From NCBI RefSeq assembly GCF_000720115.1, contig NZ_JOIR01000010.1:1-64000 (forward strand): DNA of 64,000 nt. Direction: 5' to 3'. The DNA comes from Streptomyces sp. NRRL F-2580. GTDB lineage: Bacteria; Actinomycetota; Actinomycetes; Streptomycetales; Streptomycetaceae. This document shows, in pieces, positions 1-64,000 of this stretch; the first letter of the stretch is position 1, and each line of letters opens with the position of its first letter. Position numbers and translations under genes: made by a program. The notes beneath the pieces were generated by a model. The model did not search any database and had not been told where the DNA came from. It was given only the letters and a program-made list of their open reading frames with translations.

Positions 1-184
1 GCGGTGGGGTGGCCCGGGCCGGGGGTGGGGGGTCTTGGGGGGCGTCCGCCGAGCCGGCGTTGGCGCCTGGGGCGGACGCGCCTCGGGTGGGGGTGGGGTC
101 GGACCAGCCGAGGTAGGCGCCGCAGTTGCCGCAGAAGTCGTCCGTCGCGCCGTTGGACGCACCGCACACGGGACACGCACGCAT
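1..184 (-). CDS. Zinc-ribbon protein of the CIS cluster (5' part only)
   Basis: Only the first 61 codons lie in the window; the gene runs off the left edge. The protein opens with a zinc ribbon, Cys-x-x-Cys at residues 4-7 (CPVC) and 18-21 (CGNC), and then becomes Pro/Ala-rich, as in a disordered linker. The ATG at 184 follows an AAGGTG ribosome binding site inside the end of the upstream gene, with only 5 bases between the genes, so it belongs to the same operon. From memory, Streptomyces CIS clusters carry a zinc-ribbon protein with a downstream glycan-binding-like domain at this position; the domain that would confirm this is outside the window. Its role in the particle is unknown. Confidence 0.75.
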   Translation of the reverse strand, partial: MRACPVCGASNGATDDFCGNCGAYLGWSDPTPTRGASAPGANAGSADAPQDPPPPARATPP

Positions 185-189
185 CGCCG

Positions 190-762
190 TCACCTTCCTT
201 CACCCGCGGGCGGCCCGGCCAGGACCTCCACGCGGCAGACCGTGTGGACGGGGCACAGGGTGCGGACGAGTGCGCGGACCCGGTCCGCGTCGACCGCGTA
301 CGCCTCCCCCTCGCGCCCCGGCCACACCCGGATCAGGACCTCGTCGGCCGGCGGAGGCGGCAGGTCCGCGCCCGCCGTACGGGACCAGGTGGCCCCGCCG
401 TCCCCGCTGACCTCGGCGGACACGCCCAGGACCAGCCGCAGGGCCTCGGTCAGGCCGCGCCGGGTGCCGCGCCAGCGGTGCAGTTCCACCGCGCGGGCCA
501 CCGCCTCGCGCCGCAGCGCGGTCGGCCACCGGGGGTCGTCGATGCCGCCCACCCAGGAGGCCAGCCAGGGCAGGAAGTCGGCCGGGGCGAGCCGGGGGTC
601 GAAGTAGGAGGGCAGGTTGTCGAGGGTGGTGAACACCGGGGCCAGGACCGTGTCGAGGCCCGCCGTGAACCGCTGGGCGAAGTCGTCGTCGGCGTACAGC
701 GCGGGCAGTTGCCCGCCGATCGGGTGCGGGCTGGGGAGGCCCGGGACGGCGGCCCGGCTCAT
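190..762 (-). CDS. Phage tail protein, P2 gpI-like baseplate component
   Basis: A 190-residue protein with the signature of the P2 gpI-type tail proteins found at the end of eCIS baseplate operons: an N-terminal segment on getting to a low-complexity start, then the conserved core around residues 40-110 (FTTLDNLPSYFDPRLAP, LPWLASWVGG, RWRGTRRGLTEALRLVLG). It probably forms part of the outer baseplate. The start ATG overlaps the stop of the J-like baseplate gene by four bases (ATGA), giving translational coupling. The C-terminal third is a short beta-rich tail ending in Gly-Glu-Gly-Arg. Family assignment is firm; the exact structural position is inferred from gene order in AFP/PVC-type systems. 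Confidence 0.85.
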   Translation of the reverse strand: MSRAAVPGLPSPHPIGGQLPALYADDDFAQRFTAGLDTVLAPVFTTLDNLPSYFDPRLAPADFLPWLASWVGGIDDPRWPTALRREAVARAVELHRWRGTRRGLTEALRLVLGVSAEVSGDGGATWSRTAGADLPPPPADEVLIRVWPGREGEAYAVDADRVRALVRTLCPVHTVCRVEVLAGPPAGEGR

Positions 763-2729
763 CCGCGCACCCCCGGCTCCGGCTCCGTCACGACGACCTG
801 GTGCTGGTAGGAGAAGACGAGCGCGCCCGCTCCGATGTCGAGCCTGTCGACGGGGGCGCCGCGCCGCCCGGTGATCGGGTCGGCGGCGAACATGCGGATG
901 TCCTCCACCAGGACGTCCCCGATGGCGCGTTGCACCACGCCGAACACCTCGCCGTACTGCACGGACCGCCCGAACGGCCAGCCGGTGCCGTCGGGTCCGC
1001 CGTGCAGCGGGTTGAGGTGGCGGAACAGCGCGGCGAGCGCCGCCTCGCGCACCCGGTCGGCGTCCGCGGCGGGCGCCGACAGCCGGGCGACCACGGTGAC
1101 GCCCTGGTAGACGGGCGGTTCGACGACGAGGCGGGTGCCGATCAGGCGCCGTTCGTCGAGGCTGGTGGTGATCGCGGTGAGCACCTGGTCGGAGGGGATC
1201 AGCTGCTCGAACCGGAGCCGGTCGTCGCCCTCGTCGGCCACCGCGTCGGGCACCACCAGGACGCGGACCGCGCCCGCGCCGGCGGAGCCGTCCGCGGCGG
1301 GCAGGCAGCGGACGCGGCGTACCGAGGGTGCCGCCTGGCGGGCGATGATCTCGTAGTCCTCGGCGGTCACCGCGCGTTCCTGCATGCGCAGGGTCTCCGG
1401 CGCCCGCAGCTTGGCGTTGTCGACGGTCTCCCCGGCGACGCCGCCGCGCGCCGCCTCCCGGTTGGTGACGCGGGCGACGTAGGGGACGGAGCTGCGCAGG
1501 ACGGAGATCGCGCCGCGGGAGACGTTGCCCGCGGGGCCGCCCCCGGTGCGGTAGTGGGCCACGCGGACCTGGGAGCCCTTGGGCGGTACGGCGCCGCAGG
1601 CGCGCAGGGTGCCGTCGGCCTCGCGCAGCACCGGCGGGAAGCCGAACTCGCCGGTGGTGGCGTTCACGCGGACGTGCCGGTCGTCGGCGGCGGAGCGGCC
1701 GAAGTGGTCCACCACCTCCCAGCGCTGCCATCCTTCGGGCGAGGACACCTCCACCACCGGGGGCTCCCCGTCGAGCAGGACGGGCGGGCGGCCGAGCCGG
1801 AAGGTCTGCCCCGCCACCCCCTCCGACTGGCCGAGCGGTACGTCGGTCACGCGCTCGGCGTGTTCCACGGTCATCGTGCCGCCGACGGTGAAGACGGCGG
1901 CCTCGCGCACGGTCGGGGACTCCGAGTAGAACGGCTGGCCGGGCTCGGGCTCGGTGACCCGGCAGCGCAGCCAGCCGGCGCGGGTGCCGCTGATCAGCGA
2001 CGCGGTGTGCCCGGCCGGTACGTACACGATGACCTCACCGGGCCGGTTGAGGCCGCCGGTGCTGTCGGAGTCGGTCTCGCAGCGCTGCCACCGGCCGCCG
2101 TCCCACGCCTCCCACACCAGCGGGGGCTGGCGCGGGTCGACGCCGACGCCCTCGACGCGGCTGTCGAGGCGCACCGCGACCACGCAGCGCGGTACCGCCG
2201 TCGGCAGGCCGAACAGCAGGGCGTCGCCGGGTTCGGGCGTCGCCTGGAAGCACGGTATGTCGAGGCCCTCGGCGAGGGCGGCGGTGCGGTCGCTCTGCTC
2301 GCCGGTGCGGGGTGCGGTGACCAGGCGCGTCAACTCGCTGGGCACGATGCGCAGATCGTCGGTGGTGGCGAAGACCACGGCGTCCTCGGTCTCGCCGGCG
2401 GCGGTCGTCACCTCGGTGCCCGCGGGCAGCGTCAGCGTCTCGGGCTGCGGGGCGGACAGCCAGAAGTCGACGTCGGCGACGGCCGCCGACGGCGGGTACA
2501 GCCGGATGTCCAACAGGTCCAGGAACGCCAGGTAGTTCTTGTCCGGGACCCGGTTCAGCCGGTAGAGCAGCTGGTCCACGAGGTAGGCGAACGTCTCGAT
2601 CAGGGTGACGCCCGGGTCGGAGACGTTGTGGTCGGTCCATTCCGGGGCGCGCTGCTGCACGTACCGCTTCGCCTCGTCGACGAGTTGCTGGAACCGGCGG
2701 TCGTCCAGGTTGGGGGAGGGCAGGGCCAT
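759..2729 (-). CDS. Baseplate J-like wedge protein (Afp11/Pvc11 type)
   Basis: A 656-residue putative baseplate assembly protein. The N-terminus carries the motif typical of the family, a helix followed by PEWTDHNVSDPGVTLIETFAYL and LLYRLNRVPDKNYLAFLDLL (residues about 20-75), and the C-terminal third contains the J-like domain with AVTAEDYEIIARQAAPSVRR. It corresponds in position and size to the T4 gp6-like wedge protein of AFP/PVC particles, which links the hub to the sheath and triggers contraction. The start chosen (2729) shares one base with the stop of the gp25-like gene, and the stop overlaps the gpI-like start by four bases. A longer reading frame continues upstream but would overlay the gp25-like gene and is not needed. 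Confidence 0.92.
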   Translation of the reverse strand: MALPSPNLDDRRFQQLVDEAKRYVQQRAPEWTDHNVSDPGVTLIETFAYLVDQLLYRLNRVPDKNYLAFLDLLDIRLYPPSAAVADVDFWLSAPQPETLTLPAGTEVTTAAGETEDAVVFATTDDLRIVPSELTRLVTAPRTGEQSDRTAALAEGLDIPCFQATPEPGDALLFGLPTAVPRCVVAVRLDSRVEGVGVDPRQPPLVWEAWDGGRWQRCETDSDSTGGLNRPGEVIVYVPAGHTASLISGTRAGWLRCRVTEPEPGQPFYSESPTVREAAVFTVGGTMTVEHAERVTDVPLGQSEGVAGQTFRLGRPPVLLDGEPPVVEVSSPEGWQRWEVVDHFGRSAADDRHVRVNATTGEFGFPPVLREADGTLRACGAVPPKGSQVRVAHYRTGGGPAGNVSRGAISVLRSSVPYVARVTNREAARGGVAGETVDNAKLRAPETLRMQERAVTAEDYEIIARQAAPSVRRVRCLPAADGSAGAGAVRVLVVPDAVADEGDDRLRFEQLIPSDQVLTAITTSLDERRLIGTRLVVEPPVYQGVTVVARLSAPAADADRVREAALAALFRHLNPLHGGPDGTGWPFGRSVQYGEVFGVVQRAIGDVLVEDIRMFAADPITGRRGAPVDRLDIGAGALVFSYQHQVVVTEPEPGVRG

Positions 2730-3151
2730 CAGTCCGCGACCATTTCCTCGGCCCCCTCCTCGGAGGGGATCGTGTAGAAGGGGAAGACCAGGTTGCGCCG
2801 GTCGTTGGTGGTGCGCACCGTGTAGTGCACATCGATGTAGAGGGTGCCCGCCTCGACGGCGTCGAAGGCCACGACGACCTCGTCGACCGCGATGCGGGGC
2901 TCCCAGCGCTCCAGGGCCTCGCGCACCTGCTGGGCGATCCGCCCGGCGGTGTCGCCGTCGCCGGGGGCGAAGACGTACTCGTGGATGCCGCAGCCGAACT
3001 CGGGGCGCATCGGCCGCTCGCCCGGAGCGGTGCCGAGGACCAGCCGGATGGCCTCCTCCAGTTCGCGTTCCCGCTCGACCATGGCGATCCCGCCGGTCGG
3101 TCCGACCCGCAGGGGGAACGCCCAGCCGCGCCCGATGAACCGTTCGCTCAT
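2729..3151 (-). CDS. gp25/GPW-like baseplate wedge protein
   Basis: A 140-residue protein of the T4 gp25 / P2 gpW family (Afp9/Pvc9 type). It opens with a short strand-forming segment (FIGRGWAFPLRVGPTGGIAM), followed by the family core: a helix with EEAIRLVLGTAPGERPMRP and EFGCGIHEYVFAP. In contractile tails this protein nucleates sheath polymerisation around the hub. The ATG at 3151 overlaps the PAAR gene stop by one base (TGATG), and the gene's own stop overlaps the next start by one base, so the three genes are tightly coupled. Confidence 0.92.
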   Translation of the reverse strand: MSERFIGRGWAFPLRVGPTGGIAMVERERELEEAIRLVLGTAPGERPMRPEFGCGIHEYVFAPGDGDTAGRIAQQVREALERWEPRIAVDEVVVAFDAVEAGTLYIDVHYTVRTTNDRRNLVFPFYTIPSEEGAEEMVAD

Positions 3152-3468
3152 CACACACCGCCGATCAGGACGGTGGGGGCGCCGGTGAGGATCATCGCGC
3201 CGCACGAGGTCTGGTCGCGCGCCCGGGCGGCGGGCAGCCCGCCGATGAGCACCGTGCCCGTGGCGAGCGCGGCCGGGTTCGGCATGACCACGTTGCCCGG
3301 GCCCAGTGCGGCGTGCGGCGGGACCACGCAGACGTGGAGGCTGCCGACGACGGCGGCGGGTTGGCCGCCGATCAGCACCGTCGCCACCGACGCGGCGGCG
3401 CCGGGCGGTGGCGTGGCGATCCGGCCACCGTGGTTGGTGGGGTCGCCGGTACGGGCTGCGGCTGGCAT
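3151..3468 (-). CDS. PAAR-domain spike tip protein
   Basis: A 105-residue PAAR-repeat protein that would cap the VgrG spike as a sharp conical tip. The repeat is visible as TVLIGGQPAAVVGS, TVLIGGLPAARARD and a final TVLIGGV, with intervening Gly/Pro turns and several His/Cys residues (HVCVVPPHAALG, SCGAM) that could ligand the metal ion found at PAAR tips. The ATG at 3468 has a strong GAGGAGG ribosome binding site five to eight bases upstream; a possible start 30 bases further upstream lacks one. It lies between the VgrG and gp25-like genes, the usual eCIS order (Afp10/Pvc10). Confidence 0.92.
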   Translation of the reverse strand: MPAAARTGDPTNHGGRIATPPPGAAASVATVLIGGQPAAVVGSLHVCVVPPHAALGPGNVVMPNPAALATGTVLIGGLPAARARDQTSCGAMILTGAPTVLIGGV

Positions 3469-3521
3469 CGGGTCCTCCTCGGGGGAAGCGGTCATGGTGC
3501 GAGTGACGGGGGGCAGGGGGG

Positions 3522-5339
3522 TCAGTTGATCCGGATGAGCCGGGCCTTGAGGGTGGCGAGCAGGCCGCCGTTGACGGTGACGTCGGCGGTTCCGTTCACC
3601 TTCACCGAGCGGCCGCCGATGCTGACCCCGGCGGTGCCGTCGATGTCCACCTGGCGGCCGGACACCTTCACCGTGCCCCGCCGGGCGTCCAGGGTGATGC
3701 CGTTCTTGTCCAGGAGGACCGAGGTCAGCGGGCGCCCCCGCCCCGCGTACACGGTGAGCTCGATGCGGTCCCTGCGGTCGTCCATGCGTACTTCGAGCCG
3801 CTCGTCCCCGGTCACCAGCCGCAGCCCGGAGGGGCCCGGCGCCGCCGCGTCGAGCAGCTCCACGCGGTGGCCCGAACGCGACACCACCGAACGCCGGTTC
3901 ACCTTCCCGCTGGTCTTGTCGATCAGAGGTACGTCGTGCGGGGAGGGCTGGTCCACACCGTTGTAGAGCCCGCCGAGGACGTACGGGCTGTCGAGCAGTC
4001 CCTGCTCGAACCCGACGAGCACCTCGTCGTTGACCTCGGGGCTCACCACGCCGCCGCCGCCCTTGCCGCCCCACTGGACGGTGCGCACCCAGTCGGTGAC
4101 GTACGTGTCGTCGAGCCAGGGGAACTTCAGGCGCACCGCCCCGCGCTGGGAGCCGTTCGGTTCGCGGACGTCCGTGACCACGCCGATCGCGAGCCCCGGG
4201 ATGCGCGGGCCGCGCCCGGGCGCGTTGGCGCCGGTGACCAGGCCGGCCAGGGAGCGGTCGGGGCTGGAGCTGACCCACACGGTGGTGCGGTAGCCGCCGT
4301 GCGGCTCCAGGACGTGCTGCACGGCCGTCGCCGTGTACCGGCCGGAGAAGGCCTGACCCACGTTGCCGAGCGCGATGGCCTTGCCCGCCCGCAGCAGCGG
4401 GTTCCCCTCGGCGACGGCCTCCAGCTCGCCGAAGCCGGAGCTGACCTCGTCCGCCGCCGCCTTCGCGACCGCCGCGGTCTCGGCCTGCGTACGGTACGGG
4501 GTGTCGGTGACGGCCACGACGGACTTGCCGAAGCGTGCGGCGAACTGGGGGCTGAGGCCCGGCACCACCGTGTCGCTGACCACGGACGGCTGCTCGGCGA
4601 CCAGCGGCCGCTTGGTGGTCACGTCCCAGCCGCGCACCTGCACCTTGGAGGCGCCGTCGGCGGCCGACAGCGCGGCCCGCAGGGCGAGGAGGTTCCTCCC
4701 GTACTCCAGGACCATCGGGTTGCGCACGGCCGACGTCGAGGGGGCGGGCGCCCCGGACGCCTTCACGGGCCGGGTGAACTGGAGCAGTCCTTTGTCGTCG
4801 ACGCGCACCTGCGCGCCGCTCTCGCCCGCGAGGAACTGCAGGAAGTCCCAGTCGGAGACGTTCGCCTGGGACAGCTGCTTGTACGTCACCGGCGCCGCCT
4901 CCACCTTCCCGACGGCGAGGCCCGCTCCGGCGGCCACCTTGCGGACGATGGCCGCGGCCGTCATGTTGCGGTACGCCACGACCTTGCGGCCGCGCTGGAG
5001 GCGGTGCGCCTTGGAGTAGGCGCGCACGACGGTGAACGAGCCGGTGCGGTCCCGGTCGATCTCCAGGGCCGTGACCTCGCCGTTGAACAGCCGCTCCCGC
5101 GCCTGCCCCTTCACGGTCATCACCGACACCCGCAGCGGCGAGCCGATGGTGATGCCGGTGGCGCGCAGGAACTCGTGGTCGGGGTCGCGGTAGGTGAGCA
5201 CCGCGGTGTCCGGCAGGCCCACGTTCTCGTCGACCACACAGCTCACCAGCTGCGCCGCCCAGATCTGCGGCAGTTCGCCGGGGGCTTCCACGATCGGGTC
5301 GGCCGCGAACGACCGGCCTCCGGATTCTGATCCGCTCAC
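3522..5339 (-). CDS. VgrG-like spike protein (Afp8/Pvc8 type)
   Basis: A 605-residue spike protein. The N-terminal 400 residues resemble the gp27-like hub domain; residues near 405-490 form the gp5-type OB fold (IPGLAIGVVTDVREP, RGAVRLKFPWLDDTYVTDWV, LVGFEQGLLDSPYVLGGLYN). The C-terminal 110 residues are a repetitive beta segment (VKVSGRQVDIDGTAG, SVKVNGTADVTVNGG) forming the trimeric beta-helix needle. No extra C-terminal effector domain is present. The GTG at 5339 overlaps the LysM gene stop by four bases (GTGA). The PAAR gene follows after 53 bases. Confidence 0.93.
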   Translation of the reverse strand: MSGSESGGRSFAADPIVEAPGELPQIWAAQLVSCVVDENVGLPDTAVLTYRDPDHEFLRATGITIGSPLRVSVMTVKGQARERLFNGEVTALEIDRDRTGSFTVVRAYSKAHRLQRGRKVVAYRNMTAAAIVRKVAAGAGLAVGKVEAAPVTYKQLSQANVSDWDFLQFLAGESGAQVRVDDKGLLQFTRPVKASGAPAPSTSAVRNPMVLEYGRNLLALRAALSAADGASKVQVRGWDVTTKRPLVAEQPSVVSDTVVPGLSPQFAARFGKSVVAVTDTPYRTQAETAAVAKAAADEVSSGFGELEAVAEGNPLLRAGKAIALGNVGQAFSGRYTATAVQHVLEPHGGYRTTVWVSSSPDRSLAGLVTGANAPGRGPRIPGLAIGVVTDVREPNGSQRGAVRLKFPWLDDTYVTDWVRTVQWGGKGGGGVVSPEVNDEVLVGFEQGLLDSPYVLGGLYNGVDQPSPHDVPLIDKTSGKVNRRSVVSRSGHRVELLDAAAPGPSGLRLVTGDERLEVRMDDRRDRIELTVYAGRGRPLTSVLLDKNGITLDARRGTVKVSGRQVDIDGTAGVSIGGRSVKVNGTADVTVNGGLLATLKARLIRIN

Positions 5340-6061
5340 CGCTGCTCCTCCTCGCCGTGCTGGTCTTGCAGGGCCGGCACCACGAGTTCGGTGCCGGGGA
5401 CGAGCGCCATCGGGTCGTCGATCCGGTTGGCCTCCGCGATGGCCCGCCAGGCCGTCGCGTCGCCGTACTCGCGCCAGGCGAGCATCGCCAGGCTGTCGCC
5501 CGCCACCACGATGTGCGTGCTGCGGGCGGTGCGTGCGCCGGAGGTCGGGTTCTGGCCCGGCGGGTCGACGCTCGCCTCCTCGATGGACAGCGAGCAGGTG
5601 GCCCGTAGCGGCTTGCCGTCCACGTCGAAGAGCGTGTACGACACCGACAGGTTCGACAGGACCCCGTCGAACGACGTCGTCCGCGCGCTGCCCCACTCGA
5701 AGCGCACCCAGGGGCTCGCCGGCTTCTTGCGGCCGAGGCTGGCGGGGGTCGGCACGCACGCCTTCATCAGCTTCTCCACCGCCTGCTCCACGGAGTTGTC
5801 GTGGGTGGCGGTGGCGTCCAGGAACACCTCCAGGCTGAGCGTGCGCGGACCGCTGCCCACGAACTCGGGCAGCGCCGACTGCCCCGCCATCCGGGACGGG
5901 GAGCGCCGCCACTCGGTGGTCTTGCCCAGTTGCAGGGTCGAGGGGTTGAACTGGAGGCCGAGCTTCGCGATCGTCCCACCCGGCTTGGCCCCGACCGAGG
6001 TCGGCGGCTCCTTGAGGGTGAGCTGGGCCCTGGCGCGGCTGGCGCGTGCCGATGAGGCCAT
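5336..6061 (-). CDS. LysM-containing baseplate hub protein (Afp7/Pvc7 type)
   Basis: A 241-residue protein with an N-terminal beta-rich domain (residues 10-170) and a C-terminal LysM-like domain at 181-231 (IVVAGDSLAMLAWREYG, ANRIDDPMALVPGTELVVP). In phage and eCIS baseplates this T4 gp53-like protein clamps the hub to the wedges; LysM here is a structural fold and need not bind peptidoglycan. The ATG at 6061 has a GGAAGGGAG ribosome binding site eight bases upstream, and the stop overlaps the VgrG start by four bases. A 76-base gap separates it from the tube-like gene upstream. Confidence 0.92.
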   Translation of the reverse strand: MASSARASRARAQLTLKEPPTSVGAKPGGTIAKLGLQFNPSTLQLGKTTEWRRSPSRMAGQSALPEFVGSGPRTLSLEVFLDATATHDNSVEQAVEKLMKACVPTPASLGRKKPASPWVRFEWGSARTTSFDGVLSNLSVSYTLFDVDGKPLRATCSLSIEEASVDPPGQNPTSGARTARSTHIVVAGDSLAMLAWREYGDATAWRAIAEANRIDDPMALVPGTELVVPALQDQHGEEEQR

Positions 6062-6137
6062 GGCGTGGACTCCCTTCCGGAGCGGGGGCGAGGGACAGGA
6101 CGGTCGTGGGCGGGGCGGCGGGCGGGGTGCCGGGGGG

Positions 6138-6563
6138 TCAGGAGGGCAGCAGGCCCTGGTGGGCGATCTCCAACGTCTCCACCGCGGCGGCGGAGTTGGC
6201 GGGGTCGAAGGAGGGCCCCTGCCAGCGCACGGGGACGATCCCGAACACCTGCCAGCTGATGATCCGGCTGAGGTCGGGCCGCAGGGCCACGATCTCCCCG
6301 TCCTTGGGCTCGACCCGCCGCAGCGTCTCGTCCAGCCAGCGGCCGATCTTCGCGGTGTCGGCGGTGACGGGCCGGGTGAGGGTGATGTTCGACCAGGTCA
6401 CGCGGCCCGGCAGCTGCCACGTGAAGCCGTTGTTGCCGCCCTCGGCGTAGCTCTCCATCTCGACTTCGGCGCCCATGCCGGAGCAGGTGTGGAAGGCGCC
6501 CAGGTCGTTGCCGCCGATCGCCAGCCGGAAGAACACGCTGGTCGCGAAGATGTTGTCCGTCAT
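6138..6563 (-). CDS. Second tube-like protein, baseplate tube initiator (Afp5/Pvc5 type)
   Basis: A 141-residue gp19-family tail-tube paralogue. It starts with DNIFATSVFFRLAIGGNDLG and carries the tube-family pattern of a beta sandwich with a helix, ending PSFDPANSAAAVETLEIAHQG, which parallels PSLKAGESAAATESVTIVFEE in the true inner tube gene at 10332-10772. In AFP/PVC the corresponding protein forms the first ring between the spike and the polymerising tube. The ATG at 6563 is preceded by a weak GGACGACGGA site 32 bases after the end of the Pro/Ala-rich gene. It is less similar to the main tube than a simple duplicate would be, consistent with a specialised adaptor. Confidence 0.9.
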   Translation of the reverse strand: MTDNIFATSVFFRLAIGGNDLGAFHTCSGMGAEVEMESYAEGGNNGFTWQLPGRVTWSNITLTRPVTADTAKIGRWLDETLRRVEPKDGEIVALRPDLSRIISWQVFGIVPVRWQGPSFDPANSAAAVETLEIAHQGLLPS

Positions 6564-6595
6564 CGGTCCGTCGTCCGTTTCTCGTCTACGTGGTC

Positions 6596-9500
6596 TCAGC
6601 GACGGCCGTCGAAGGGCCGGCCCGCGCGTTCCCGACCGCGCCGCAACTCGGTGCGCAGCAGGCGGGAGACCGGATCCAACAGACGGCGCGCGAGATCGTC
6701 CAGGTCGGCGTCGGGGACCTGTGGGGCCGCGTGCCGGTCGGCCGGGACGGACTTGGCACCGCCGCCGCCGCTCGGCCCGTGGCTGGTCGGCCCGGGGCCG
6801 CTCCGGCCGACCGGGGCCCGCTGCACCGGCGGGGGGCCCGCCGCGTGGGGGACGCCTGCCGTCGGCGCGGTGGCGGCCGCTGCCGGGGTGGCGGCGGGGG
6901 CCGGTGTCCTGGGGCGTACGACGGGTACGGGCCGCGCCGGCGACGCGGCCGGGGCCGGCTGCACCACGACCGGCGGTGCCTGTGGGCTCGTCACGGGCAG
7001 GGGGGTGGCCGCGGCGCGGGCGGGGGCCGACGCGGGCGCGGTACGCGGGCCGGGCGCCGGGCGCACGACGTGCGGCGGGCGCGCGCCGTGGCCGCCGCAC
7101 GGCCCGTCCACCGCGGCGCGCTGGACCTGCCGCGATGCGCTCGACGCGGCGGGCCAGCGCGCTGCCACCACGGGACGGCCCGCCGGGCGGGGGGCGGGCG
7201 CGGCCGCGCTCCCCATGTCACGGGTGCCGAGGGACAGCGGCCGGGCCGCCAGGAGCTGGAGCGCGCGGGGCGCGGAGGGCGTCGTCGAGGCGTCGCCCGC
7301 GGTCTCGTCGGTGACCGAGCGGGCGACGACCAGCGGAACCGGGCGAGCGGAACCGGAGGGCGCGGCGGATGGGGTCGTACGGGGCTGTCCGGCGCCGGAC
7401 CCCAGCACGGGCGCGCGGCCGGCCGGTGTCGACGCGGCCCCGGCCGCGAGTGCGCGCTGGATGTCGGCGTGGGACATGGGCCGGGCCGCCGCCCGGGCCC
7501 GGGACGAGGGGGAAACGGGCGGCGCCGCGCTCGGCGGCAGCGCGGTCAGCGGCGCGCCGAGGCCGGTGCGCACCCGCGGCGCGGACCGCCGTGTGGGCTC
7601 GGCGACACCACTGGCCGAGGGCTCGGCCTGGCGCTGGACCATGGGCATGGCCGGGGCGGGCGCGGTTCGGCCCGCCGGGGTGGCCGTGGGCGGGAGTTCG
7701 GTGAGGGGCGCGCCGAGCGGTGCGCGGCTGCGCGCCCGCTGCACGGGCACGTCCGACCCGGCCGTGGGCTCCGCGTGGCGCTGCGGGGACGGCTTCGTCC
7801 CCGCGCTGTCCCGCTCGGCCCGCTCGGCCCGCTGGACCATGGGCATGGCGGGGGTGGGTGCGGGTCGGCCCGCCGGGGTTGCGGTGGGCGGGAGTTCGGC
7901 GAGGGGCGCGCCGAGCGGCGGGCGGCTTCCCGCGCGCTGCTCCGGAGAGGACCCTGCGCTGTCGGGCTCGGTCTGGCGCTGGACGATGGGCATGGCGGGG
8001 GTGGGTGCGGGTCGGCCCGCCGGGGTTGCGGTGGGCGGGAGTTCGGCGAGGGGCGCGCCGAGCGGCGGGCGGCTTCCCGCGCGCCGTGGCGCTGCGCCGG
8101 GCGGTGCTCCGGGGAGGGCCCTGCGCTGTCGGGCTCGGCCTGGCGCTGGACCATCGGCATGGCCGGGGTGGGTGCGGGGGCCTGGGCTGCCGCCGGGCGG
8201 TCCGAGGGGGTGGCCGTGGGCGGCACATCGGTGAGCGCGGCGCCGAGCGGCGGCCGGCTTCCCGCGCGCTGCGCGGGCGCGCTCGGCCCGGCCGTGGGCT
8301 CGGCGTGGCGGTGCTCCGGGGAGGGCTTCGGCCGATCGCTGTCGGGCTCGGCCTGGCGCTGGACCATGGGCATGGCCGGGGTGGGTGCAGGGGCCTGGGC
8401 TGCCGCCGGGCGGTCCGTGGGCGGGAGTTCGGTGAGCGGGGCGCCGAGCGGCGGCCGGCTTCCCGCGCGCTGCGCGGGCGCGTTCGGCCCGGCTGCCGGC
8501 TCCGCCTGGCGCTGCGGGGTGCGCTGGGGCCCACTGCTGTCGGGCGTGTTGGCCCGATCGGCCGAGGTCTCGACCCGGCCCTGGACCGTGGGCTTCGCCG
8601 GGGCGGGCTGCGGCCCTGCGCTGTCGGGGTCGGCCTGGCGCTGGACCATCGGCATCGCCGGGGTGGGCGCGGGGGTCGCTGCGGGGTCGTCCGACGGGGT
8701 GGCCGCGGGCGGGAGTTCGGTGAGGGGGGTGCCGAGCGGTGCGCGGCTCGCCGCCCGCTGCACGGGCGTGTCCGAAGCACCCCGGGTGTGTACGGGAGCG
8801 GGGCGGACGGCGGGCACGCGGCGCCTGGGCGTGGCCGGGACCCGGGCGACGGTCAGCGTCCGGCCGACCGCGCGCGGCCGGACCGCGGCGGGCGTCTCCT
8901 CGCCTGTGCGGCCGGGACGGGCTCCCGCGGCCGCAGGGGCGGACACGGACCGCTGCACGGGCGGAGCGGACGGGGTGGTACCCCCGGCGGACGCTCCCCG
9001 GGGCGCCGATGCGTCGGGGACCACCGCGATACGGCGGATCAGCGGGAACGTCGGAGGCGTCGGCGCACGGTCGGGCGCGGCAGCGGGAACGGCCGCGCCG
9101 CTGCCCGTCGCCGCGGCCCGCTGTACGGCGGGAGCGGGCGTGCCGAGTACGGCCGCGGAGTGCGTGGACGCGCCACGCGTGCCCGGGCTGCCCGGGCTGC
9201 TCGGACGGGACGACGTACCGCCCGATATCTGCGGGGGGTGGCCCGCAGCGGGCGGCTCCGCCTCCTGCGGCTGCCGCAGTGCCCGCAGCAGCAGCGGGCC
9301 GCCGCCACTGGCGGCGGTGGCCGCGGGGCCGGCTCCGGCGGGGCGGGTGACCCCGCGTACGAGACCGGCCGGGGCGGACGGCAGCACGGCGTGGCCGAGC
9401 CCGGTGTCGAACGACGGGTCGCGCCACGCGGCCAGGCCGGACCGGAAGGCCAGCCCGTCGCTGACGCCGATGGCCGCGCGGGACACGGTCAGCACGGGCC

Positions 9501-9678
9501 GCGCCGTCATGCGCCAGCCACCGTCCCAGTCGCCGGGTACACCGGTCTCCGGTACTCCGGTCTCCGGTACCCCGGTCTCCGGTGCGGCCGACGCGCCCGG
9601 CGCGGACGGCTCCGCTCCGCGGCCGCTCGCGACCTCCGGCACGGCGGTGCGCCGACGCAGCCTGTCCCGCCATGCCAT
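6596..9678 (-). CDS. Pro/Ala-rich VQR-repeat protein of the CIS operon, frameshifted
   Basis: Read from the ATG at 9678, a low-complexity protein of about 1,025 residues is encoded, but not in one frame. The first part (9678 to about 8095) and the last part (about 8090 to the stop at 6596) are in different frames, and both carry the same repeat family (GSRPPLGAPLTELPPT, PTPAMPMVQRQAEPDSAG). The break falls where one repeat unit is shortened. The N-terminus (VLTVSRAAIGVSDGLAFRSG) and C-terminus (DLDDLARRLLDPVSRLLRTE) are ordered-looking and probably conserved; the centre is disordered. Many copies of the tripeptide Val-Gln-Arg recur. Position between the chaperone genes and the second tube gene suggests a particle or assembly role. 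Function is unknown. The shift may be real or an assembly error in repeats. Confidence 0.75.
7615..8720. repeat. Imperfect direct repeats encoding the MPMVQ units
   Basis: On the plus strand the block beginning GCTGGACCATGGGCATGGC recurs near 7631, 7831, 7979, 8147, 8357 and 8640, at spacings of roughly 150-280 bases. It alternates with a second block (GGGAGTTCGGTGAGGGGCGC and variants). These encode the MPMVQRQAEP and LGAPLTELPPT units of the Pro/Ala-rich CIS protein. The unequal spacing indicates gain and loss of sub-units by recombination, and the frameshift at about 8081-8095 lies inside this array. Confidence 0.85.
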
Positions 9679-9682
9679 GCGT

Positions 9683-9841
9683 TCAACCGCCTTCGTTCAC
9701 ACGGGTGTTGATTCGAGCTATCTCGGTGACCCACTCCTGGCGCTCGCCGTGGGTCAGGTCGAGGATCTCGTCGCGTTGCCAGTGGAAGTGGTAGGCGATG
9801 TACGCGATCTCCTCCTTCAGTCGGGGGAGGGCGTACGTCAC
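9683..9841 (-). CDS. Small DUF6760-like tail-assembly protein
   Basis: A 52-residue protein starting with GTG at 9841, which overlaps the stop of the preceding chaperone-like gene by four bases (GTGA). The sequence is helical, with a Trp-x-x-Asp-Glu-Ile-Leu core (HFHWQRDEILDLTHGERQEW) and an IARIN segment near the end. It resembles the short DUF6760 proteins that follow tail-tube chaperone genes in eCIS clusters (name from memory), an arrangement like the gpG/gpT chaperone pairs of long-tailed phages. The VQR-repeat gene starts four bases after its stop. The gene is easily missed because of its length. Confidence 0.8.
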   Translation of the reverse strand: MTYALPRLKEEIAYIAYHFHWQRDEILDLTHGERQEWVTEIARINTRVNEGG

Positions 9842-10335
9842 GATTCCCCCAGGCGCCCACCGGACAGGTCGACCTCGAAGCCGCCTTCGCAGTGCGGGCA
9901 GGTGACCGCCGCGCGGGTGTGCCCCTCGCTGTTGACGCGCCGGTAGAAGTCCTGGAGGAACGCGACGTCGGTCGCGTACATCCGCTCGACGATCCCGGCG
10001 TGCACGTCGGTGATGGTGCCGAGGCGGGTGATCACCTGGCTGAGCAGCACCACGCTCAGGTACGCCGGGTTCTCCTTGACCCGCAGGTCGATCTGCGGGC
10101 GCAGTTCGTCGCGGGCGGTGGCCAGGCGCATCGAGCCGTGCCGGTGCAGCGTGCCCGCTTCGTCGACGTACCCGCGCGGCAGCTCGAACTCGAACTCCGT
10201 CCGCAGGCCGTGGTCCTCGCGCGCCGCCGGAGCGGCGGCGGCCGGGGGCGCCGCCGCCTGCTCCGGGGCCGTCGTGGGCGCCGTGACCTGGAGGATCTCC
10301 TCCAGGCTTCCTGCCGTCACCGTACGACGTCTCAT
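9838..10335 (-). CDS. Tail assembly chaperone-like protein
   Basis: A 165-residue protein placed directly after the inner tube gene, with which it overlaps by four bases (ATGA). After an Ala/Pro-rich linker (residues 15-45) comes the conserved core (LRTEFEFELPRGY, LHRHGSMRLATARDELRP, RVKENPAYLSVVLLSQVIT, DVAFLQDFYRRVN). A C-terminal Cys-Pro-His-Cys pair (VTCPHCEGGF) could form half of a metal site. This pattern matches the phage tail assembly proteins that load tube or tape-measure subunits. A chaperone role is inferred from family and position. Confidence 0.85.
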   Translation of the reverse strand: MRRRTVTAGSLEEILQVTAPTTAPEQAAAPPAAAAPAAREDHGLRTEFEFELPRGYVDEAGTLHRHGSMRLATARDELRPQIDLRVKENPAYLSVVLLSQVITRLGTITDVHAGIVERMYATDVAFLQDFYRRVNSEGHTRAAVTCPHCEGGFEVDLSGGRLGES

Positions 10336-10772
10336 TCGACGATGATCTCCTCGAACACGATGGTCACGGATTCGGTGGCCGCGGCGGACTCGCCGGCCTT
10401 GAGGGAGGGGCCCTCCCACTTGGAGGCCCAGCCCTGCATCAGCTGGATGCGGCGGACGGTCGCGCCCGTGGAGTCCTTGATCTCGATGGTGAGGTTCTGC
10501 CGTGCGGTGTCGACGGCCCCGTTGTTCAGGGTCTCCTTGATCCACTTGGTGAACTCGCTGCTCTTGTCGAGTCCCCGGGTGATCGTGACCTCGCCGGCCT
10601 GGCGGGCGCCGGGCTGCTTGCGGATGATCTGCTTGCCCTCCGCGCTGACCTGGCGGACCTCGACGACCTCTTCCTCGACGGTCAGGCCGCTGATCTCCTG
10701 GATCGACTCGACCAGGTAACCACCGAGCTGTACGCCGAAGATATGGGTGGAAAGAGCATCGCCCTCTGCCAT
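10332..10772 (-). CDS. Inner tube protein (gp19-like, Cis1/Afp1 type)
   Basis: A 146-residue tail-tube protein, the building block of the needle expelled on contraction. Family features are the N-terminal ALSTHIFGVQLGGYLVESIQ, the loop SAEGKQIIRKQPGARQAGEV that forms the tube lumen, and the C-terminal ATESVTIVFEEIIVE. It lies 38 bases downstream of the sheath gene and overlaps the chaperone-like gene by four bases. Sheath followed by tube is the standard eCIS order. There is only one sheath gene, unlike AFP/PVC which have three. Confidence 0.95.
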   Translation of the reverse strand: MAEGDALSTHIFGVQLGGYLVESIQEISGLTVEEEVVEVRQVSAEGKQIIRKQPGARQAGEVTITRGLDKSSEFTKWIKETLNNGAVDTARQNLTIEIKDSTGATVRRIQLMQGWASKWEGPSLKAGESAAATESVTIVFEEIIVE

Positions 10773-10810
10773 GACTGTCCTTCACCTTTCCTTGCTGCTG
10801 CCCCGGAGGG

Positions 10811-12370
10811 TCACTCGTCGATGAGGCTGGTGCTGTCGGAGAACTGGGCCAGCCGGAAGACCACGAACTCGGCGGGCTTGACCGGCGACACGCCGATCTC
10901 GCAGACCACGCGGCCCTGGTCGATCGACTCCTGCGGGTTGTTGTCCCGGTCGCACTTGACGTAGAACGCCTCCGCGGCCGTGCGGCCGAACAGCGCGCCG
11001 CGGCGCCACTCCTCGGTGAGGAACGCGGTGACGTTGCGCCGGATGCTCGACCAGAGCCGGTCGTCGTTGGGCTCGAAGACCACCCACTGGGTACCCAGGA
11101 GGATGGACTCCTCCAGGTAGTTGAAGAGGCGGCGCACGTTCAGGTAGCGCCAGGCCGGGTCGGAGGAGAGGGTGCGGGCGCCCCAGATCCGGATGCCCCG
11201 GCCGGGGAAGGCCCGTACGCAGTTCACGCCGATCGGGTTGAGCAGGTCCTGCTCGCCCTTGCTCAGGCGCAGTTCCAGGTCCACCGCGCCGCGGATCACC
11301 TCGTTGGCGGGGGCCTTGTGGACACCGCGCTCGGCGTCGCTGCGCGCCCACACGCCGGCGACGTGGCCGCTCGGCGGGACGGTCGTGTTGCGCCCGGCGG
11401 CCGGGTCGAAGACCTTCACCCACGGGTAGTAGAGGGTGGCGTAGCGGGAGTCGTATCCCGCCTCGTCGTTGCGCCAGGTGCGCACCTGCTGGGCGGAGAG
11501 CCCCGGCGGGGTGTCCAGGACGGCCACGCGGTCGCCCATCTGCTCGCAGTGCGAGATCACCGCGAGCTGTACGGTGCGCACGCCCTCGGAGTCGATGTCG
11601 CCGCGCTGGTAGGCGCTCATCAGGTCCGGGACCGCGACCATGGTGATCTCGTCGATGGTCTCCAGGCCTGCGAACCCGGTGCGGGCGGCGGAGTCGCCGA
11701 CGTACTCGGCGGGGTCGAGCCGGGCCACGCCGTCGCGGCCGGCCGGGGCGGGCGACGCGGCGGGGGCGTCGGGCACGGCGACGGTCTGCGCGGCGGGCCG
11801 GGTCTGGGCCGCGCCCCGCTGCTCGGTGACCTCGATCAGCTTCGAGGCGCGGGCCTGGGTGACGAGGTAGCCCTTGACGTTCTTGCGGGCGGACACCTCG
11901 TAGGTCTCGGCGACCTGCTCGCCCTGGCGGACCAGGACCTTGAAGCGGTCCTCGGGCGGGTTCTCGCCGTCCGAGTCGGCGATCTCCACGGACACGCCGG
12001 TGACGCCCGGCCGGGCCGTGAGGACGAAGCCGCCGAGCTCGACGGGCTCCGCGGCGCGGGGCTGCGGGACGGAGCCCGCGGCGGCCGGTGCGGAGGAGTC
12101 CTGGGCCTGTCCGCCGATGCGGACGACGTAGGCGGCGCCGCCGCCGTTGGCGAAGTACCCGTAGACGGCGTGGGGCAGGTAGGTGCCCTCGCCGAAGCCG
12201 CCGAACCGCTGGGAGTACTGGTCCCAGCTGGTGACCAGGGTCGGCTCGTGGAACGGGCCGCTCTGGGCGAAGCCCACGAACGCGGCGACGGCGGTGCCGA
12301 CCCCTTCGATCGGGCGAGCACCGGACTGCACCTCCTCCACGTACACGCCCGGGGTGAGGTACGTCGGCAT
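10811..12370 (-). CDS. Contractile sheath protein (Cis2/Afp2 type)
   Basis: A 519-residue phage tail sheath protein. The N-terminus (YLTPGVYVEEVQSGARPIEG) and C-terminal domain (YLNVRRLFNYLEESILLGTQ, WSSIRRNVTAFLTEEWRRGA, FYVKCDRDNNPQESIDQGRV) are diagnostic; these strands interlock neighbouring subunits. A variable insertion at about 100-260 is the surface-exposed region. The ATG at 12370 has a GAAGGAG ribosome binding site five bases upstream, and the 157-base gap before it holds nested palindromes that may be a promoter or operator for the structural genes. Confidence 0.97.
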   Translation of the reverse strand: MPTYLTPGVYVEEVQSGARPIEGVGTAVAAFVGFAQSGPFHEPTLVTSWDQYSQRFGGFGEGTYLPHAVYGYFANGGGAAYVVRIGGQAQDSSAPAAAGSVPQPRAAEPVELGGFVLTARPGVTGVSVEIADSDGENPPEDRFKVLVRQGEQVAETYEVSARKNVKGYLVTQARASKLIEVTEQRGAAQTRPAAQTVAVPDAPAASPAPAGRDGVARLDPAEYVGDSAARTGFAGLETIDEITMVAVPDLMSAYQRGDIDSEGVRTVQLAVISHCEQMGDRVAVLDTPPGLSAQQVRTWRNDEAGYDSRYATLYYPWVKVFDPAAGRNTTVPPSGHVAGVWARSDAERGVHKAPANEVIRGAVDLELRLSKGEQDLLNPIGVNCVRAFPGRGIRIWGARTLSSDPAWRYLNVRRLFNYLEESILLGTQWVVFEPNDDRLWSSIRRNVTAFLTEEWRRGALFGRTAAEAFYVKCDRDNNPQESIDQGRVVCEIGVSPVKPAEFVVFRLAQFSDSTSLIDE

Positions 12371-12393
12371 GCTCGCTCCTTCGGGTTACGGCT

Positions 12394-12425
12394 CTGTGAT
12401 CAGGTCTGATCAGATCTGTCCACAG
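12394..12425. promoter_or_regulatory. Nested palindromes upstream of the sheath gene
   Basis: Between the ATPase stop (12528) and the sheath start (12370) the sequence contains CTGTG...CACAG arms (12394-12398 and 12421-12425) that enclose two overlapping TGATCAG palindromes. This is the longest gap inside the minus-strand CIS genes and a natural place for an internal promoter. An operator role is inferred from symmetry alone; no regulator can be assigned, although the LuxR-type gene at 18758-19429 is the obvious candidate. Confidence 0.4.
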
Positions 12426-12527
12426 CCTTTCCGGAGGTCGCCGTCGTGGGCAGAGACGTTCGGCCCTGGCCGGGGGCAAGTGCGCTGCCCTCCTGGTCGC
12501 CCCTGCCGGACCGGCCAGGCAGCGCGC

Positions 12528-14621
12528 TCACACCTCCGTGATCTGCCCCAGGTACGGACCGAACTCGCTCTCCAGGACCAGCCGGCCGAGCTTGCGGTAC
12601 TCCTGGGCGACCGCCGTCACCACCTGGCCCATGGTCAGCGGTTCGCCCGACGCGGCCGCGAAGTAGGCGGCCGTCACGGCGCAGGCCCGGATCGAGCCTC
12701 CGGCCAGCTCGAAGCGGTCGGCGCAGAAGGCGAGATCGAGGTCGCCGGCCCGGGGCAGCCGCTCGCCCAGGCACCGCTCCCACAGGGCCAGGCGCTGGGT
12801 GGCGTCGGGCACGGGGAAGTCGGCGACCACGTCGAGGCGGCGGGTGAACGCCTCGTCGAGGTTGGCCCGCAGGTTGGTCGTCAGGATGGCGATGCCGTCG
12901 AAGGACTCCATGCGCTGGAGCAGGTACGCCGACTCCATGTTGGCGTGCTTGTCGTGGGCGTCCTTCACCTCGGAGCGCTTGCCGAAGATCGCGTCGGCCT
13001 CGTCGAACAGCAGGACCGCGTTGACGGCCGACGCCTCGGTGAAGATCCGCTCCAGGTTCTTCTCGGTCTCGCCGACGTACTTGTCCACAACGGTGGACAG
13101 GTCCACCACGTACAGGTCCATGCCGAGGTCGGCCGCCACCACCTCGGCGGACATGGTCTTGCCGGTGCCGGAGGACCCGGCGAACAGCGCGATCACCCCG
13201 CGTCCGCGCCCGCCGCCGGGCCGCATGCCCCACTGGCCGAGGACCTGGTCGCGGTGGCGGGCGCGCACCGCGAGTTCCCGCAGCCGGCGGTGGGTGGGAG
13301 CGGGCAGCACCAGGTCGTCCCAGCCCACCGCGGGCTCCACCCGGCGGGCGAGGCGGGCGAGCCCCGCGCCGTTCTGGGCCCGTACGGCGGCGCGCAGGTC
13401 GTCGGGGGAGAGCGGGCGGCCGTCGAGTGCGGCGGTGCGCACCGCGGTGTCGGCGGCGCGCCGCAGCTGGCCGGCGTCGAGGCGGTGCGCGGACACGGAC
13501 CGGGCGAGCGCGTCGGTGTCCCCGGCCGCGCCGTGCTCTCCGGCGGCCCGCTCCAGCGCGTGCCGCCAGCGGGTGGCGTGCCGCTCGGGGGTGGGGGCCG
13601 CCACCGTGAGGGTGACGGGGGTGGCGGCCGCCCAGGCGGGTTCCCAGCCGCTGGTTCCGTACGTGAACAGGGGGATGCCGCGCAGCACGGTGCACAGGGT
13701 GCGCAGGACGCGGGCCCGCTCGTCGGGCTGGTCGGGCAGTTCCTCCAGCGGCCCGAGCAGCACGCCGGCGCCCGTCAGGCGGGCCTCGCGGGCGACGGCG
13801 CGGACGAGTTCGGGCAGGGCCCGGGCGTGTGGGGCCAGTGCCGCCGCGTCCAGGGCGAGGGGAGTGGGCCCGCACGCGTGCAGTGCGGCGGCCGCGAGGC
13901 CCGCGGGGTCGCCGCCGCGGGCCCGCAGGTGGACGTGGCGGGTGCCGCTGCCGGCCGCGGCGACGGCCCGGACCAGCTCGGCCGGTTCGACGGCCGGGTC
14001 GTCGGTGGCCGCGGCGAGCACATCGGCCAGCCGCGGGTCGGGCGAGGTGTCGCCGAGCAGGTGGGCGGTGACCCGGTCCGGTACGGCCAGCACCCGTGAC
14101 AGGGGCGGCCGTTCGGGCTCGGTGACCTCCAGCAGACCGCCCGCGACGAGGGGGGCGGTGGGGGAGAGCCGGAACCGCGCGGCGGCCACGCCGGCGCGGC
14201 CGCACAGTTCGAGGGCGAGGCCGACGGTGGGCCGGCGGCGCGTCAGGTCGTCGTTGAGGTAGCCGTAGAGCCGTTCGAAGCGGGCGTCCAGGTCGGGCGC
14301 CAGGGCCACCAGGAGCAGGTCCACGTCGAGCGGCTCCAGCGCGAAGCGCGTGGCGAGGACGTCGAGCGGCGAGCCGGGCCGGGGCGCGTCCGGGGCGAGC
14401 GCGGGCAGGCCGGAGCCGTGCGGTCCGTCCAGGACGCGGGCGGCGGCCTCGGGCGTGAGGTACTGGCCCCGGTAGGGGTCGTCGGGGTCGGGATCGACGG
14501 CCCGGCGGAGCTCCACGGCCCGGCGTACCCGCTCCTCGACGAGCCGCAGGCGCGTCCACAGATGGGGGGTGGTGTCGGCCGGGGCCGCGGGCGCGGTCTC
14601 CGGCTGGACGGTGTGCGTCAC
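12528..14621 (-). CDS. AAA+ ATPase of the CIS cluster (Afp15/Pvc15 type)
   Basis: A 697-residue protein. The C-terminal AAA+ module has Walker A GSSGTGKT at 482-489, Walker B with Asp-Glu at 540-541 (VLLFDEAD), a sensor segment LTTNLRANLDEAFTRRLD near 580-600 and paired arginines at about 594-595 as the finger. The N-terminal 440 residues hold a degenerate, second ATPase-like region without a clear P-loop, as is usual for eCIS ATPases. Such ATPases are conserved in eCIS and are thought to act in assembly or cargo loading. The GTG at 14621 overlaps the DUF4255 gene stop by four bases, fixing the start. Confidence 0.93.
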   Translation of the reverse strand: MTHTVQPETAPAAPADTTPHLWTRLRLVEERVRRAVELRRAVDPDPDDPYRGQYLTPEAAARVLDGPHGSGLPALAPDAPRPGSPLDVLATRFALEPLDVDLLLVALAPDLDARFERLYGYLNDDLTRRRPTVGLALELCGRAGVAAARFRLSPTAPLVAGGLLEVTEPERPPLSRVLAVPDRVTAHLLGDTSPDPRLADVLAAATDDPAVEPAELVRAVAAAGSGTRHVHLRARGGDPAGLAAAALHACGPTPLALDAAALAPHARALPELVRAVAREARLTGAGVLLGPLEELPDQPDERARVLRTLCTVLRGIPLFTYGTSGWEPAWAAATPVTLTVAAPTPERHATRWRHALERAAGEHGAAGDTDALARSVSAHRLDAGQLRRAADTAVRTAALDGRPLSPDDLRAAVRAQNGAGLARLARRVEPAVGWDDLVLPAPTHRRLRELAVRARHRDQVLGQWGMRPGGGRGRGVIALFAGSSGTGKTMSAEVVAADLGMDLYVVDLSTVVDKYVGETEKNLERIFTEASAVNAVLLFDEADAIFGKRSEVKDAHDKHANMESAYLLQRMESFDGIAILTTNLRANLDEAFTRRLDVVADFPVPDATQRLALWERCLGERLPRAGDLDLAFCADRFELAGGSIRACAVTAAYFAAASGEPLTMGQVVTAVAQEYRKLGRLVLESEFGPYLGQITEV

Positions 14622-15397
14622 GGCTGTCGTTCCCCCCGTCGGCGGCGCGCGGGTACGTTCGGCCGTGGCCGGGAGCCGCCGAAGCCCTCGGGTCCCGGCA
14701 CGTTCAGCCCGACGTAGCGCAGGCGGCGCCGGCTCTCGGCCCCGTCCGCCTCGGCCCCGTCCGCCTCGGCCCCGTCCGGCTCCGGCCTGTCCGTTGCGGA
14801 CCCGTCCGCTTCGGACCCTCCCGGATCGACCTGCGGTACGGAGTTCACCACGAGCCCCTCGGTGACCGGCGGGGCCGTGATCGCGCTGATGCCGGCCAGC
14901 GGCGCCTTCACGCGCAGCCCGAGGGACGGCTTCAGGTCGCCGCCCAGCGCCGACCACACGTCGGAGGCGGCCGGTGCGTCCATGCCGGTACCGCCCGCGT
15001 CCACGTCCACGATCAGGCCGAGTTCGGCGAGCGTGCCGGTGAGCAGGCGCGGGGGCAGCGTGTCGGTGTTGACGAGGCAGGAGAGCACCTGGGAGAGCAG
15101 CCGGTGCTCGTCCTGCGGTCTGCTCGCCCACGCGGTGACCAGGTACGTCAGCTCGAACCAGCGCGGCGGGGTGCGGCGCGCGACGACGAAACCGTCCGCG
15201 TCGTACACCTCGCCCGCGCCGCTGCCGCGCCGGGTGTGGTCCTCGCGGATGTCGTACAGGAACACGCAGACCGTGGGCGCGCTGCGGCGCGCCGCCCAGT
15301 CACTCGTCGGGGCGTCGAAGACCACCTCGATGCCCGACGCCTCCAGGCCGGACTCCGCCAGCAGCCGGCGCAGCCCCTCGTCGACTTCGTGGATCAT
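14618..15397 (-). CDS. DUF4255-type CIS protein (Afp16/Pvc16-like cap candidate)
   Basis: A 259-residue protein with an N-terminal domain typical of DUF4255 (MIHEVDEGLRRLLAE, IEVVFDAPTSDWAARRSAPT, VCVFLYDIREDHTRR, WFELTYLVTAWASRPQDEHR). In eCIS this family includes the tube/sheath terminator or cap. The C-terminal 60 residues are an acidic Asp-Gly-Ala-Glu repeat (EADGAEADGAE) followed by a very basic end, which looks disordered. Start ATG at 15397 overlaps the stop of the propeller gene by four bases, and its own stop overlaps the ATPase start by four. Confidence 0.85.
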   Translation of the reverse strand: MIHEVDEGLRRLLAESGLEASGIEVVFDAPTSDWAARRSAPTVCVFLYDIREDHTRRGSGAGEVYDADGFVVARRTPPRWFELTYLVTAWASRPQDEHRLLSQVLSCLVNTDTLPPRLLTGTLAELGLIVDVDAGGTGMDAPAASDVWSALGGDLKPSLGLRVKAPLAGISAITAPPVTEGLVVNSVPQVDPGGSEADGSATDRPEPDGAEADGAEADGAESRRRLRYVGLNVPGPEGFGGSRPRPNVPARRRRGERQP

Positions 15398-18300
15398 CGG
15401 CGGGTCACCTCGTCGGGCGGCTGCACCGAGCCGCCGACCACGAGGAAGTCGGTCTGCACCGGCGAGAAGCCGGGGCCGCTCGCCGTGATGGTCCGGGGGC
15501 CCGTCTGGTCCTTGGCCAGGATCAGCAGCTGCCCGATGAACGTGCCGTCGCGCTGCGGGAACGTCGGTGCCGCGGCCGCCGTGATGCCCGGCTTCCACGT
15601 GAACCGCACCGGCACGCCGGGCGGGAAGTCCTCGCCGCGCACGGAGGTGACGAAGCCGGGCTTGCCGATCGGCGGCACGGCGACGATGCGCGGCTGGAGG
15701 ATGCGCAGCTGCTGCTGGGCTGTGTTGTCGCGGGGGTCGGCGTCCGTGCCCGTCGTGGTCAGGTTGCCGGTCACCTGGGCGGTGAGCGCCTTGTCGGGGG
15801 TGAGGACGACCCGCAGGACGGTCCGGGCGCCCGGAGCCAGGTCCGGCAGGGCGCACTCCCCGAACGCGTCGCAGCCCGGCGGCATTCCGGCGCTCGGTAC
15901 GCCCTGCGGGAGGCCGATGCGCAGCCGCAGGCCGGTGGCCAGGGCGTTGCGGCCGTTGCGGACGGTGTACGTGACGACGACGCGGCCGCCGACGTAGCCG
16001 GGGTTCGGCTGCGCCGTGATGCTCAGCCCGGGGCCGGCCGGGGGTGCGGGCGGCTCCGGCTGCGGCGCGGGCGTCGTCGGCGGGGCGGGGGTCGGCGGTG
16101 CCGGGGTCGGAGTCGGCGGGGTGGGGGTCGGCTTCGGGGGTACGGGTGCCTCGCGCACCGGCACCACGGTCCGCCCGGAGTTGTCGCTGGGTCGGGGGTC
16201 GATCACGGTGCCCGTGACGGACCAGTCCACCGGCTGGTCCCCGGGGGTGACGCCGGTGAGGGTGACGGTCACCGGGACGGTGGTGCCGGGGCGGACCACG
16301 CCCAGGGTGCAGGTCAGCGCGGCCGTGTCACAGGTGGCGCCGGGCGCGGTGAGCCCGGTGACGCTCACGCCGAGCGGGGGCGAGACGGTCAGCCGGGTTC
16401 CGGGTGAGGCCGCGGGGCCCTGGTTGACGACGTCCACGCGGACGGTGGCGGAGCCGCCGACGGTGAGCGGCGCGGCCTTCTCGGGTGCCCGTACCGCGAG
16501 GTCCACGGACTGCTGCACGCCGGGTTCCTTCTGGCGGCCCGGCAGGCCGGTGACGAGCAGGGTGTGGTCGCCGGAGGCCACGTCGACCAGCTTCAGCTTC
16601 TCCGGGCTGTTGGGGGCACGGGAGCCGCGGGCACTGAGCACCAGGCTCTTGCCGTCGGCGGTCCACGCGGCGTCGCGGGGTTGGAACGGTCCCTTGGCCG
16701 TGGGCTCGGGCAGTTCCCGGCCGCAGGCCCCCGGCACGTCGCGGGCGGCGTCGGGCAGCAGGACCCGGCAGCCACCGCCGGTCGCGGAGGCGAGCAGGAT
16801 GCCGCTGCGCTCGTCGACGCGGCCGCCGCCGTTCTTGCGGTTGAAGGCGATGGTGGCGCCGTCCGGGGAGAACGCCGGGCTGTCGTCGATGACTTCGCAG
16901 GCACCGGGGCACAGGGTGGCGCTCAGGTCGCGCTGGCGGTCCAGGTGGTCCACGGGCACGGTCCAGACGTGCTTGTTGCCGCCGTTGCCGTTGATCACGA
17001 GGTTGCGGGTGAAGGCCAGGGTCGTTCCGTCGGAGGACCACGTGGGCTGGGCGTCGCCCAGCCGGGCCTGGCCGGCGGGCGGGGCGATCTCGCCGCGGAT
17101 CGCGCCGGTGGCGGCGTCCGCGATCAGGATGCGCGCGACGCCCGTGTCACCGCCGACCCCGCCGGGCGAGGTCCGGGTGAACGCCAGGAGCTTGCCGTCG
17201 GGGGAGAACGTCGGGTCGGTGTCCCAGTCCTCGGGGCCGCGGCCGGCGAGCGGCAGGGCCGATGCGTTGGTTCCGTCGGCGTCCGCCATCCAGATCCGCT
17301 GGATCCGGGCTTCGGGCTCGCCCTCGAAGCGGGTCAGCACGATCCTGCGCCCGTCGGGCGTGTAGTTCTGCCGCTCGGTCCACGGGTCGGAGCCGGGGGC
17401 GGGCCGGAACAGCGGGTCCTTGGCCGGGTCGGTGTTGGTGTCGGCCGCCGGGTCCTCCTTGAGGATGTCCAGGCCGAGGTCGCGCGGGTCGGAGCCGTCC
17501 ATCCGGGCGTCCTGCAGGGTCACCGCGTGCGGTCCGGCCGCCGAGGTCCGCTCGGCCACGACGCCGCCGCCGTTCAGCGGGCCGAGCCAGGTGGGCGATG
17601 CGACCTCGCGGTCCTCGCTGAGCACGAGCTGGGGGGTGTCCGCCGAGTGCGCGGGCACCCGGAAGACGTGGTCCCAGTCGCCCTTGCAGTCACAGGTGCG
17701 GTCGGGGCTGAGGAAGAGCAGACCGTTCCCGTCGGGCAGCCACGCTGCCCCGCGGGTACGCCAGTCGGCCTGGGCGCCGGCCAGCAGCGGGCCGTCGCCG
17801 CGCCCGTCGGTCCAGCGCAGGCGGGGCCCGGTCGAGTCGGCGGTGGCCGGGGTGGCGGTGTAGGCGATGACGTCCCGGTTCGCCTTGTCGTCCACCGGGT
17901 TCCACACCGGCTCGGTGGCCGTGCCGTTGGCCGGGTCGGTGACGCGGGTGGCGGCGCCGCCGCGCAGGGGACGTACGTAGACCTGCCGGCCGACGGCCTT
18001 GTCGCTGTCGGAGGAGTAGGCGAGGCGTCCGCCCTCCGGCGAGACCGTGGGGTGCTCCTCGTTCGCGGGGGAGTCGGTCAGCCGGGTGAGGCCGGTGCCG
18101 TCGGTGCGCACCAGCCACAGGTCGCGCTGGGTGCCGCCGCCGGCGGGGGCGGGCTGGGCCGAGTCGAAGACGACGGACCGGCCGTCCGGGGTCAGCCGGG
18201 GGTTCGCCGCGTCCAGGCCGCTGGTCAGGCGCCGCACCGAGCCGTCCGCGGCCCGCAGGTAGACCTGCGGGGTGCGCTCGTCGCGGCGGCCGACGAAGAC

Positions 18301-18579
18301 CAACTGGTCGCCCAGCGCGGCGGGCTGGGTGTCCAGGTGGGCCGGTCCCTCACCGAACAGCGGTGTGCTGGACGTGCCGCTCACCACCCGGCCGAGGCTC
18401 CGGTGGCGCGTACCGGCGTACACGACCCGGCCGTCACCGGCGTCGGCCGCCAGGGGGCGCGCCTCGGCGTCGCCCGGGCCGGTGGCCGCCGTCACCGCGA
18501 GCAAGGGCACCAGCAGCAGCAGCGGCGCGCCGGCCCTCCCCCAGCGGCGTCGACGACTGCAGGAGCCACCCGTGCCCAT
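15394..18579 (-). CDS. Secreted TolB-like beta-propeller protein with CARDB/DUF11 and Ig-like domains
   Basis: About 1,061 residues. A twin-arginine-like basic stretch and hydrophobic core (RRRRWGRAGAPLLLLVPLLA) at the N-terminus indicate export. Residues about 45-640 contain PD40/TolB propeller blades (RRLTSGLDAANPRLTPDGRS, EEHPTVSPEGGRLAYSSDSD, WDTDPTFSPDGKLLAFTRTS). Then come a CARDB/DUF11-like domain (VRVDVVNQGPAASPGT), a Pro/Thr-rich linker, a second such domain, and an IPT-like end. ATG at 18579 is chosen because AGGTGG lies six bases before it; an ATG ten codons upstream lacks a site. It sits between the regulator and the DUF4255 gene and is coupled to the latter. Its task outside the membrane, in a system whose particles assemble in the cytoplasm, is unclear. 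Confidence 0.8.
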   Translation of the reverse strand: MGTGGSCSRRRRWGRAGAPLLLLVPLLAVTAATGPGDAEARPLAADAGDGRVVYAGTRHRSLGRVVSGTSSTPLFGEGPAHLDTQPAALGDQLVFVGRRDERTPQVYLRAADGSVRRLTSGLDAANPRLTPDGRSVVFDSAQPAPAGGGTQRDLWLVRTDGTGLTRLTDSPANEEHPTVSPEGGRLAYSSDSDKAVGRQVYVRPLRGGAATRVTDPANGTATEPVWNPVDDKANRDVIAYTATPATADSTGPRLRWTDGRGDGPLLAGAQADWRTRGAAWLPDGNGLLFLSPDRTCDCKGDWDHVFRVPAHSADTPQLVLSEDREVASPTWLGPLNGGGVVAERTSAAGPHAVTLQDARMDGSDPRDLGLDILKEDPAADTNTDPAKDPLFRPAPGSDPWTERQNYTPDGRRIVLTRFEGEPEARIQRIWMADADGTNASALPLAGRGPEDWDTDPTFSPDGKLLAFTRTSPGGVGGDTGVARILIADAATGAIRGEIAPPAGQARLGDAQPTWSSDGTTLAFTRNLVINGNGGNKHVWTVPVDHLDRQRDLSATLCPGACEVIDDSPAFSPDGATIAFNRKNGGGRVDERSGILLASATGGGCRVLLPDAARDVPGACGRELPEPTAKGPFQPRDAAWTADGKSLVLSARGSRAPNSPEKLKLVDVASGDHTLLVTGLPGRQKEPGVQQSVDLAVRAPEKAAPLTVGGSATVRVDVVNQGPAASPGTRLTVSPPLGVSVTGLTAPGATCDTAALTCTLGVVRPGTTVPVTVTLTGVTPGDQPVDWSVTGTVIDPRPSDNSGRTVVPVREAPVPPKPTPTPPTPTPAPPTPAPPTTPAPQPEPPAPPAGPGLSITAQPNPGYVGGRVVVTYTVRNGRNALATGLRLRIGLPQGVPSAGMPPGCDAFGECALPDLAPGARTVLRVVLTPDKALTAQVTGNLTTTGTDADPRDNTAQQQLRILQPRIVAVPPIGKPGFVTSVRGEDFPPGVPVRFTWKPGITAAAAPTFPQRDGTFIGQLLILAKDQTGPRTITASGPGFSPVQTDFLVVGGSVQPPDEVTRR

Positions 18580-18757
18580 CACGGTCCACCTCACAGTCAG
18601 GTACAGCATTCACGTATGACCTCGCCATCCTGCGGCCGGGCGGGTGCCGCCGGCAGGGCCGCGGGGCCGCACCCGGGGGAAGCACCCGGTGCGCTTTCGG
18701 GCAGCGGGGGGCGCGGCCCGCCCGGGGCCGACGGACCACCGGCGCCCGGCCGGGGGG

Positions 18758-19429
18758 TCAGATCAGCCCGTTGCGCAGGGCGTAGCCGACCGCGTGCGTG
18801 CGGTTGCGCAGGTGAAGCCGCGTGATGATCTCGTGCAGCACGTTCTTGACGGTCCGTTCGGAGTACGAGGTCTTGCGCGCGATCTCCGAGGTGTCCAGGC
18901 CCTCCGACACCAGGCGCAGCATGTCGGCCTCGCGCGAGGTCAGCGTGGACAGGGACACGGCGTGCGGGTCGAGCGTCGAACGCTGCAGGCTGCCCACGTG
19001 GTCGAGGAGTTTCGCGAGCAGGTCGCCGGGCAGTACGCCCTCGCCGTTGGCTATCGCCAGGACCAGGCGCAGGAGCCGGTCCTGGTCGGCATCGGTGCGC
19101 CGCAGCACGGCGGTGACCCCGCATTCGATGGCGCGCTGCAGGGCGTCCCCGGATTCGAACGTGCCGACCACGAGCCCGGTACGGGTGCCGGAGTTGTGGC
19201 GCAGCCGGTACAGCAGGGCGGCCGTCTCGTCGTCCACGCTGTCCACGGCGACGAGGGACACCTGTGCCTCGTCGGCGTCGGCGAGGTCGACGAGTTCGAT
19301 CTCGGGTCGCTGGCGCAGCTGGTGGACGACCCCGACGTGCAGGACCGGGTCCGGCGCATACACGGCCACGGTGACCCGTTCGCCGGCGCCGGATGAGGAG
19401 ACGGGTCGGTTGTTCTCAGGCTGAGGCAT
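18758..19429 (-). CDS. LuxR/NarL-type regulator of the CIS cluster
   Basis: A 223-residue regulator. The C-terminal helix-turn-helix (residues about 160-222) is classical LuxR/FixJ: LTSREADMLRLVSEGLDTSE, IARKTSYSERTVKNVLHEII. The N-terminal domain resembles a receiver fold (VTVAVYAPDPVLHVGVVHQL) but lacks an obvious phospho-acceptor Asp in the expected place, so it may act as an atypical, non-phosphorylated regulator. It is the first minus-strand gene of the CIS block, divergent from the membrane-protein gene at 19598. From memory, S. coelicolor SCO4263 is a LuxR-family gene at the equivalent site. Control of the operon is likely but inferred. Confidence 0.88.
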   Translation of the reverse strand: MPQPENNRPVSSSGAGERVTVAVYAPDPVLHVGVVHQLRQRPEIELVDLADADEAQVSLVAVDSVDDETAALLYRLRHNSGTRTGLVVGTFESGDALQRAIECGVTAVLRRTDADQDRLLRLVLAIANGEGVLPGDLLAKLLDHVGSLQRSTLDPHAVSLSTLTSREADMLRLVSEGLDTSEIARKTSYSERTVKNVLHEIITRLHLRNRTHAVGYALRNGLI

Positions 19430-19597
19430 GTGTCGTACCTGTTCCGTGATGCGTATGTGGGGTTACGGATGGATGGGAAGGCTCAACGAGTCGTTCGGTG
19501 CGGGGAGTTGGTGAGCGTCCGCAGGGGCATCGGGGCTGCCCGGGGCGTTGCCCTCGCGTCCGTGGAAGTGGCCGGAGCGGCGCCGTAGCGTCGTGGC

Positions 19598-20983
19598 GTG
19601 ATATCCCCAGCAGCCTCTTCCAGCCCTGGCGCGCCCGGCCTCGACATCCCGCCGGTCTCCGTGACGCCTGGCGGTACCGCGTCCACGAGCCTGACCGTCC
19701 GCAACGACAGCGACATCGTCGAGGCGTACCGCCTGGAGGTCGTCGGCGACTGCGCTGCCTGGGCCACGGTGGAGCCCGAGCGCGTCTCCCTCTACCCCGG
19801 CACCTCGGAAACCGTGACGATCCGGCTGGCTCCGCCCCGTTCGCCGCAGGTGCGGGCGGGGGACGTGCCGCTCGCCGTGCGCGTGCTGCCCACCGAGCAC
19901 CCCGAGGCCGTGCGGGTGCCCGAAACCACCGTGCATGTCGAGGAGTTCCGGGAGCTCAGGGCTGAGAGCGCTCCCAAACGACGCCGCGGCTGGCTGCGCG
20001 GACGCTATCGGCTGGCCGTGCGCAACGAGGGCAACTGCCCCGTACAGCTGGGCTTCACGCCCGCCCAGCCGGGCGAGGAGCTGAAGTTCGCCTTCGCCCC
20101 CGCGACGCAGAAGCTGGAGCCGGGCGAGGCGGCCGAGGTGGGACTGCGGGTCCGCACCGGCAAGCCGGTGTGGTTCGGGACCCCGGTGACCTGGCCGTTC
20201 ACGGTGGACGTGGCCGAGATCGAGGCCGAAGCGCGTGACGCCGGCGCCGGAGCCGGCGGTGGCCGTGAGGAGGGCGCGGAGCGGCCCGCGTCGGAGCGCG
20301 TCCGGGTGCCGCTGGACGCGGAGTTCGTCCAGATCCCGATCTTCCCGAGGTGGCTGCTCGCGGTACTGGCCGCACTGCTCGCCCTGCTGCTCGCCTGGTT
20401 CCTGCTGGTGCGCCCGGCCGTGCGCAGTACGGCGAAGGAGGCCGCCGAGGCGGTCCAGAAGAAGCCGGCGCCCAGTGCGGACCTGAACGGGCAGACCCCG
20501 GTGACCGGTGACGGCAAGCAGCCGGCCGGCGGGGGCAAGGGCACCCAGCCCGGTGCGGGCGGAGCCGGTACGGGAACCGGCACCGGCACCGGAGCGGGTG
20601 GCGGCGGGGGCGGTACGGGAGGCGGAGGCCAGCAGAGCTCGGCCACCATCGACCTGCAGACCGGCGCCGGACAGTCCAAGACCGGCACCTACACGGTGCC
20701 CGCGGGCAAGGCCTTCGGGATCACGGACATCGTCGTCGCGAACTTCCAGGGCGACGAAGGGGTGGTGACCATCGACTTCGGCGACCGCAAGATCACGACG
20801 ATCGCGCTGGAGACGTTCCGCAACCAGGACTACCACTGGGTCACCCCCATCAGCATCACCGAGAGCCAGACTGTGACCGTGCAGGTGACCTGTGCGAAGC
20901 CGGGCACCCCGGCCACCGGCCGTCAGGCGCAGGAGTGTCACGAGGTGCTCAACGTGAGCGGTGTGCTGAGCGACCTCCGGTGA
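19598..20983 (+). CDS. Bitopic membrane protein divergent to CIS operon (possible CisA-like factor)
   Basis: A 461-residue protein starting with GTG and lacking a clear ribosome binding site. Residues 1-240 form two Ig/COG1470-like beta domains (VSVTPGGTASTSLTVRNDSD, YRLAVRNEGNCPVQLGFTPA). One transmembrane helix lies at about 252-275 (WLLAVLAALLALLLAWFLLV), then a Gly/Thr-rich linker (about 315-345) and an extracytoplasmic beta domain of about 115 residues. With no signal peptide, the N-terminal half should face the cytoplasm. Streptomyces CIS need a membrane protein, CisA, to attach to the membrane; this gene has the right topology and location, but identity with CisA is inference. Old annotations call homologues 'hydrolytic protein' without catalytic evidence. 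Confidence 0.75.
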   Translation: MISPAASSSPGAPGLDIPPVSVTPGGTASTSLTVRNDSDIVEAYRLEVVGDCAAWATVEPERVSLYPGTSETVTIRLAPPRSPQVRAGDVPLAVRVLPTEHPEAVRVPETTVHVEEFRELRAESAPKRRRGWLRGRYRLAVRNEGNCPVQLGFTPAQPGEELKFAFAPATQKLEPGEAAEVGLRVRTGKPVWFGTPVTWPFTVDVAEIEAEARDAGAGAGGGREEGAERPASERVRVPLDAEFVQIPIFPRWLLAVLAALLALLLAWFLLVRPAVRSTAKEAAEAVQKKPAPSADLNGQTPVTGDGKQPAGGGKGTQPGAGGAGTGTGTGTGAGGGGGGTGGGGQQSSATIDLQTGAGQSKTGTYTVPAGKAFGITDIVVANFQGDEGVVTIDFGDRKITTIALETFRNQDYHWVTPISITESQTVTVQVTCAKPGTPATGRQAQECHEVLNVSGVLSDLR

Positions 20984-21017
20984 CCCGAGCGGCACGGACA
21001 TAGTCGGTCAGGTTGCA

Positions 21018-21048
21018 CGCCGGGGCAAAGGAGGCCTTTGCCCCGGCG
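21018..21048. terminator. Perfect 14-bp hairpin after the membrane-protein gene
   Basis: CGCCGGGGCAAAGG (21018-21031) is an exact inverted copy of CCTTTGCCCCGGCG (21035-21048) with a three-base loop. It lies 35 bases after the stop at 20983 and has no T-tract, as is common for Streptomyces terminators. Confidence 0.85.
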
Positions 21049-21443
21049 TCCGGAAATAGCTACTCCTGAGTATCGATCAGACGCTCCCCGTACGACTGTG
21101 CGCTTTCGTTTCGACAGTGCCCGGAACGGTTAACCCCGGTACGCACGGTCTCAGTTGACGGGGTGCCAAAGATGTCCTGATTTAGACTCTGCCTTTTCAT
21201 CCGGTCAATGCGTGGGGACTCCCACCTGCTGACCGGACTCCAGGACCACCGTGGCCGCGCCGAGGTCGACCGTGTTCGGCAGCATCGCCTGCGGCCGCAG
21301 CAGGTCCTTCAGGAGAAAACGCTCAGATCGGCGCCGGACATCGCCTTCAGCCGGTCCGCGAGCCGGGGGTTCACCGCTTCGAGGCGCTGGACTCCACGAC
21401 GGCCCGCTCCACCAGACCCGGCACGATGTCCCGGCCGGACGCG
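21049..21443. other. Gene-poor stretch with possible decayed coding sequence
   Basis: About 400 bases with no convincing gene. The AT-richer part (21049-21205) may hold promoter elements but none can be named. On the minus strand two short coding-like runs lie in different frames: one ending at 21309 (VNPRLADRLKAMSGADLSVF) and one ending at 21205 (LKDLLRPQAMLPNTVDLGAA). Their ordinary codon use and lack of a usable start suggest the tail of a lost gene. No family is recognised. Confidence 0.35.
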
Positions 21444-21475
21444 CTGAGCCCCTGGACGCATGTCCAGGGGCTCAG
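21444..21475. terminator. Perfect 14-bp hairpin downstream of the collagen-like gene
   Basis: CTGAGCCCCTGGAC (21444-21457) pairs exactly with GTCCAGGGGCTCAG (21462-21475) around a four-base GCAT loop. It lies 46 bases beyond the minus-strand stop at 21522 and would terminate that transcript. Confidence 0.85.
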
Positions 21476-21521
21476 TCGCCAAACGGCGGACCGGATGGGA
21501 AACGGTCACGCCTGCGACGGG

Positions 21522-23501
21522 CTAGTCCTGTCGGGTTGTTGCACCTCGGCGGGTCCGCTTCATGGCGAAGAGGGCCGAGCCTCCGATGAAGGCCAGCGCG
21601 ACTGCGGTGGCAGCCACGATGCTCGCCTCGCTGCTTGAGCCGGTCGTGGCGAGGTTCTGCGACGCCACCTTCGGCTGCCGGTCGGTGGCGGCGCTCACGG
21701 GGGCGAAGTTGACGCTCTTGGCGGTGTGGCCGGGGCGGAATTGACCCAGAGCGTCGTCGAGGCCACCGGGCAGGAAGCCGGCCCACGGGGGCTTGCCCTG
21801 GTCGGGGCCGTCGTGCCCCTGGCCGGGCGGCTTGCCGTGGTCGTCGTCGTGACCGTGGCCGGGCGGCTTGCCGTGGTCGTCTTCATGACCGTGGCCGGGC
21901 TTGCCGTGGTCGTCGTCGTGACCGTGCTCGCCCTCGTCGCCTTCGTCGCCCTCGTCGCCCTCGTCGTCGTGACCGTGGTCGTGGTCGCCCGAGTCACCCT
22001 TTTCGCCCTTGTCACCGCGAGGGCCCTTGGGACCGGCGGGTCCTGCCGGTCCTGCGGGTCCTGCCGGTCCTGCGGGTCCTGCCGGTCCCGCGGGACCCGC
22101 AGGTCCTACGGGTCCGACGGGTCCGGGGGATCCGCTGGGTCCGGGAGCCCCGTCGGGGCCGGGGGCGCCGGTCGGGCCGGGGGCACCCGTCGGGCCAGGG
22201 GCACCAGGGGCACCGGGGGCGCCGGGGCTGCCGTCGGGGCCGGGGGCACCGGTCGGGCCGGGGGCACCCGTCGGGCCGGGGGCGCCGGGGCTGCCGTCGG
22301 GACCGGGGGCACCCGTCGGGCCAGGGGCGCCGGGGCTGCCGTCGGGACCGGGGGCACCCGTCGGGCCGGGGGCGCCGGGGCTGCCGTCGGGACCGGGGGC
22401 ACCCGTCGGGCCAGGGGCGCCCGTCGGGCCGGGGGCACCAGGGGCGCCGGGGCTGCCGTCGGGGCCAGGGGCGCCGGTCGGGCCGGGGGCACCCGTCGGG
22501 CCGGGGGCGCCGGGGGCGCCGGGGCTGCCGTCGGGGCCGGGGGCACCCGTCGGGCCAGGGGCGCCCGTCGGGCCGGGGGCACCGGGGGCACCGGGGCTGC
22601 CGTCGGGACCGGGGGCACCCGTCGGGCCAGGGGCGCCCGTCGGGCCGGGAGAGCCGGTGGGGCCGGGCTCACCCGTCGGGCCGGGAGGGCCGGTCGGGCC
22701 GGTCGGGCCGGGCGAGCCCGTCGGTCCGGGAGGTCCGGGCGGGCCAACGGCGCAGGCCGCCCTCGTGATGGTGTTGGTGTCCAGCGTGACCGCGCCATTA
22801 CGCGCCAGGGCGCGGCCTTCGAGCACGGCGCCGGTGTTCAGCGTGATGGACGTCAGGGCCAGGATGTTGCCCTTGAACTGGGTGTTCGTGTCGAGCGTGG
22901 CGGAGCTGCCCACCTGCCAGAACACGTTGCAGGCATTTGCTCCCCTGATCAGGGCTACGACGCTGTTCGGAGCCGTGATCAGGGTCGAGGGGATCTGGAA
23001 GATGAAGACGGCGTCCGGGTTGTTCTGGCCGTCGAGAGTGACCGTGCCGGTGAGGTTCAGTGTCGACGAGGCCGTGTAGACGCCGGGCGCCAGCGTTAGT
23101 CCGCCGATGTCGGGCGGAGTGGCGGTGCCGGGGCCCCGGCTTGCCGCGTCGTTGTAGGCGATGACGAGGTCGGACTGCGCCTGAGCGGCGGCGGCGTCGG
23201 TGATGTGCTGCGTACCGTTGACGATGCCGGGCGGGAAGCCGGTCACCGATGTGCCCGGGTGGAGCCCCAGATCGCCGTTGATGACGGTGGGGCCCGTGTT
23301 GGTGACCGTCGAACCAGCCAGGACCGCGTAGTTGGTGGCGGTCCCCAGGTTCACGGGGGCTTCCAAGGCGTGCGCGAGGTTCGGCGTCAGGGCTGCCGCC
23401 GCCAGAAGCGCTGCGGGGAGCAGGACGAGGACTCCCCGTTTGAACAGACTGCGTCGAGGCCTTTTGTCGGGTGGACCCGACCGGATGACATCCAATGCCA
23501 C
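21522..23501 (-). CDS. Cell-wall-anchored ice-binding-like / collagen-like protein
   Basis: About 659 residues from a GTG at 23501, which has AAAGG seven bases upstream. Order: signal peptide ([20 protein letters not shown], cleavage after Ala-His-Ala near 46); a DUF3494/ice-binding-like beta-solenoid at about 50-235 ([40 protein letters not shown]); some 280 residues of collagen-like Gly-x-y, mostly Gly-Pro-Thr/Gly-Ala-Pro; a Gly-Asp-Lys-Gly segment; a His/Asp/Glu-rich spacer of about 80 residues; and a sorting signal LATTG, hydrophobic helix and basic tail. LAxTG is the motif used by Streptomyces class E sortases. An adhesin or sheath role is plausible; ice binding is not implied by the fold alone. 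No sortase lies nearby. Confidence 0.88.
22016..22745. repeat. Collagen-like tandem repeat tract
   Basis: About 730 bases of short GC-rich repeats, 9 and 18 bases being the basic units (GGGGCACCCGTCGGGCCG and variants), with a higher-order unit of about 54-72 bases containing CTGCCGTCGGGACCG. They encode the Gly-x-y array of the surface protein. Such tracts readily change length by recombination. Confidence 0.9.
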
Positions 23502-23826
23502 AGCAGGACCTTTCTTGTTGCTTCGGGTCTCAGACCTCCCGGAGGAGGATCCCGAGCGCCCGCGACGATGGCGACTCAGGACCGCGAGCCCCCCTGCCCG
23601 CGCCGGCGTGCAGGCTCCCCCTGAGCGGGGACCGCGAGCGACTGCCTGCCCGAGGTAGTGATACGTCGTCACGCAGGAGTAGTCACGCATATTTCACAGC
23701 AATAGGGCGCAAATCGGAAAAAATGGTCTATGTGGGGGATGTGACGTCAGGAATCGCCGAACCGGCAGGGCAGCGCGAAGCCGGGCAGCCCCGTGGAGGG
23801 GATGCCCGGCTTCGACGAAGGTCAGG
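23502..23826 (-). promoter_or_regulatory. Long AT-rich promoter and leader region of the collagen-like gene
   Basis: This 325-base region has no gene of its own. The part near 23690-23740 is unusually AT-rich for this genome and would fit a promoter reading toward 23501. The presumptive leader (23502-23690) contains repeated GGACCGCGAGC blocks (about 23577 and 23628) and inverted GC-rich segments. The reading frame stays open upstream to 23690, so a longer N-terminus is formally possible but would bury the signal peptide. No known riboswitch could be matched. Confidence 0.4.
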
Positions 23827-24435
23827 TCAGGGCCAGACCAGGCAGTACGGCTGGTGGCCCGCCTCGTGCAGGCGGTGGGAGAAGTCCTGCCACTCGTGGA
23901 GCAGCTGGTAGACGTTGAAGGCGTCGCTCGGGCCGCCGCGGTCCGGGACCGTGGACCAGATGAAGGCCGCCGCGCCCACCGACTCCTCGCCGATGCCCCG
24001 CAGCGGGTCGACCACCGTCATGGGGAGCTTGACCACCGCGTAGTCGGGGTGGAGGACGACCAGCTCCAGCGGCGGGACCTTGTGGAGGGGTATGCCCTCG
24101 ATGCCGGTCAGGACCATCGCGGCCACCGTCTCCGGCTTGATCTTGGTGAAGAGGCCGCCCATGCCGAGCTCGTCGCCGCCCAGCTCCTCGGGCCGCATCG
24201 TGACCGGCACGCGGGCGGCCGTGGCGCCGTCGGGGGCGCCGAAGTACTTGTACGTCACTCCCATGCCACGGCCCTTGGGCAGATCCTCCGCCGGCGTCGT
24301 GGGTTCCGGGACGGCGTCGGCCGCCTCGGTGGCACGCCGGCGGTGCTTGCCCCGGCGGCGGGCCTCGCGGGCTTCGCGGGCGCGCTGGGGATCGAGGCCG
24401 TCCGTACCCTCGCCCGGTCCACCACCGCGTTGCAT
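23827..24435 (-). CDS. Conserved hypothetical protein next to hemL
   Basis: A 202-residue protein of unknown function. The first 60 residues are charged and disordered ([20 protein letters not shown]); the remainder is a compact domain ([60 protein letters not shown]) ending in [16 protein letters not shown]. No signal peptide or membrane helix is visible. ATG at 24435 has a GTGGAG close before it; an in-frame start at 24546 is possible and would overlap the hemL leader. It is divergent from hemL, and homologues sit beside hemL in other Streptomyces (from memory), but that does not define a role. Confidence 0.7.
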
Positions 24436-24569
24436 ATCTCCACCCGACTGGTCTTGCTTGCCCCGGCCCCGCGGCCCCCGCCACGCAGCCTGATCATCAT
24501 GGCAGTGACCTCCCCCGCGGCGACGCGGTGAAACGCCCGTCCGCAAGTCTGTCGCGGCCCTCTGAGACC

Positions 24570-25892
24570 ATGGCTGGTGTGAGCTACCCGTACCCGTATG
24601 AAGCCCCAGTTTCGCAGACGCTCTTCGAGCGCGCCTCCCTCGTGACCCCCGGCGGCGTGAACTCTCCCGTGCGCGCCTTCCGCGCCGTGGGCGGTACGCC
24701 CCGGTTCATGGTGTCCGGGACCGGTCCGTACCTCACCGATGCCGACGGTCGCGAGTACGTCGACCTCGTGTGCTCGTGGGGACCGATGATCCTCGGCCAT
24801 TCCCACCCCGAGGTGATCGCGGCCGTCCAGGCGGCCGTGGCCCGCGGCACCTCCTTCGGCACACCCGGCGAGGGCGAGGTGGCGCTCGCCGAGGAGATCG
24901 TGGCGCGCATCGAGCCCGTCGAGCAGGTGCGGCTCGTCTCCTCGGGGACGGAGGCCACGATGTCGGCGATCCGGCTGGCGCGCGGTTTCACCGGCCGTGC
25001 CAAGGTCGTGAAGTTCGCCGGCTGCTACCACGGCCATGTGGACGCGCTGCTGGCCGCGGCCGGTTCCGGCCTCGCGACCTTCGCGCTGCCGGACACCCCC
25101 GGCGTGACGGGCGCGCAGGCCGGCGACACGATCGTGCTCCCCTACAACGACCTCGAAGCGGTCCGGGCGGCCTTCGCCGCGCACCCCGGCGAGATCGCCT
25201 GCGTGATCACCGAGGCCGCGCCCGGCAACATGGGCGTCGTGACGCCGGCCGAGGGCTTCAACCAGGGGCTCGCCGACCTCTGCCGCGAGAACGGCGCCCT
25301 GTACATCTCCGACGAGGTCATGACCGGCTTCCGTACCTCCCGCGCCGGCTGGTACGGCGTCGACGGGGTCAAGCCCGACCTGATGACCTTCGGCAAGGTC
25401 ATGGGCGGCGGCTTCCCGGCCGCGGCCTTCGGCGGCCGCGCCGACGTCATGGGCCACCTCGCGCCCGCCGGCCCGGTCTACCAGGCCGGCACCCTCTCCG
25501 GTAACCCGATCGCCACCGCCGCCGGCCTCGCGCAGCTGCGCCTGCTCGACGCGGCCGCGTACGAGAAGGTCGACGCGGTCTCGAAGGAGATCCAGGGCCT
25601 GGTCAGCGGGGCCCTGGCCAAGGAGGGCGTGGCGCACCGGCTGCAGACCGCGTCGAACATGTTCTCCGTCTTCTTCACCGAGGACGAGGTGCGCAACTAC
25701 GACGACGCCAAGAAGCAGGAGAGCTTCCGCTTCAACGGCTTCTTCCACTCGATGCTGGCGCAGGGCGTCTACCTGCCGCCGTCCGCGTTCGAGTCCTGGT
25801 TCGTGTCCACCGCCCACGACGAGCGGGCGATCGAGCGCATCGCGGCGGCGCTGCCCGCCGCCGCCCGAGCCGCCGCGGAGGCCACCGCATGA
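24570..25892 (+). CDS. hemL: Glutamate-1-semialdehyde 2,1-aminomutase
   Basis: A 440-residue class-III aminotransferase that converts glutamate-1-semialdehyde to 5-aminolevulinate, the first committed C5-pathway step to heme, siroheme and cobalamin. Diagnostic features are [13 protein letters not shown] near the N-terminus, [20 protein letters not shown] at about 124-143, the [10 protein letters not shown] segment, SDEVMTGFR, and the PLP lysine in [13 protein letters not shown] at about 276. ATG at 24570 fits the family length; a start 14 codons upstream is possible. The stop overlaps the next start by four bases. Nearness to cytochrome c maturation genes fits heme supply. Confidence 0.97.
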
Positions 25893-26569
25893 GCAGCAGC
25901 GAGATCACCGTCGTGCACCTGGTGCGCCACGGCGAGGTGCACAACCCGGACGGGGTCCTGTACGGGCGCCGCGAGGGCTACCACCTCTCCGAGCTGGGCC
26001 GGCAGATGGCCGACCGGGTCGCCGAGCACCTCAAGGACCGGGACATCACCTACGTGGTGTCCTCCCCGCTGGAGCGGGCGCAGGAGACGGCCGAGCCGAT
26101 CGCCAAGGCCCGCGGCCTGGGCCTGGCGACCGACACCCGGCTGCTGGAGGCGGAGAACGTCTTCGAGGGCAAGACCTTCGGCGTCGGGGACGGCGCGCTG
26201 CGCAAGCCCGGCAACTGGAAGCACCTGACGAACCCGTTCAAGCCCTCCTGGGGCGAGCCGTACGTCGACCAGGTGGTCCGGATGATGAGCGCGCTGGAGG
26301 CCGCGCGCGACGCGGCCCGCGGCCACGAGGCGGTGGCGGTCAGCCACCAGCTGCCGATCTGGATCGTGCGCAGCTTCGCGGAGAAGCGCCGGCTGTGGCA
26401 CGACCCGCGCCGCCGCCAGTGCACCCTCGCCTCGCTGACGTCCTTCACGTTCCAGGGGGACAAGCTGGTGTCGGTGGGCTACAGCGAGCCGGCCCGGGAC
26501 CTGGTCCCGGCGCACCTGCTGGCCGGGGCGAAGCCGGTGAAGGGCGCGTCCAAGGCGTTCGGCGCCTGA
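25889..26569 (+). CDS. Histidine phosphatase family protein (GpmB-like)
   Basis: A 226-residue protein of the phosphoglycerate mutase/histidine phosphatase superfamily. The catalytic Arg-His-Gly motif is [12 protein letters not shown] at residues 10-21; a second arginine ([13 protein letters not shown]) and the [15 protein letters not shown] segment follow, and the second histidine is in AVSHQLPIW. It is coupled to hemL by an ATGA overlap. The substrate is not evident; annotation as phosphoglycerate mutase would be overprecise. Confidence 0.9.
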
Positions 26570-26789
26570 GGGATCGTTACGCCGTTCCGCGCCTCGTTCC
26601 GGGTGCTGGTCCGGGTGCCGGTCCGGGCGTCGTCAGCGCTTGATCGACGCTCTGTTACGAACCGTTACAGTTTTACCTAAATAAATACAAGTTGCGCCGG
26701 GAATCACCGTCCAGTGCTGCAAGTCGCTCTGAGTTGTCCGTTTATATGGATTTCGACGTGGGCTTGCGAGGGACGACGGGGAGGGTGGC

Positions 26790-28104
26790 GTGCGCGACTT
26801 CAGTCGAAGGGGAGTGCTCGGCGCTCGGACTTGGGGCTGCCGCCGCGGTGGGGATCGCGGGCTGCGGCGCGCCCGGCAAGGCCGGGCCCGGCACCCCCGG
26901 GCCGGTCAAGAACCCCAAGCCCGGCGGGAAGCCGGCGGCGAAGCTCATCGGTGACGGCTCCACGGCCGACACCGGCCCCCAGCCGAACCAGCCGGACCGG
27001 CCCGTGCCGCTGCAGCCGGGTGAGACCCCGCCCCAGTTCGTCGTCTTCAGCTGGGACGGCGCGGGTGAGATCGGCAACGGCCTCTTCCCCCGCTTCCTCA
27101 AGCTGGCCAAGGACCACGGCGCGGGCATGACCTTCTTCCTCTCCGGCATCTACCTGCTGCCCGAGGCGAAGCGGAGCCTCTACCAGCCGCCGAACAACCC
27201 GGTCGGGGCCTCGGACATCGGCTACCTCAAGGACGAGAACGTCCGCTCCACGCTCAAGTACGTCCGCGAGGCGTGGCTCGACGGGCACGAGATCGGGACG
27301 CACTTCAACGGCCACTTCTGCGGCGGCTCCGGCTCCGTCGGCCGATGGGCCCCGGAGGACTGGCAGAGCGAGATCGACCAGGCCGTGTCGTTCGTCACCA
27401 ACTGGCGCACCCACACCGGTTTCACCGACCTCGACCCCCTGCCCTTCGACTACCGCAAGGAGCTGACCGGCGCCCGCACCCCCTGCCTCCTGGGCCGGGA
27501 CAACCTGCTGCCGACCGCCCAGAGGCTGGGCTGGCGCTACGACTCCAGCTCGCCCGGCGGCCTCCAGGTCTGGCCGGTGCGCCGGTCCGGCGTCTGGGAC
27601 CTGCCCCTGCAGTCCCTGCCCTTTCCCGGGCATTCCTTCGAAGTGCTGTCGATGGACTACAACATCCTCGCCAACCAGTCGAAGAACACCACGAGGGGCG
27701 TGCCCGCCAACTACCCGGCCTGGCGCACCCAGGCCACGGCCACCTACCTCGGCGGCTTCCGGCGGGCCTACGAGACCAACCGCGCGCCGCTCTTCATCGG
27801 CAACCACTTCGAGGAGTGGAACGGCGGCATCTACATGGACGCCGTCGAGGAAGCCCTCAAGGGCATGGCGGACAAAAGGGACGTACGGCTCGTATCCTTC
27901 CGGCAGTTCACCGACTGGCTGGACGTCCAGGACCCGAACCTGCTGGCCAGGCTCCGCGGTCTCGGCCCGGGCCAGTCGCCGGTCGGCGGCTGGAACACGT
28001 ACCTGACCGCGGCCCGACCGTGGCCTGACCGCGGCCCGGCGCGACCCGACCGTGGGCCGCCCCGCGGTCCGACCGCGGCCGGTCTCCGCCCGTCCATTGC
28101 CTGA
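26790..28104 (+). CDS. NodB-like polysaccharide deacetylase lipoprotein with a frameshifted signal peptide
   Basis: The mature domain is clear: VVFSWDGAGEIGNGLFPRFL corresponds to the first NodB motif, DGHEIGTHFNGHFCG to the His-x-x-x-His motif, and the frame closes at 28104. The start is odd. A GTG at 26790 with a GGGGAGGG site reads VRDFSRRGVLG, a normal Tat/lipoprotein opening, but in another frame. The continuation LGLGAAAAVGIAGCGAPGKA with its lipobox cysteine is in the main frame. One extra base near 26821-26823 explains this. If real, export fails; the alternative in-frame ATG at 26746 would add an unrelated leader. The family modifies cell-wall or extracellular polysaccharide. Position next to resA recalls SCO4471 (memory). 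Confidence 0.75.
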
Positions 28105-28170
28105 CCAGGGCATTGACATCCCCGCGGGGGGCGCGGTAGATCCGCGAATTGCTCATGCGAAACTTTTCAC

Positions 28171-28809
28171 ATGAGCCTTAGCCGCGCCCGTGCCCGTCGA
28201 AGTCGCCGCCGCTCGACCGGCGGCCGCGCCACCCTGCTGACCGCGGTGGCCGTAGCGGGCGTCATGACCCTGACGTCCTGCAGCGGCTCTGGCGGCGGCA
28301 AGACGGCCTCCACCGGTGGCAACTACGTCACGGGCGCGACCGGGATCACCACCGCCGCCAAGGGGGAGCGCGACGACGCCCCCCAGCTCGACGGCGAGAC
28401 CGTCGACGGCAAGACCCTCGACACCACCACCCTCAAGGGCAAGGTCGTCGTCCTCAACATCTGGGGCTCCTGGTGCCCGCCGTGCCGCGCCGAGGCCCCC
28501 GACTTCGCGAAGGTCTCCAAGGAGCTGGCCGACGCCGGCAAGGACGTCGCCTTCGTCGGCATCAACACCCGCGACAGCAGCCCGCAGAACGCGGTCTCCT
28601 TCGAGGAGACCTTCGGGATCACCTACCCGAGCCTCTACGACCCCGCCGGGAAGCTGATGCTCCGCTTCCCCAAGGGCACGCTCAACCCGAACGCGATCCC
28701 CTCCACGATCATCCTCGACCGGGAGGGCAAGATCGCCGCCCGCACCCTGGCCCCGCTGGGCGAGGAGAGACTGCGCTCGATGATCGACCCGATCCTCGCG
28801 GAGCAGTGA
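28171..28809 (+). CDS. resA: Thiol-disulfide oxidoreductase, ResA-like lipoprotein
   Basis: A 212-residue lipoprotein. A basic N-terminus and hydrophobic helix lead to the lipobox LTSC with Cys37. The thioredoxin fold follows, with active site WCPPC (Cys102 and Cys105) and the cis-proline region [15 protein letters not shown]. ResA-type proteins keep the apocytochrome c CxxCH cysteines reduced outside the membrane so heme can be attached. It is first in the four-gene System II operon; ccdA starts four bases after its stop. Confidence 0.95.
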
Positions 28810-28813
28810 CCTC

Positions 28814-29587
28814 GTGGTCGAGTACGTGCTGGCCGCCGAGGCGACCGGGGTGAACACCACCGTCCTGAACGGGGCGCTGCTGCTGGCGCTGCCCATCTCG
28901 GTCCTCGCCGGGCTGGTCTCCTTCTTCTCGCCCTGCGTCCTGCCGCTGGTCCCCGGCTACCTCTCCTACGTGACCGGCGTCAGCGGCGCCGACCTCGCCG
29001 AGGCGCGGCGCGGCCGGATGCTGGCGGGCGCGGCCCTGTTCATCGCGGGCTTCACCGTCGTCTTCGTCTCCACGGGCGCGCTCTTCGGCTACTTCGGGGA
29101 GACCCTCCGGGAGAACAACGAGATCATCTCCCGGGTCCTGGGCGGCCTGGTGATCGTTCTCGGCCTGTTCTTCATGGGCGCGATCCCGGGTCTGACGATG
29201 CGGGAGTTCCGCTTCCACAAGAAGCCGACGGCAGGCCTGATCGGCGCCCCGCTGCTCGGCGTGCTCTTCGGCGTCGGCTGGACCCCCTGCATGGGCCCGA
29301 CCCTCGCGGCCGTCACCACGCTCTCCCTCGACCAGGCGAGCGCCGGCCGGGGCGCGCTGCTGACCGTCGCCTACTGCCTCGGGCTCGGCCTGCCGTTCAT
29401 CCTCACCGCGATCGCCTTCCGCAAGGCGCTCGGGGCGTTCGGCTGGGTGAAGAAGCACTATGCGTGGGTGATGCGCATCGGCGGAGGCATGCTGATCCTG
29501 ACCGGTCTGCTGCTCGTCACAGGAATGTGGGCCAGCATCGTCAGCGACATGCAGAGCTGGACCCAAACCTTCACGGTGGGGATCTGA
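28814..29587 (+). CDS. ccdA: Cytochrome c biogenesis protein CcdA
   Basis: A 257-residue membrane protein with six hydrophobic helices. The two redox cysteines lie in the characteristic Pro-rich helices: [19 protein letters not shown] near residue 40 and [18 protein letters not shown] near 160. CcdA carries electrons from cytoplasmic thioredoxin across the membrane to ResA. The start is GTG; the resB gene follows after 13 bases. Confidence 0.95.
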
Positions 29588-29600
29588 GGACTACACGGAC

Positions 29601-31379
29601 ATGAGTACGACTGACAAGGCACCCACCGGGGCGTCGCCCGAGTCCGCCGCGGCGGACGCCACCTCCGCCACCGACCCCGCCATCGACTCCGCCGCCGCGG
29701 ACGCCGCCGCGGACGCCGCGGAGGCCGTGGCCGGAGCCCAGCTCTCCACCGCCCCGCTGGACGACGGCCCGAGCGGGCCGGCCGTCGGCATCGGGGTGAT
29801 CGGCTGGGCCCGCTGGTTCTGGCGGCAGCTCACCTCCATGCGGGTGGCGCTGATCCTGCTCTTCCTGCTCTCCCTGGGCGCCATCCCCGGCTCCCTCATC
29901 CCGCAGAGCAACGTCGACGAGATGAAGGTCGCCGACTGGAAGCGGACCCACGCCTCCTGGGTGACCGTCGCCGACAACCTCCAGCTCTTCGACGTCTACA
30001 GCTCGGTGTGGTTCTCCGCGATCTACCTGCTGCTGTTCATCTCGCTGGTCGGCTGCATCCTGCCGCGCTCCTGGCAGTTCGTCGGCCAGCTCCGCGGCCG
30101 GCCGCCGGCCGCCCCCAAGCGGCTCGACCGGCTCCCCGCCCACACCACCTGGCGCACCGGCAAGACCCCGGACGAGGTCCTCTCGTACGCCACGGCGGTG
30201 CTCCGCGGGCGCCGCTTCCGCACCGAGGCCGGCAAGGGGCACGTCGCGGCGGAGAAGGGCTACCTCCGCGAGGCCGGCAACCTGATCTTCCACGTCGCGC
30301 TGATCGTGATGCTGGTGGCCTTCGCCTGGGGCCAGTACTTCAAGTCCGAGGGCGGCAAGCTGGTCCTGCGCGGCACCGGCTTCTCGAACACCCTCACCCA
30401 GTACGACGACTTCAAGGCCGGCACCCTCTTCCACCCCGACGACCTGCCGCCGTTCAGCTTCACGCTGGACCGGTTCGACGCGACGTACGAGATGAGCGGC
30501 CCGCAGAAGGGCACCCCGCGCGACTTCAAGGCGTACGTCACCTTCAGCGAGGGCGCCGACGGCAAGCCGGAGAAGCGCGAGATCCAGGTCAACAAGCCGC
30601 TCCAGGTCGACGGCTCCAAGGTCTACCTGCTGGGCCACGGCTACGCGCCGATCCTCTCGGTGACCGACCCCACCGGCAAGGTGATCTACAAGGACGCCGT
30701 GCCGATGCTCCCGCAGGACTCCAACCTCACCTCCACCGGAGCCGTCAAGGTCACCGACGGCTACAAGGACAAGGACGGCAAGGCGGAGCAGCTCGGCTTC
30801 AACGCCGTCTTCGTGCCGAGCTACGCCGGCGAGGGCATGGGCACGATGTTCTCGCAGTTCCCGGCCCTGCTCCAGCCGCGGCTCATGCTCAACGCCTGGC
30901 ACGGCAGCCTCGGCGTGGACTCGGGCCTGCCGCAGAACGTGTACGTGCTCAAGACGGACAAGATGCAGTCCTTCAAGGACGAGTCCGGCGAGCCGTTCAA
31001 GCAGAAGCTCAAGGTCGGCGACACGATGACCCTGCCGAACGGCGCGGGCACCGTGAAGTTCGAGGGCATCGAGCGCTGGGCCACCTTCTCCGTCACCCAC
31101 CAGCCCGGCAGCGGCCTCGCCCTCGCCGGCGCGATCGCCGCGATCGCGGGCCTGGCCGGGTCCCTGTTCATCCAGCGCCGCCGGATCTGGGTCCGCGCGG
31201 TGGCCGGCCCGGACGGCGTGACCGTCGTCGAGATGGCGGGCCTGGGCCGCAGCGAGTCCACCCGGCTCCCGCAGGAGCTGGCGGCCCTCGCCGCCGCGCT
31301 GCACCAGCAGGCGCCGACCGCGCCCGCCGCACTTGCCGAACCACGTGTCGAAGAAACCCCTGAAGGAGAGCGCGGATGA
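29601..31379 (+). CDS. resB: Cytochrome c biogenesis protein ResB (CcsB/Ccs1)
   Basis: A 592-residue ResB/Ccs1 protein. An Ala/Asp-rich N-terminal extension of about 60 residues precedes the first helix (MRVALILLFLLSLGAIPGSL) with the family motif IPGSLIPQ. Helices follow around 130-150 and 215-235, then a large external domain (residues about 245-500) and a last helix (LALAGAIAAIAGLAGSLFIQ). ResB and CcsA together form the heme export and cytochrome c synthase complex. The stop overlaps ccsA by four bases. Confidence 0.95.
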   Translation: MSTTDKAPTGASPESAAADATSATDPAIDSAAADAAADAAEAVAGAQLSTAPLDDGPSGPAVGIGVIGWARWFWRQLTSMRVALILLFLLSLGAIPGSLIPQSNVDEMKVADWKRTHASWVTVADNLQLFDVYSSVWFSAIYLLLFISLVGCILPRSWQFVGQLRGRPPAAPKRLDRLPAHTTWRTGKTPDEVLSYATAVLRGRRFRTEAGKGHVAAEKGYLREAGNLIFHVALIVMLVAFAWGQYFKSEGGKLVLRGTGFSNTLTQYDDFKAGTLFHPDDLPPFSFTLDRFDATYEMSGPQKGTPRDFKAYVTFSEGADGKPEKREIQVNKPLQVDGSKVYLLGHGYAPILSVTDPTGKVIYKDAVPMLPQDSNLTSTGAVKVTDGYKDKDGKAEQLGFNAVFVPSYAGEGMGTMFSQFPALLQPRLMLNAWHGSLGVDSGLPQNVYVLKTDKMQSFKDESGEPFKQKLKVGDTMTLPNGAGTVKFEGIERWATFSVTHQPGSGLALAGAIAAIAGLAGSLFIQRRRIWVRAVAGPDGVTVVEMAGLGRSESTRLPQELAALAAALHQQAPTAPAALAEPRVEETPEGERG

Positions 31380-32467
31380 CGCCGCTCGCAGCCGCAGCCA
31401 ATGAGAACCTGGCTCAGATCAGCAACTACCTGATCTATTCGTCGATGGCGGTCTACACGCTCGCCTTCTTCGCGCACATCGCCGAGTGGACCTTCGGCAG
31501 CCGCAGCAAGGTGGCCCGTACGGCCGCCGCGCTGACCGGGTCCGCGCAAGAGCGGGCCGCCGCCGCGCCCGCCGTGCAGGTCCGGGGCAAGGGCGGCAGC
31601 ACCGCCGTCCTCGACCAACCGAAGGTCGTCACCCGTTCGGCCGCGGGCACCCGCGACGTGCCGGACGGCCCCGGCGCCGGCGGCGGCACCGTCCAGGGCG
31701 ACCTCTACGGGCGGATCGCGATCTCGCTGACCGCGCTCGCCTTCCTCATCGAGGCGGGCGGCGTCCTCGCCCGCGCGATGTCGGTGCAGCGGGCCCCGTG
31801 GGGCAACATGTACGAGTTCTCGATCACCTTCTCCACGGTGGCCGTCGGCACGTACCTGGCGCTGCTCGCGCTGAAGAAGAACGTCCGCTGGCTCGGCCTG
31901 ATCCTGGTCACCAGCGTGCTGCTGGACCTCGGCATCGCCGTCAAGATCCTCTACACCGACAGCGACCAGCTGGTCCCGGCCCTGCACTCGTACTGGCTGT
32001 GGATCCACGTCTCCACCGCGATCTTCTGCGGCGCCGTCTTCTACATCGGCGCGGCCGGCGCGGTCCTCTACCTCTTCCGCGACGCCTACGAGGGCCGGAT
32101 CGCGAACGGCCGGACCGCGGGGAAGTTCTACGCGTCGGTCATGGAGCGGCTGCCCTCCGCGGCCTCGCTCGACAAGTTCTCGTACCGGATCAACGCGGCC
32201 GTCTTCCCGCTGTGGACCTTCACGATCATCGCGGGCGCGATCTGGGCGGGCGACGCCTGGGGCCGCTACTGGAACTGGGACCCCAAGGAGGTCTGGTCCT
32301 TCGTGACCTGGGTGGCGTACGCCTGCTACCTGCACGCCCGCGCCACCGCCGGCTGGAAGGGCCGCAAGGCCGCTTACCTGGCACTCTTCGCCTTCGCCTG
32401 CTGGATCTGGAACTACTACGGCGTGAACATGTTCCTCAACGGCCTGCACTCCTACTCGGGCGTCTGA
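31376..32467 (+). CDS. ccsB: Cytochrome c biogenesis protein CcsA/ResC, heme-handling subunit
   Basis: A 363-residue polytopic protein of the CcsA/CcmC superfamily. The tryptophan-rich WWD heme-handling segment is WGRYWNWDPKEVWSFVTW near residues 297-314, flanked by conserved histidines (LHSYWLWIHVSTAIFCG and the terminal LNGLHSYSGV). An 80-residue loop between the first two helices is Ala/Pro-rich. It completes the ResA-CcdA-ResB-CcsA set, so this locus is self-sufficient for c-type cytochrome maturation of bc1 and related complexes. Confidence 0.95.
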   Translation: MTPLAAAANENLAQISNYLIYSSMAVYTLAFFAHIAEWTFGSRSKVARTAAALTGSAQERAAAAPAVQVRGKGGSTAVLDQPKVVTRSAAGTRDVPDGPGAGGGTVQGDLYGRIAISLTALAFLIEAGGVLARAMSVQRAPWGNMYEFSITFSTVAVGTYLALLALKKNVRWLGLILVTSVLLDLGIAVKILYTDSDQLVPALHSYWLWIHVSTAIFCGAVFYIGAAGAVLYLFRDAYEGRIANGRTAGKFYASVMERLPSAASLDKFSYRINAAVFPLWTFTIIAGAIWAGDAWGRYWNWDPKEVWSFVTWVAYACYLHARATAGWKGRKAAYLALFAFACWIWNYYGVNMFLNGLHSYSGV

Positions 32468-32492
32468 CCGGTTGGAGTGGGACGCTGGTGGC

Positions 32493-32996
32493 ATGTCTCT
32501 CGTGAGCCACGCCACCAGCGAGCGCCGCGGCGAAGACCGCTGGCTGCTCCGCTTCGAGCTGCACCTGCCGTACTCCTACGCGGCGCTCTGGCCCGCCCTG
32601 ACCACACCGGAGGGGCTGCGCGGCTGGCTGGCCGCGGCGGACGTCCTGGAGCGCAGGCTCGGCGGGGCGGTCACGCTGCGCTGGCTGAACACCGGGACCG
32701 TGGCGACCGGGCGGGTCACCGCCTGGGACGTGGAGCGGGTCGTGGAGTACACGGTCACCGAGCACGGGCGGATCCGCTTCCACCTGGAGGCGGTCGGCAC
32801 CGATTCGACGGTGATCCGGTTCGTGAACGAGCGGGGCGGGCCGGAGGACGAGCGCCTCGACTGCCTGGCCGGCTGGCACGAGCACTTCGAGCTGCTGGAA
32901 TCAGCCCTGTCCGGGCGGCCGGCGAACTGGGCGGCCTGGACGGACGCCCGCTGGTCCCAGCTGCGCGAGGCCTACGCCTCCTTCACCAGGGCGTAG
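32493..32996 (+). CDS. SRPBCC/AHSA1-like protein
   Basis: A 167-residue protein of the START/SRPBCC fold, with the usual AHSA1 signatures: an N-terminal strand (RWLLRFELHLPYSYAALWPA), LTTPEGLRGWLAA, and the C-terminal helix (LDCLAGWHEHFELLESALSG, WTDARWSQLREAYASFTR). These proteins bind hydrophobic ligands or act as ATPase activators; the ligand is unknown. ATG at 32493 is preferred over a TTG seven codons earlier. It begins 25 bases after ccsA and may be transcribed with it. Confidence 0.85.
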   Translation: MSLVSHATSERRGEDRWLLRFELHLPYSYAALWPALTTPEGLRGWLAAADVLERRLGGAVTLRWLNTGTVATGRVTAWDVERVVEYTVTEHGRIRFHLEAVGTDSTVIRFVNERGGPEDERLDCLAGWHEHFELLESALSGRPANWAAWTDARWSQLREAYASFTRA

Positions 32997-33077
32997 CCAA
33001 CCGCCCGCAGGCCGACCGTGCCCGAGCCGCCAGGGCCTGAGACGCCAGGGCCTGAGACGCCGGGGCCCGGGCCGAGC

Positions 33078-33542
33078 TCACCACACCGGGCGCAGGGGCG
33101 GCAGCCCGTCGTCCCCGTGGAGTGCGCGCACGAGGTGCCCCAGCTCCCGGCGCAGGACCGTGAGGTCGGCGCTCCCGGCCAGCTCGGCCTCCAGCCCGTG
33201 CAGGATCCGGCCCGCGACGGCGAGGTGGGTGTGGGCCGCCGCCGTCAGCACGACCAGCTTGCGGCGGCCGCCCCCGGGATGCGGCTCGCGCCGGACGTAG
33301 CCGCGCTTCTCCAGGTCGTCGACGATCTGTCCGGCGGCCTGCTTGGTCACCCCGAGCCGTTCGGCGAGCTCGGTGGCGGTGGCGCCGGGACCCTTCAGGG
33401 CCTGGAAGGCCATGCCGTGCAGGGGGCGCAGGTCCGGGTATCCGGCCTCGGCCACCCGCCGGGTGAACTCTCCCAGCATCAGCTGGAAGCCCAGGCCGAG
33501 CAGGAAGGTCAGCTCGACGCCCTCGTTCTCTTCTCTCGTCAC
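33078..33542 (-). CDS. MarR-family regulator
   Basis: A 154-residue winged-helix protein. The recognition region is ATELAERLGVTKQAAGQIVD and the wing GYVRREPHPGGGRRKLVVLT, with dimerisation helices at both ends. The GTG at 33542 follows the divergent intergenic region, in which two adjacent near-perfect palindromes sit (33563-33608). It is divergent from the cupin gene at 33637 and probably represses both. Confidence 0.9.
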   Translation of the reverse strand: MTREENEGVELTFLLGLGFQLMLGEFTRRVAEAGYPDLRPLHGMAFQALKGPGATATELAERLGVTKQAAGQIVDDLEKRGYVRREPHPGGGRRKLVVLTAAAHTHLAVAGRILHGLEAELAGSADLTVLRRELGHLVRALHGDDGLPPLRPVW

Positions 33543-33562
33543 GCAAATATGGTGACACGACC

Positions 33563-33608
33563 GAGTCAAGCTGCTTTACTCACCATGTCGAGTAAAGCAG
33601 CTTGACTC
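33563..33608. promoter_or_regulatory. Double palindromic MarR operator
   Basis: GAGTCAAGCTGCTTTACTC (33563-33581) is repeated as a perfect inverted copy, GAGTAAAGCAGCTTGACTC (33590-33608), with an eight-base spacer. Each 19-base arm is itself a near-perfect palindrome of form AGTnAAGCnGCTTnACT. The arrangement would bind two MarR dimers 27 bases apart, between the divergent marR start and the cupin gene. The assignment to this MarR is inferred from position. Confidence 0.8.
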
Positions 33609-33636
33609 AGTCGCGCCCGAGAAGCCGAGGACCGCC

Positions 33637-34008
33637 TTGCACGTCATCACCGTTTCGCCCGAGCACGTCACAACGACCCCCAACGCCACCATGACCGGCC
33701 GCGCCGCCCCCAGCCGCGGCAGCTCCGAGCTCAGCACCTGGCACGTCGACATGGCCGCCGGCATCACCGGACCCGAGCACTCCGTCAACCGCGAGCAGGT
33801 CTGGCTGCTCACCGTCGGCTCCCTGGAGGTCACCTGCGACGGCCGCACGGAGAAGGTCGCCGCCGGCCAGACCCTGGTCCTGCCGCCCGACGTACCGCGC
33901 CGGATCCACGCCTGCGAGCACTTCGAGGCGTACGTGGCCATGCGCGCCGACGGCGTGGCCACCGTCCCGGGCACCGAAGGCACCCGCGTCCTGCCCTGGG
34001 CGCGGTGA
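33637..34008 (+). CDS. Cupin-domain protein
   Basis: A 123-residue single-domain cupin starting with TTG, with GAGG six bases upstream. The barrel is visible as GITGPEHSVNREQVWLLTVG and VAAGQTLVLPPDVPRRIHAC. Metal ligands are partly present (His-x-x-x-x-x-Glu in the first motif and a His in the second); one usual first-motif histidine is replaced. Divergent from a MarR gene with a strong shared operator, so it is likely induced by a small ligand. Enzyme or sensor role unknown. Confidence 0.85.
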   Translation: MHVITVSPEHVTTTPNATMTGRAAPSRGSSELSTWHVDMAAGITGPEHSVNREQVWLLTVGSLEVTCDGRTEKVAAGQTLVLPPDVPRRIHACEHFEAYVAMRADGVATVPGTEGTRVLPWAR

Positions 34009-34042
34009 CCCGGACGACGGGGCCACTGTCCGGACAACGCAC

Positions 34043-34360
34043 CTAGTCCTGGTCCCGGCCCTTGTCCTTCTTGTCCTTGTTCTCCTGCTCGTCGCGCAGG
34101 GACTTCAGGAACTCCGGATTGTCGTCCGGCGCGACCCACTGGGTCCGCCTCCGGGCTCCGCGGCCGCCGCCTCCGACGGCCGAGCGCTTCTTGCCCGCGA
34201 ACAGCCACACCACCGGCCCGACGATCGAGAAGAGCAGGATGATGATCACCCAGACCACCTTGGGGAGGTGCTTGACCTCGTCCTCGGGCGTGTTCAGGCA
34301 GTCGATGAAGGCGTAGATGGTCAGCGCGAGGATCAGCAGGAACGGCAGATAGCGCAGCAC
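34043..34360 (-). CDS. PLD-nuclease N-terminal (PLDc_N) membrane protein
   Basis: A 105-residue protein with two transmembrane helices (YLPFLLILALTIYAFIDCL and VVWVIIILLFSIVGPVVWLF) of the PLDc_N type, followed by a Gly/Arg linker and a Lys/Asp-rich tail. No phospholipase catalytic motif is present; such proteins are common short membrane proteins in actinobacteria with no known role. It converges with the cupin gene and is divergent from the ubiD-like gene. Confidence 0.85.
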   Translation of the reverse strand: MLRYLPFLLILALTIYAFIDCLNTPEDEVKHLPKVVWVIIILLFSIVGPVVWLFAGKKRSAVGGGGRGARRRTQWVAPDDNPEFLKSLRDEQENKDKKDKGRDQD

Positions 34361-34449
34361 GGTGTGGAACCGACTCCCCGGCAGTGACGGCAGGCCCGCT
34401 CGGGCCCCGGTGACACCTCCAGAGTAGTTGGTGACGGATACTTGCCCCT

Positions 34450-35907
34450 ATGGCTTACGACGATCTCCGCTCGCTGCTCCGGGCTCTGGAGCGGGAGGGC
34501 GACCTCAAGCGCATCAAGGCCGAAGTCGACCCCTACCTGGAGGTCGGGGAGATCGTCGACAGAGTGAACAAGGCCGGCGGCCCGGCGCTCCTCTTCGAGA
34601 ACGTCAAGGGCTCGGCTATGCCGCTGGCCATGAACGTCTTCGGGACCGACCGCCGCCTCCTGAAGGCCCTCGGCCTCAAGTCGTACGGCGAGATCAGCGA
34701 GAAGATCGGCGGCCTGCTCAAGCCGGAGCTGCCGCAGGGCTTCATCGGCGTCCGCGAGGCCTTCGGCAAGCTCGGCTCGATGGTGCACGTGCCCCCGAAG
34801 AAGGTGAAGGGCGACGCCGCGCCCGTCCAGGAGGTCGTCCTCACCGGCGACGACGTGGACCTGGACCAGCTGCCGGCGCTCTTCACCTGGCCCAAGGACG
34901 GCGGGTCCTTCTTCAACCTCGGCCTGACGCACACCAAGCACCCGGAGACGGGCGTGCGCAACCTGGGCCTCTACCGCCTCCAGCGCCACGACAAGCGCAC
35001 CATCGGCATGCACTGGCAGATCCACAAGGACAGCCGCAACCACTACGCGGTCGCCGCCAAGCGCGGCGAGCGGCTCCCCGTCGCGATCGCCTTCGGCTGC
35101 CCGCCCGCGGTGACGTACGCGTCCACCGCGCCGCTGCCGGGCGACATCGACGAGTACCTCTTCGCCGGTTTCGTCGCCGGCAAGCGGATCGAGATGGTCG
35201 ACTGCAAGACCGTCCCGCTCCAGGTCCCGGCCAACGCGGAGGTCGTGATCGAGGGCTGGCTGGAGCCCGGCGAGATGCTTCCGGAGGGTCCCTTCGGCGA
35301 CCACACCGGCTTCTACACCCCGCAGGAGCCCTTCCCGGCGCTGAGGATCGACTGCGTGACGATGCGCAAGCGGCCGCTGCTCCAGTCGATCGTGGTCGGC
35401 CGGCCGCCGACGGAGGACGGGCCGCTGGGCCGCGCGACGGAGCGTTTCTTCCTCCCGCTCCTCAAGATCATCGTGCCGGACATCGTGGACTACCACCTGC
35501 CCGAGTCGGGCGGCTTCCACAACTGCGCGATCGTCTCGATCGACAAGAAGTACCCCAAGCACGCGCAGAAGGTCATGCACGCCATCTGGGGCGCGCACAT
35601 GATGTCGCTGACCAAGCTGATCATCGTGGTGGACGCCGACTGCGACGTCCACGACCTGCACGAGGTGTCCTGGCGGGCCCTCGGCAACACGGACTACTCC
35701 CGTGACCTCACGGTCGTGGAAGGCCCGGTGGACCACCTGGACCACGCCTCGTACCAGCAGTTCTGGGGCGGCAAGGCGGGCATCGACGCGACGAAGAAGC
35801 TGCCCGAGGAGGGCTACACCCGCGACGGCGGCTGGCCCGACATGGTCGAGTCCGACCCGGCGACCGCCGCCCTCGTGGACCGCCGCTGGAAGGAGTACGG
35901 CCTGTGA
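34450..35907 (+). CDS. UbiD-family decarboxylase of futalosine-pathway menaquinone synthesis
   Basis: A 485-residue UbiD/menaquinone decarboxylase that should use prenylated FMN to remove the carboxyl of the 1,4-dihydroxy-6-naphthoate-derived ring. Features include LLFENVKGSAMPLAMNVFGT near residue 40, the prFMN-binding region (LGLYRLQRHDKRTIGMHWQI), EGPFGDHTGFYTPQEP with the catalytic Glu/Asp set, and IIVVDADCDVHDLHEVSWRA. Neighbours encode the UbiA-type prenyltransferase and the UbiX flavin prenyltransferase that supplies its cofactor. The stop overlaps the next start by four bases. From memory it corresponds to SCO4490. Confidence 0.92.
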   Translation: MAYDDLRSLLRALEREGDLKRIKAEVDPYLEVGEIVDRVNKAGGPALLFENVKGSAMPLAMNVFGTDRRLLKALGLKSYGEISEKIGGLLKPELPQGFIGVREAFGKLGSMVHVPPKKVKGDAAPVQEVVLTGDDVDLDQLPALFTWPKDGGSFFNLGLTHTKHPETGVRNLGLYRLQRHDKRTIGMHWQIHKDSRNHYAVAAKRGERLPVAIAFGCPPAVTYASTAPLPGDIDEYLFAGFVAGKRIEMVDCKTVPLQVPANAEVVIEGWLEPGEMLPEGPFGDHTGFYTPQEPFPALRIDCVTMRKRPLLQSIVVGRPPTEDGPLGRATERFFLPLLKIIVPDIVDYHLPESGGFHNCAIVSIDKKYPKHAQKVMHAIWGAHMMSLTKLIIVVDADCDVHDLHEVSWRALGNTDYSRDLTVVEGPVDHLDHASYQQFWGGKAGIDATKKLPEEGYTRDGGWPDMVESDPATAALVDRRWKEYGL

Positions 35908-36371
35908 GTTCCGACTTCGGCGGACCGGCGCTGTTCATCGGCGAGGACACGACGTTCCTCCTCCTCGTGCGCCCCGAGCTCGACCCGGCGGACCCGGGTG
36001 TCCGCGCGGCCGCCAAGCAGGCGGGCATCTCGCCCGAGGAATTCGCCGGCCCGGGCAACATGTGGACCCTGGTGCTGGACGACGACTTCGAATCCGACGG
36101 CGGCTTCGAGCTGCCCGGCGTGCGCGACTCCGAGGTCGACGACTTCGCGGAGCGGCTGCAGGCCGCGCTGGGCGCCGGCGGGCCGTTCACCGTCGAAGCC
36201 GGCGCCGTGCTCCGACTCGACGCCCGTCCGGAGGGCGAGGGCTACGTGTTCACGGTGCACGCCACCCCGCCCGAGCCCGAGGGCGCGCCCACGGTCTCCC
36301 TGGAGACGGGCACGATCCCCCGCGCGACCCTGCTGACCGACCTTGAGGACTTCCGCAGGAGCCTCGCGTGA
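35904..36371 (+). CDS. Conserved hypothetical protein in the menaquinone operon
   Basis: A 155-residue acidic protein with GTG start overlapping the ubiD-like stop (GTGA). It has no signal peptide, membrane segment or recognised domain; predicted alternation of strands (LFIGEDTTFLLLVRPELDP, GYVFTVHATPPEPEG) suggests a small alpha/beta fold. Coupling on both sides to menaquinone genes suggests a linked role, but none can be given. Confidence 0.7.
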   Translation: MSSDFGGPALFIGEDTTFLLLVRPELDPADPGVRAAAKQAGISPEEFAGPGNMWTLVLDDDFESDGGFELPGVRDSEVDDFAERLQAALGAGGPFTVEAGAVLRLDARPEGEGYVFTVHATPPEPEGAPTVSLETGTIPRATLLTDLEDFRRSLA

Positions 36372-36454
36372 CCCCGAGACTGCGGACCCTCGTCGACGAG
36401 GTGCTCGACGGGCCGAGGGCCGAACTCGAACAGTTCCGGAGGGAACTCGCATGA
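36368..36454 (+). CDS. 28-residue small ORF coupled between menaquinone genes
   Basis: GTG at 36368 overlaps the stop of the upstream gene (GTGA) and the TGA at 36452-36454 overlaps the ATG of the prenyltransferase gene at 36451 (ATGA). The encoded peptide is a charged amphipathic helix (LRTLVDEVLDGPRAELEQFR). The ribosome binding site of the next gene (GGAGGG) lies inside it, so it could serve as a coupling peptide or be a real small protein. Coupling at both ends is the main support. Confidence 0.55.
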   Translation: MTPRLRTLVDEVLDGPRAELEQFRRELA

Positions 36455-37374
36455 TGACCACCGCCGAGGGTGTCCTCGGACCGGGACCCGCGCCGGAGGC
36501 GGGCAACAAGGTCAGGGCGTTCCTGCGGCTCGTGATGATCGAGCACTCGGTCTTCGCGCTGCCCTTCGCCTACATAGCGGCGCTCACCGCCATGTTCCAG
36601 CTCGACCGGCACGTGCACTGGGGCGAGTTGCTGCTCGTCACCGTCTGCATGGTGGGGCTGCGGACCTTCGCCATGGCGGCCAACCGGATCATCGACCGCG
36701 AGATCGACGCCCGCAACCCGCGCACGGCCGGCCGCGAACTGGTCACCGGCGCGGTGTCGGTCCGTTCGGCCTGGACCGGCGCCGGGATCGCGCTCCTGGT
36801 CTTCCTCGGCTCGGCGGCGCTGCTGAACCCGCTCTGCCTGATGCTGGCGCCCGTCGCGGTGATCCCGATGGTGGTGTACCCGTACGGCAAGCGGTTCACG
36901 AACTTCCCGCACGCCATCCTGGGCCTGGCCCAGGCCATAGGGCCGATCGGGGCCTGGCTGGCCGTCACCGGAGAGTGGTCCTGGGACGCGGTGATCCTGG
37001 GCCTGGCGGTGGGCGTGTGGATCGGCGGCTTCGACCTGATCTTCGCCTCCCAGGACGTGGCCTCGGACCGCGCGGACGGCGTCAAGTCCGTCCCGGCCCG
37101 CTTCGGCGTCCCGGCCGCCCTGTGGGGCGCCCGCGGCGCGCACGTCGTGACCACGGCCCTGCTGGTCTGGTACGCCCTCGCCACCGACGCGGGCGCGCTG
37201 TTCTGGGCGGGCCTGGCGATCGTCGTCGTGGCCTTCTTCTACGAGCACACCATCGTGACCCCGCACGACCTGTCCCGCCTGAACCGCGCCTTCTTCACCG
37301 TCAACGGGTTCATCGGCATGGCCCTGTTCGTGTGCGCCTCGCTGGACCTCGTGGTCCGGGGCCTGACCTTCTGA
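36451..37374 (+). CDS. mqnP: UbiA-family prenyltransferase, MqnP-type
   Basis: A 307-residue polytopic prenyltransferase with about eight helices. The two Asp-rich motifs are NRIIDREIDARNPRTAGREL near residue 75 and DLIFASQDVASDRADGVKSV near 195, which bind Mg2+-diphosphate. It attaches the polyprenyl chain to the naphthoate ring in the futalosine route. ATG at 36451 has GGAGGG seven bases upstream. It lies between the UbiD- and UbiX-like genes; from memory it corresponds to SCO4491. Confidence 0.92.
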   Translation: MMTTAEGVLGPGPAPEAGNKVRAFLRLVMIEHSVFALPFAYIAALTAMFQLDRHVHWGELLLVTVCMVGLRTFAMAANRIIDREIDARNPRTAGRELVTGAVSVRSAWTGAGIALLVFLGSAALLNPLCLMLAPVAVIPMVVYPYGKRFTNFPHAILGLAQAIGPIGAWLAVTGEWSWDAVILGLAVGVWIGGFDLIFASQDVASDRADGVKSVPARFGVPAALWGARGAHVVTTALLVWYALATDAGALFWAGLAIVVVAFFYEHTIVTPHDLSRLNRAFFTVNGFIGMALFVCASLDLVVRGLTF

Positions 37375-37436
37375 GCAGCTCGGACCGGGCCGGCTGACGG
37401 TCGACACCTCCGAGCTGCCCGTGGACCCCTCTGTCG

Positions 37437-38051
37437 TCAGCCCGTGAGGGCGGGGCGGGTCGGGCGGCGGTAGAACAGGGCGGTCAGCACTCCACCGACC
37501 AGGCCGCAGAGGTGGCCCTGCCAGCTGACGCCCGCGTCCGTCGGGAGGATGCCCGTCACGATCGTGCCGCCCCAGACGGCCGCGATGCCCACGGCGACGG
37601 CGACGCCCAGCACCTTGCGTTCCACGAAGCCGCGGACCAGCAGGTAGCCGAAGAGGCCGAAGACGACGCCCGAGGCGCCCAGGGTCATGGTGTTCGGCGG
37701 GGAGATCAGCCAGGTGCCGATGCCGTCGGCCAGCATGATCAGCCCGCACACCGCGAGGAAGTGCCGGATCCCGGACAAGGCCGCTATGAAACCGAGGACC
37801 AGCAGCGGAACGCTGTTGGAGGCGACGTGGTCGAAGCCGAGGTGGAGGAAGGACCCCGTGACGACGCCCGTCAGGCTGTCCGGGTCGCGGGCCACGATCC
37901 CGTACGCGTCCAGCGCGTGTCCGGTGGCGTAGTCCACGGCCTCCAGGGCCCACAGGAGTGCGACCCAGCCCAGCATGAGCTTTCCGGCCGCCTTCGCCCG
38001 GTCGCTCTGCCGCCACTCGGCCTGACGGACCGTCGTGTTCGTCGTGCTCAT
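37437..38051 (-). CDS. Rhomboid-family intramembrane serine protease
   Basis: A 204-residue six-helix rhomboid protein. The catalytic serine is in the motif TLGASGVVFGLFGYLLVRG and the partner histidine in SWQGHLCGLVGG; the first loop has the FLHLGFDHVASNSVPLLVL pattern of the family. Rhomboids cut membrane-anchored substrates; none can be named here. It is on the opposite strand to, and interrupts, the menaquinone genes. Start ATG at 38051 is the first in the conserved part. Confidence 0.9.
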   Translation of the reverse strand: MSTTNTTVRQAEWRQSDRAKAAGKLMLGWVALLWALEAVDYATGHALDAYGIVARDPDSLTGVVTGSFLHLGFDHVASNSVPLLVLGFIAALSGIRHFLAVCGLIMLADGIGTWLISPPNTMTLGASGVVFGLFGYLLVRGFVERKVLGVAVAVGIAAVWGGTIVTGILPTDAGVSWQGHLCGLVGGVLTALFYRRPTRPALTG

Positions 38052-38142
38052 CGTCTCCGTACCCCCTCGTAGCGCCCCAAGTGCGGAACGTCCGGGCACC
38101 TTACCGAGTGCCCGCCCGGGGTGGCCGGATAGTCTCGGAGGT

Positions 38143-38832
38143 ATGACTGAGCGCAAGCGCACCCCGTGGGTGGTCGGGGTTTCCGGGGCGTCCGGGACGC
38201 CGTACGCGGCGGCGGTGCTCCGCGGACTGCTGGCGGCGGGGGAGAGCGTCGACCTGGTGGTCAGCCGGGCTTCGCGGCTCACCCTGTTGGACGAGACCGG
38301 GATCGCCTTCCGCGACGCGCACTGGCGGGACGATCTGGGGGCGTGGCTGCAGCGGGGAGCCGACGGGAAGCCCGGGACCTTCGCGCGGCCCGAACTGGAC
38401 GACGTCCGGTACTGGGGCGCCGGAGACCTGGCCGCGGGCCCGAGTTCGGGCTCGTACCCGGCCAAGGGGATGCTGATCGTCCCCGCGTCCACGGCCTGCG
38501 TGGCGGGGGTGGCGCTCGGGCTGTCGAAGGACCTGCTCCAGCGCGTGGCGAGCGTGACGCTCAAGGAGCGTCGCCGGCTGGTGGTCGCGGTGCGGGAGAC
38601 CCCGCTGAACGGGCAGACGCTCAAGGCCCTGGTGGCGCTGGACGAGGCGGGCGCTGTCGTGCTGCCCGCCTCTCCGGCGTTCTACGCGGGTGCGACGCAC
38701 ATCCAGGATCTGGTGGACTTCGTCGCGGGGCGGGTGCTGGACGCGGCAGGGGTGCCGCACCGGCTGTACCGCCGTTGGGAGGGGGAGCTGGGAGGGTCCC
38801 GTACTCCCCGGGAGGCGAACGGTGGTGACTAG
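38143..38832 (+). CDS. ubiX: Flavin prenyltransferase UbiX
   Basis: A 229-residue flavin prenyltransferase that makes prenyl-FMN for UbiD-type decarboxylases. The N-terminal nucleotide-binding loop is VVGVSGASGTPYAAAVLRGL, and later motifs include GSYPAKGMLIVPASTACVAG, LKERRRLVVAVRETPLN and LPASPAFYAGATHIQDLVDF. It provides the cofactor for the product of 34450-35907. Its 3' end overlaps the convergent small gene at 38829 by four bases. Confidence 0.95.
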   Translation: MTERKRTPWVVGVSGASGTPYAAAVLRGLLAAGESVDLVVSRASRLTLLDETGIAFRDAHWRDDLGAWLQRGADGKPGTFARPELDDVRYWGAGDLAAGPSSGSYPAKGMLIVPASTACVAGVALGLSKDLLQRVASVTLKERRRLVVAVRETPLNGQTLKALVALDEAGAVVLPASPAFYAGATHIQDLVDFVAGRVLDAAGVPHRLYRRWEGELGGSRTPREANGGD

Positions 38833-38963
38833 GCCTTCTTGCCGGACAGCGGCTTGCGGGCCTTGTCGACGCGGTAGGCGGCGGCGGGCTGGTGGGCACG
38901 GGATCGGTTGGCCAGCTCCTGGAGCTGTCGCATGTGTGCGTGGGCCATCTCGATCGTGAACAC
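38829..38963 (-). CDS. 44-residue small protein converging on ubiX
   Basis: GTG at 38963 with GGAGTG nine bases upstream begins a 44-residue basic peptide (MAHAHMRQLQELANRSRAHQ, then a Lys/Arg-rich end LSGKKA). The stop overlaps the ubiX stop by four bases tail to tail. Codon use is normal for the genome. No family is recognised; similar short His/Lys-rich proteins occur in streptomycetes (memory). Confidence 0.55.
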   Translation of the reverse strand: MFTIEMAHAHMRQLQELANRSRAHQPAAAYRVDKARKPLSGKKA

Positions 38964-39085
38964 GGTGAACCACTCCTGAAGATCGTCATCGATCTGTTGA
39001 AAGATTTCACAGGGTGTTGACCCTGTGTGCCTTAGATTCTATACCTAAACTTGCAGGATCGCCGAATAATGGAAGGCTCCACGTA

Positions 39086-39541
39086 ATGGACACGGTGGAC
39101 AGGCAGCTCATCCAGGCACTCCGGGAGAACGGTCGTGCCTCGTACGCGGAGCTGGGCCGTCTCGTGGGCCTCTCCGGCCCCAGCGTCACCGACCGCATCA
39201 ACCGTCTGGAGACGGCCGGCGTCATCACCGGCTACCGCGCGACCGTGGACTCGCGTTCGCTCGGCCTCGGCGTCACGGCGCTGATCGGACTCTCCATGTC
39301 CGATGCCGCCGACCACGAGGACGTGGCCCGGCGGCTGCGCGACCTCAACGAGATCGAGGACTGCTGGTTCATCGCGGGCGACGACTCCTTCATGCTCAAG
39401 GTGCGCGCCAACGACGTGGACGGCCTGGAGAAGATCATCCGCAGGCTCTCCGGCACCAAGGGCGTCTCGCGCACCCGCACCACCATCGTGCTCTCCACGA
39501 AGTGGGAGAACCGGGTCGGGGAGCTGCCCGAGGAAGCCTGA
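39086..39541 (+). CDS. Lrp/AsnC-family regulator
   Basis: A 151-residue feast/famine regulator. The N-terminal helix-turn-helix is DTVDRQLIQALRENGRASYA, ELGRLVGLSGPSVTDRINRL; the C-terminal RAM domain (VTALIGLSMSDAADHEDVAR, VKVRANDVDGLEKIIRRLSG) would bind an effector such as an amino acid. ATG at 39086 matches the family length. It lies 60 bases before mqnE and may control it; its effector is unknown. Confidence 0.93.
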   Translation: MDTVDRQLIQALRENGRASYAELGRLVGLSGPSVTDRINRLETAGVITGYRATVDSRSLGLGVTALIGLSMSDAADHEDVARRLRDLNEIEDCWFIAGDDSFMLKVRANDVDGLEKIIRRLSGTKGVSRTRTTIVLSTKWENRVGELPEEA

Positions 39542-39601
39542 GAGTACGGTGGGGCAGGGTTCGCAGGACTGGCAGAGGCATCTAGAGGAGGCGACCGGTA
39601 C

Positions 39602-40765
39602 ATGGACGCTGGGCTCAAGCGTGAGCTGGAGGAGAAGGTCCGCTCCGGCGAGCGGCTGACCCGTGAGGACGGCATCGCCCTCTACGAGTCGGACGACCTG
39701 GCCTGGCTCGGTGGCCTCGCCCACGAGGTGCGCACGCGCAAGAACGGTGACGTCGTCCACTTCAACGTCAACCGGCACCTCAACATGACGAACGTGTGCA
39801 CCGCCTCGTGCGCGTACTGCTCGTTCCAGCGCAAGCCGGGCGAGAAGGACGCGTACACGATGCGCATCGAGGAGGCCGTGCGCCTGGCCAAGGCCATGGA
39901 GAACGACAACCTCACCGAGCTGCACATCGTCAACGGCCTGCACCCGAACCTGCCGTGGCGCTACTACCCGCGCTCGCTCTCGGAGCTGAAGAAGGCGCTG
40001 CCGAACGTCTCGCTGAAGGCGTTCACGGCGACCGAGATCCACCACTTCGAGACGATCTCCGGCATGTCGGCCTCCGACATCCTGGACGAGCTGATCGAGG
40101 CCGGCCTGGAGTCGCTCACCGGCGGCGGCGCGGAGATCTTCGACTGGGAGGTGCGCCAGCACATCGTCGACCACCGCACCCACTGGGAGGACTGGTCGCG
40201 CATCCACCGCCTCGCGCACTCGAAGGGTCTCAAGACCCCCTCGACGATGCTGTACGGGCACATCGAGGAGCCGCGCCACCGCGTGGACCACGTGCTGCGG
40301 CTGCGCGAGCTCCAGGACGAGACCGGCGGTTTCCAGGTCTTCATCCCGCTGCGCTACCAGCACGACTTCGTGGACATGCAGGACGGCAAGGTGCGCAACA
40401 AGCTCCAGGCGCGCACGACGATGGCGACCGGCGCCGAGGCGCTGAAGACCTTCGCCGTCTCGCGCCTGCTCTTCGACAACGTGCCGCACGTCAAGGTCTT
40501 CTGGGTGATGCACGGCGTGCAGACCGCCCAGCTCGCGCTCCAGCACGGCGCGGACGACATGGACGGCTCGGTCGTCGAGTACAAGATCACGCACGACGCG
40601 GACAACTACGGCACCCCGAACAAGCTGGGCCGCGACGACCTGCTGGAGCTGATCCGGGAAGCGGGCTTCCGCCCGGTCGAGCGCAACACGCGGTACGAGA
40701 TCATCCGTGAGTACCCCGGCCCGGACGCGGGGCTGCGCGAGACCCCGCAGGCCATGCGCGTCTGA
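39602..40765 (+). CDS. mqnE: Aminodeoxyfutalosine synthase MqnE (radical SAM)
   Basis: A 387-residue radical SAM enzyme joining 3-(1-carboxyvinyloxy)benzoate and the adenosyl radical to give aminodeoxyfutalosine. The iron-sulfur motif Cys-x3-Cys-x2-Cys is CTASCAYCSF near residues 66-75, preceded by HFNVNRHLNMTNV. Further motifs are ELHIVNGLHPNLPWRYY, the GGGAEIFDWEVRQ turn and DNVPHVKVFWVMHG. A strong AGAGGAGG site lies before the ATG. It marks the futalosine pathway in this organism; from memory it equals SCO4494. Confidence 0.95.
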   Translation: MDAGLKRELEEKVRSGERLTREDGIALYESDDLAWLGGLAHEVRTRKNGDVVHFNVNRHLNMTNVCTASCAYCSFQRKPGEKDAYTMRIEEAVRLAKAMENDNLTELHIVNGLHPNLPWRYYPRSLSELKKALPNVSLKAFTATEIHHFETISGMSASDILDELIEAGLESLTGGGAEIFDWEVRQHIVDHRTHWEDWSRIHRLAHSKGLKTPSTMLYGHIEEPRHRVDHVLRLRELQDETGGFQVFIPLRYQHDFVDMQDGKVRNKLQARTTMATGAEALKTFAVSRLLFDNVPHVKVFWVMHGVQTAQLALQHGADDMDGSVVEYKITHDADNYGTPNKLGRDDLLELIREAGFRPVERNTRYEIIREYPGPDAGLRETPQAMRV

Positions 40766-40798
40766 CGCCCCGTCGGCCTGGTTCGACCCCCTCCCGGC

Positions 40799-40836
40799 GA
40801 GTTAACCCCGGCCCATGGGCCGGGGTTTAACTTTTT
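40799..40836. terminator. Rho-independent terminator after mqnE
   Basis: AGTTAACCCCGGCCC and GGGCCGGGGTTTAACT form a near-perfect stem around ATG, followed directly by CTTTTTC. It ends the mqnE transcript 34 bases after the stop. Confidence 0.85.
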
Positions 40837-40873
40837 CTGGACGGGCCGATGAGGTAATGGGTAAACTTGCAAA

Positions 40874-41398
40874 ATGACCCTTACTTTCACCCTGGACCCG
40901 GTCGTCGACCCTTCCCTGCGTGATGGAATCCTCGGGCTGTGGGCCGACGTCTCGAACGCGGGCGGCGCCGTGGGCTTCGTACCGCCGGTCACCTTCGACG
41001 ACATCCGCCCCGCACTCGACAAGCACCTCGTCGGCGTCGCCGACGGGAGCTGCCGCCTGCTCGTCGGGCACGACGAGGACGGCTCGGTCGCCGCGACCGC
41101 CTTCCTCACCCGCAACGCCCACCGGCTGCAGCTCCACTGGCTCTGGGCGTACACGGTCATGGTCCATCCGCGCCACCAGGGCAAGGGCTACGGGCGCGAG
41201 CTGATGGCCGCGACGGAGGCCGCGGCCCGCTCCCTCGGGGGCGTCGACGCCATCCGCCTCACCTGCCGCGGCGGCCACGGCCTGGAGCACTTCTACGAGG
41301 CCTGCGGCTACAAGGAGGTCGGTCGCGTCCCCGGCGCCGTCCGGGTGGCCCCGGGCGACGACCGCGACGACATCACGATGCTGCTCCCGCTGTACTGA
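40874..41398 (+). CDS. GNAT-family N-acetyltransferase
   Basis: A 174-residue GNAT acetyltransferase. The acetyl-CoA binding motif A is YTVMVHPRHQGKGYGRELMA (Gln/Arg-x-x-Gly-x-Gly form) at about 93-112, and motif B includes GGHGLEHFYEACGYKEVGRV. Substrate unknown. It follows the mqnE terminator and has its own ATG with no strong ribosome binding site, so the transcript may be leaderless. Confidence 0.9.
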   Translation: MTLTFTLDPVVDPSLRDGILGLWADVSNAGGAVGFVPPVTFDDIRPALDKHLVGVADGSCRLLVGHDEDGSVAATAFLTRNAHRLQLHWLWAYTVMVHPRHQGKGYGRELMAATEAAARSLGGVDAIRLTCRGGHGLEHFYEACGYKEVGRVPGAVRVAPGDDRDDITMLLPLY

Positions 41399-41510
41399 CG
41401 GGCGCGGTGTCGCCCGCCCCGTACCCCGGAGGGCCGCGGCGCGGGCCCGGCGTGCTTCACTGGACGGGCACCAGCCGACGTACGACCACGACGAGAGAGA
41501 AGGGGTCACC

Positions 41511-41822
41511 GTGTCCCTCAAGCCGAGCGCAACGATCCGATACACCGCGATGCGCCTGGGCATCTTCGTCGGATGCCTCGTCGTCGTCGCGGGCCTCGTC
41601 CGGCTCGGCTGGGTGCCCGCCGGCCTCGGCGACGCCAACGCCGCCTGGATCGTGCTGCTCGCCCTCGTCCTCTCCGCGCCGCTCTCCTTCGTCCTCCTGC
41701 GCAAGCAGCGCGACGAGATGTCCCAGCAGATCTCCGGGCGCGTAACGGGTGCGAAGGAGAAGCTCGCCGCGAACCGCAGCCAGGAGGACGAGGTCGACGA
41801 CGCGGCGCGCGTGCGCTCGTAA
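41511..41822 (+). CDS. DUF4229 membrane protein
   Basis: A 103-residue protein with two helices (LGIFVGCLVVVAGLVRLGWV and AAWIVLLALVLSAPLSFVLL), then a cytoplasmic helical tail (KQRDEMSQQISGRVTGAKEK). This matches the DUF4229 proteins found near menaquinone genes in actinobacteria (memory). The start is GTG with GAGAGAAGGGG upstream. Role unknown. Confidence 0.85.
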   Translation: MSLKPSATIRYTAMRLGIFVGCLVVVAGLVRLGWVPAGLGDANAAWIVLLALVLSAPLSFVLLRKQRDEMSQQISGRVTGAKEKLAANRSQEDEVDDAARVRS

Positions 41823-41850
41823 CGGCACAGTTGGCTTCATCACACACCGA

Positions 41851-41893
41851 ACCGCCCCAGCATCGGGTATACCGCCCGTAACGCTGGGGCGGT
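41851..41893. terminator. Hairpin after the DUF4229 gene
   Basis: ACCGCCCCAGC (41851-41861) and GCTGGGGCGGT (41883-41893) form an 11-bp perfect stem around a 21-base loop, followed by GGTGTTTT. It lies 28 bases after the stop at 41822. Confidence 0.75.
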
Positions 41894-41978
41894 GGTGTTT
41901 TCCGGGTCGGCGCAAGAGGGCCTCGTGCGCCGTTGTCTCAAAGGGCCCCTTTGAGATTCCCAAAGGAGAAGTGTTAGC

Positions 41979-42089
41979 GTGTTGAACATGTTGACCACAG
42001 CCGCGCACCCGATGACCACGAGCGTCCCGCTCGTGATGCGCCTGCACGTCGACCTCTGCCGCCGCGCGTCCGCGGCCTGTTGCTGTTGA
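41979..42089 (+). CDS. Cysteine-rich leader peptide upstream of the DAACS transporter
   Basis: A 36-codon frame from GTG at 41979 (AAAGGAG ten bases upstream) or 33 codons from ATG at 41988. The end is distinctive: VDLCRRASAACCC and stop, with three consecutive cysteine codons before TGA. Actinobacteria use such leaders (Cys-terminated, HVDLCRR-type) before sulfur and cysteine genes, where stalling at Cys codons reports cysteine shortage. The transporter start is 112 bases further on, and the intervening RNA can form alternative hairpins. The peptide itself probably has no other function. Confidence 0.85.
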   Translation: MLNMLTTAAHPMTTSVPLVMRLHVDLCRRASAACCC

Positions 42090-42136
42090 GCTGAATCGAT
42101 ACAGCAGCGGTCCCGGCCGGCTCCTTCCGGCTGCTG
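42081..42136 (+). promoter_or_regulatory. Attenuator-like alternative pairings after the Cys codons
   Basis: The cysteine-codon bases TGCTGT (42081-42086) pair with ACAGCA (42101-42106), whereas CAGCAG (42102-42107) also pairs with CTGCTG (42131-42136) and GCCGG (42116-42120) with CCGGC (42127-42131). These pairings exclude each other. A ribosome paused at the Cys codons would free the second segment. The sequence supports the layout; regulation is inferred. Confidence 0.6.
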
Positions 42137-42200
42137 CCGCACCGCATCACCACCGCAGCACTTCCCCCCTGTCTTTGTGCGCCACCTCCGGAGAGTGTCC

Positions 42201-43517
42201 GTGTCCGCGACCCCCCAGGCCCCTGCCAAGGCCTCGTTCAAGTTCCCCTTCTGGGCCCAGATCGTCGCCGGTCTCGCCCTCGGTGTCCTCTTCGGCTGGA
42301 TAGCCCGCAGCCAGGACATCAGCTGGCTCGCCACCACCCTGGAGAAGACCGGCGACATCTTCGTCCAGCTGCTGAAGCTGGCCATCGCCCCGCTCGTCTT
42401 CTTCGCGATCCTGGTGTCGATCACCAACCTGCGGAAGGTGAACAACGCCGCGCGGCTCGCCACCCGCACGCTGCTCTGGTTCATGATCACCTCGCTGATC
42501 GCGGTCGGCATCGGCCTCGCGATCGGCCTGCTGACCGACCCGGGTTCGGGCACCGGCCTCACCGCGGCCGACGGCAAGGAGCCGAAGAAGACCGGCTCCT
42601 GGATCGACTTCCTGACCGGGATCGTGCCCACGGACATCGTCACGCCGTTCACCGACCTGAAGGTCCTTCAGATCGTCTTCCTGGCCGTCGTCGCCGGTAT
42701 CGCCGCCCTCCAGCTGGGCAGCAAGGCGAAGCCCGTCCTGGATCTCGCCGAGTCCGCCCTGGAACTGCTCCAGAAGGCTCTGTGGTGGGTCATCCGCCTC
42801 GCCCCGATCGGCACCATCGGCCTGATCGGCACCGCGATCGCCACCTACGGCTGGGACCTGATCGGCAAGTACGCGACCTTCACCGCCGACATCTACATCG
42901 GCTGCGCCCTCGTGATGTTCGGCGTCTACCCGCTGCTGCTCGCCACGGTCGCCAAGGTCAACCCCATCCAGTTCTTCAAGGGCGCCTGGCCCGCGATCCA
43001 GCTGGCCTTCGTCTCCCGCTCCTCGGTCGGCACCATGCCGGTCACCCAGAAGGTCACCGAACGCCTCGGCGTCCCGAAGGAGTACGCCTCCTTCGTCGTC
43101 CCGTTCGGCGCCACCACCAAGATGGACGGCTGCGCCGCGATCTACCCGGCGCTCGCCGCGATCTTCATCGCGCAGATCTTCGACGTGCAGCTGGGCATCA
43201 AGGAGTACCTGCTCATCGTCTTCGTCTCGGTCATCGGCTCGGCCGCCACGGCCGGTCTGACGGGCGCGACGGTCATGCTGACGCTGACCCTCTCCACGCT
43301 GGGCCTGCCGCTCGCGGGCGTCGGCCTGCTGATGGCGATCGACCCGATCCTGGACATGATCCGCACCGCCACGAACGTGGCCGGCCAGGCCCTGGTCCCG
43401 GTCATCGTCTCGGCCCGCGAGGGGATCCTGGACAAGGAGGCCTACGCCTCCGCCTCGGCCTCCCCGCTGGACGAGGAGCCCTCCTCCGCCCCGGCCCCGG
43501 TCGCCGTCGCGGCCTGA
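42201..43517 (+). CDS. DAACS-family symporter, probable cystine/sulfur-compound uptake
   Basis: A 438-residue sodium/proton symporter of the dicarboxylate/amino acid:cation symporter family, with the re-entrant-loop signatures LAIAPLVFFAILVSITNLRK, SRSSVGTMPVTQKVTERLGV and FVVPFGATTKMDGCAAIYPA. The last segment, with Gly-Cys-Ala-x-Ile-Tyr-Pro, resembles what I recall of TcyP-type L-cystine carriers more than the DctA succinate carriers. The GTG at 42201 has CGGAGAG seven bases upstream. The upstream Cys leader also points to cysteine-responsive expression. Default annotation would be DctA-like; the substrate is inference. Confidence 0.88.
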   Translation: MSATPQAPAKASFKFPFWAQIVAGLALGVLFGWIARSQDISWLATTLEKTGDIFVQLLKLAIAPLVFFAILVSITNLRKVNNAARLATRTLLWFMITSLIAVGIGLAIGLLTDPGSGTGLTAADGKEPKKTGSWIDFLTGIVPTDIVTPFTDLKVLQIVFLAVVAGIAALQLGSKAKPVLDLAESALELLQKALWWVIRLAPIGTIGLIGTAIATYGWDLIGKYATFTADIYIGCALVMFGVYPLLLATVAKVNPIQFFKGAWPAIQLAFVSRSSVGTMPVTQKVTERLGVPKEYASFVVPFGATTKMDGCAAIYPALAAIFIAQIFDVQLGIKEYLLIVFVSVIGSAATAGLTGATVMLTLTLSTLGLPLAGVGLLMAIDPILDMIRTATNVAGQALVPVIVSAREGILDKEAYASASASPLDEEPSSAPAPVAVAA

Positions 43518-43528
43518 TCACCGCTCTC

Positions 43529-43566
43529 GCCGCAGCCCCCGCCCCCGTCCGGGCGGGGGCTGCGGC
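43529..43566. terminator. Perfect 16-bp hairpin after the symporter gene
   Basis: GCCGCAGCCCCCGCCC (43529-43544) pairs exactly with GGGCGGGGGCTGCGGC (43551-43566) around CCGTCC, 11 bases after the stop at 43517. Confidence 0.9.
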
Positions 43567-43567
43567 G

Positions 43568-43640
43568 TGTCCGGACCCCGGGTCCGGACCCTGGTTCCGG
43601 ACCCTGGTTCCGGACCCGGGGCCCGGTTCCGGAACCGGGT
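43568..43640. repeat. Short tandem GC repeats between convergent genes
   Basis: GTCCGGACCCTGGTTCCGGA-like units repeat three to four times with variants and are followed by GGGCCCGGTTCCGGAACCGG, which contains overlapping palindromes. The block separates the symporter from the convergent membrane-protein operon. No function is evident beyond extra secondary structure. Confidence 0.7.
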
Positions 43641-43642
43641 CG

Positions 43643-43957
43643 TCAGACGGTCCGGGCGCGGAAGTACGCGACCGTCGCGAGCAGGAACGGCACGGCGAAC
43701 CACCACCGGCCCATCGCCCGCCGGAACACGGGGGTGATGGTGAGCAGCAGCCCGAGCAGACAGAGCACGACGGAGCAGTCGCCCATGAACCGGGCGTCGT
43801 CGCGGGTCGGGTCGTACGGCGATTCGGGCCGCAGGGCCAGGGCGACGTAGCACGCGAACGCGGCCGGGGCGTAGAGCAGTACGAGCGGGACGCCGAGCAC
43901 CCACTGCAGACAGCCCCGGTCCTCGGGCAGGTCGATGTTCTCGCGGGGGAGCCTCAT
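43643..43957 (-). CDS. Three-helix membrane protein, paralogue 2 (possible immunity protein)
   Basis: A 104-residue protein with helices near LQWVLGVPLVLLYAPAAFAC, SVVLCLLGLLLTITPVF and RWWFAVPFLLATVAYFRA. It shares layout and motifs with its neighbour at 43954-44274: NIDLPEDRGCLQWVLGVPL versus GVDLPEDHGPLKWVVGVPL, and R-x-(M/A)-x-x-(P/R)WWFA near the end. ATG at 43957 overlaps the neighbour's stop by four bases. It is last in a coupled operon behind a putative muralytic effector; immunity is inferred from that context. Confidence 0.75.
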   Translation of the reverse strand: MRLPRENIDLPEDRGCLQWVLGVPLVLLYAPAAFACYVALALRPESPYDPTRDDARFMGDCSVVLCLLGLLLTITPVFRRAMGRWWFAVPFLLATVAYFRARTV

Positions 43958-44274
43958 GACAGCGTCACCATCCGGATCCAGGCGATCGCCCCGAGGACGA
44001 CCGGCGGGGCGAACCACCACGGGCCCAGCATCCGGCGGACCGGCGGGACGAGGGTGAGGAGGAACCCGGTCAGGCTGAGGCCGAGGGCGAGGAGACACAC
44101 CGCCGTCGTCCCCGCGTACCCCTGGTCGTCCCACTCGGCGGCCGGCCCGTAGCGCACCGCCGTGTAGACGAAGAAGGCGTCGAGCAGGTTGACGAGGGCG
44201 AGCGGGACCCCGACGACCCACTTGAGCGGGCCGTGGTCCTCGGGCAGGTCGACGCCCGCGCCCGGGTGCGTCAT
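43954..44274 (-). CDS. Three-helix membrane protein, paralogue 1 (possible immunity protein)
   Basis: A 106-residue protein with three helices (WVVGVPLALVNLLDAFFVYT, VCLLALGLSLTGFLLTLV, WWFAPPVVLGAIAWIRMV). It is a diverged tandem duplicate of 43643-43957, sharing the DLPED-x-G-x-L-x-WV-x-GVPL opening. Both genes overlap by four bases with their neighbours, so it should be made in ratio with the effector at 44271-45659. No homologous family is recognised. Confidence 0.75.
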   Translation of the reverse strand: MTHPGAGVDLPEDHGPLKWVVGVPLALVNLLDAFFVYTAVRYGPAAEWDDQGYAGTTAVCLLALGLSLTGFLLTLVPPVRRMLGPWWFAPPVVLGAIAWIRMVTLS

Positions 44275-45659
44275 CGCATCGCTTCCTTCACCTGGCCGAG
44301 TCCGTCGGTGAAATCATCGCCGTAGTTCTGGGCCTTCTGCGACTCCCAGTACGGGCCGCCGTTGTAGCGGGCCGCGATCTCGCGCATCTGGGCCTCGGTC
44401 AACTGGTCGGCCGGTACGTCCGCGTACGCGGTCTCCGCCTTGATCTGGGCCAGGTGGCCGGCGGCGATGAACGCGTTCTGCCGGTGGTCCTGGAGGGACT
44501 CCTCCACCAGGGCGCGCTGGGCGTCCGTGAGGTGCGCGGGGTCGTAGCCGAGGACCTCGGCACCGCGCCGCAGCTGGATGGCGATCGGCCCGAAGGACGT
44601 CTGGTCGGGCACGCCGCCGAGCCGGTGGGGGAGGTTCTCGGGCGTGATCGGGCTCAGCGGGAAGGCGGCCGCGTGGCGCAGGTGGTCCGTGACGTCGTCG
44701 GCGTAGCCGGGCTGCCCGGATATCTCGTTCCAGGCGATGCCCGCGACCAGCTCCACGGGCAGTCCCGCGTGCTCGGCGGCGGCCCGCAGGACCTCCTTGT
44801 TGCGGGCGATCCACCGGGCCTTCTCCGCGTCGCTCTCCGGCGGGTTCCAGTACATGTCCTCGCCCTGCGGCAGCCCGGAGATGCGCGTGCGGATGTCCTT
44901 GAGCTCGGGCGACATGTAGACGTCCCCGACCGTCCCGTGCACCTCCCGCTTCGGTCCGCTGCCCGGCAGGTGCGTCAGCGGGCTGTTGCGCGCCTCCTCG
45001 CCCTCCCGGCGCAGGTCCGCCATGGCGGCGTACAGGTCGGGCCGTTCGCCGCCGCGGATCCGCAGCTCGGGCATCAGCTCGTACGCCTGCTTCAGCGCGT
45101 GGACGCAGGCCTCGCGCGCCTCTCGTTCCACCGTCCGGGCCAGGTGGAAGCTGCCGCCCGCGTCGTCGTGGAGCCGGTTCGCCTCGTCGCGGATGTCGTC
45201 CACGTCCAGGGTGACCTCGGCCAGGAAGTCGAAGACGCCGGTCGTCGCGCGCATGTCCTCCCACTGGCACATCGGTTCCGCCTCCTGCGCGACCTTGGTG
45301 ATCGCGGCGCCCTTGGTGGCGATGAGCGAGGCGAGAGCCCGCTCCGACCGCGTGCCGTTGCCGTAGTGGGACTTGGCGGTGGTGAGGGCCAGGGCGTAGG
45401 CGTGCAGGGCGCTCGCCGCCTTGTCGAATGCCTCGGCCATGTGCGTCACCAGCTCCCGGGCGGCGGTGAGGCGCGCGCGGTACGTCTCGCTCCCCTCGCT
45501 GTGCCACTGGGTGTGCCGCTCCGCCCGCAGGGCGGGTTCCTCGACCTGTACGAGGAGCTCGCGCAGCCGGCGGAACTCGTCGGCGTTGCGCTCGACGAGC
45601 GCGGGGTTGCACTCGGCGAGGAAGCGGACGTCCGCGTGGTGGCTCAGGCCGCCGCTCAA
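44271..45659 (-). CDS. WXG-type secreted protein with C-terminal lysozyme/SLT-like domain
   Basis: A 462-residue protein. The N-terminal 100 residues are helical with a Trp-x-x-x-Gly turn (TQWHSEGSETYRARL, Trp52), as in WXG100/LXG proteins exported by type VII secretion. A helical middle with two loops follows to about 270. Residues 275-445 look like a lytic transglycosylase: AGLPVELVAGIAWNEISGQP with Glu312 as candidate acid, TSFGPIAIQLRRGAEVLGYD, and AARYNGGPYW at 430-438. There is no Sec signal peptide. Coupled by ATGA to a small helical protein upstream and to two membrane proteins downstream. It could be a toxin or a cell-wall remodelling enzyme. Confidence 0.75.
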   Translation of the reverse strand: MSGGLSHHADVRFLAECNPALVERNADEFRRLRELLVQVEEPALRAERHTQWHSEGSETYRARLTAARELVTHMAEAFDKAASALHAYALALTTAKSHYGNGTRSERALASLIATKGAAITKVAQEAEPMCQWEDMRATTGVFDFLAEVTLDVDDIRDEANRLHDDAGGSFHLARTVEREAREACVHALKQAYELMPELRIRGGERPDLYAAMADLRREGEEARNSPLTHLPGSGPKREVHGTVGDVYMSPELKDIRTRISGLPQGEDMYWNPPESDAEKARWIARNKEVLRAAAEHAGLPVELVAGIAWNEISGQPGYADDVTDHLRHAAAFPLSPITPENLPHRLGGVPDQTSFGPIAIQLRRGAEVLGYDPAHLTDAQRALVEESLQDHRQNAFIAAGHLAQIKAETAYADVPADQLTEAQMREIAARYNGGPYWESQKAQNYGDDFTDGLGQVKEAMR

Positions 45660-46084
45660 CGGTCCTTGTCCTCCGGCTTCACGTACACGCCGGTGTCGAC
45701 GACCATGCGGAGGAACGCGGCGGCGGTGTCGTCGTCGACGCGGGCGAAGCCGGTGCCGGTGGTCTTCAGGCGGGTGGCCAGGCCGGCGAACAGGGCCACC
45801 GTGTCCTTGAACTGGTCGTCGGCGAACCGCGCGAAGCGCAGGGCCTGCGCCGCGACATCGGGGTGCGCGCGGGGCGCGCGGGCCATCGTGCTCGCGTCAC
45901 CGTCGGGCCGGCCCTCGTGCAGGAGCGCGGCGATCTCGATCAGCAGGTTCGCGTTGCCGTTGATGGACGGTGCCCCGGCCACCAGTTCCCCCGCGGGCGC
46001 CGGCTGATGGAGGCGCGGGGGAACGGGCTGCTCCCCGGCCTGCGCCGCGGCCTTGCACTCGGCCCACTCCGCGTCGAACGTCAT
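45656..46084 (-). CDS. Small helical Esx-like partner of the muralytic protein
   Basis: A 142-residue protein. After a Pro-rich opening, residues about 65-135 form two long helices (HPDVAAQALRFARFADDQFK, ATRLKTTGTGFARVDDDTAA), the hairpin layout of Esx-type partners, although the Trp-x-Gly turn is replaced. It is the first gene of the four-gene set and its stop overlaps the effector start by four bases. A chaperone or co-secreted partner role is inferred. Confidence 0.65.
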   Translation of the reverse strand: MTFDAEWAECKAAAQAGEQPVPPRLHQPAPAGELVAGAPSINGNANLLIEIAALLHEGRPDGDASTMARAPRAHPDVAAQALRFARFADDQFKDTVALFAGLATRLKTTGTGFARVDDDTAAAFLRMVVDTGVYVKPEDKDR

Positions 46085-46495
46085 GACTTCCCCCCGATGT
46101 GGTGGTCATGCGCATGTTAAGTCGGACCACCCCCCTCGCGCCCCCACCGCCCCTCACACCCCAAAACCCCCAACCCCTCGCCCCTGCGAGCCGCGCGAGC
46201 TCGGCGGTGGCGGTTACCGGGGCGCGGGTTTTCGGGATGCGGGGGGCCGGGGCGCGGGGGGCCGGGATGCGGTGGGGGCGGACGTTGAAAGACCCAAAGA
46301 ACTGGGGGAAAGAACCAACCAACCCCACCAAACCCGGACCGTGTCGCTCGGATGGGTGAAACGTGGCAACTGGGCTGGATTTGGGGAGGGTTGGCGGGCA
46401 TATGCTCGCCCCGACCACCACAGACATGAGACGGCCCCCGGCGGGACTGGCATCCCGGCCGAGGGCCTGACCAACTAGGAAGCAACACCTTCCCT
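46085..46495. promoter_or_regulatory. Divergent intergenic region with hairpin before the winged-helix gene
   Basis: A 411-base region with no gene. The left half is very C/A-rich on one strand, with repeated CCCC and GGGATGCGGGGGGCCGGG-like units; the centre near 46290-46350 is AT-richer and could hold promoters in both directions. At 46433-46467 GGCCCCCGGC, GGG...CCC and GGCCGAGGGCC form an interrupted hairpin, followed by AGGAAG/CTTCCC flanking the ATG at 46496. Similar hairpins occur upstream of helix-turn-helix genes in streptomycetes (memory). Confidence 0.45.
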
Positions 46496-47539
46496 ATGGC
46501 TCCTCAGCACCTTAGCGCGCCGACGCGCGCAGCGGCCCGTGTTCGACCCGGGACCCCCCGATCCGGTGTCCTTCACGTCAACACGCCGCACAGGCGTCAC
46601 TTCACCGTGGTGGGCAACCACCTCCTCCAGCACGCCGATCTGTCGGCGACGGCGATCGGGGTCGGCGCCTACATCCAGTCGCTGCCCGACGGGGCCCCCG
46701 TCGGGATCAAGGCGCTCACGGAGCGGTTCCGCGAGGGGGAGGTGCGGATCGCCTCCGCCCTGCGGGAGTTGGAGCGGCACGGCTACCTGGAGCGGCGGCG
46801 CGAACGGCTGGCGACCGGGCAGGTGGTGACCCGGACGTTCTCGTACAACAGGCCGGGAGCTGTCGCTGGTCCTGACCGCCCGCCGACTTCGGATGGGCCC
46901 CTGCCTTGCGATGATCCGCCGTCGCCTCTCGACGAGCCGCCGTCGCCTGCCGATGACCCGCCGTCGCTTGCGGATGACCCGCCGGCTTGCGATGACCACC
47001 CGTCTTCCGACGATCCGCCGCCTCCGGATGGCCCGCCTTCGCCTCCATCGTCACCGCTTCCGCTTCCGCCTCCGCCTCCGCCTCCGCCACTGCCGGTCCG
47101 GGAGCCCTTGCCGGCGCCGGGGTCGGGGCCGGCGTCGGCTCGGAGGGGTCGGGCCTTCGATGCTCTGCCCGTGCCGCGGGCGTTGCACCCCGGCGCGGCC
47201 GATCTGCTCGCCGGGCTGCGGCGGCACGATTCGCGGCTCCTGCTGTCCGAACGCGACGTACGGCGGCTCGTTCCGGGGGTATCGGCCTGGCTGGAGCGCG
47301 GGGCCGACCCCGAGGCGGTGGCGCGAGCACTGTCCAGCGACCTCCCCGAGCACATGCGCGACCCCGCGTCCGTCCTCGCGTACCGGCTCGGCGAACTGGT
47401 CCCGCCGCACCTCCCGCCCGCACCGGTGATCCGGCGGCCCAGACGGCCGGATCCCCTCCAGAACTGCGACAGCTGCGATCGCGCCTTCCGTGCCCCGGCT
47501 CCGGGTCGTTGCCGCGACTGTCCGCCGGCCGCCGCCTAG
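46496..47539 (+). CDS. Winged helix-turn-helix protein with Pro-rich linker and Cys-rich end
   Basis: A 347-residue protein. Residues about 35-110 form a winged helix (DLSATAIGVGAYIQSLPDGA, RFREGEVRIASALRELERHG) like replication or transcription regulators. An 80-residue Asp-Asp-Pro-Pro linker follows, encoded by tandem repeats near 46920-47100. Then comes a helical domain (LHPGAADLLAGLRRHDSRLL, EAVARALSSDLPEHMRDPAS) and a Cys-x2-Cys...Cys-x3-Cys end (NCDSCDRAFRAPAPGRCRDC) that may bind zinc. Such proteins are frequent in Streptomyces; targets are unknown. Confidence 0.82.
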   Translation: MAPQHLSAPTRAAARVRPGTPRSGVLHVNTPHRRHFTVVGNHLLQHADLSATAIGVGAYIQSLPDGAPVGIKALTERFREGEVRIASALRELERHGYLERRRERLATGQVVTRTFSYNRPGAVAGPDRPPTSDGPLPCDDPPSPLDEPPSPADDPPSLADDPPACDDHPSSDDPPPPDGPPSPPSSPLPLPPPPPPPPLPVREPLPAPGSGPASARRGRAFDALPVPRALHPGAADLLAGLRRHDSRLLLSERDVRRLVPGVSAWLERGADPEAVARALSSDLPEHMRDPASVLAYRLGELVPPHLPPAPVIRRPRRPDPLQNCDSCDRAFRAPAPGRCRDCPPAAA

Positions 47540-47566
47540 GCCCGGACAGGGCTCAGGGCTCAGGGC

Positions 47567-47995
47567 TCAGCGGGAGGTGACGGCCTGTTCCAGGAGGGCG
47601 TGCAGGACGCGCTGGTCCTGGGGGGTGAGGCCGGACAGGGGGGAGTCCAGGGCGAGCAGGGCCAGGAGGCGCTCGCGCAGTGCGGTGCCCTCGGCGGTGA
47701 GGACGAGGTGCTTGGCGCGGCGGTCGGTGGGGTGCGGGTGGCGCTCCACCAGGCTCTGCTTCTCCAGCTTGTCGACGACGAAGGTGGTGTTGGAGGGCTC
47801 GCAGCTCATGCGTTCGGCGAGCTCCCGCATGGTCATCGGCCCGCTCATCTCCCGCAGTGCGGTCGCCTGGGGCGCGGTGAGGCCGAGGGTGGCGGCGCGC
47901 TCCCGCACGTGCTCGGCGATCCGCTGCGCCAGTCCGTTCACCAGACCGCACAGCTGGCGCTCGGCAATGACCTGCTGCTCGGGGGGCGTCGTCAT
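47567..47995 (-). CDS. MarR-family regulator
   Basis: A 142-residue regulator with helix-turn-helix MTMRELAERMSCEPSNTTFV and wing QSLVERHPHPTDRRAKHLVL. It is divergent from the metallo-beta-lactamase-fold gene at 48130. A cysteine in the recognition region (MSCEPS) could be redox-active, but a single Cys is weak evidence. Confidence 0.92.
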   Translation of the reverse strand: MTTPPEQQVIAERQLCGLVNGLAQRIAEHVRERAATLGLTAPQATALREMSGPMTMRELAERMSCEPSNTTFVVDKLEKQSLVERHPHPTDRRAKHLVLTAEGTALRERLLALLALDSPLSGLTPQDQRVLHALLEQAVTSR

Positions 47996-48129
47996 GCCAC
48001 CACCCTAGCAAGTCCGTCAAGACTGAATATTTCCAGCTTGAATGATTCGAGCTTGATGTTTATGGTGACGTCGTCGCCGCGGGGCACGAACGCCGTGGCG
48101 ACCTGATGACGACTCACGGAAGAGGACCC
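47996..48129. promoter_or_regulatory. Shared promoter/operator region of the marR and hydrolase genes
   Basis: The AT-rich stretch near 48017-48060 contains TCAAGACTGAATATTTCC followed by CAGCTTGAATGATTCGAGCT, giving several TCAAG/CTTGA half-sites in opposite orientation at about 10- to 20-base spacing. This is typical for MarR binding. Assignment to the adjacent MarR is inferred. Confidence 0.55.
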
Positions 48130-49020
48130 ATGGCTGAGTTGACGGTGGACCAGGAGCAGGACGTACGGCTGCGCCGCCCGGCGGGCATCCGCTCGATACG
48201 GCTCGGCGACACGAAGGTGTCGTACGTGCCGGACGGCGATGTGCGGCTCCGGCCGCTGAGCGTGCTGCCCGGGACCACCGACGAGGTGTGGGCCGCGCAC
48301 CCGGAGTACCTGGACGCCACGGGCCACCTCGTGGGCAGCGTCGGCGCACTGCTCGTCGAGCGCGGCGACCGCGCGCTGCTGATCGACGCGGGCTTCGGCC
48401 CGCAGACGCACGAGGCCCCGGACGGCCCCATCGGCACGATCCACGGAGGCGCCCTCGCCGACGGCCTGGCCGAACTCGGCCGCCGCCCGCAGGACATCGA
48501 GGCCGTGGCCTTCACCCACCTCCACGCCGACCACCTCGGCTGGGCCTGCCACCCCGCCCCCGGCGGCGACCAGCCGGTGTTCGCCCACGCCGACTACCTG
48601 ATCTCCGAGCCGGAGTGGGAGCGGCGCGACCTCCTGGAGGACCAGGGCATGGGCGAGCAGGTCGCCGCCCTCGCGCCGCGGGTGCGTACCGTCACCGACG
48701 GGCAGGAGATCTTCCCCGGCGTGCGCGTGCGGATCACCGCGGGCCACACCGTCGGGCACGCCGAGTACGTCATCACCGGGGGCGGACGGCGCCTGATCGC
48801 CTTCGGCGACGCCATGCACTCCCCGATCCAGGTCGACCACCCCGACTGGTCCTCGGCCTTCGACCACGACCAGGCCCGGACCGCCGACCACCGCCACCGC
48901 CTCGTCGCCGAGCTGGCGGAGCCCGACACGATCGGCTTCGGCGTCCACTTCGCCGACGTCGTGTTCGGCCGCGTGCAGCGGGATGGAGAGGGTCCGGCCT
49001 GGCGCCCCCTGGATGCCTGA
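48130..49020 (+). CDS. Metallo-beta-lactamase-fold hydrolase
   Basis: A 296-residue MBL-fold protein. The metal-binding motif is FTHLHADHLGWACH (His-x-His-x-Asp-His), later ligands are in AGHTVGHAEYVI and AFGDAMHSP, and a final His lies in FGVHFADVVFGR. This pattern fits the quorum-quenching lactonase/MBL hydrolase branch rather than a true beta-lactamase. ATG at 48130 has GGAAGAGG before it; an ATG eight codons upstream is less likely. Substrate unknown; likely repressed by the divergent MarR. Confidence 0.9.
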   Translation: MAELTVDQEQDVRLRRPAGIRSIRLGDTKVSYVPDGDVRLRPLSVLPGTTDEVWAAHPEYLDATGHLVGSVGALLVERGDRALLIDAGFGPQTHEAPDGPIGTIHGGALADGLAELGRRPQDIEAVAFTHLHADHLGWACHPAPGGDQPVFAHADYLISEPEWERRDLLEDQGMGEQVAALAPRVRTVTDGQEIFPGVRVRITAGHTVGHAEYVITGGGRRLIAFGDAMHSPIQVDHPDWSSAFDHDQARTADHRHRLVAELAEPDTIGFGVHFADVVFGRVQRDGEGPAWRPLDA

Positions 49021-49041
49021 GCACTGGATCAGGTGAGAGGT

Positions 49042-49066
49042 ATGGTGCTAGCGTCATTAGCACCAT
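49042..49066. promoter_or_regulatory. Palindromic operator covering the GntR start codon
   Basis: ATGGTGCTA (49042-49050) and TAGCACCAT (49058-49066) are a perfect 9-bp inverted repeat with a 7-base spacer; the right arm includes the start codon. No ribosome binding site is present, so the gene is probably transcribed as a leaderless mRNA and autorepressed. Confidence 0.7.
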
Positions 49067-49412
49067 GTTGCTGAAGCTGAACATCGCGGACGACCGGCCC
49101 CTGCACGAGCAGGTGGCCGGGGCCGTGCGGCGGGCCGTCGCCGAGGGGGAGTGCGCCCCGGGGGACCGGCTGCCGCCCGCGCGGGACCTCGCGCAGGCGC
49201 TCGGGGTGAACGCGAACACCGTCCTGCGCGGGCTGCGCGCCCTGCGCGACGAAGGGGTGCTGGAGTTCCGGCGGGGGCGCGGGGTCACCGTGGCCGGCGG
49301 AGCCGACACGCGCTCCGCGCTGCTGGAGCGCGTACGCGAGCTGGTGGCCGACGGGGCACGCCTGGGCTACGGCAAGGACGATCTCATCGAAATGATCAAG
49401 GGGGCGCCGTGA
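49065..49412 (+). CDS. GntR-family regulator (YtrA-like)
   Basis: A 115-residue short GntR protein. The winged helix is residues 10-75 (RPLHEQVAGAVRRAVAEGEC, ARDLAQALGVNANTVLRGLR, EFRRGRGVTV), with only a small C-terminal dimer helix, as in the YtrA subfamily that controls membrane or ABC-transporter genes. The stop overlaps the DUF1648-type gene by four bases, so it forms a two-gene autoregulated operon. Confidence 0.92.
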   Translation: MLLKLNIADDRPLHEQVAGAVRRAVAEGECAPGDRLPPARDLAQALGVNANTVLRGLRALRDEGVLEFRRGRGVTVAGGADTRSALLERVRELVADGARLGYGKDDLIEMIKGAP

Positions 49413-50431
49413 GCCGGACGGGCACGGGCAGGAGTAGGAGTAGGAGTAGGGGCAGGGGCAGGGCGTTAGGGCTGGCCGGCTGGGTGGCCGGGGTCGGGGC
49501 GGTGCTGGTGGGACTGCCCCTGACGGCGAGTGCACGGCTGCCGGACCGGATGGCCACCCACTGGGGCGGCGGTGGCGGTGGCGGTGGTGGCGCGTCCGCG
49601 GCACCCGACGGCTCCACGTCGTTCGGGGAGTCGCTGGCCCTCCCGACGGCGATCTGGGCCGTACTGGCCCTGGGGGTCGCCGTGTTCACCGTGGCCCGGG
49701 CTCGGGCCGCGACCGTACTGCTGCCCAGTGGTGTGCTCCTGGCCGGCGCGCAGGCCGCGATCGTACGGGCCAACCTGGACCACGAGGACTGGCGGCAGGC
49801 CGATCCGCCGGACGGCCGGGTGGTGGCGGCGGTGCTCGCCGCGGCGGTCCTGGCGGCCGTTGCCGGAGCGTTGATCAACCGTCAGGGGCCGGTGACGGCC
49901 GTGAGCCCGGCCGCCGGTGCTCCCGTCATGGACATCCCCGCGGGCGAGCGGCTCGTATGGCTCGCCCGGACGTCGAACCCGTGGCTCCGGCTCACCGCCG
50001 CCGGCCTCGGAGCCGTAGCGGCCGTCGCCGCGGTCGCCGGGGCGGGCGGGCTGCTCGGGCCGGCGTGGCAGCTCGTCGCGCCGTTCGGCGTCGCCTCCGT
50101 GTCGGCGCTCGCCTTCTCCTCCGTACGGGCACGGGTCACCGGGCAGGGGCTGGAGGTCGGCTTCGGGCCGCTCGGGTGGCCCGTACGGCGCTGGGCCGCC
50201 GCGGACATCGAATCGGCCCGTGCCGAGGACCGGACGCCCACCCAGGTCGGCGGCTGGGGCTACCGGCTCAGCGGGCTCGGTACGACGGTGATGCTGCGCG
50301 CCGGGGAATGCCTGGTCGTCCGCTCCCGCGGCAAGGACTTCGCGGTGAGCGTCGACGACGCCGCCCGGGGCGCGGCCCTCCTCAACTCCCTCGTCACCGG
50401 CACCCGTTCGACGCCCCAGGCCCTGTCCTAG
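49409..50431 (+). CDS. DUF1648-type membrane protein
   Basis: A 340-residue protein with about six helices. The first loop contains the DUF1648 motif (ARLPDRMATHWGGGG), with a run of eight or nine glycines inserted. Helices follow (AIWAVLALGVAVFTVARARA, GAVAAVAAVAGAGGLLGPAW) and a C-terminal soluble PH-like region (YRLSGLGTTVMLRAGECLVV). GTG start is coupled to gntR. The poly-Gly and the basic repeat at the start (GRSRSRSRGRGRA) look slippage-prone. Function unknown. Confidence 0.85.
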   Translation: MSRTGTGRSRSRSRGRGRALGLAGWVAGVGAVLVGLPLTASARLPDRMATHWGGGGGGGGGASAAPDGSTSFGESLALPTAIWAVLALGVAVFTVARARAATVLLPSGVLLAGAQAAIVRANLDHEDWRQADPPDGRVVAAVLAAAVLAAVAGALINRQGPVTAVSPAAGAPVMDIPAGERLVWLARTSNPWLRLTAAGLGAVAAVAAVAGAGGLLGPAWQLVAPFGVASVSALAFSSVRARVTGQGLEVGFGPLGWPVRRWAAADIESARAEDRTPTQVGGWGYRLSGLGTTVMLRAGECLVVRSRGKDFAVSVDDAARGAALLNSLVTGTRSTPQALS

Positions 50432-50539
50432 GAAGCGCGGCGGACCGTGCCCGCAGCCGCGCGGTGGTGGCTCGGCCGGGTGCCGTACACCCGCTGGAAG
50501 GCCACGCTCAGTCCGAAGGCGCTGCGGTAGCCGACCGAG
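50428..50539 (-). pseudogene. C-terminal remnant of an AraC-family regulator
   Basis: Reading the minus strand, only the last helix-turn-helix of an AraC protein survives (VGYRSAFGLSVAFQRVYGTR, then PSHHR and stop at 50428). The rest is gone, and the plus-strand sequence immediately next to it belongs to another truncated gene. No start codon or promoter remains. Confidence 0.8.
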
Positions 50540-50692
50540 GACTACGTCGCCCTGCTGAACCTGCTCAACGGCTGGATCGAGGAGCGCCGCTTCGCCACCC
50601 TCGCCGACGGCGTCCAGCGCGCCCTGGGCCGCGAGCCCCGCGACTTCGCCGACTACGTCGGCCGCACCGCCGCCGCCGGGGTGTGGCACTGA
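50537..50692 (+). pseudogene. C-terminal remnant of an NmrA/SDR-type NAD(P)-binding oxidoreductase
   Basis: About 51 residues without a start (LNLLNGWIEERRFATLADGV, RALGREPRDFADYVGRTAAA, GVWH and stop) match the C-terminus usual in NmrA-like oxidoreductases (memory of the GREPRDFADY motif). It abuts the AraC remnant head to head, so one deletion probably removed both 5' halves and the shared promoter. Confidence 0.75.
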
Positions 50693-50831
50693 TCGACGGG
50701 GGTGTGGCAGTGATCTGCACGCGGGGGCAGCCATCTCCACGCGTGCGGCACAGATCGGTGTCAGTGGCACCGATCGGTGTCAGTGGGGTGGAGCGTCCGT
50801 GAAGAAGGGCTCCGGGGGCTGGTCGGGCCGG

Positions 50832-50861
50832 GTTACCGCTACGTAAATTACCCGCGGTAAC
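50832..50861. promoter_or_regulatory. Inverted repeat upstream of the first acyl-CoA synthetase
   Basis: GTTACCGC (50832-50839) and GCGGTAAC (50854-50861) are exact inverted copies with a 14-base AT-rich spacer, 29 bases before the ATG at 50890. The layout fits a TetR/FadR-type operator over a promoter; the regulator is not in the window. Confidence 0.6.
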
Positions 50862-50889
50862 GCTCGTGCCGAGCCAAGGAGAGTGCGCC

Positions 50890-52800
50890 ATGGGAGCCGA
50901 GCTGAAGCCCGACAGCCCCGCCGGTACCGCCAGCCCCATCAGCTCCGTCCAACCCGTCGAACCCGTCAAGACCGTGATCAACGGGGTGGTGCGCGAGGTA
51001 CGGGTCCCCGCGCTCGTGGGCCCGCCGCAGCAGGGATCCCTCGGGGACATCCCCTTCGACAACGCCCACCAGGCTCCCCGCGAAGCGGTCCTCGCCCGCA
51101 AGGAGCGGGACGGGTCCTGGCGAGACGTCTCGGCCGCCGAGTTCGCGGCCGAAGTGCTCGCCGTCGCCAAGGGCCTGATCGCCGAGGGGCTGCGCGAGGG
51201 CGACCGGCTGGCGATCATGGCCCGGACGACCTACGAGTGGACCCTGCTCGACTTCGCCGGATGGGCCGCAGGGCTGGTCACCGTACCGATCTACCCCACC
51301 TCCTCCGCCCTCCAGGCCCGCTGGATCATCCAGGACTCCGGAGCCGTGGCCTGCGCCGTCGAGGACACGGCGCAGGCCCGGCTCATCAGCAACGAGCGGG
51401 CCCACCTGCCCTGGCTCGCCCACCTGTGGGAATTCGACACCGGCGCCGTGGCCCGGCTGATCAAGGCCGGGGAACGCATCCCCGACGCGGTGGTGCACAA
51501 CCGGCGCGCCGCCCGTACGCCGGACGCCGTCGCCACCCTCATCTACACCTCCGGCACCACCGGGCAGCCCAAGGGATGCGTGATCACCCACGCCAACTTC
51601 TTCGCCCAGGTGGACAACGCGGTCGAACTGCTGCACCCCGTCTTCAAGTCCGTCAGCAAGGACCCGGCCTCCACCCTCCTCTTCCTCCCGCTCAGCCACG
51701 TCTTCGGACGCATGGTCGCCGTGGGCTGCCTGCGGGCCCGCGTCAAGCTCGGACACGCCCCCAGCATCAGCACCGACGACCTCCTCGCCGACCTGGCAGG
51801 CTTCCGGCCGACCTTCCTCCTGGCCATCCCGTACGTGCTGGAGAAGGTCTACAACACCGCCCGGGCCACCGCCGAGAGCATGGGCCGGGCCTCCTCCTTC
51901 GACCGGGCCGCCCGCATCGCGCAGCGCCTCGGCGAGCTGGCCAAGGGCAAGGCCCCCGGACTCGTGCTGCGCGCCGGCCGCGCCCTGTACGACCCGCTCG
52001 TCTACCGGCGGATCCGGGCCGCGCTCGGCGGCCGCGTCCGCTACATCCTGAGCGGCGGCTCCCCGCTGGGCCGGCGGCTCGCCGCCTTCTACACCGGCGC
52101 CGGCATCGAGGTCTTCGAGGGCTACGGCCTGACGGAGACCACCGGCGCGAGCACCGTGACCCCGCCGCAGCACCCCCGGCTCGGCACGGTGGGCTGGCCG
52201 CTGCCCGGCACGGCCGTACACATCGCGGAGGACGGCGAGGTGCTGCTGGCCGGCGGACACGTCTTCGCCGGCTACTGGAACAGCGGGCACGCCCTCCCGT
52301 ACGGGAGCTGGCTGGCCACCGGCGACATCGGGGAGCTCGACGCCGACGGGTACCTCACCATCACCGGCCGCAAGAAGGACCTGATCATCACCTCCGGCGG
52401 CAAGAACGTGGCCCCCGCACCCCTGGAGGACTGGCTGCGCGCCCACCCGCTGGTCGGCCAGTGCATGGTGGTCGGCGACAACCGCCCGTACATCACCGCG
52501 CTGATCACCCTGGAGCCGGACGGGCTGCACCACTGGCGCCAGATGCACAGGAAGCAGGGCGTGCCGATGCGCGAGCTGGTGCGGGACGAGGAACTGCTGG
52601 CGGACCTCCAGCGGGCGGTCGACGAGGCGAACCGGCTGGTGTCGCGGGCCGAGTCGATCCGCCGCTTCGCCGTCCTGCCGGGCGAGTTCACCGAGGCGCG
52701 CGGCCACCTGACCCCGTCGATGAAACTCAAGCGGGGCGCGGTCGCCCGTGACTACGCGGACCGGATCGAGGAGCTGTACCGGGGCCCGCGGGACGCCTAG
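50890..52800 (+). CDS. Long-chain acyl-CoA synthetase (AMP-forming)
   Basis: A 636-residue ANL-superfamily ligase that activates fatty acids to acyl-CoA. Motifs: ATLIYTSGTTGQPKGCVITH (P-loop), EGYGLTETTGASTVTPPQ, LATGDIGELDADGYLTITGR, KKDLIITSGGKNVAP and the C-terminal catalytic lysine in SMKLKRGAVARDY. ATG at 50890 has AAGGAG eight bases upstream. A second, diverged copy lies at 55775-57547. The upstream palindrome suggests lipid-responsive repression. Confidence 0.95.
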   Translation: MGAELKPDSPAGTASPISSVQPVEPVKTVINGVVREVRVPALVGPPQQGSLGDIPFDNAHQAPREAVLARKERDGSWRDVSAAEFAAEVLAVAKGLIAEGLREGDRLAIMARTTYEWTLLDFAGWAAGLVTVPIYPTSSALQARWIIQDSGAVACAVEDTAQARLISNERAHLPWLAHLWEFDTGAVARLIKAGERIPDAVVHNRRAARTPDAVATLIYTSGTTGQPKGCVITHANFFAQVDNAVELLHPVFKSVSKDPASTLLFLPLSHVFGRMVAVGCLRARVKLGHAPSISTDDLLADLAGFRPTFLLAIPYVLEKVYNTARATAESMGRASSFDRAARIAQRLGELAKGKAPGLVLRAGRALYDPLVYRRIRAALGGRVRYILSGGSPLGRRLAAFYTGAGIEVFEGYGLTETTGASTVTPPQHPRLGTVGWPLPGTAVHIAEDGEVLLAGGHVFAGYWNSGHALPYGSWLATGDIGELDADGYLTITGRKKDLIITSGGKNVAPAPLEDWLRAHPLVGQCMVVGDNRPYITALITLEPDGLHHWRQMHRKQGVPMRELVRDEELLADLQRAVDEANRLVSRAESIRRFAVLPGEFTEARGHLTPSMKLKRGAVARDYADRIEELYRGPRDA

Positions 52801-52874
52801 CGGCGGGCCGGGTGGGTGTGGGCCAGCCGGGCGGGTGTGGCCGGGCGGGCTGGGCGGGTTGGGGCTGCGTTCCT

Positions 52875-52906
52875 GTCCCGTCGGGGAGTGGTCCCCCCGA
52901 CGGGAC
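52875..52906. terminator. Bidirectional hairpin between synthetase and lipase genes
   Basis: GTCCCGTCGGGG (52875-52886) pairs exactly with CCCCGACGGGAC (52895-52906). It lies between two convergent genes, 75 bases after one stop and 13 bases beyond the other, and can end both transcripts. Confidence 0.85.
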
Positions 52907-52918
52907 GGGGCGTGCCGG

Positions 52919-54082
52919 TCAGCAGTTGGCGTGCGTGGTACGGCCGGCGAAGCGGTCCGCCAGCCAGTTCCCGGCCGCCAGGGAGTGCGTGATCACACCG
53001 CTGACGTGCTCACCGGCCCAGACGGTGTCGAATTCGAGGTTCGCGCCCCGGGCGCACCAGTCGGAGCGCAGCCGGCGGCCCACCCCGTACGGGATCAGCT
53101 CGTCGGCGAGCGCGTGGTACTGGTACACCGGCGCGGCCGGGGCCGTCCGCCCGAGGCGGCTCTGGTTCAGCCGGGCCCGCCAGTCCGGCTGGGCGAGCGG
53201 GTCGCGCGTGGTCAGGTCGGAGATCCGCTTGAAGGAGCCGGCGATCGCGTCGATCGCCACGCAGTTCTCCTTCATCCCGGAGACCAGCAGCCGGCCCGCC
53301 GGGTTGAGGTAGGAGTCCAGCTTCAGCTCCGGGAAGGCCGCGTCCTGTCCGGCGGCCGCCATGAAGATGAGCCCGGAGCCGTAGGAGCCGTTGTTGTAGT
53401 CGGCCACCTCCAGCAGGTCGGCGGGGACACCGCCGGTGGCCGTGCCCTTCACCTGGAGCTCGGGGGCGTACGAGCCCTGCAGCTCGGCGGCCCAGCTGCT
53501 GGCCTGCCCGCCCTGGGAGTAGCCCATGATGCCGACCGGGCCGGTCGGCGACAGGCCCGTCCCGGGCAGCCGCTGGGCGGCGCGGGCCGCGTCGAGGACG
53601 GCGTGCCCGGCGGAGGGGCCGACCGTGTAGGTGTGGACGCCCGGCGTGCCGAGGCCCTCGTAGTCGGTGACGACCACGGCCCAGCCGCGGAGGGTGAGCT
53701 GCTGGATGAGGTTGGCTTCCATGGCGGTGCCGTGGGGGAGGTTGTCGCTCGGCGCGCAGGAGTCGCCGAGGCCGACCGTGCCGACGGCGTACGTGATCAG
53801 GGGGCGCGGGCCGCTCCGGCCGTCCTGCGGGACGATGACGGTGCCGGAGACGGTGTTCGGGGTCCCATCGGCGGTGGTCGAGCGGTAGTGGATCTTCCAG
53901 GCCCTGGTGTTGGTGGGCTGGCCGGGCAGCGGGTGGAAGGCGGACGGGGCGCTGGCGACGATGTCGCCGGGGGAGGAGGCGGGGGCGGAGACGGGGGCGG
54001 CGCCGGCGGTGGGGATCGCGGCCGGGACCGCCGAGACGGCCAGGGCGGCCACGGCGGCGAGGGCGGTGCTGCGCAAACGCAT
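52919..54082 (-). CDS. Secreted lipase, alpha/beta hydrolase (LIP family)
   Basis: A 387-residue secreted hydrolase. The signal peptide is the first 28 residues (RLRSTALAAVAALAVSAVPA, cleavage after Ala-Gly-Ala). The nucleophile elbow is GIMGYSQGGQASSWA with its Ser, and a His near the end (WAGEHVSGVITHSLA) plus an Asp (ALADELIPYG) complete a plausible triad. Three or four cysteines suggest disulfides. The secretory-lipase (LIP) family hydrolyses acyl esters, and the neighbouring acyl-CoA synthetases could use the released fatty acids. Confidence 0.9.
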   Translation of the reverse strand: MRLRSTALAAVAALAVSAVPAAIPTAGAAPVSAPASSPGDIVASAPSAFHPLPGQPTNTRAWKIHYRSTTADGTPNTVSGTVIVPQDGRSGPRPLITYAVGTVGLGDSCAPSDNLPHGTAMEANLIQQLTLRGWAVVVTDYEGLGTPGVHTYTVGPSAGHAVLDAARAAQRLPGTGLSPTGPVGIMGYSQGGQASSWAAELQGSYAPELQVKGTATGGVPADLLEVADYNNGSYGSGLIFMAAAGQDAAFPELKLDSYLNPAGRLLVSGMKENCVAIDAIAGSFKRISDLTTRDPLAQPDWRARLNQSRLGRTAPAAPVYQYHALADELIPYGVGRRLRSDWCARGANLEFDTVWAGEHVSGVITHSLAAGNWLADRFAGRTTHANC

Positions 54083-54218
54083 GGGGGGCTCCCAGAGGCT
54101 CGTTCCGTGCGGGGATCGGTGAGCCGAAGGTAGTGACCGACCAGTAGGAAGGTCGCTGACCGCGCAGCTCAGCTTTCCTGGCCCGAAAACGCACCCGCCG
54201 GGGCGCCCGTGTGCCGAA

Positions 54219-54401
54219 TCAGGCGGCGCGAGCCCTGCTGCCGGCGTACGCCTGGTCCCGCTCGCCGGAGTCGGGCTTCATGGGGATGAGGCTGCCGGTG
54301 GAGGGCGTCATGCGGGAGGAGCCGAGGGCACTGGGGGCCACGCGGATGGCTCCCACGGCGATGGCGGCCTTGAGGAGGGCGAGGCGGTGGATGCTGGTCA
54401 T
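54219..54401 (-). CDS. Small exported or membrane-associated peptide
   Basis: A 60-residue frame with ATG at 54401 and an AAGGAG site six bases upstream. The N-terminus is hydrophobic (RLALLKAAIAVGAIRVAPSA), like a weak signal peptide, and the rest is polar (PSTGSLIPMKPDSGERDQAY). No family recognised. The good ribosome binding site is the main support. Confidence 0.5.
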   Translation of the reverse strand: MTSIHRLALLKAAIAVGAIRVAPSALGSSRMTPSTGSLIPMKPDSGERDQAYAGSRARAA

Positions 54402-54611
54402 GACGGTCTCCTTCAGGCGATGGCGATGGCGATGGCGATGGCGAACGGGAAGAGGGAAGCGGGGAGCGGGGAGCGGGGACCGAGCCCCGTGCATCCATTG
54501 CGCTCCATGCGAGACACCGCGTCACGCCACTGAATCCCGGGACTTGACAGCAGGCCCGGGGGCCGAACGAGGGCCCCGAACCCAGACGGCGGACCGGCCC
54601 TGGGCTGGGGG
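54402..54611. repeat. Hexanucleotide repeats between the AraC and small-peptide genes
   Basis: Five tandem GCGATG units (about 54417-54445) lie just upstream of the ribosome binding site of the small gene at 54219-54401, followed by GGGAGCGGGGAGCGGGGA. Lengths of such units change by slippage and could alter spacing of a promoter reading leftwards. Otherwise the 210 bases hold nothing recognisable. Confidence 0.6.
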
Positions 54612-55622
54612 CTAGCTGCTCGACGCAATGCGGTAGGCGCCCGGGGTCGTGCCCGTCCAGCGGCGGAAGGCGCGGTGGAAGGCCGTGTCCTCCGAGAAGC
54701 CCAGCCGCGCCGCGAGCTCCGCGATCGGCTCGCCGCTCTCCGCCAGCCCCGCGATCGCCGCGTCCCGCCGCACGTGGTCCTTCAGCTGCTGGAACGAGGT
54801 CCCCTCCTGCTGGAGCCGGCGCCGCAACGTGGCCGGGGACACCGCGAGCCGCGCCGCCACCTCGCCGAGCGCGGGCAGCCGCGGCGACGTGCGCAGCCGC
54901 TGCGTCAGGGTCCGGCGTACCTGCTCCGCGACCGTGGTCCCGTACTCCGGGCGCGACAGCAGGTCGAACGGCGCGCGCCGGAGCATCGCGTCGAGTGCGG
55001 GCTCGTCCCGTACGAGCGGCGCGGTCAGCCAGTGCGCGTCGAAGGCGGCGCCCGTACGGTCCGCCCCGAAACGGACCGGGCAGTCGAAGAGGACCTCGTA
55101 CTCCTCCTCGTGCGGCGGCGGGGGATAGGCGAAGGCGGCGTACGCCAGCGGGATGCGCCGCCCCACCAGCCAGCTGCTCAGCCGGTGCCAGATCGCGAGC
55201 ACGCACTCGGTGAGGAAACGGTCCTCGTCCCGGGCGAAGTCGTTGCGCACGGTGAACCGGGCCTCGCCGCCCGCCACTTCGAGCGCCAGCTCCGGCCCGC
55301 CCGGGAACAGCCCGTAGAACGCGGCCGCCCGCTCCGTCGCCGCGCCCAGGTCACGGCAGCCGAGCGAGGCGTGACACATCATCGCGAAGGTGCCGGGACG
55401 GCTCGGGACCGGGCTCAGCGCGAGGAACTCGTCCTGCGTGGTCCGGTACAGCGCCCGGAACAGCCGGGCGAACTGCGCGGGCGTGATCCGCGCCCGGTCG
55501 TCGCCCAGCAGCAGCGGCGGGATCTGCGCCTCCTGGAGCAGCGGCACGGTGTCGATGCCGCTGCCGCGCGCCCCCGCGAGCAGGGCGCGTACGTGGTGCA
55601 CGGTGATCGTCCGCCTCCCCAT
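54612..55622 (-). CDS. AraC-family regulator (OruR/ArgR-like)
   Basis: A 336-residue regulator with the N-terminal Arabinose_bd-like domain (TITVHHVRALLAGARGSGID) and a C-terminal HTH_18 pair: VAARLAVSPATLRRRLQQEG, SFQQLKDHVRRDAAIAGLAE, IAELAARLGFSEDTAFHRAF, RRWTGTTPGAYR. This branch often governs amino-acid or fatty-acid catabolism. It is divergent from the second acyl-CoA synthetase at 55775, the most likely target. Confidence 0.92.
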   Translation of the reverse strand: MGRRTITVHHVRALLAGARGSGIDTVPLLQEAQIPPLLLGDDRARITPAQFARLFRALYRTTQDEFLALSPVPSRPGTFAMMCHASLGCRDLGAATERAAAFYGLFPGGPELALEVAGGEARFTVRNDFARDEDRFLTECVLAIWHRLSSWLVGRRIPLAYAAFAYPPPPHEEEYEVLFDCPVRFGADRTGAAFDAHWLTAPLVRDEPALDAMLRRAPFDLLSRPEYGTTVAEQVRRTLTQRLRTSPRLPALGEVAARLAVSPATLRRRLQQEGTSFQQLKDHVRRDAAIAGLAESGEPIAELAARLGFSEDTAFHRAFRRWTGTTPGAYRIASSS

Positions 55623-55774
55623 GCCTCGACGGTAGCCCGCGGCGGCGCGGGGCGATACGGACGTGCGCGGACCGGTGAGCGCTCGGGTCAGCAGGGGTGA
55701 CGCTTCCGGTCATGCCGCGGCGGCCGTACGCCTGCCTAGCGTCGGGGGTCACCAACTCCCCCGGAGGGCATGCG

Positions 55775-57547
55775 ATGGACGGTCGGCCGAGCACGCTGGC
55801 GGTGTTCACCCAGTGGACCGAGGAGCGGTACGGGCCGGAGACGGCCCTGCGGTTCCGGTCGCCCGACGGCGGGTGGCAGACCCGTACGTACGGGGAACTG
55901 GCCGCGGAGGTACGGGCCGTCGGGTGCGCGCTGCTCGGCCTGGGCGTCGCGGCCGGGGAACGGGTCGCCGTACTGGCGGAGACCCGGCCGCAGTGGACGT
56001 ACACGCACTTCGGGGTGCTGGCGGCGGGCGCGGTCCTCGTACCGGTCTACCCGACGGCGGGGGAGGAGGAACTCGCCTGGGTCCTGTCGGATTCGGAGGC
56101 CGTCGTCGTGGTCTGCGACGACGGGAGACAGGCGGAACGCGTCGGGGCGCTCCGGGCGAAACTGCCCGCGCTGCGGTCGGTGGTGCTGATGGACGACCTG
56201 GACGACCTGCCTGGGGGGGGTGGGCCGGCTGGGGTGGGCGGGCCGGCCGGGGTGGACGCCGGGGCCGAGGCCGAGCTGCGGGCTCGGGCGGCGGCCGTGA
56301 CCCCCGCCGCGGACGCGTCGATCGTCTACACCTCGGGCACGACGGGCCTGCCCAAGGGCTGCCGCCTCACCCACGGGAACCTGGGCGCCATCCAGGACGC
56401 CACCGTCCCCCTCATCAAGGGCGGGCCGGGGGACTCCACGTACCTGTACCTGCCCCTCGCGCACATGCTCGCCCAGCTGATCCAGTTCACGACCCTGCTG
56501 GAGGGCGGGGAGCTGTGCTACTTCGGCGGCCGGATCGAGGACGTGCTCACGGAGATCGCGGAAGTCGCACCGACCCATCTCCCCTCTGTTCCCAGGCTGT
56601 TCGAGAAGCTGCACTCGGTGGTCCTCTCGCTGGCGGAGTCCCGGGAGGGCGGCCGCGAACGCTTCGAGGAGGCCGTACGGGTGGGCATACTCGCGGCGGA
56701 CGGCCGGCTGCCGGAGGACCGGCGGGCGGAGTACGAGGCGGCGGAGAAGTCCCTCTACTCCCTGGTCAGGGGCGCGTTCGGCGGCCGGCTGAAATGGGCG
56801 CTCACCGGCGGCGCCCCGATCGCCCCGGCGACCCTGGACTTCCTGCGCGCCTGCGGGATCACCGTCTTCGAGGGGTACGGGATGACGGAGTCGGGCGGAG
56901 TCATCTCCCTCAACCACCCGGAGGCGGCGCGCCACGGGACGGTCGGCCGTCCGATCGCGGGCTGCGAGGTACGGATCGCGGAGGACGGCGAGGTGCTGGC
57001 GCGCGGGGCGATGGTGTTCCCGGGCTACCACGCGAACGCCGCCGCGACGGCGCGGGCGCTGGACGGGGAGGGCTGGCTGCACACCGGCGACCTGGGGGAA
57101 CTGGACGCCGACGGCTACCTCCGCATCACGGGCCGCAAGAAGGAGCTGATCATCACCTCCGCCGGGAAGAACCTCACCCCGACGGAGGTCGAGTTCGCCG
57201 TCCAGCGCTCGCGCTACGTCTCCCGCGCGGTCCTGATCGGCGACCGCCGCCCCTACCCGGTCGCCCTGATCACCCTGGACGCGGAGGAGATCACGGCCTG
57301 GGCGGCGCGCGAGGGCCTCGACCCGGGCCCTACCCCGGCCACGTACCCGGCGGTCCGCGCCCTGATCGAAGCGGCGGTGGCCGAAGCCAATGCCACGGTC
57401 TCCCGCCCGGCCCGCATCCGCGCCTTCCACATCCTCCCGGAGGACTTCACGACGGCGGCGGGCACCCTGACCCCGACCCTGAAACTCCGCCGCGCGGCGG
57501 TGGCGGAACGGTACGCGGAGGTGATCGAGGGGCTGTACGGGGGGTGA
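55775..57547 (+). CDS. Long-chain acyl-CoA synthetase (AMP-forming), second copy
   Basis: A 590-residue ANL ligase, with SIVYTSGTTGLPKGCRLTHG, FEGYGMTESGGVISLNHPEA, LHTGDLGELDADGYLRITGR, KKELIITSAGKN and the C-terminal TLKLRRAAVAERY, where the catalytic lysine is present. It is about 45 residues shorter than the copy at 50890, with a Gly/Ala-rich tract (GGGGPAGVGGPAGVDAGAEA) in the middle. ATG at 55775 has GGAGGG six bases before it. The two copies probably arose by an old duplication; divergence suggests different chain-length preference. Confidence 0.94.
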   Translation: MDGRPSTLAVFTQWTEERYGPETALRFRSPDGGWQTRTYGELAAEVRAVGCALLGLGVAAGERVAVLAETRPQWTYTHFGVLAAGAVLVPVYPTAGEEELAWVLSDSEAVVVVCDDGRQAERVGALRAKLPALRSVVLMDDLDDLPGGGGPAGVGGPAGVDAGAEAELRARAAAVTPAADASIVYTSGTTGLPKGCRLTHGNLGAIQDATVPLIKGGPGDSTYLYLPLAHMLAQLIQFTTLLEGGELCYFGGRIEDVLTEIAEVAPTHLPSVPRLFEKLHSVVLSLAESREGGRERFEEAVRVGILAADGRLPEDRRAEYEAAEKSLYSLVRGAFGGRLKWALTGGAPIAPATLDFLRACGITVFEGYGMTESGGVISLNHPEAARHGTVGRPIAGCEVRIAEDGEVLARGAMVFPGYHANAAATARALDGEGWLHTGDLGELDADGYLRITGRKKELIITSAGKNLTPTEVEFAVQRSRYVSRAVLIGDRRPYPVALITLDAEEITAWAAREGLDPGPTPATYPAVRALIEAAVAEANATVSRPARIRAFHILPEDFTTAAGTLTPTLKLRRAAVAERYAEVIEGLYGG

Positions 57548-57721
57548 GGGTCTGGCGCAGCGCCAAGAGCGCCCGGCCCGCGCCTTCCCCAGCGAAGAGA
57601 CAGCCGCATACGCACGGCGCGGGTTCGCCGCTGAGCACACGCCTTGAGTTCGGAGGAACCGGCACGGGGAGGGGGGCGTCCAGTGGTGCACAAGATCGAT
57701 AACGGATCCAAGGAGTTCGGC

Positions 57722-58345
57722 ATGACGGGCACGGCCACGCGGTACCTCCATCTCGTCCGGCACGGCGAGGCGCTGCCGGACGAGAGCGGGCTGACGGCGG
57801 GCGGCCGCCGGCAGGCCACGCTGCTCGGCCGGCGCCTCCGAGACGTCCCGCTCGCGGCGGTGCACCACGGCCCGCTGCCCCGGGCCGAGCAGACGGCACA
57901 GCTGATCGGCGACCAGCTGAAGGACGTTCCTCTGCACCGGTCGGAGGCTGCCGGTGACTACGTCCCCTACCTGCCGCAAAGGGAGGAGCTTCCGGCGGAA
58001 TCCGCCGACTTCTACCTCCGCTTTCTCGAAGGTGCCTCTGACGAGGAGCGGGAGCGGGGACCTGGGCTGGTCCGCGAGGCGATGGAGCGGTTCACCGGTC
58101 CGGTGGACGGCGAAGAGGACCGCCACGAACTGGTCGTCACCCACAACTTCCTGGTCGCCTGGCTCGTCCGCGAGGCCATGCACGCTCCGAAGTGGCGCTG
58201 GCTCGGCCTCAACCACGCCAACGCCGCCCTGACGGTCATCCGGTACGCGCCTGATCGACCCGCCGCCGTCCTCTTCTCCAACGACATGCGGCACCTCCCC
58301 GCCGAACTCCGCTGGACCGGCTTCCCGCCCGAGCTGCACTTCTGA
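57722..58345 (+). CDS. Histidine phosphatase family protein
   Basis: A 207-residue phosphatase. The Arg-His-Gly motif is LHLVRHGEALPDESGLTAGG, followed by HHGPLPRAEQTAQLIGDQ and the second-histidine motif LVVTHNFLVAWLVREAMH. It is a SixA/broad-specificity type rather than a glycolytic mutase. ATG at 57722 has AAGGAG six bases upstream. The HAF-repeat remnant begins directly after the stop. Confidence 0.9.
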   Translation: MTGTATRYLHLVRHGEALPDESGLTAGGRRQATLLGRRLRDVPLAAVHHGPLPRAEQTAQLIGDQLKDVPLHRSEAAGDYVPYLPQREELPAESADFYLRFLEGASDEERERGPGLVREAMERFTGPVDGEEDRHELVVTHNFLVAWLVREAMHAPKWRWLGLNHANAALTVIRYAPDRPAAVLFSNDMRHLPAELRWTGFPPELHF

Positions 58346-58348
58346 CGC

Positions 58349-58781
58349 TGACGGACGATCCCCTGCCCGCCCCGGACGAAGTCACGGTGGCAGGGTTCAC
58401 CGACACGCCGGACGGCGCACGGCACGCCGCCCGGTGGTCCGCGTCAGGCGCCCTCACCCGGCTGGAGGCGTGGTCGTCGCGAAGGTCAAGGACCGTTCCC
58501 CGCGCTGGAGCGCAGCCGGCACCACCGTCACCGAACTCGAACTGCTCCGGGGTACCGGCCACGCCTTCGTCCAGGGCATCAACGACGCGGGAACCAGCGT
58601 CGGCACCTCCGACGAACGCGCCGTGACGCGGGACGCGCAGGGCAAGGTCACCGCGCTGCCCCCTCCCGTCGGCCTCGGCCAGGCCGACCCGGTCGCGATC
58701 AACGCGGCCGGGAGCGTCGCGGGCGACATGGCGAGCTCCAGCGCCTGGCCGGTCCAGTGGCGGGCCGTCGTCTGGCGGTAG
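58349..58781 (+). pseudogene. Remnant of a HAF-repeat extracellular protein
   Basis: Two pieces of a repeat protein lie in different frames. The first (TVAGFTDTPDGARHAARWSA, about 58385-58475) and the second (FVQGINDAGTSVGTSDERAV, AINAAGSVAGD, QWRAVVWR and stop at 58781) both match HAF repeats, the GINDAGxxVG type. No start, signal peptide or promoter remains and the frame changes near 58475, so it is a broken C-terminal fragment. Confidence 0.7.
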
Positions 58782-58843
58782 CCGTCGCCGGCCCCAGCCC
58801 GGGCCGGCGCCGTGGCGGCGCCGGCCCTGGGTGACGGGTCCGA

Positions 58844-60220
58844 CTAGCGGGCGTCTTCCATGTCGTCGCCCGGAAGGCCGAACTCCGGGTCGAGGTCCGG
58901 GTCGAGGCCCGCGTCCGGGGCGGGGCGGGTCTGGTGGTTGTCGGCCGGGGGCCTCGGCGCCGGCTTTTCGGGCTTGGGCTCGGGCTTCGGCCAGGGCTTC
59001 ACGTCGGGCTGGGGCTTCACGTCAGGCTGCGGCTTCACGTCGGGGTTGGGCCGCGGGGCCGGAGCGGAGTCCGGCCGCGAGCCGTTCGGAGCCGTGGGCG
59101 CGGGGGTGGGCTCCGGCCTCGGCCGGGGGCGGCCGCTCTGACGCTCGATGGCGAAGGCCTCGACCGTGCTCGTGGCGGGGCCCTCGGCGCGGACCAGGCC
59201 TCCGATGGCGTACACGCAGTGGTGCTTCGAGTCCCTGGGGCACGGCGCCGCGGCCACACCGTGGTCCGTGTGGCCCGTCGGCGTGGAGGGCAGCGTCACC
59301 CAGGCATTGGTGACCGGTGTGTAGGCCTCGACCGTGGTCGGCGCTTCGTCTCCGCCCACGGTGTAGATGCAGCCGTTGCTCATGCCATCGGGGCAGGGGG
59401 CCGTTGCCGCCCTCCCCAAGGTGCGGGCGGTCGGAATGTCGGCCGCGGGCCCCCATTGGTTGTTGTCGGGGTTGTAGAAGTCCACCGAGAGGGGGTTGGC
59501 GTTGGTCCCGCTGATGGCGTACACGCAGAGGTGGCGAGGGTTCGGGTCCCCGGGGCAGGGCGCGGCCGCGCCGGCGTGATCGGATCGGGTGGTCGGCAGG
59601 CTCGCCACGGAGGCCCACCGGTTGGTGGCCGGGTTGTACGCCTCCGCCGTGGCGGTGCCGGTGCCACCGAAGACGTACACGCACGTGCCCCGCAGGCCCT
59701 CGGGGCACGGTGCCGTGGCCGCCGCCGCGCGGGTGCGGTCCTCCGTCAGGGGCGTCAGGGACAGCCAGGCGTTGGTCTCCGTGCTGTACGCCTCGGCGAC
59801 CCTGCTGGTCGCGGCTCCTACGGAACCCCCGAGGACGTAGACGCAGTCGCCCCGCACCCCGTTGGGACAGGGCGCCGTCGTTGCCGCTGCGTGGTCGCGG
59901 GGGGTCTTCAGCACGGGCAGCGTGGCCCAGGTGCCGCTGGAGGGGCTGTACGCCTCGAACTTCTCCGGACTGGCGATGCCGCCGGCGGCGTACACGCAGG
60001 TGCCGCGCAGCCCCTCCGGGCAGTCCGCTGCCGAGCTCGCCAGCCCGAATCTCGGGGTCGGCAGGTTCGGGACGGTCACCCACACGCCCTGCGCCGTCGC
60101 GGTCGTGGCCGACAGGGCCAGCAGCGGGGCCAGGGCGGCGACGGCGAGCCGTCGCCAGCCTCGGTGCGGGGCGCGGCCGGGCGGGGAATCGTCTTGGTCA
60201 CTTCGTGCAGTGCGCCTCAT
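58844..60220 (-). CDS. Secreted kelch-repeat protein with cysteine-patterned blades
   Basis: A 458-residue exported protein. A Tat/Sec-like start (RRLAVAALAPLLALSATTAT, cleavage after Ala-Gln-Gly or earlier Ala) precedes six to seven kelch blades. Each blade has the pattern Cys-Pro-(x)n-Cys-Val/Ile-Tyr-x-x-Gly-Gly (APCPEGLRGTCVYVFGGTG) and a Trp at NRWASV/NAWVTL, so each could be locked by a disulfide. The C-terminal 110 residues are Pro/Lys-rich (PDVKPQPDVKPQPDVKPWPK) with an acidic end and no anchor motif. ATG at 60220 has GAGAGG before it. Ligand unknown. Confidence 0.88.
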   Translation of the reverse strand: MRRTARSDQDDSPPGRAPHRGWRRLAVAALAPLLALSATTATAQGVWVTVPNLPTPRFGLASSAADCPEGLRGTCVYAAGGIASPEKFEAYSPSSGTWATLPVLKTPRDHAAATTAPCPNGVRGDCVYVLGGSVGAATSRVAEAYSTETNAWLSLTPLTEDRTRAAAATAPCPEGLRGTCVYVFGGTGTATAEAYNPATNRWASVASLPTTRSDHAGAAAPCPGDPNPRHLCVYAISGTNANPLSVDFYNPDNNQWGPAADIPTARTLGRAATAPCPDGMSNGCIYTVGGDEAPTTVEAYTPVTNAWVTLPSTPTGHTDHGVAAAPCPRDSKHHCVYAIGGLVRAEGPATSTVEAFAIERQSGRPRPRPEPTPAPTAPNGSRPDSAPAPRPNPDVKPQPDVKPQPDVKPWPKPEPKPEKPAPRPPADNHQTRPAPDAGLDPDLDPEFGLPGDDMEDAR

Positions 60221-60408
60221 GGGCACCTCTCGTGGCATGCCTCGGCAGGCTCTGCCGCGGCGGGAAGCGGGACACCTGCGAAGTTACATACGGTCATATG
60301 GCGTCGCGCGTCGTGACGGCCATATGCCTCAACGCCCCCGCCGGGGCCACCCCCCGCCCCGGCCCGGTCCCGGGCCGTCGGCGTACTCGCCCGGGCGTGG
60401 TCCCGGGC

Positions 60409-61005
60409 CTAACCCCGGGTCACCGGCCGGTAGGTGCAGACGTGGACGCCCGCCGGGCTGATGGTGGTCGAGGCCAGTTCGAGGGTGCGCAGCCCGCCGT
60501 CGGCCGGGAAGATCGACTTACCGCCGCCCAGGAGCACCGGCATGATCATGAGCCGCAGCTCGTCGACCAGGCCCTCGCCCAGCAGGGTGCGTACGAGGGT
60601 GGGACTGCCCATGACCACCAGGTCGCCGCCGTCGGCCGCGCGCAGCTCGCGGATGCGGGCCACGGCCTCGGCGCCGGCGATGCGCGTGGTGTTGTTCCAG
60701 GTCAGCTCGTCCTCGCCCAGCGTCGCGGACACCACGTACTTCGGGATGGCGTTCATCTGGTCGGCGAACGGGTCGCCGGCGCGGTCGGGCCACGCCGCGG
60801 CCATCGTCTGCCAGGTGCGGCGGCCGAAGAGCAGCGCCTCGGCCTTCGCCATCGCCTCGGCGAAGGCGCCGCCCACCACCTCCGCGTCGAAGAACGGGTG
60901 CGACCAGCCGCCGTGGGCGAAGCCGCCGTCGTTGTCCTCGCCCTGGCCGCCGGGGGCCTGTACGACGCCGTCGAGGCTCATGAATTCGGTGATGACGATG
61001 CGCAT
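60409..61005 (-). CDS. RibD C-terminal/dihydrofolate-reductase-like protein
   Basis: A 198-residue reductase of the YwjB/RibD-C group. The N-terminal strand and loop are MRIVITEFMSLDGVVQAPGG; then LLFGRRTWQTMAAAWPDRAG, and the NADPH-binding stretch GGDLVVMGSPTLVRTLLGEG, ELRLMIMPVLLGGGKSIFP. Members act on pterin or flavin precursors but most have no proven substrate. Upstream of the ATG lies a tandem 15-base repeat array. Confidence 0.92.
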   Translation of the reverse strand: MRIVITEFMSLDGVVQAPGGQGEDNDGGFAHGGWSHPFFDAEVVGGAFAEAMAKAEALLFGRRTWQTMAAAWPDRAGDPFADQMNAIPKYVVSATLGEDELTWNNTTRIAGAEAVARIRELRAADGGDLVVMGSPTLVRTLLGEGLVDELRLMIMPVLLGGGKSIFPADGGLRTLELASTTISPAGVHVCTYRPVTRG

Positions 61006-61037
61006 GGGGGTCTTCCTCTTCTTCGAGCTCTTCGAGC

Positions 61038-61112
61038 CGGTCGGCGTGTACGTGGTCGGCGTGTACGTGGTCGGCGCGTACGCGGTCGGTGCCTACGCGG
61101 TCGGTGCGTACG
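61038..61112. repeat. Tandem 15-base repeats upstream of the RibD-like gene
   Basis: About five copies of a unit like GTCGGCGTGTACGTG (plus strand; GTCGGCGCGTACGCG and GTCGGTGCCTACGCG variants) run from 61038 to 61112. They occupy the promoter/leader region of the minus-strand gene at 60409-61005 and may affect its expression by length variation. No coding function is claimed. Confidence 0.8.
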
Positions 61113-61366
61113 AAGGAGAGACTGCCGCGCTCGCCGGAATTCATCGCGCCCCCACGCGCTCGTGACGGTGACGCTGGTCACGCCGTCACCCGCCGGGCGT
61201 GGCTGAAAACGGACGACAGTGGCTGGTTCGGCAAGGGATGATGATCGATGTCTGTTCGAGCTCGCGTGCGCCCGGCTGACGCTGGGGGAACAGAACGTCT
61301 ACCAGTCGTGCGGCGCCGCGACCGGCGTGACCCCACGTCACTTCTGGCCTGAAGGAAACCCTCCTG

Positions 61367-64000
61367 GTGCGTCCCACTCCTGCGACGGTCCTGCTCACCG
61401 CAGGTCTCGTCACCCTTCTCGGTGTTCCGTCCGCCGTGGCCGCCGAGGCCCCGCCCGCGCTCTTCGTGAACAACTCCGCCGACTCCTCCTGCACGGACGG
61501 CGGCCCCGGCTCGCAGGCCGTGCCCTTCTGCACCATCTCGGCGGCGGCCAAGGCCGTGGCGCCGGGCCAGAGCGTGCGGATCAAGACGGGCAAGACCTAC
61601 GACGAGGCCGTCACCATCGGCAGCTCCGGCGCACCGGGCAACCCGGTCAGCTTCCTGGCCGACGGGCCGGTGGGCAGCACGGTGAGCCTCCGGCAGGCGC
61701 TCACCATCAGCGGCGCGTCGCACGTGGTGCTCCGCGATCTGAACGCCAACGGCGGCCTCAGGGTCAGCCGCTCCGCCGATGTCGAGCTGGAGCGGATCAG
61801 AACGATCGCCCCCACGACCGGGGCGTCCCTCGTGGTCGGCGACGCGAGCACGGACGTGCGCGTCAGCCGGGCGCTGCTGTACGGCAGCGTCCGGATCGAG
61901 GGCGGCGCCCAGCGCACCGTACTCAGCCGCAACGAGTTCCAGGGCGACAAGCCGGATCCGCTCGCCGTGGTGGACGCCCCCGGCACGGTCATCACGAACA
62001 ACTCCGTCGCACTCGGCTGCGGCACGGCCGTTTCGCTCAGCGGCGGCTCGTCCGGCTCCGCCGTGTTCAACAACCTGATCAACGCCAAGGACCTGTCCGG
62101 TCCGTGCGACCCGGCTCTGGGACGCGGCGCCATCGCGGTGTCGCAGAGCGCCGCGGACGGGACCCGCTCCGACTCCAACCTGATCGCGGGCGATTTCAAG
62201 GCCGGACAGGTCTACAAGTGGGGCGGCGCCGCCCACCAGGACCAGGCGGCGTTCCACGCGGCGACCGGCCAGGGCGGCCGGGACCTCGTGGTCCCGTCGG
62301 CCGGGGAAGTCGGCACGAAGGCCGTCGACTCCGCCGACGCGACGGCACCCGGCGTGCTGCTCACCGACTCCAAGGGATATCCGGTCGTAGACGACGCCCG
62401 CGTGCCCAACACCGGCAAGGACGGCGGGTACCTCGACCGCGGTGCGCGCGAGGGCCAGAACTGGCTGGAGAGCACCCGGCTGGAGTTCGACCAGCCCTGG
62501 GCGCCGGCCGGGGCCGCCGTGAAGGCGACGGCCACCACGGTCAGCGCGTGGCCCGGTGGGCTCACCCACCACTTCGACTTCGGTGACGGCTCCGCCCCCG
62601 TCGTCACCAAGGAGACCACCGCCACGCACGTCTACAGCTCGCCGTGCGAGTGCACGGCGATGGTCACCGTGTACAACGACGCCCAGCTGAAGGTCGTCGC
62701 CGGGTACAAGGCCAAGGTGACGGCGCCCGGCCCGCTGACGGCCGGCTTCACCTCCAAGCCGTTCCTGCCGACCGCCGAGGACCCGCGGGCGTACGTCGCC
62801 CCGCTGACGGTCGAGGTCGACCCGCGGACCTCCACCGCGCCGTGGCCGGTCCAGCAGGTGGACGTGGACTTCGGTGACGGGGCCAAGGAGCGGGTGTCCG
62901 CGCTGGAGCCCGTCCGCCACGCCTACGCGCAGCCCGGCGACTACAAGGTGACCGTCACCCTCAAGGACGTCAACGGCGCCACCTCCGCGGTCAGCCGGAC
63001 CGTGCAGGTCGCGTACGCCGCGTCCGGTTACGTGCCCCTGCACCCGTTCCGCGTCCTGGACACCCGTACCGCGGGCACCCCGGTGCAGGCCGGCGCCGCC
63101 ACCCCGGTGGCCCTGCCGGTCGTCTTCTACAGCTCGGGCCCCCACCACACGGGCGGGGCCACCGCGGCCGTCCTGAACGTGACCGTGACCGGTGCCAGCC
63201 AGGACACCCACCTGAACGTCTGGCCCTCGGGCCAGCCGCGCCCGGCGACCTCGAACGTGAACGTCCGCGCGGGCGGCACCTCGTCCAACACCGTCACCGT
63301 GCCCATCGGCGCCGACGGCAAGGTCCTCGCCCAGCTCAACTCCGGCCAGGGGCACGTCGTCGTCGACTTCGTCGGCTACTACCAGCCCAACACCGGGCAC
63401 CGGTTCACCCCGGTCACCCCGACCCGGCTCGCCGACACCCGTACCGCGGGCGGCGCGCTGGGCGGCGGCCAGACCCGGACCGTCAAGGTCGCGGGCGTGC
63501 GGAGCATTCCGCCGGACGCCACCGCCGTCGCGCTGAACCTGACCAGCACCGGTGCCACGGCCGGCACGCACGTGATCGCCTATGCCGACCCGACGAAGCG
63601 GCCCGCCACCTCGAACCTGAACCCGGAGCCGGGCAAGGACAAGTCCAACCAGGTCATCGTCCCGGTCGGCCCGGACGGCACCATCACCCTCTACAACAAC
63701 GCCGGTTCCACCGACCTGGTCGTCGACGCGGTCGGCTACTACCTCGACGGCGGCGGCGGGGCCTTCTTCACCCCCGTCGTTCCCAAGCGCCTGGCCGACA
63801 CCCGCACCACCGGCAAGCTCGCCCCCGGCGCGACCACCACGGTCCCCGGTCTGCCGGCCGACGCCGTCGGCGCGGCCCTGAACGTCACCGCGACCGACAC
63901 CAGCGACGCCGGCTTCCTCACCGTCCACGGGTACGGGACCGCCCGCACGGACGCGAGCAGCCTCAACACCCGGCCCGGCGACACCGTTCCGAACCACGTC
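61367..64000 (+). CDS. Large secreted beta-helix/PKD protein with actinobacterial surface repeats (3' end outside window)
   Basis: At least 878 residues, open at the right edge. GTG at 61367 has GAAGGA ten bases upstream and begins a signal peptide (TPATVLLTAGLVTLLGVPSA, cleavage after Val-Ala-Ala). Residues about 30-330 form a right-handed parallel beta-helix of pectate-lyase type (SRSADVELERIRTIAPTTGA). Two PKD domains follow, with HHFDFGDGSAPVV near 405 and VDVDFGDGAKERVSALEP near 500. After about 555 come repeats beginning FRVLDTRTAGTPVQAG and FTPVTPTRLADTRTAGGALG, each ending VVDFVGYY or VVDAVGYYL. These repeats are common in actinobacterial exoproteins. A carbohydrate-linked role is inferred. 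No catalytic site is visible. Confidence 0.85.
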   Translation, partial: MRPTPATVLLTAGLVTLLGVPSAVAAEAPPALFVNNSADSSCTDGGPGSQAVPFCTISAAAKAVAPGQSVRIKTGKTYDEAVTIGSSGAPGNPVSFLADGPVGSTVSLRQALTISGASHVVLRDLNANGGLRVSRSADVELERIRTIAPTTGASLVVGDASTDVRVSRALLYGSVRIEGGAQRTVLSRNEFQGDKPDPLAVVDAPGTVITNNSVALGCGTAVSLSGGSSGSAVFNNLINAKDLSGPCDPALGRGAIAVSQSAADGTRSDSNLIAGDFKAGQVYKWGGAAHQDQAAFHAATGQGGRDLVVPSAGEVGTKAVDSADATAPGVLLTDSKGYPVVDDARVPNTGKDGGYLDRGAREGQNWLESTRLEFDQPWAPAGAAVKATATTVSAWPGGLTHHFDFGDGSAPVVTKETTATHVYSSPCECTAMVTVYNDAQLKVVAGYKAKVTAPGPLTAGFTSKPFLPTAEDPRAYVAPLTVEVDPRTSTAPWPVQQVDVDFGDGAKERVSALEPVRHAYAQPGDYKVTVTLKDVNGATSAVSRTVQVAYAASGYVPLHPFRVLDTRTAGTPVQAGAATPVALPVVFYSSGPHHTGGATAAVLNVTVTGASQDTHLNVWPSGQPRPATSNVNVRAGGTSSNTVTVPIGADGKVLAQLNSGQGHVVVDFVGYYQPNTGHRFTPVTPTRLADTRTAGGALGGGQTRTVKVAGVRSIPPDATAVALNLTSTGATAGTHVIAYADPTKRPATSNLNPEPGKDKSNQVIVPVGPDGTITLYNNAGSTDLVVDAVGYYLDGGGGAFFTPVVPKRLADTRTTGKLAPGATTTVPGLPADAVGAALNVTATDTSDAGFLTVHGYGTARTDASSLNTRPGDTVPNHV

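What the first reader, a model, noticed from the sequence alone, without database searches (positions are those of the whole stretch)
43643..46084. Four-gene coupled cassette: Esx-like partner, WXG/lysozyme-like protein, two paralogous membrane proteins
All four genes overlap by four bases. The large protein joins a WXG-type export domain to a lytic-transglycosylase-like end without a Sec signal, and the last two genes are diverged duplicates with three membrane helices each. This is the layout of a type VII-exported muralytic toxin with membrane immunity. No secretion machinery (EccC and others) lies nearby, so it would depend on a distant ESX locus. I know of no description of this set.
Basis: inference. 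Interest (0 to 1): 0.72.

Follow-up and report, generated by a model that had tools for sequence, protein, structure and literature searches.

The report
Secreted wall-cutting toxin with membrane immunity
[quoted passage not shown] relatives of the toxin, paired with similar small membrane proteins, occur in other bacteria including E. coli.

Summary
In detail: four minus-strand genes (46084-43643) with three exact 4-base overlaps. The reading as a type VII (ESX) exported muralytic toxin with membrane immunity is supported by comparison; no activity is shown. B has a helical-hairpin N-terminal domain and a C-terminal domain modelled like Tse3 and lytic transglycosylases, Glu312 invariant in 68 of 68 aligned homologues. 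Partner A has a [YF]xxx[DE] motif (31 of 32), like the export arm of Lap1 and PE proteins. A lies upstream in 37 of 37 full-length loci, a C-type gene downstream in 35 of 37. Fates differ: A survives without full-length B in 4 of 34 genomes (remnants or a contig end), whereas of 71 C places 30 have no B nearby (22 of these 30 with a C gene of 79 aa or more) and 13 lie beside B pieces. The same toxin domain ends actinobacterial RHS-type proteins and follows Hcp (T6SS) in enterobacteria, where a DUF2645 membrane protein follows it. In E. coli hcp and toxin occur in 1254 of 5426 genomes each, the DUF2645 gene ygiZ in 4566, including K-12. The genome carries EccB, C, D, E and a MycP-like protease elsewhere. 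New variant of a known kind; no description found in the papers searched.

The parts
45656..46084 (-). Gene A, 142 aa: dedicated export partner, EspC/PE/Lap1-like helical protein
   Evidence: Upstream of B in 37 of 37 full-length loci; weak EspC and WXG100 matches in 5 and 2 of 32 homologues.
45734..45748 (-). [YF]xxx[DE] motif of A (F113-D117), candidate export arm
   Evidence: 31 of 32 aligned homologues; after the long helix of a low-confidence model, as the FxxxD motif of Lap1 (PMC9600955 passages).
44271..45659 (-). Gene B, 462 aa, TTG start overlapping A's stop: exported muralytic toxin
   Evidence: AlphaFold2 model mean pLDDT 80.5.
45054..45653 (-). B residues 3-202: helical-hairpin T7 export domain
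45492..45506 (-). B W52-x-S-E-G turn between helices 2 and 3
   Evidence: Trp52 68 of 68; position 54 Ser 64, Gly 4; turn between H19-49 and H55-116.
44274..44876 (-). B residues 262-462: lysozyme/lytic-transglycosylase-fold toxin domain
44724..44726 (-). Codon of Glu312, presumed catalytic acid
   Evidence: Invariant in 68 of 68 with S355, G357, Q362, Y432, N433, G434; Glu at the aligned place in the RHS and enterobacterial forms printed.
43954..44274 (-). Gene C, 106 aa, three hydrophobic segments: putative immunity protein
   Evidence: C-type gene downstream of 35 of 37 full-length B loci; segments counted.
44128..44130 (-). Codon of Asp49 in the predicted extracytoplasmic loop of C
   Evidence: Invariant in 52 of 52; the other loop is basic, hence taken as cytoplasmic.
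43643..43957 (-). Gene D, 104 aa, two clear and one weaker hydrophobic segment: second, diverged immunity paralogue
   Evidence: Groups with other D genes (95/91) apart from C (27 rows); first 15-codon block 0.78-0.89 nucleotide identity to C in five of seven tandem pairs, middle blocks of these five 0.38-0.60.

Best explanation
The operon encodes an antibacterial effector module. A and the N-terminal hairpin domain of B pair in the cytoplasm (inferred). The pair shows EccC a two-part signal, the W-x-S/G turn of B and the [YF]xxx[DE] arm of A (inferred). The ESX system encoded elsewhere in the genome exports B (inferred). Outside, the C-terminal lysozyme-fold domain cuts peptidoglycan glycan strands with Glu312, lysing nearby competitors that lack immunity (fold and residue indicated by model and conservation, activity inferred). 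C and D sit in the producer's membrane, N-terminus in, with the acidic loop holding the invariant Asp outside, and block the toxin at the membrane-wall interface (topology predicted, inhibition inferred). Two diverged copies would widen the range of toxin variants tolerated.
Confidence: 0.74

Rival explanations
1. Exported wall-remodelling enzyme for the producer's own growth, sporulation or secretion channel; the membrane proteins anchor or regulate it.
For: Streptomyces remodels its wall heavily; dedicated peptidoglycan hydrolases help some secretion systems (recalled).
Against: Patchy: near full-length B in 30 of 295 genomes (47 with any match), while EccB is in 263 of 295. B is repeatedly found in pieces, frame-shifted or internally deleted while C persists. 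The same domain sits on RHS-type proteins and beside Hcp.
Confidence: 0.12
2. Holin-endolysin-like lysis cassette: C and D make membrane holes that release or activate B in the producer, as in phage-derived lysis or altruistic release.
For: Muralytic enzyme beside small membrane proteins; 3 of 52 C members match Phage_holin_2 at best E 6.9e-4; PHROG 11932, function unknown, matches the toxin domain at 2.7e-16.
Against: No phage record among 50,697 matches the toxin domain at E<=0.01. 24 genomes have a C match and no B match at all (some of these C are truncated), odd for a pore-former. B carries a T7-type N-terminus with a dedicated partner. DUF2645 is kept without toxin in E. coli.
Confidence: 0.06
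3. Antibacterial toxin-immunity set as above, but B leaves by another route than ESX (for example lysis or a contractile particle).
For: No T7 apparatus beside the cassette; EccB is so common in the genus (263 of 295) that co-occurrence is weak evidence; the domain itself is used by several delivery routes.
Against: N-terminal hairpin, invariant Trp turn, PF21725/WXG100/EspC-type weak matches and the [YF]xxx[DE] arm in a dedicated partner.
Confidence: 0.14

Closest known systems
LXG toxins with Lap1/Lap2 targeting factors, type VIIb (PMC9600955, passages)
   Same: Helical N-terminal export domain, C-terminal antibacterial domain, small helical partner with FxxxD (Lap1) or [YF]xxx[DE] (A) near the end of the long helix.
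   Different: Actinobacterial ESX rather than type VIIb; one partner rather than two; no LXG domain matched; toxin is muralytic; immunity is two small membrane paralogues.
TspA-TsaI of Staphylococcus aureus (PMC9484751, passages)
   Same: T7 toxin encoded away from the secretion locus, neutralised by membrane proteins present as tandem non-identical copies.
   Different: TspA depolarises membranes; TsaI is a DUF443 protein with five predicted TM; two to sixteen copies.
Tse3-Tsi3 of the Pseudomonas aeruginosa type VI system (PDB titles)
   Same: Toxin domain of the same general fold, peptidoglycan muramidase effector with immunity.
   Different: Different secretion system; Tsi3 is not a 3-TM protein (recalled); about 13% identity over the alignment.
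AaEAS of Amycolatopsis azurea (PMC12691689, passages)
   Same: Actinobacterial T7-linked toxin with upstream targeting factor and small downstream likely immunity gene.
   Different: Alarmone synthetase with an LXG domain; its toxic domain inhibits growth when expressed in the cytoplasm.
Hcp-linked effector and ygiZ/DUF2645 of E. coli, Serratia and Rahnella
   Same: Same toxin-domain family and a following small membrane protein (gaps -4 in Serratia, -1 in Rahnella, +6 bases in E. coli).
   Different: T6SS-type delivery by a neighbouring Hcp; DUF2645 not detectably homologous to C by sequence (one member compared).

Membership tests
Type VII (ESX) secreted effector | Helical-hairpin N-terminal domain with a WXG-type turn | tested here: met
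   Model hairpin H19-49/H55-116; Trp52 68 of 68, W-x-S 64 and W-x-G 4. A loose form of the motif.
Type VII (ESX) secreted effector | Partner carrying a YxxxD/E export arm | tested here: met
   [YF]xxx[DE] in 31 of 32 A proteins, strict Y form in 10 of 32, not in the window's A, which has Phe.
Type VII (ESX) secreted effector | ESX apparatus in the same genome | tested here: met
   EccB, C, D, E, subtilase and two WXG100 at G000:C5.
Type VII (ESX) secreted effector | ESX-dependent export | not testable with these tools
   Needs an eccC deletion and secretome.
PPE proteins | PPE motif near the N-terminus (recalled definition) | tested here: not met
   Absent from the translated N-terminus; only the fold resembles PPE.
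GH23 / SLT lytic transglycosylase fold | Catalytic Glu and fold | tested here: met
GH23 / SLT lytic transglycosylase fold | Match to the SLT profile | tested here: inconclusive
   60 of 68 homologues at E<=1, best 2.7e-5; window protein none.
GH23 / SLT lytic transglycosylase fold | Cleavage with 1,6-anhydro product | not testable with these tools
   Lysozyme-type hydrolysis is equally possible.
Polymorphic toxin system | Toxin domain found on different delivery parts | tested here: met
   T7-type B, YD-repeat proteins in three genomes, Hcp-linked stand-alone forms.
Polymorphic toxin system | Adjacent immunity gene, also found as orphan | tested here: met
   Genomic pattern only; protection itself untested.
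Polymorphic toxin system | Same N-terminal part with alternative toxin ends | tested here: inconclusive
   None seen among 86 matches, of which the 12 atypically short were compared with B; that search sees only 254-808 aa proteins. Remote N-terminal relatives with other ends exist, each with a small gene before it in L196 (446 aa) and L197 (1456 aa).
Holin-endolysin lysis cassette | Presence in phages | tested here: inconclusive
   No match of the toxin domain at E<=0.01 in 50,697 phage records, but a PHROG family of unknown function matches it.

The most novel reading that the evidence does not exclude
A cross-phylum class of toxin and immunity: one lysozyme-fold domain delivered by ESX in Streptomyces, by RHS proteins in actinobacteria and beside Hcp of type VI systems in enterobacteria, each neutralised from within the membrane by a roughly 100-residue 3-TM protein at the membrane-wall interface. 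This would give the actinobacterial ESX system a wall-cutting antibacterial weapon and explain the uncharacterised E. coli K-12 gene ygiZ as an orphan immunity gene.
Probability: 0.42. Interest if true: 0.82.

Novelty: new variant of a known kind. Interest (0 to 1): 0.68.

Why it matters
Antibacterial use of type VII secretion is documented mainly for type VIIb of Bacillota (PMC9484751, passages); EccB of the actinobacterial ESX is in 263 of 295 Streptomyces genomes sampled, with a purpose little known to me. A muralytic effector with a dedicated export partner would make its role directly testable in harmless laboratory species. Membrane-embedded immunity against a wall-cutting enzyme raises a mechanistic question (inhibitor, decoy, or guard of nascent glycan strands). 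The E. coli parallel offers a function for a K-12 gene.

Tried and rejected
No solved-structure sequence match to B by phmmer or to its profile beyond coiled-coil-like hits. The A structure model was too poor to use. Foldseek alone gave nothing at E<=0.001. Homology of C to the RHS-linked membrane protein, a DUF2645 protein and the Cronobacter protein by profile comparison was not supported. Cophylogeny of C with the toxin domain did not favour it over the N-terminal domain. dN/dS by NG86 was saturated and GC-biased, so only the comparison is used: in 451 locus pairs median dN of C is about 2.3 times that of B, and orphan C (21 sequences) has a median omega like that of C beside full B (41 sequences), 0.88 against 0.96. 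Short homologues P0136-P0143 looked like alternative toxins; by eye most run out of frame near the toxin junction, P0141 stops there and P0143 has an internal deletion. PADLOC gave no hit; NCBIfam on the 68 B rows gave WXG100_ESAT6 in 2 and chance-like hits. The holin reading was considered and rejected as above. Literature: the listings showed no description of this set, of a lytic-transglycosylase T7 toxin, or of DUF2645 as immunity. I read passages of five papers and no whole paper; the library holds only open-licence papers. ygiZ is named in 18 papers, seen as a listing with abstract starts only. Rows dropped before counts: L075 and L076 repeat the contigs of L008 and L009 (37 loci are 35 distinct); one of 72 C places (G111) was not fetched; G287's B was called short by my gene caller and so is not among the 37; alignment A1 is a selection of 68 homologues, A2 of 32 of 36 A genes, A3 of 52 of 78 C-type genes, the tree 27 of those 52.

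Full report
What is there. Four genes run on the minus strand: A 46084-45656, B 45659-44271, C 44274-43954 and D 43957-43643, with three exact 4-base overlaps. The neighbours look unrelated: an SDF-family symporter downstream in the opposite direction, a MarR regulator upstream, and between them an uncertain frame with a weak HTH match (46496-47539). The genome is an 8.4 Mb draft in 156 contigs. Among the 120 homologues of B listed, the names given are Streptomyces and one Kitasatospora.

A, the partner. Of 32 homologues, 5 match EspC and 2 WXG100 weakly. After the long helix of a low-confidence model lies [YF]xxx[DE] in 31 of 32, Phe in the window's A. [quoted passage not shown] A is found in 34 of 295 genomes. 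All 30 genomes with full-length B have it; the other four are G001 (B runs to a contig end), G273 (partial B), G178 (remnant) and G085 (one ORF matches both A and C and no B is found). A therefore shares the fate of B.

C and D, the membrane proteins. A C-type gene lies within 1 kb downstream in 35 of 37 full-length B loci, and A upstream in 37 of 37 (35 distinct loci after removing two duplicates). The exceptions are L047 and L051. By hydropathy C shows three segments at mean 1.3 and D three at 1.1, with two at 1.6 in each; the average of 52 sequences has three. Loop 1 is acidic with an invariant Asp49 (52 of 52) and loop 2 is basic, which places loop 1 outside. In a tree of 27 rows D groups with D (95/91) and C with C (87/96, an open fork). 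Five of seven tandem pairs share a conserved first block of 15 codons (0.78-0.89 nucleotide identity against 0.38-0.60 in the middle blocks), and L070 carries what looks like a D-type 5' end on a C-type body, much as recombining T7 immunity paralogues do in Bacillota (PMC9484751, passages).

Asymmetric loss. C occurs in 56 of 295 genomes, 33 of them without full-length B and 24 with no B match at all. Of 72 C places 71 were examined: 28 beside full B (6 of these second tandem copies), 13 beside B pieces, 30 with no B in the stretch upstream, 3 kb where available. No stop lies inside the matched stretch in 71 of 72, but some matches are partial: of the 30 B-less places, 22 have a called C gene of 79-138 aa, four one of 55-68 aa and four none, two of these being pieces of one gene in G180. 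Of the 13 beside B pieces, 9 have a separate C gene of 79-107 aa, two are fused in frame to B remnants (L087, L121) and two were not called (L127, L060). So the toxin decays or is deleted, the export partner goes with it, and the membrane gene usually stays. This is what immunity predicts and what a holin, an anchor or a secretion part does not.

The toxin domain elsewhere. It ends long YD-repeat (RHS-type) proteins in G212 and G234 (RHS profile tested for G234) and in G347 of another family, where the contig ends just after it. The G234 protein (L058) is followed by a 97-aa gene with three segments and the G212 one (L057) by a gene with two in the called frame and more hydrophobic sequence upstream in frame. 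In 296 genomes of the class 8 match the B profile, outside the genus only G347, G436 and, by the N-terminal part, G307. Against 72,556 plasmid records B matched 13. Two are Streptomyces plasmids with the same A-B-C order, A and C confirmed by profile. In Serratia, two Rahnella and an E. coli record the order is hcp, toxin, DUF2645, with a 4-base overlap of toxin and DUF2645 in Serratia and 1 base in Rahnella. In Cronobacter no hcp is annotated nearby, and a 98-aa gene with three segments follows. Profile comparison of the Cronobacter protein with B gives probability 99.1, E 1.5e-18, over residues 279-449. Nostoc carries the domain at the end of a large protein, and the next gene is not a membrane protein. 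The small membrane proteins of the different settings are not detectably related in sequence, so they may be convergent or far diverged.

E. coli as an independent test. Among 5426 complete genomes, hcp of this locus is in 1254, the toxin in 1254 and the DUF2645 gene ygiZ in 4566, 4549 of them over at least 80% of its length. That leaves at least 3295 genomes with a nearly whole ygiZ and no toxin at megablast sensitivity. K-12 ER2796 shows mdaB, ygiZ, qseC with neither hcp nor toxin annotated. The same loss pattern in another phylum and secretion system supports the immunity reading.

Export route. The genome has EccB, EccC, EccD, EccE, a MycP-like subtilase and two WXG100 genes on contig C5. 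All 30 genomes with full-length B have EccB against 263 of 295 overall (hypergeometric P 0.026), consistent but weak. In 30 loci A's divergence follows the N-terminal domain (partial r 0.68) more than the toxin domain (0.29), as expected of a binding partner. C shows no such preference for the toxin domain (0.37 against 0.55), which is a result against a simple lock-and-key reading.

Literature. Polymorphic toxins on T7 carriers are known (PMC3482391, passages: in the held text transglycosylase and muramidase do not occur, lysozyme once). T7 toxins with targeting partner and immunity are known in Bacillota and, as AaEAS, in an actinobacterium (PMC12691689, passages). A lytic-transglycosylase-type T6 effector (SleB-like) is known (PMC11148199, passages). 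Searches combining T7SS with muramidase and WXG100, or with SLT domain, returned no paper, and DUF2645 none.

Verdict. It is a new variant of a known kind: a muralytic ESX-type effector with paired membrane immunity. The bolder reading is a cross-phylum toxin with membrane immunity that also explains ygiZ.

Noticed in passing
E. coli record L215:1881-3412 and K-12 L217:2479-2811: hcp-toxin-ygiZ (DUF2645) between mdaB and qseC; ygiZ is in 4566 of 5426 E. coli genomes but the toxin in 1254, so ygiZ looks like an orphan immunity gene in K-12.
   Followed up: partly
Own genome, L160:8834-12598 (G000:C43): A second T7-type toxin set: two WXG100 genes, a 607-aa protein ending in an RNase A toxin domain (PF18431), then two genes of 196 and 191 aa whose N-termini look alike, perhaps tandem immunity paralogues.
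   Followed up: partly
L160:7388-8386, L051:9547-10479, L047:9353-10255: A gene that looks like hemB (recalled from its sequence, not profile-tested) flanks both the RNase A set in the own genome and the A-B set in G284 and G289, so this site may be a hotspot for T7 toxin cassettes.
   Followed up: no
Own genome G000:C2:150228-150944 and G000:C39:58591-59319: Two long open frames (about 1500 aa) with strong T7SS_signal (PF21725) domains, perhaps large T7 toxins.
   Followed up: no
L087, L121, L128, L208: Decayed cassettes: B broken into pieces, toxin remnants fused in frame to the membrane gene, an internal deletion of B, and one ORF matching both A and C with B gone.
   Followed up: partly
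L213 and L216 (Streptomyces plasmids): A-B-C cassettes on large linear plasmids with a transposase gene close by in each, a possible route of spread.
   Followed up: partly
window 44349-44822 (B residues 280-437): PHROG family 11932, unknown function, matches the toxin domain at 2.7e-16 although no phage record in the collection matched by tblastn.
   Followed up: partly
L196:5546-7089 (G307) and L197:5342-10035 (G503): Remote relatives of B's N-terminal domain on proteins of 446 and 1456 aa with other C-terminal parts, each preceded by a small gene (68 and 103 aa), the former with a 4-base overlap.
   Followed up: no
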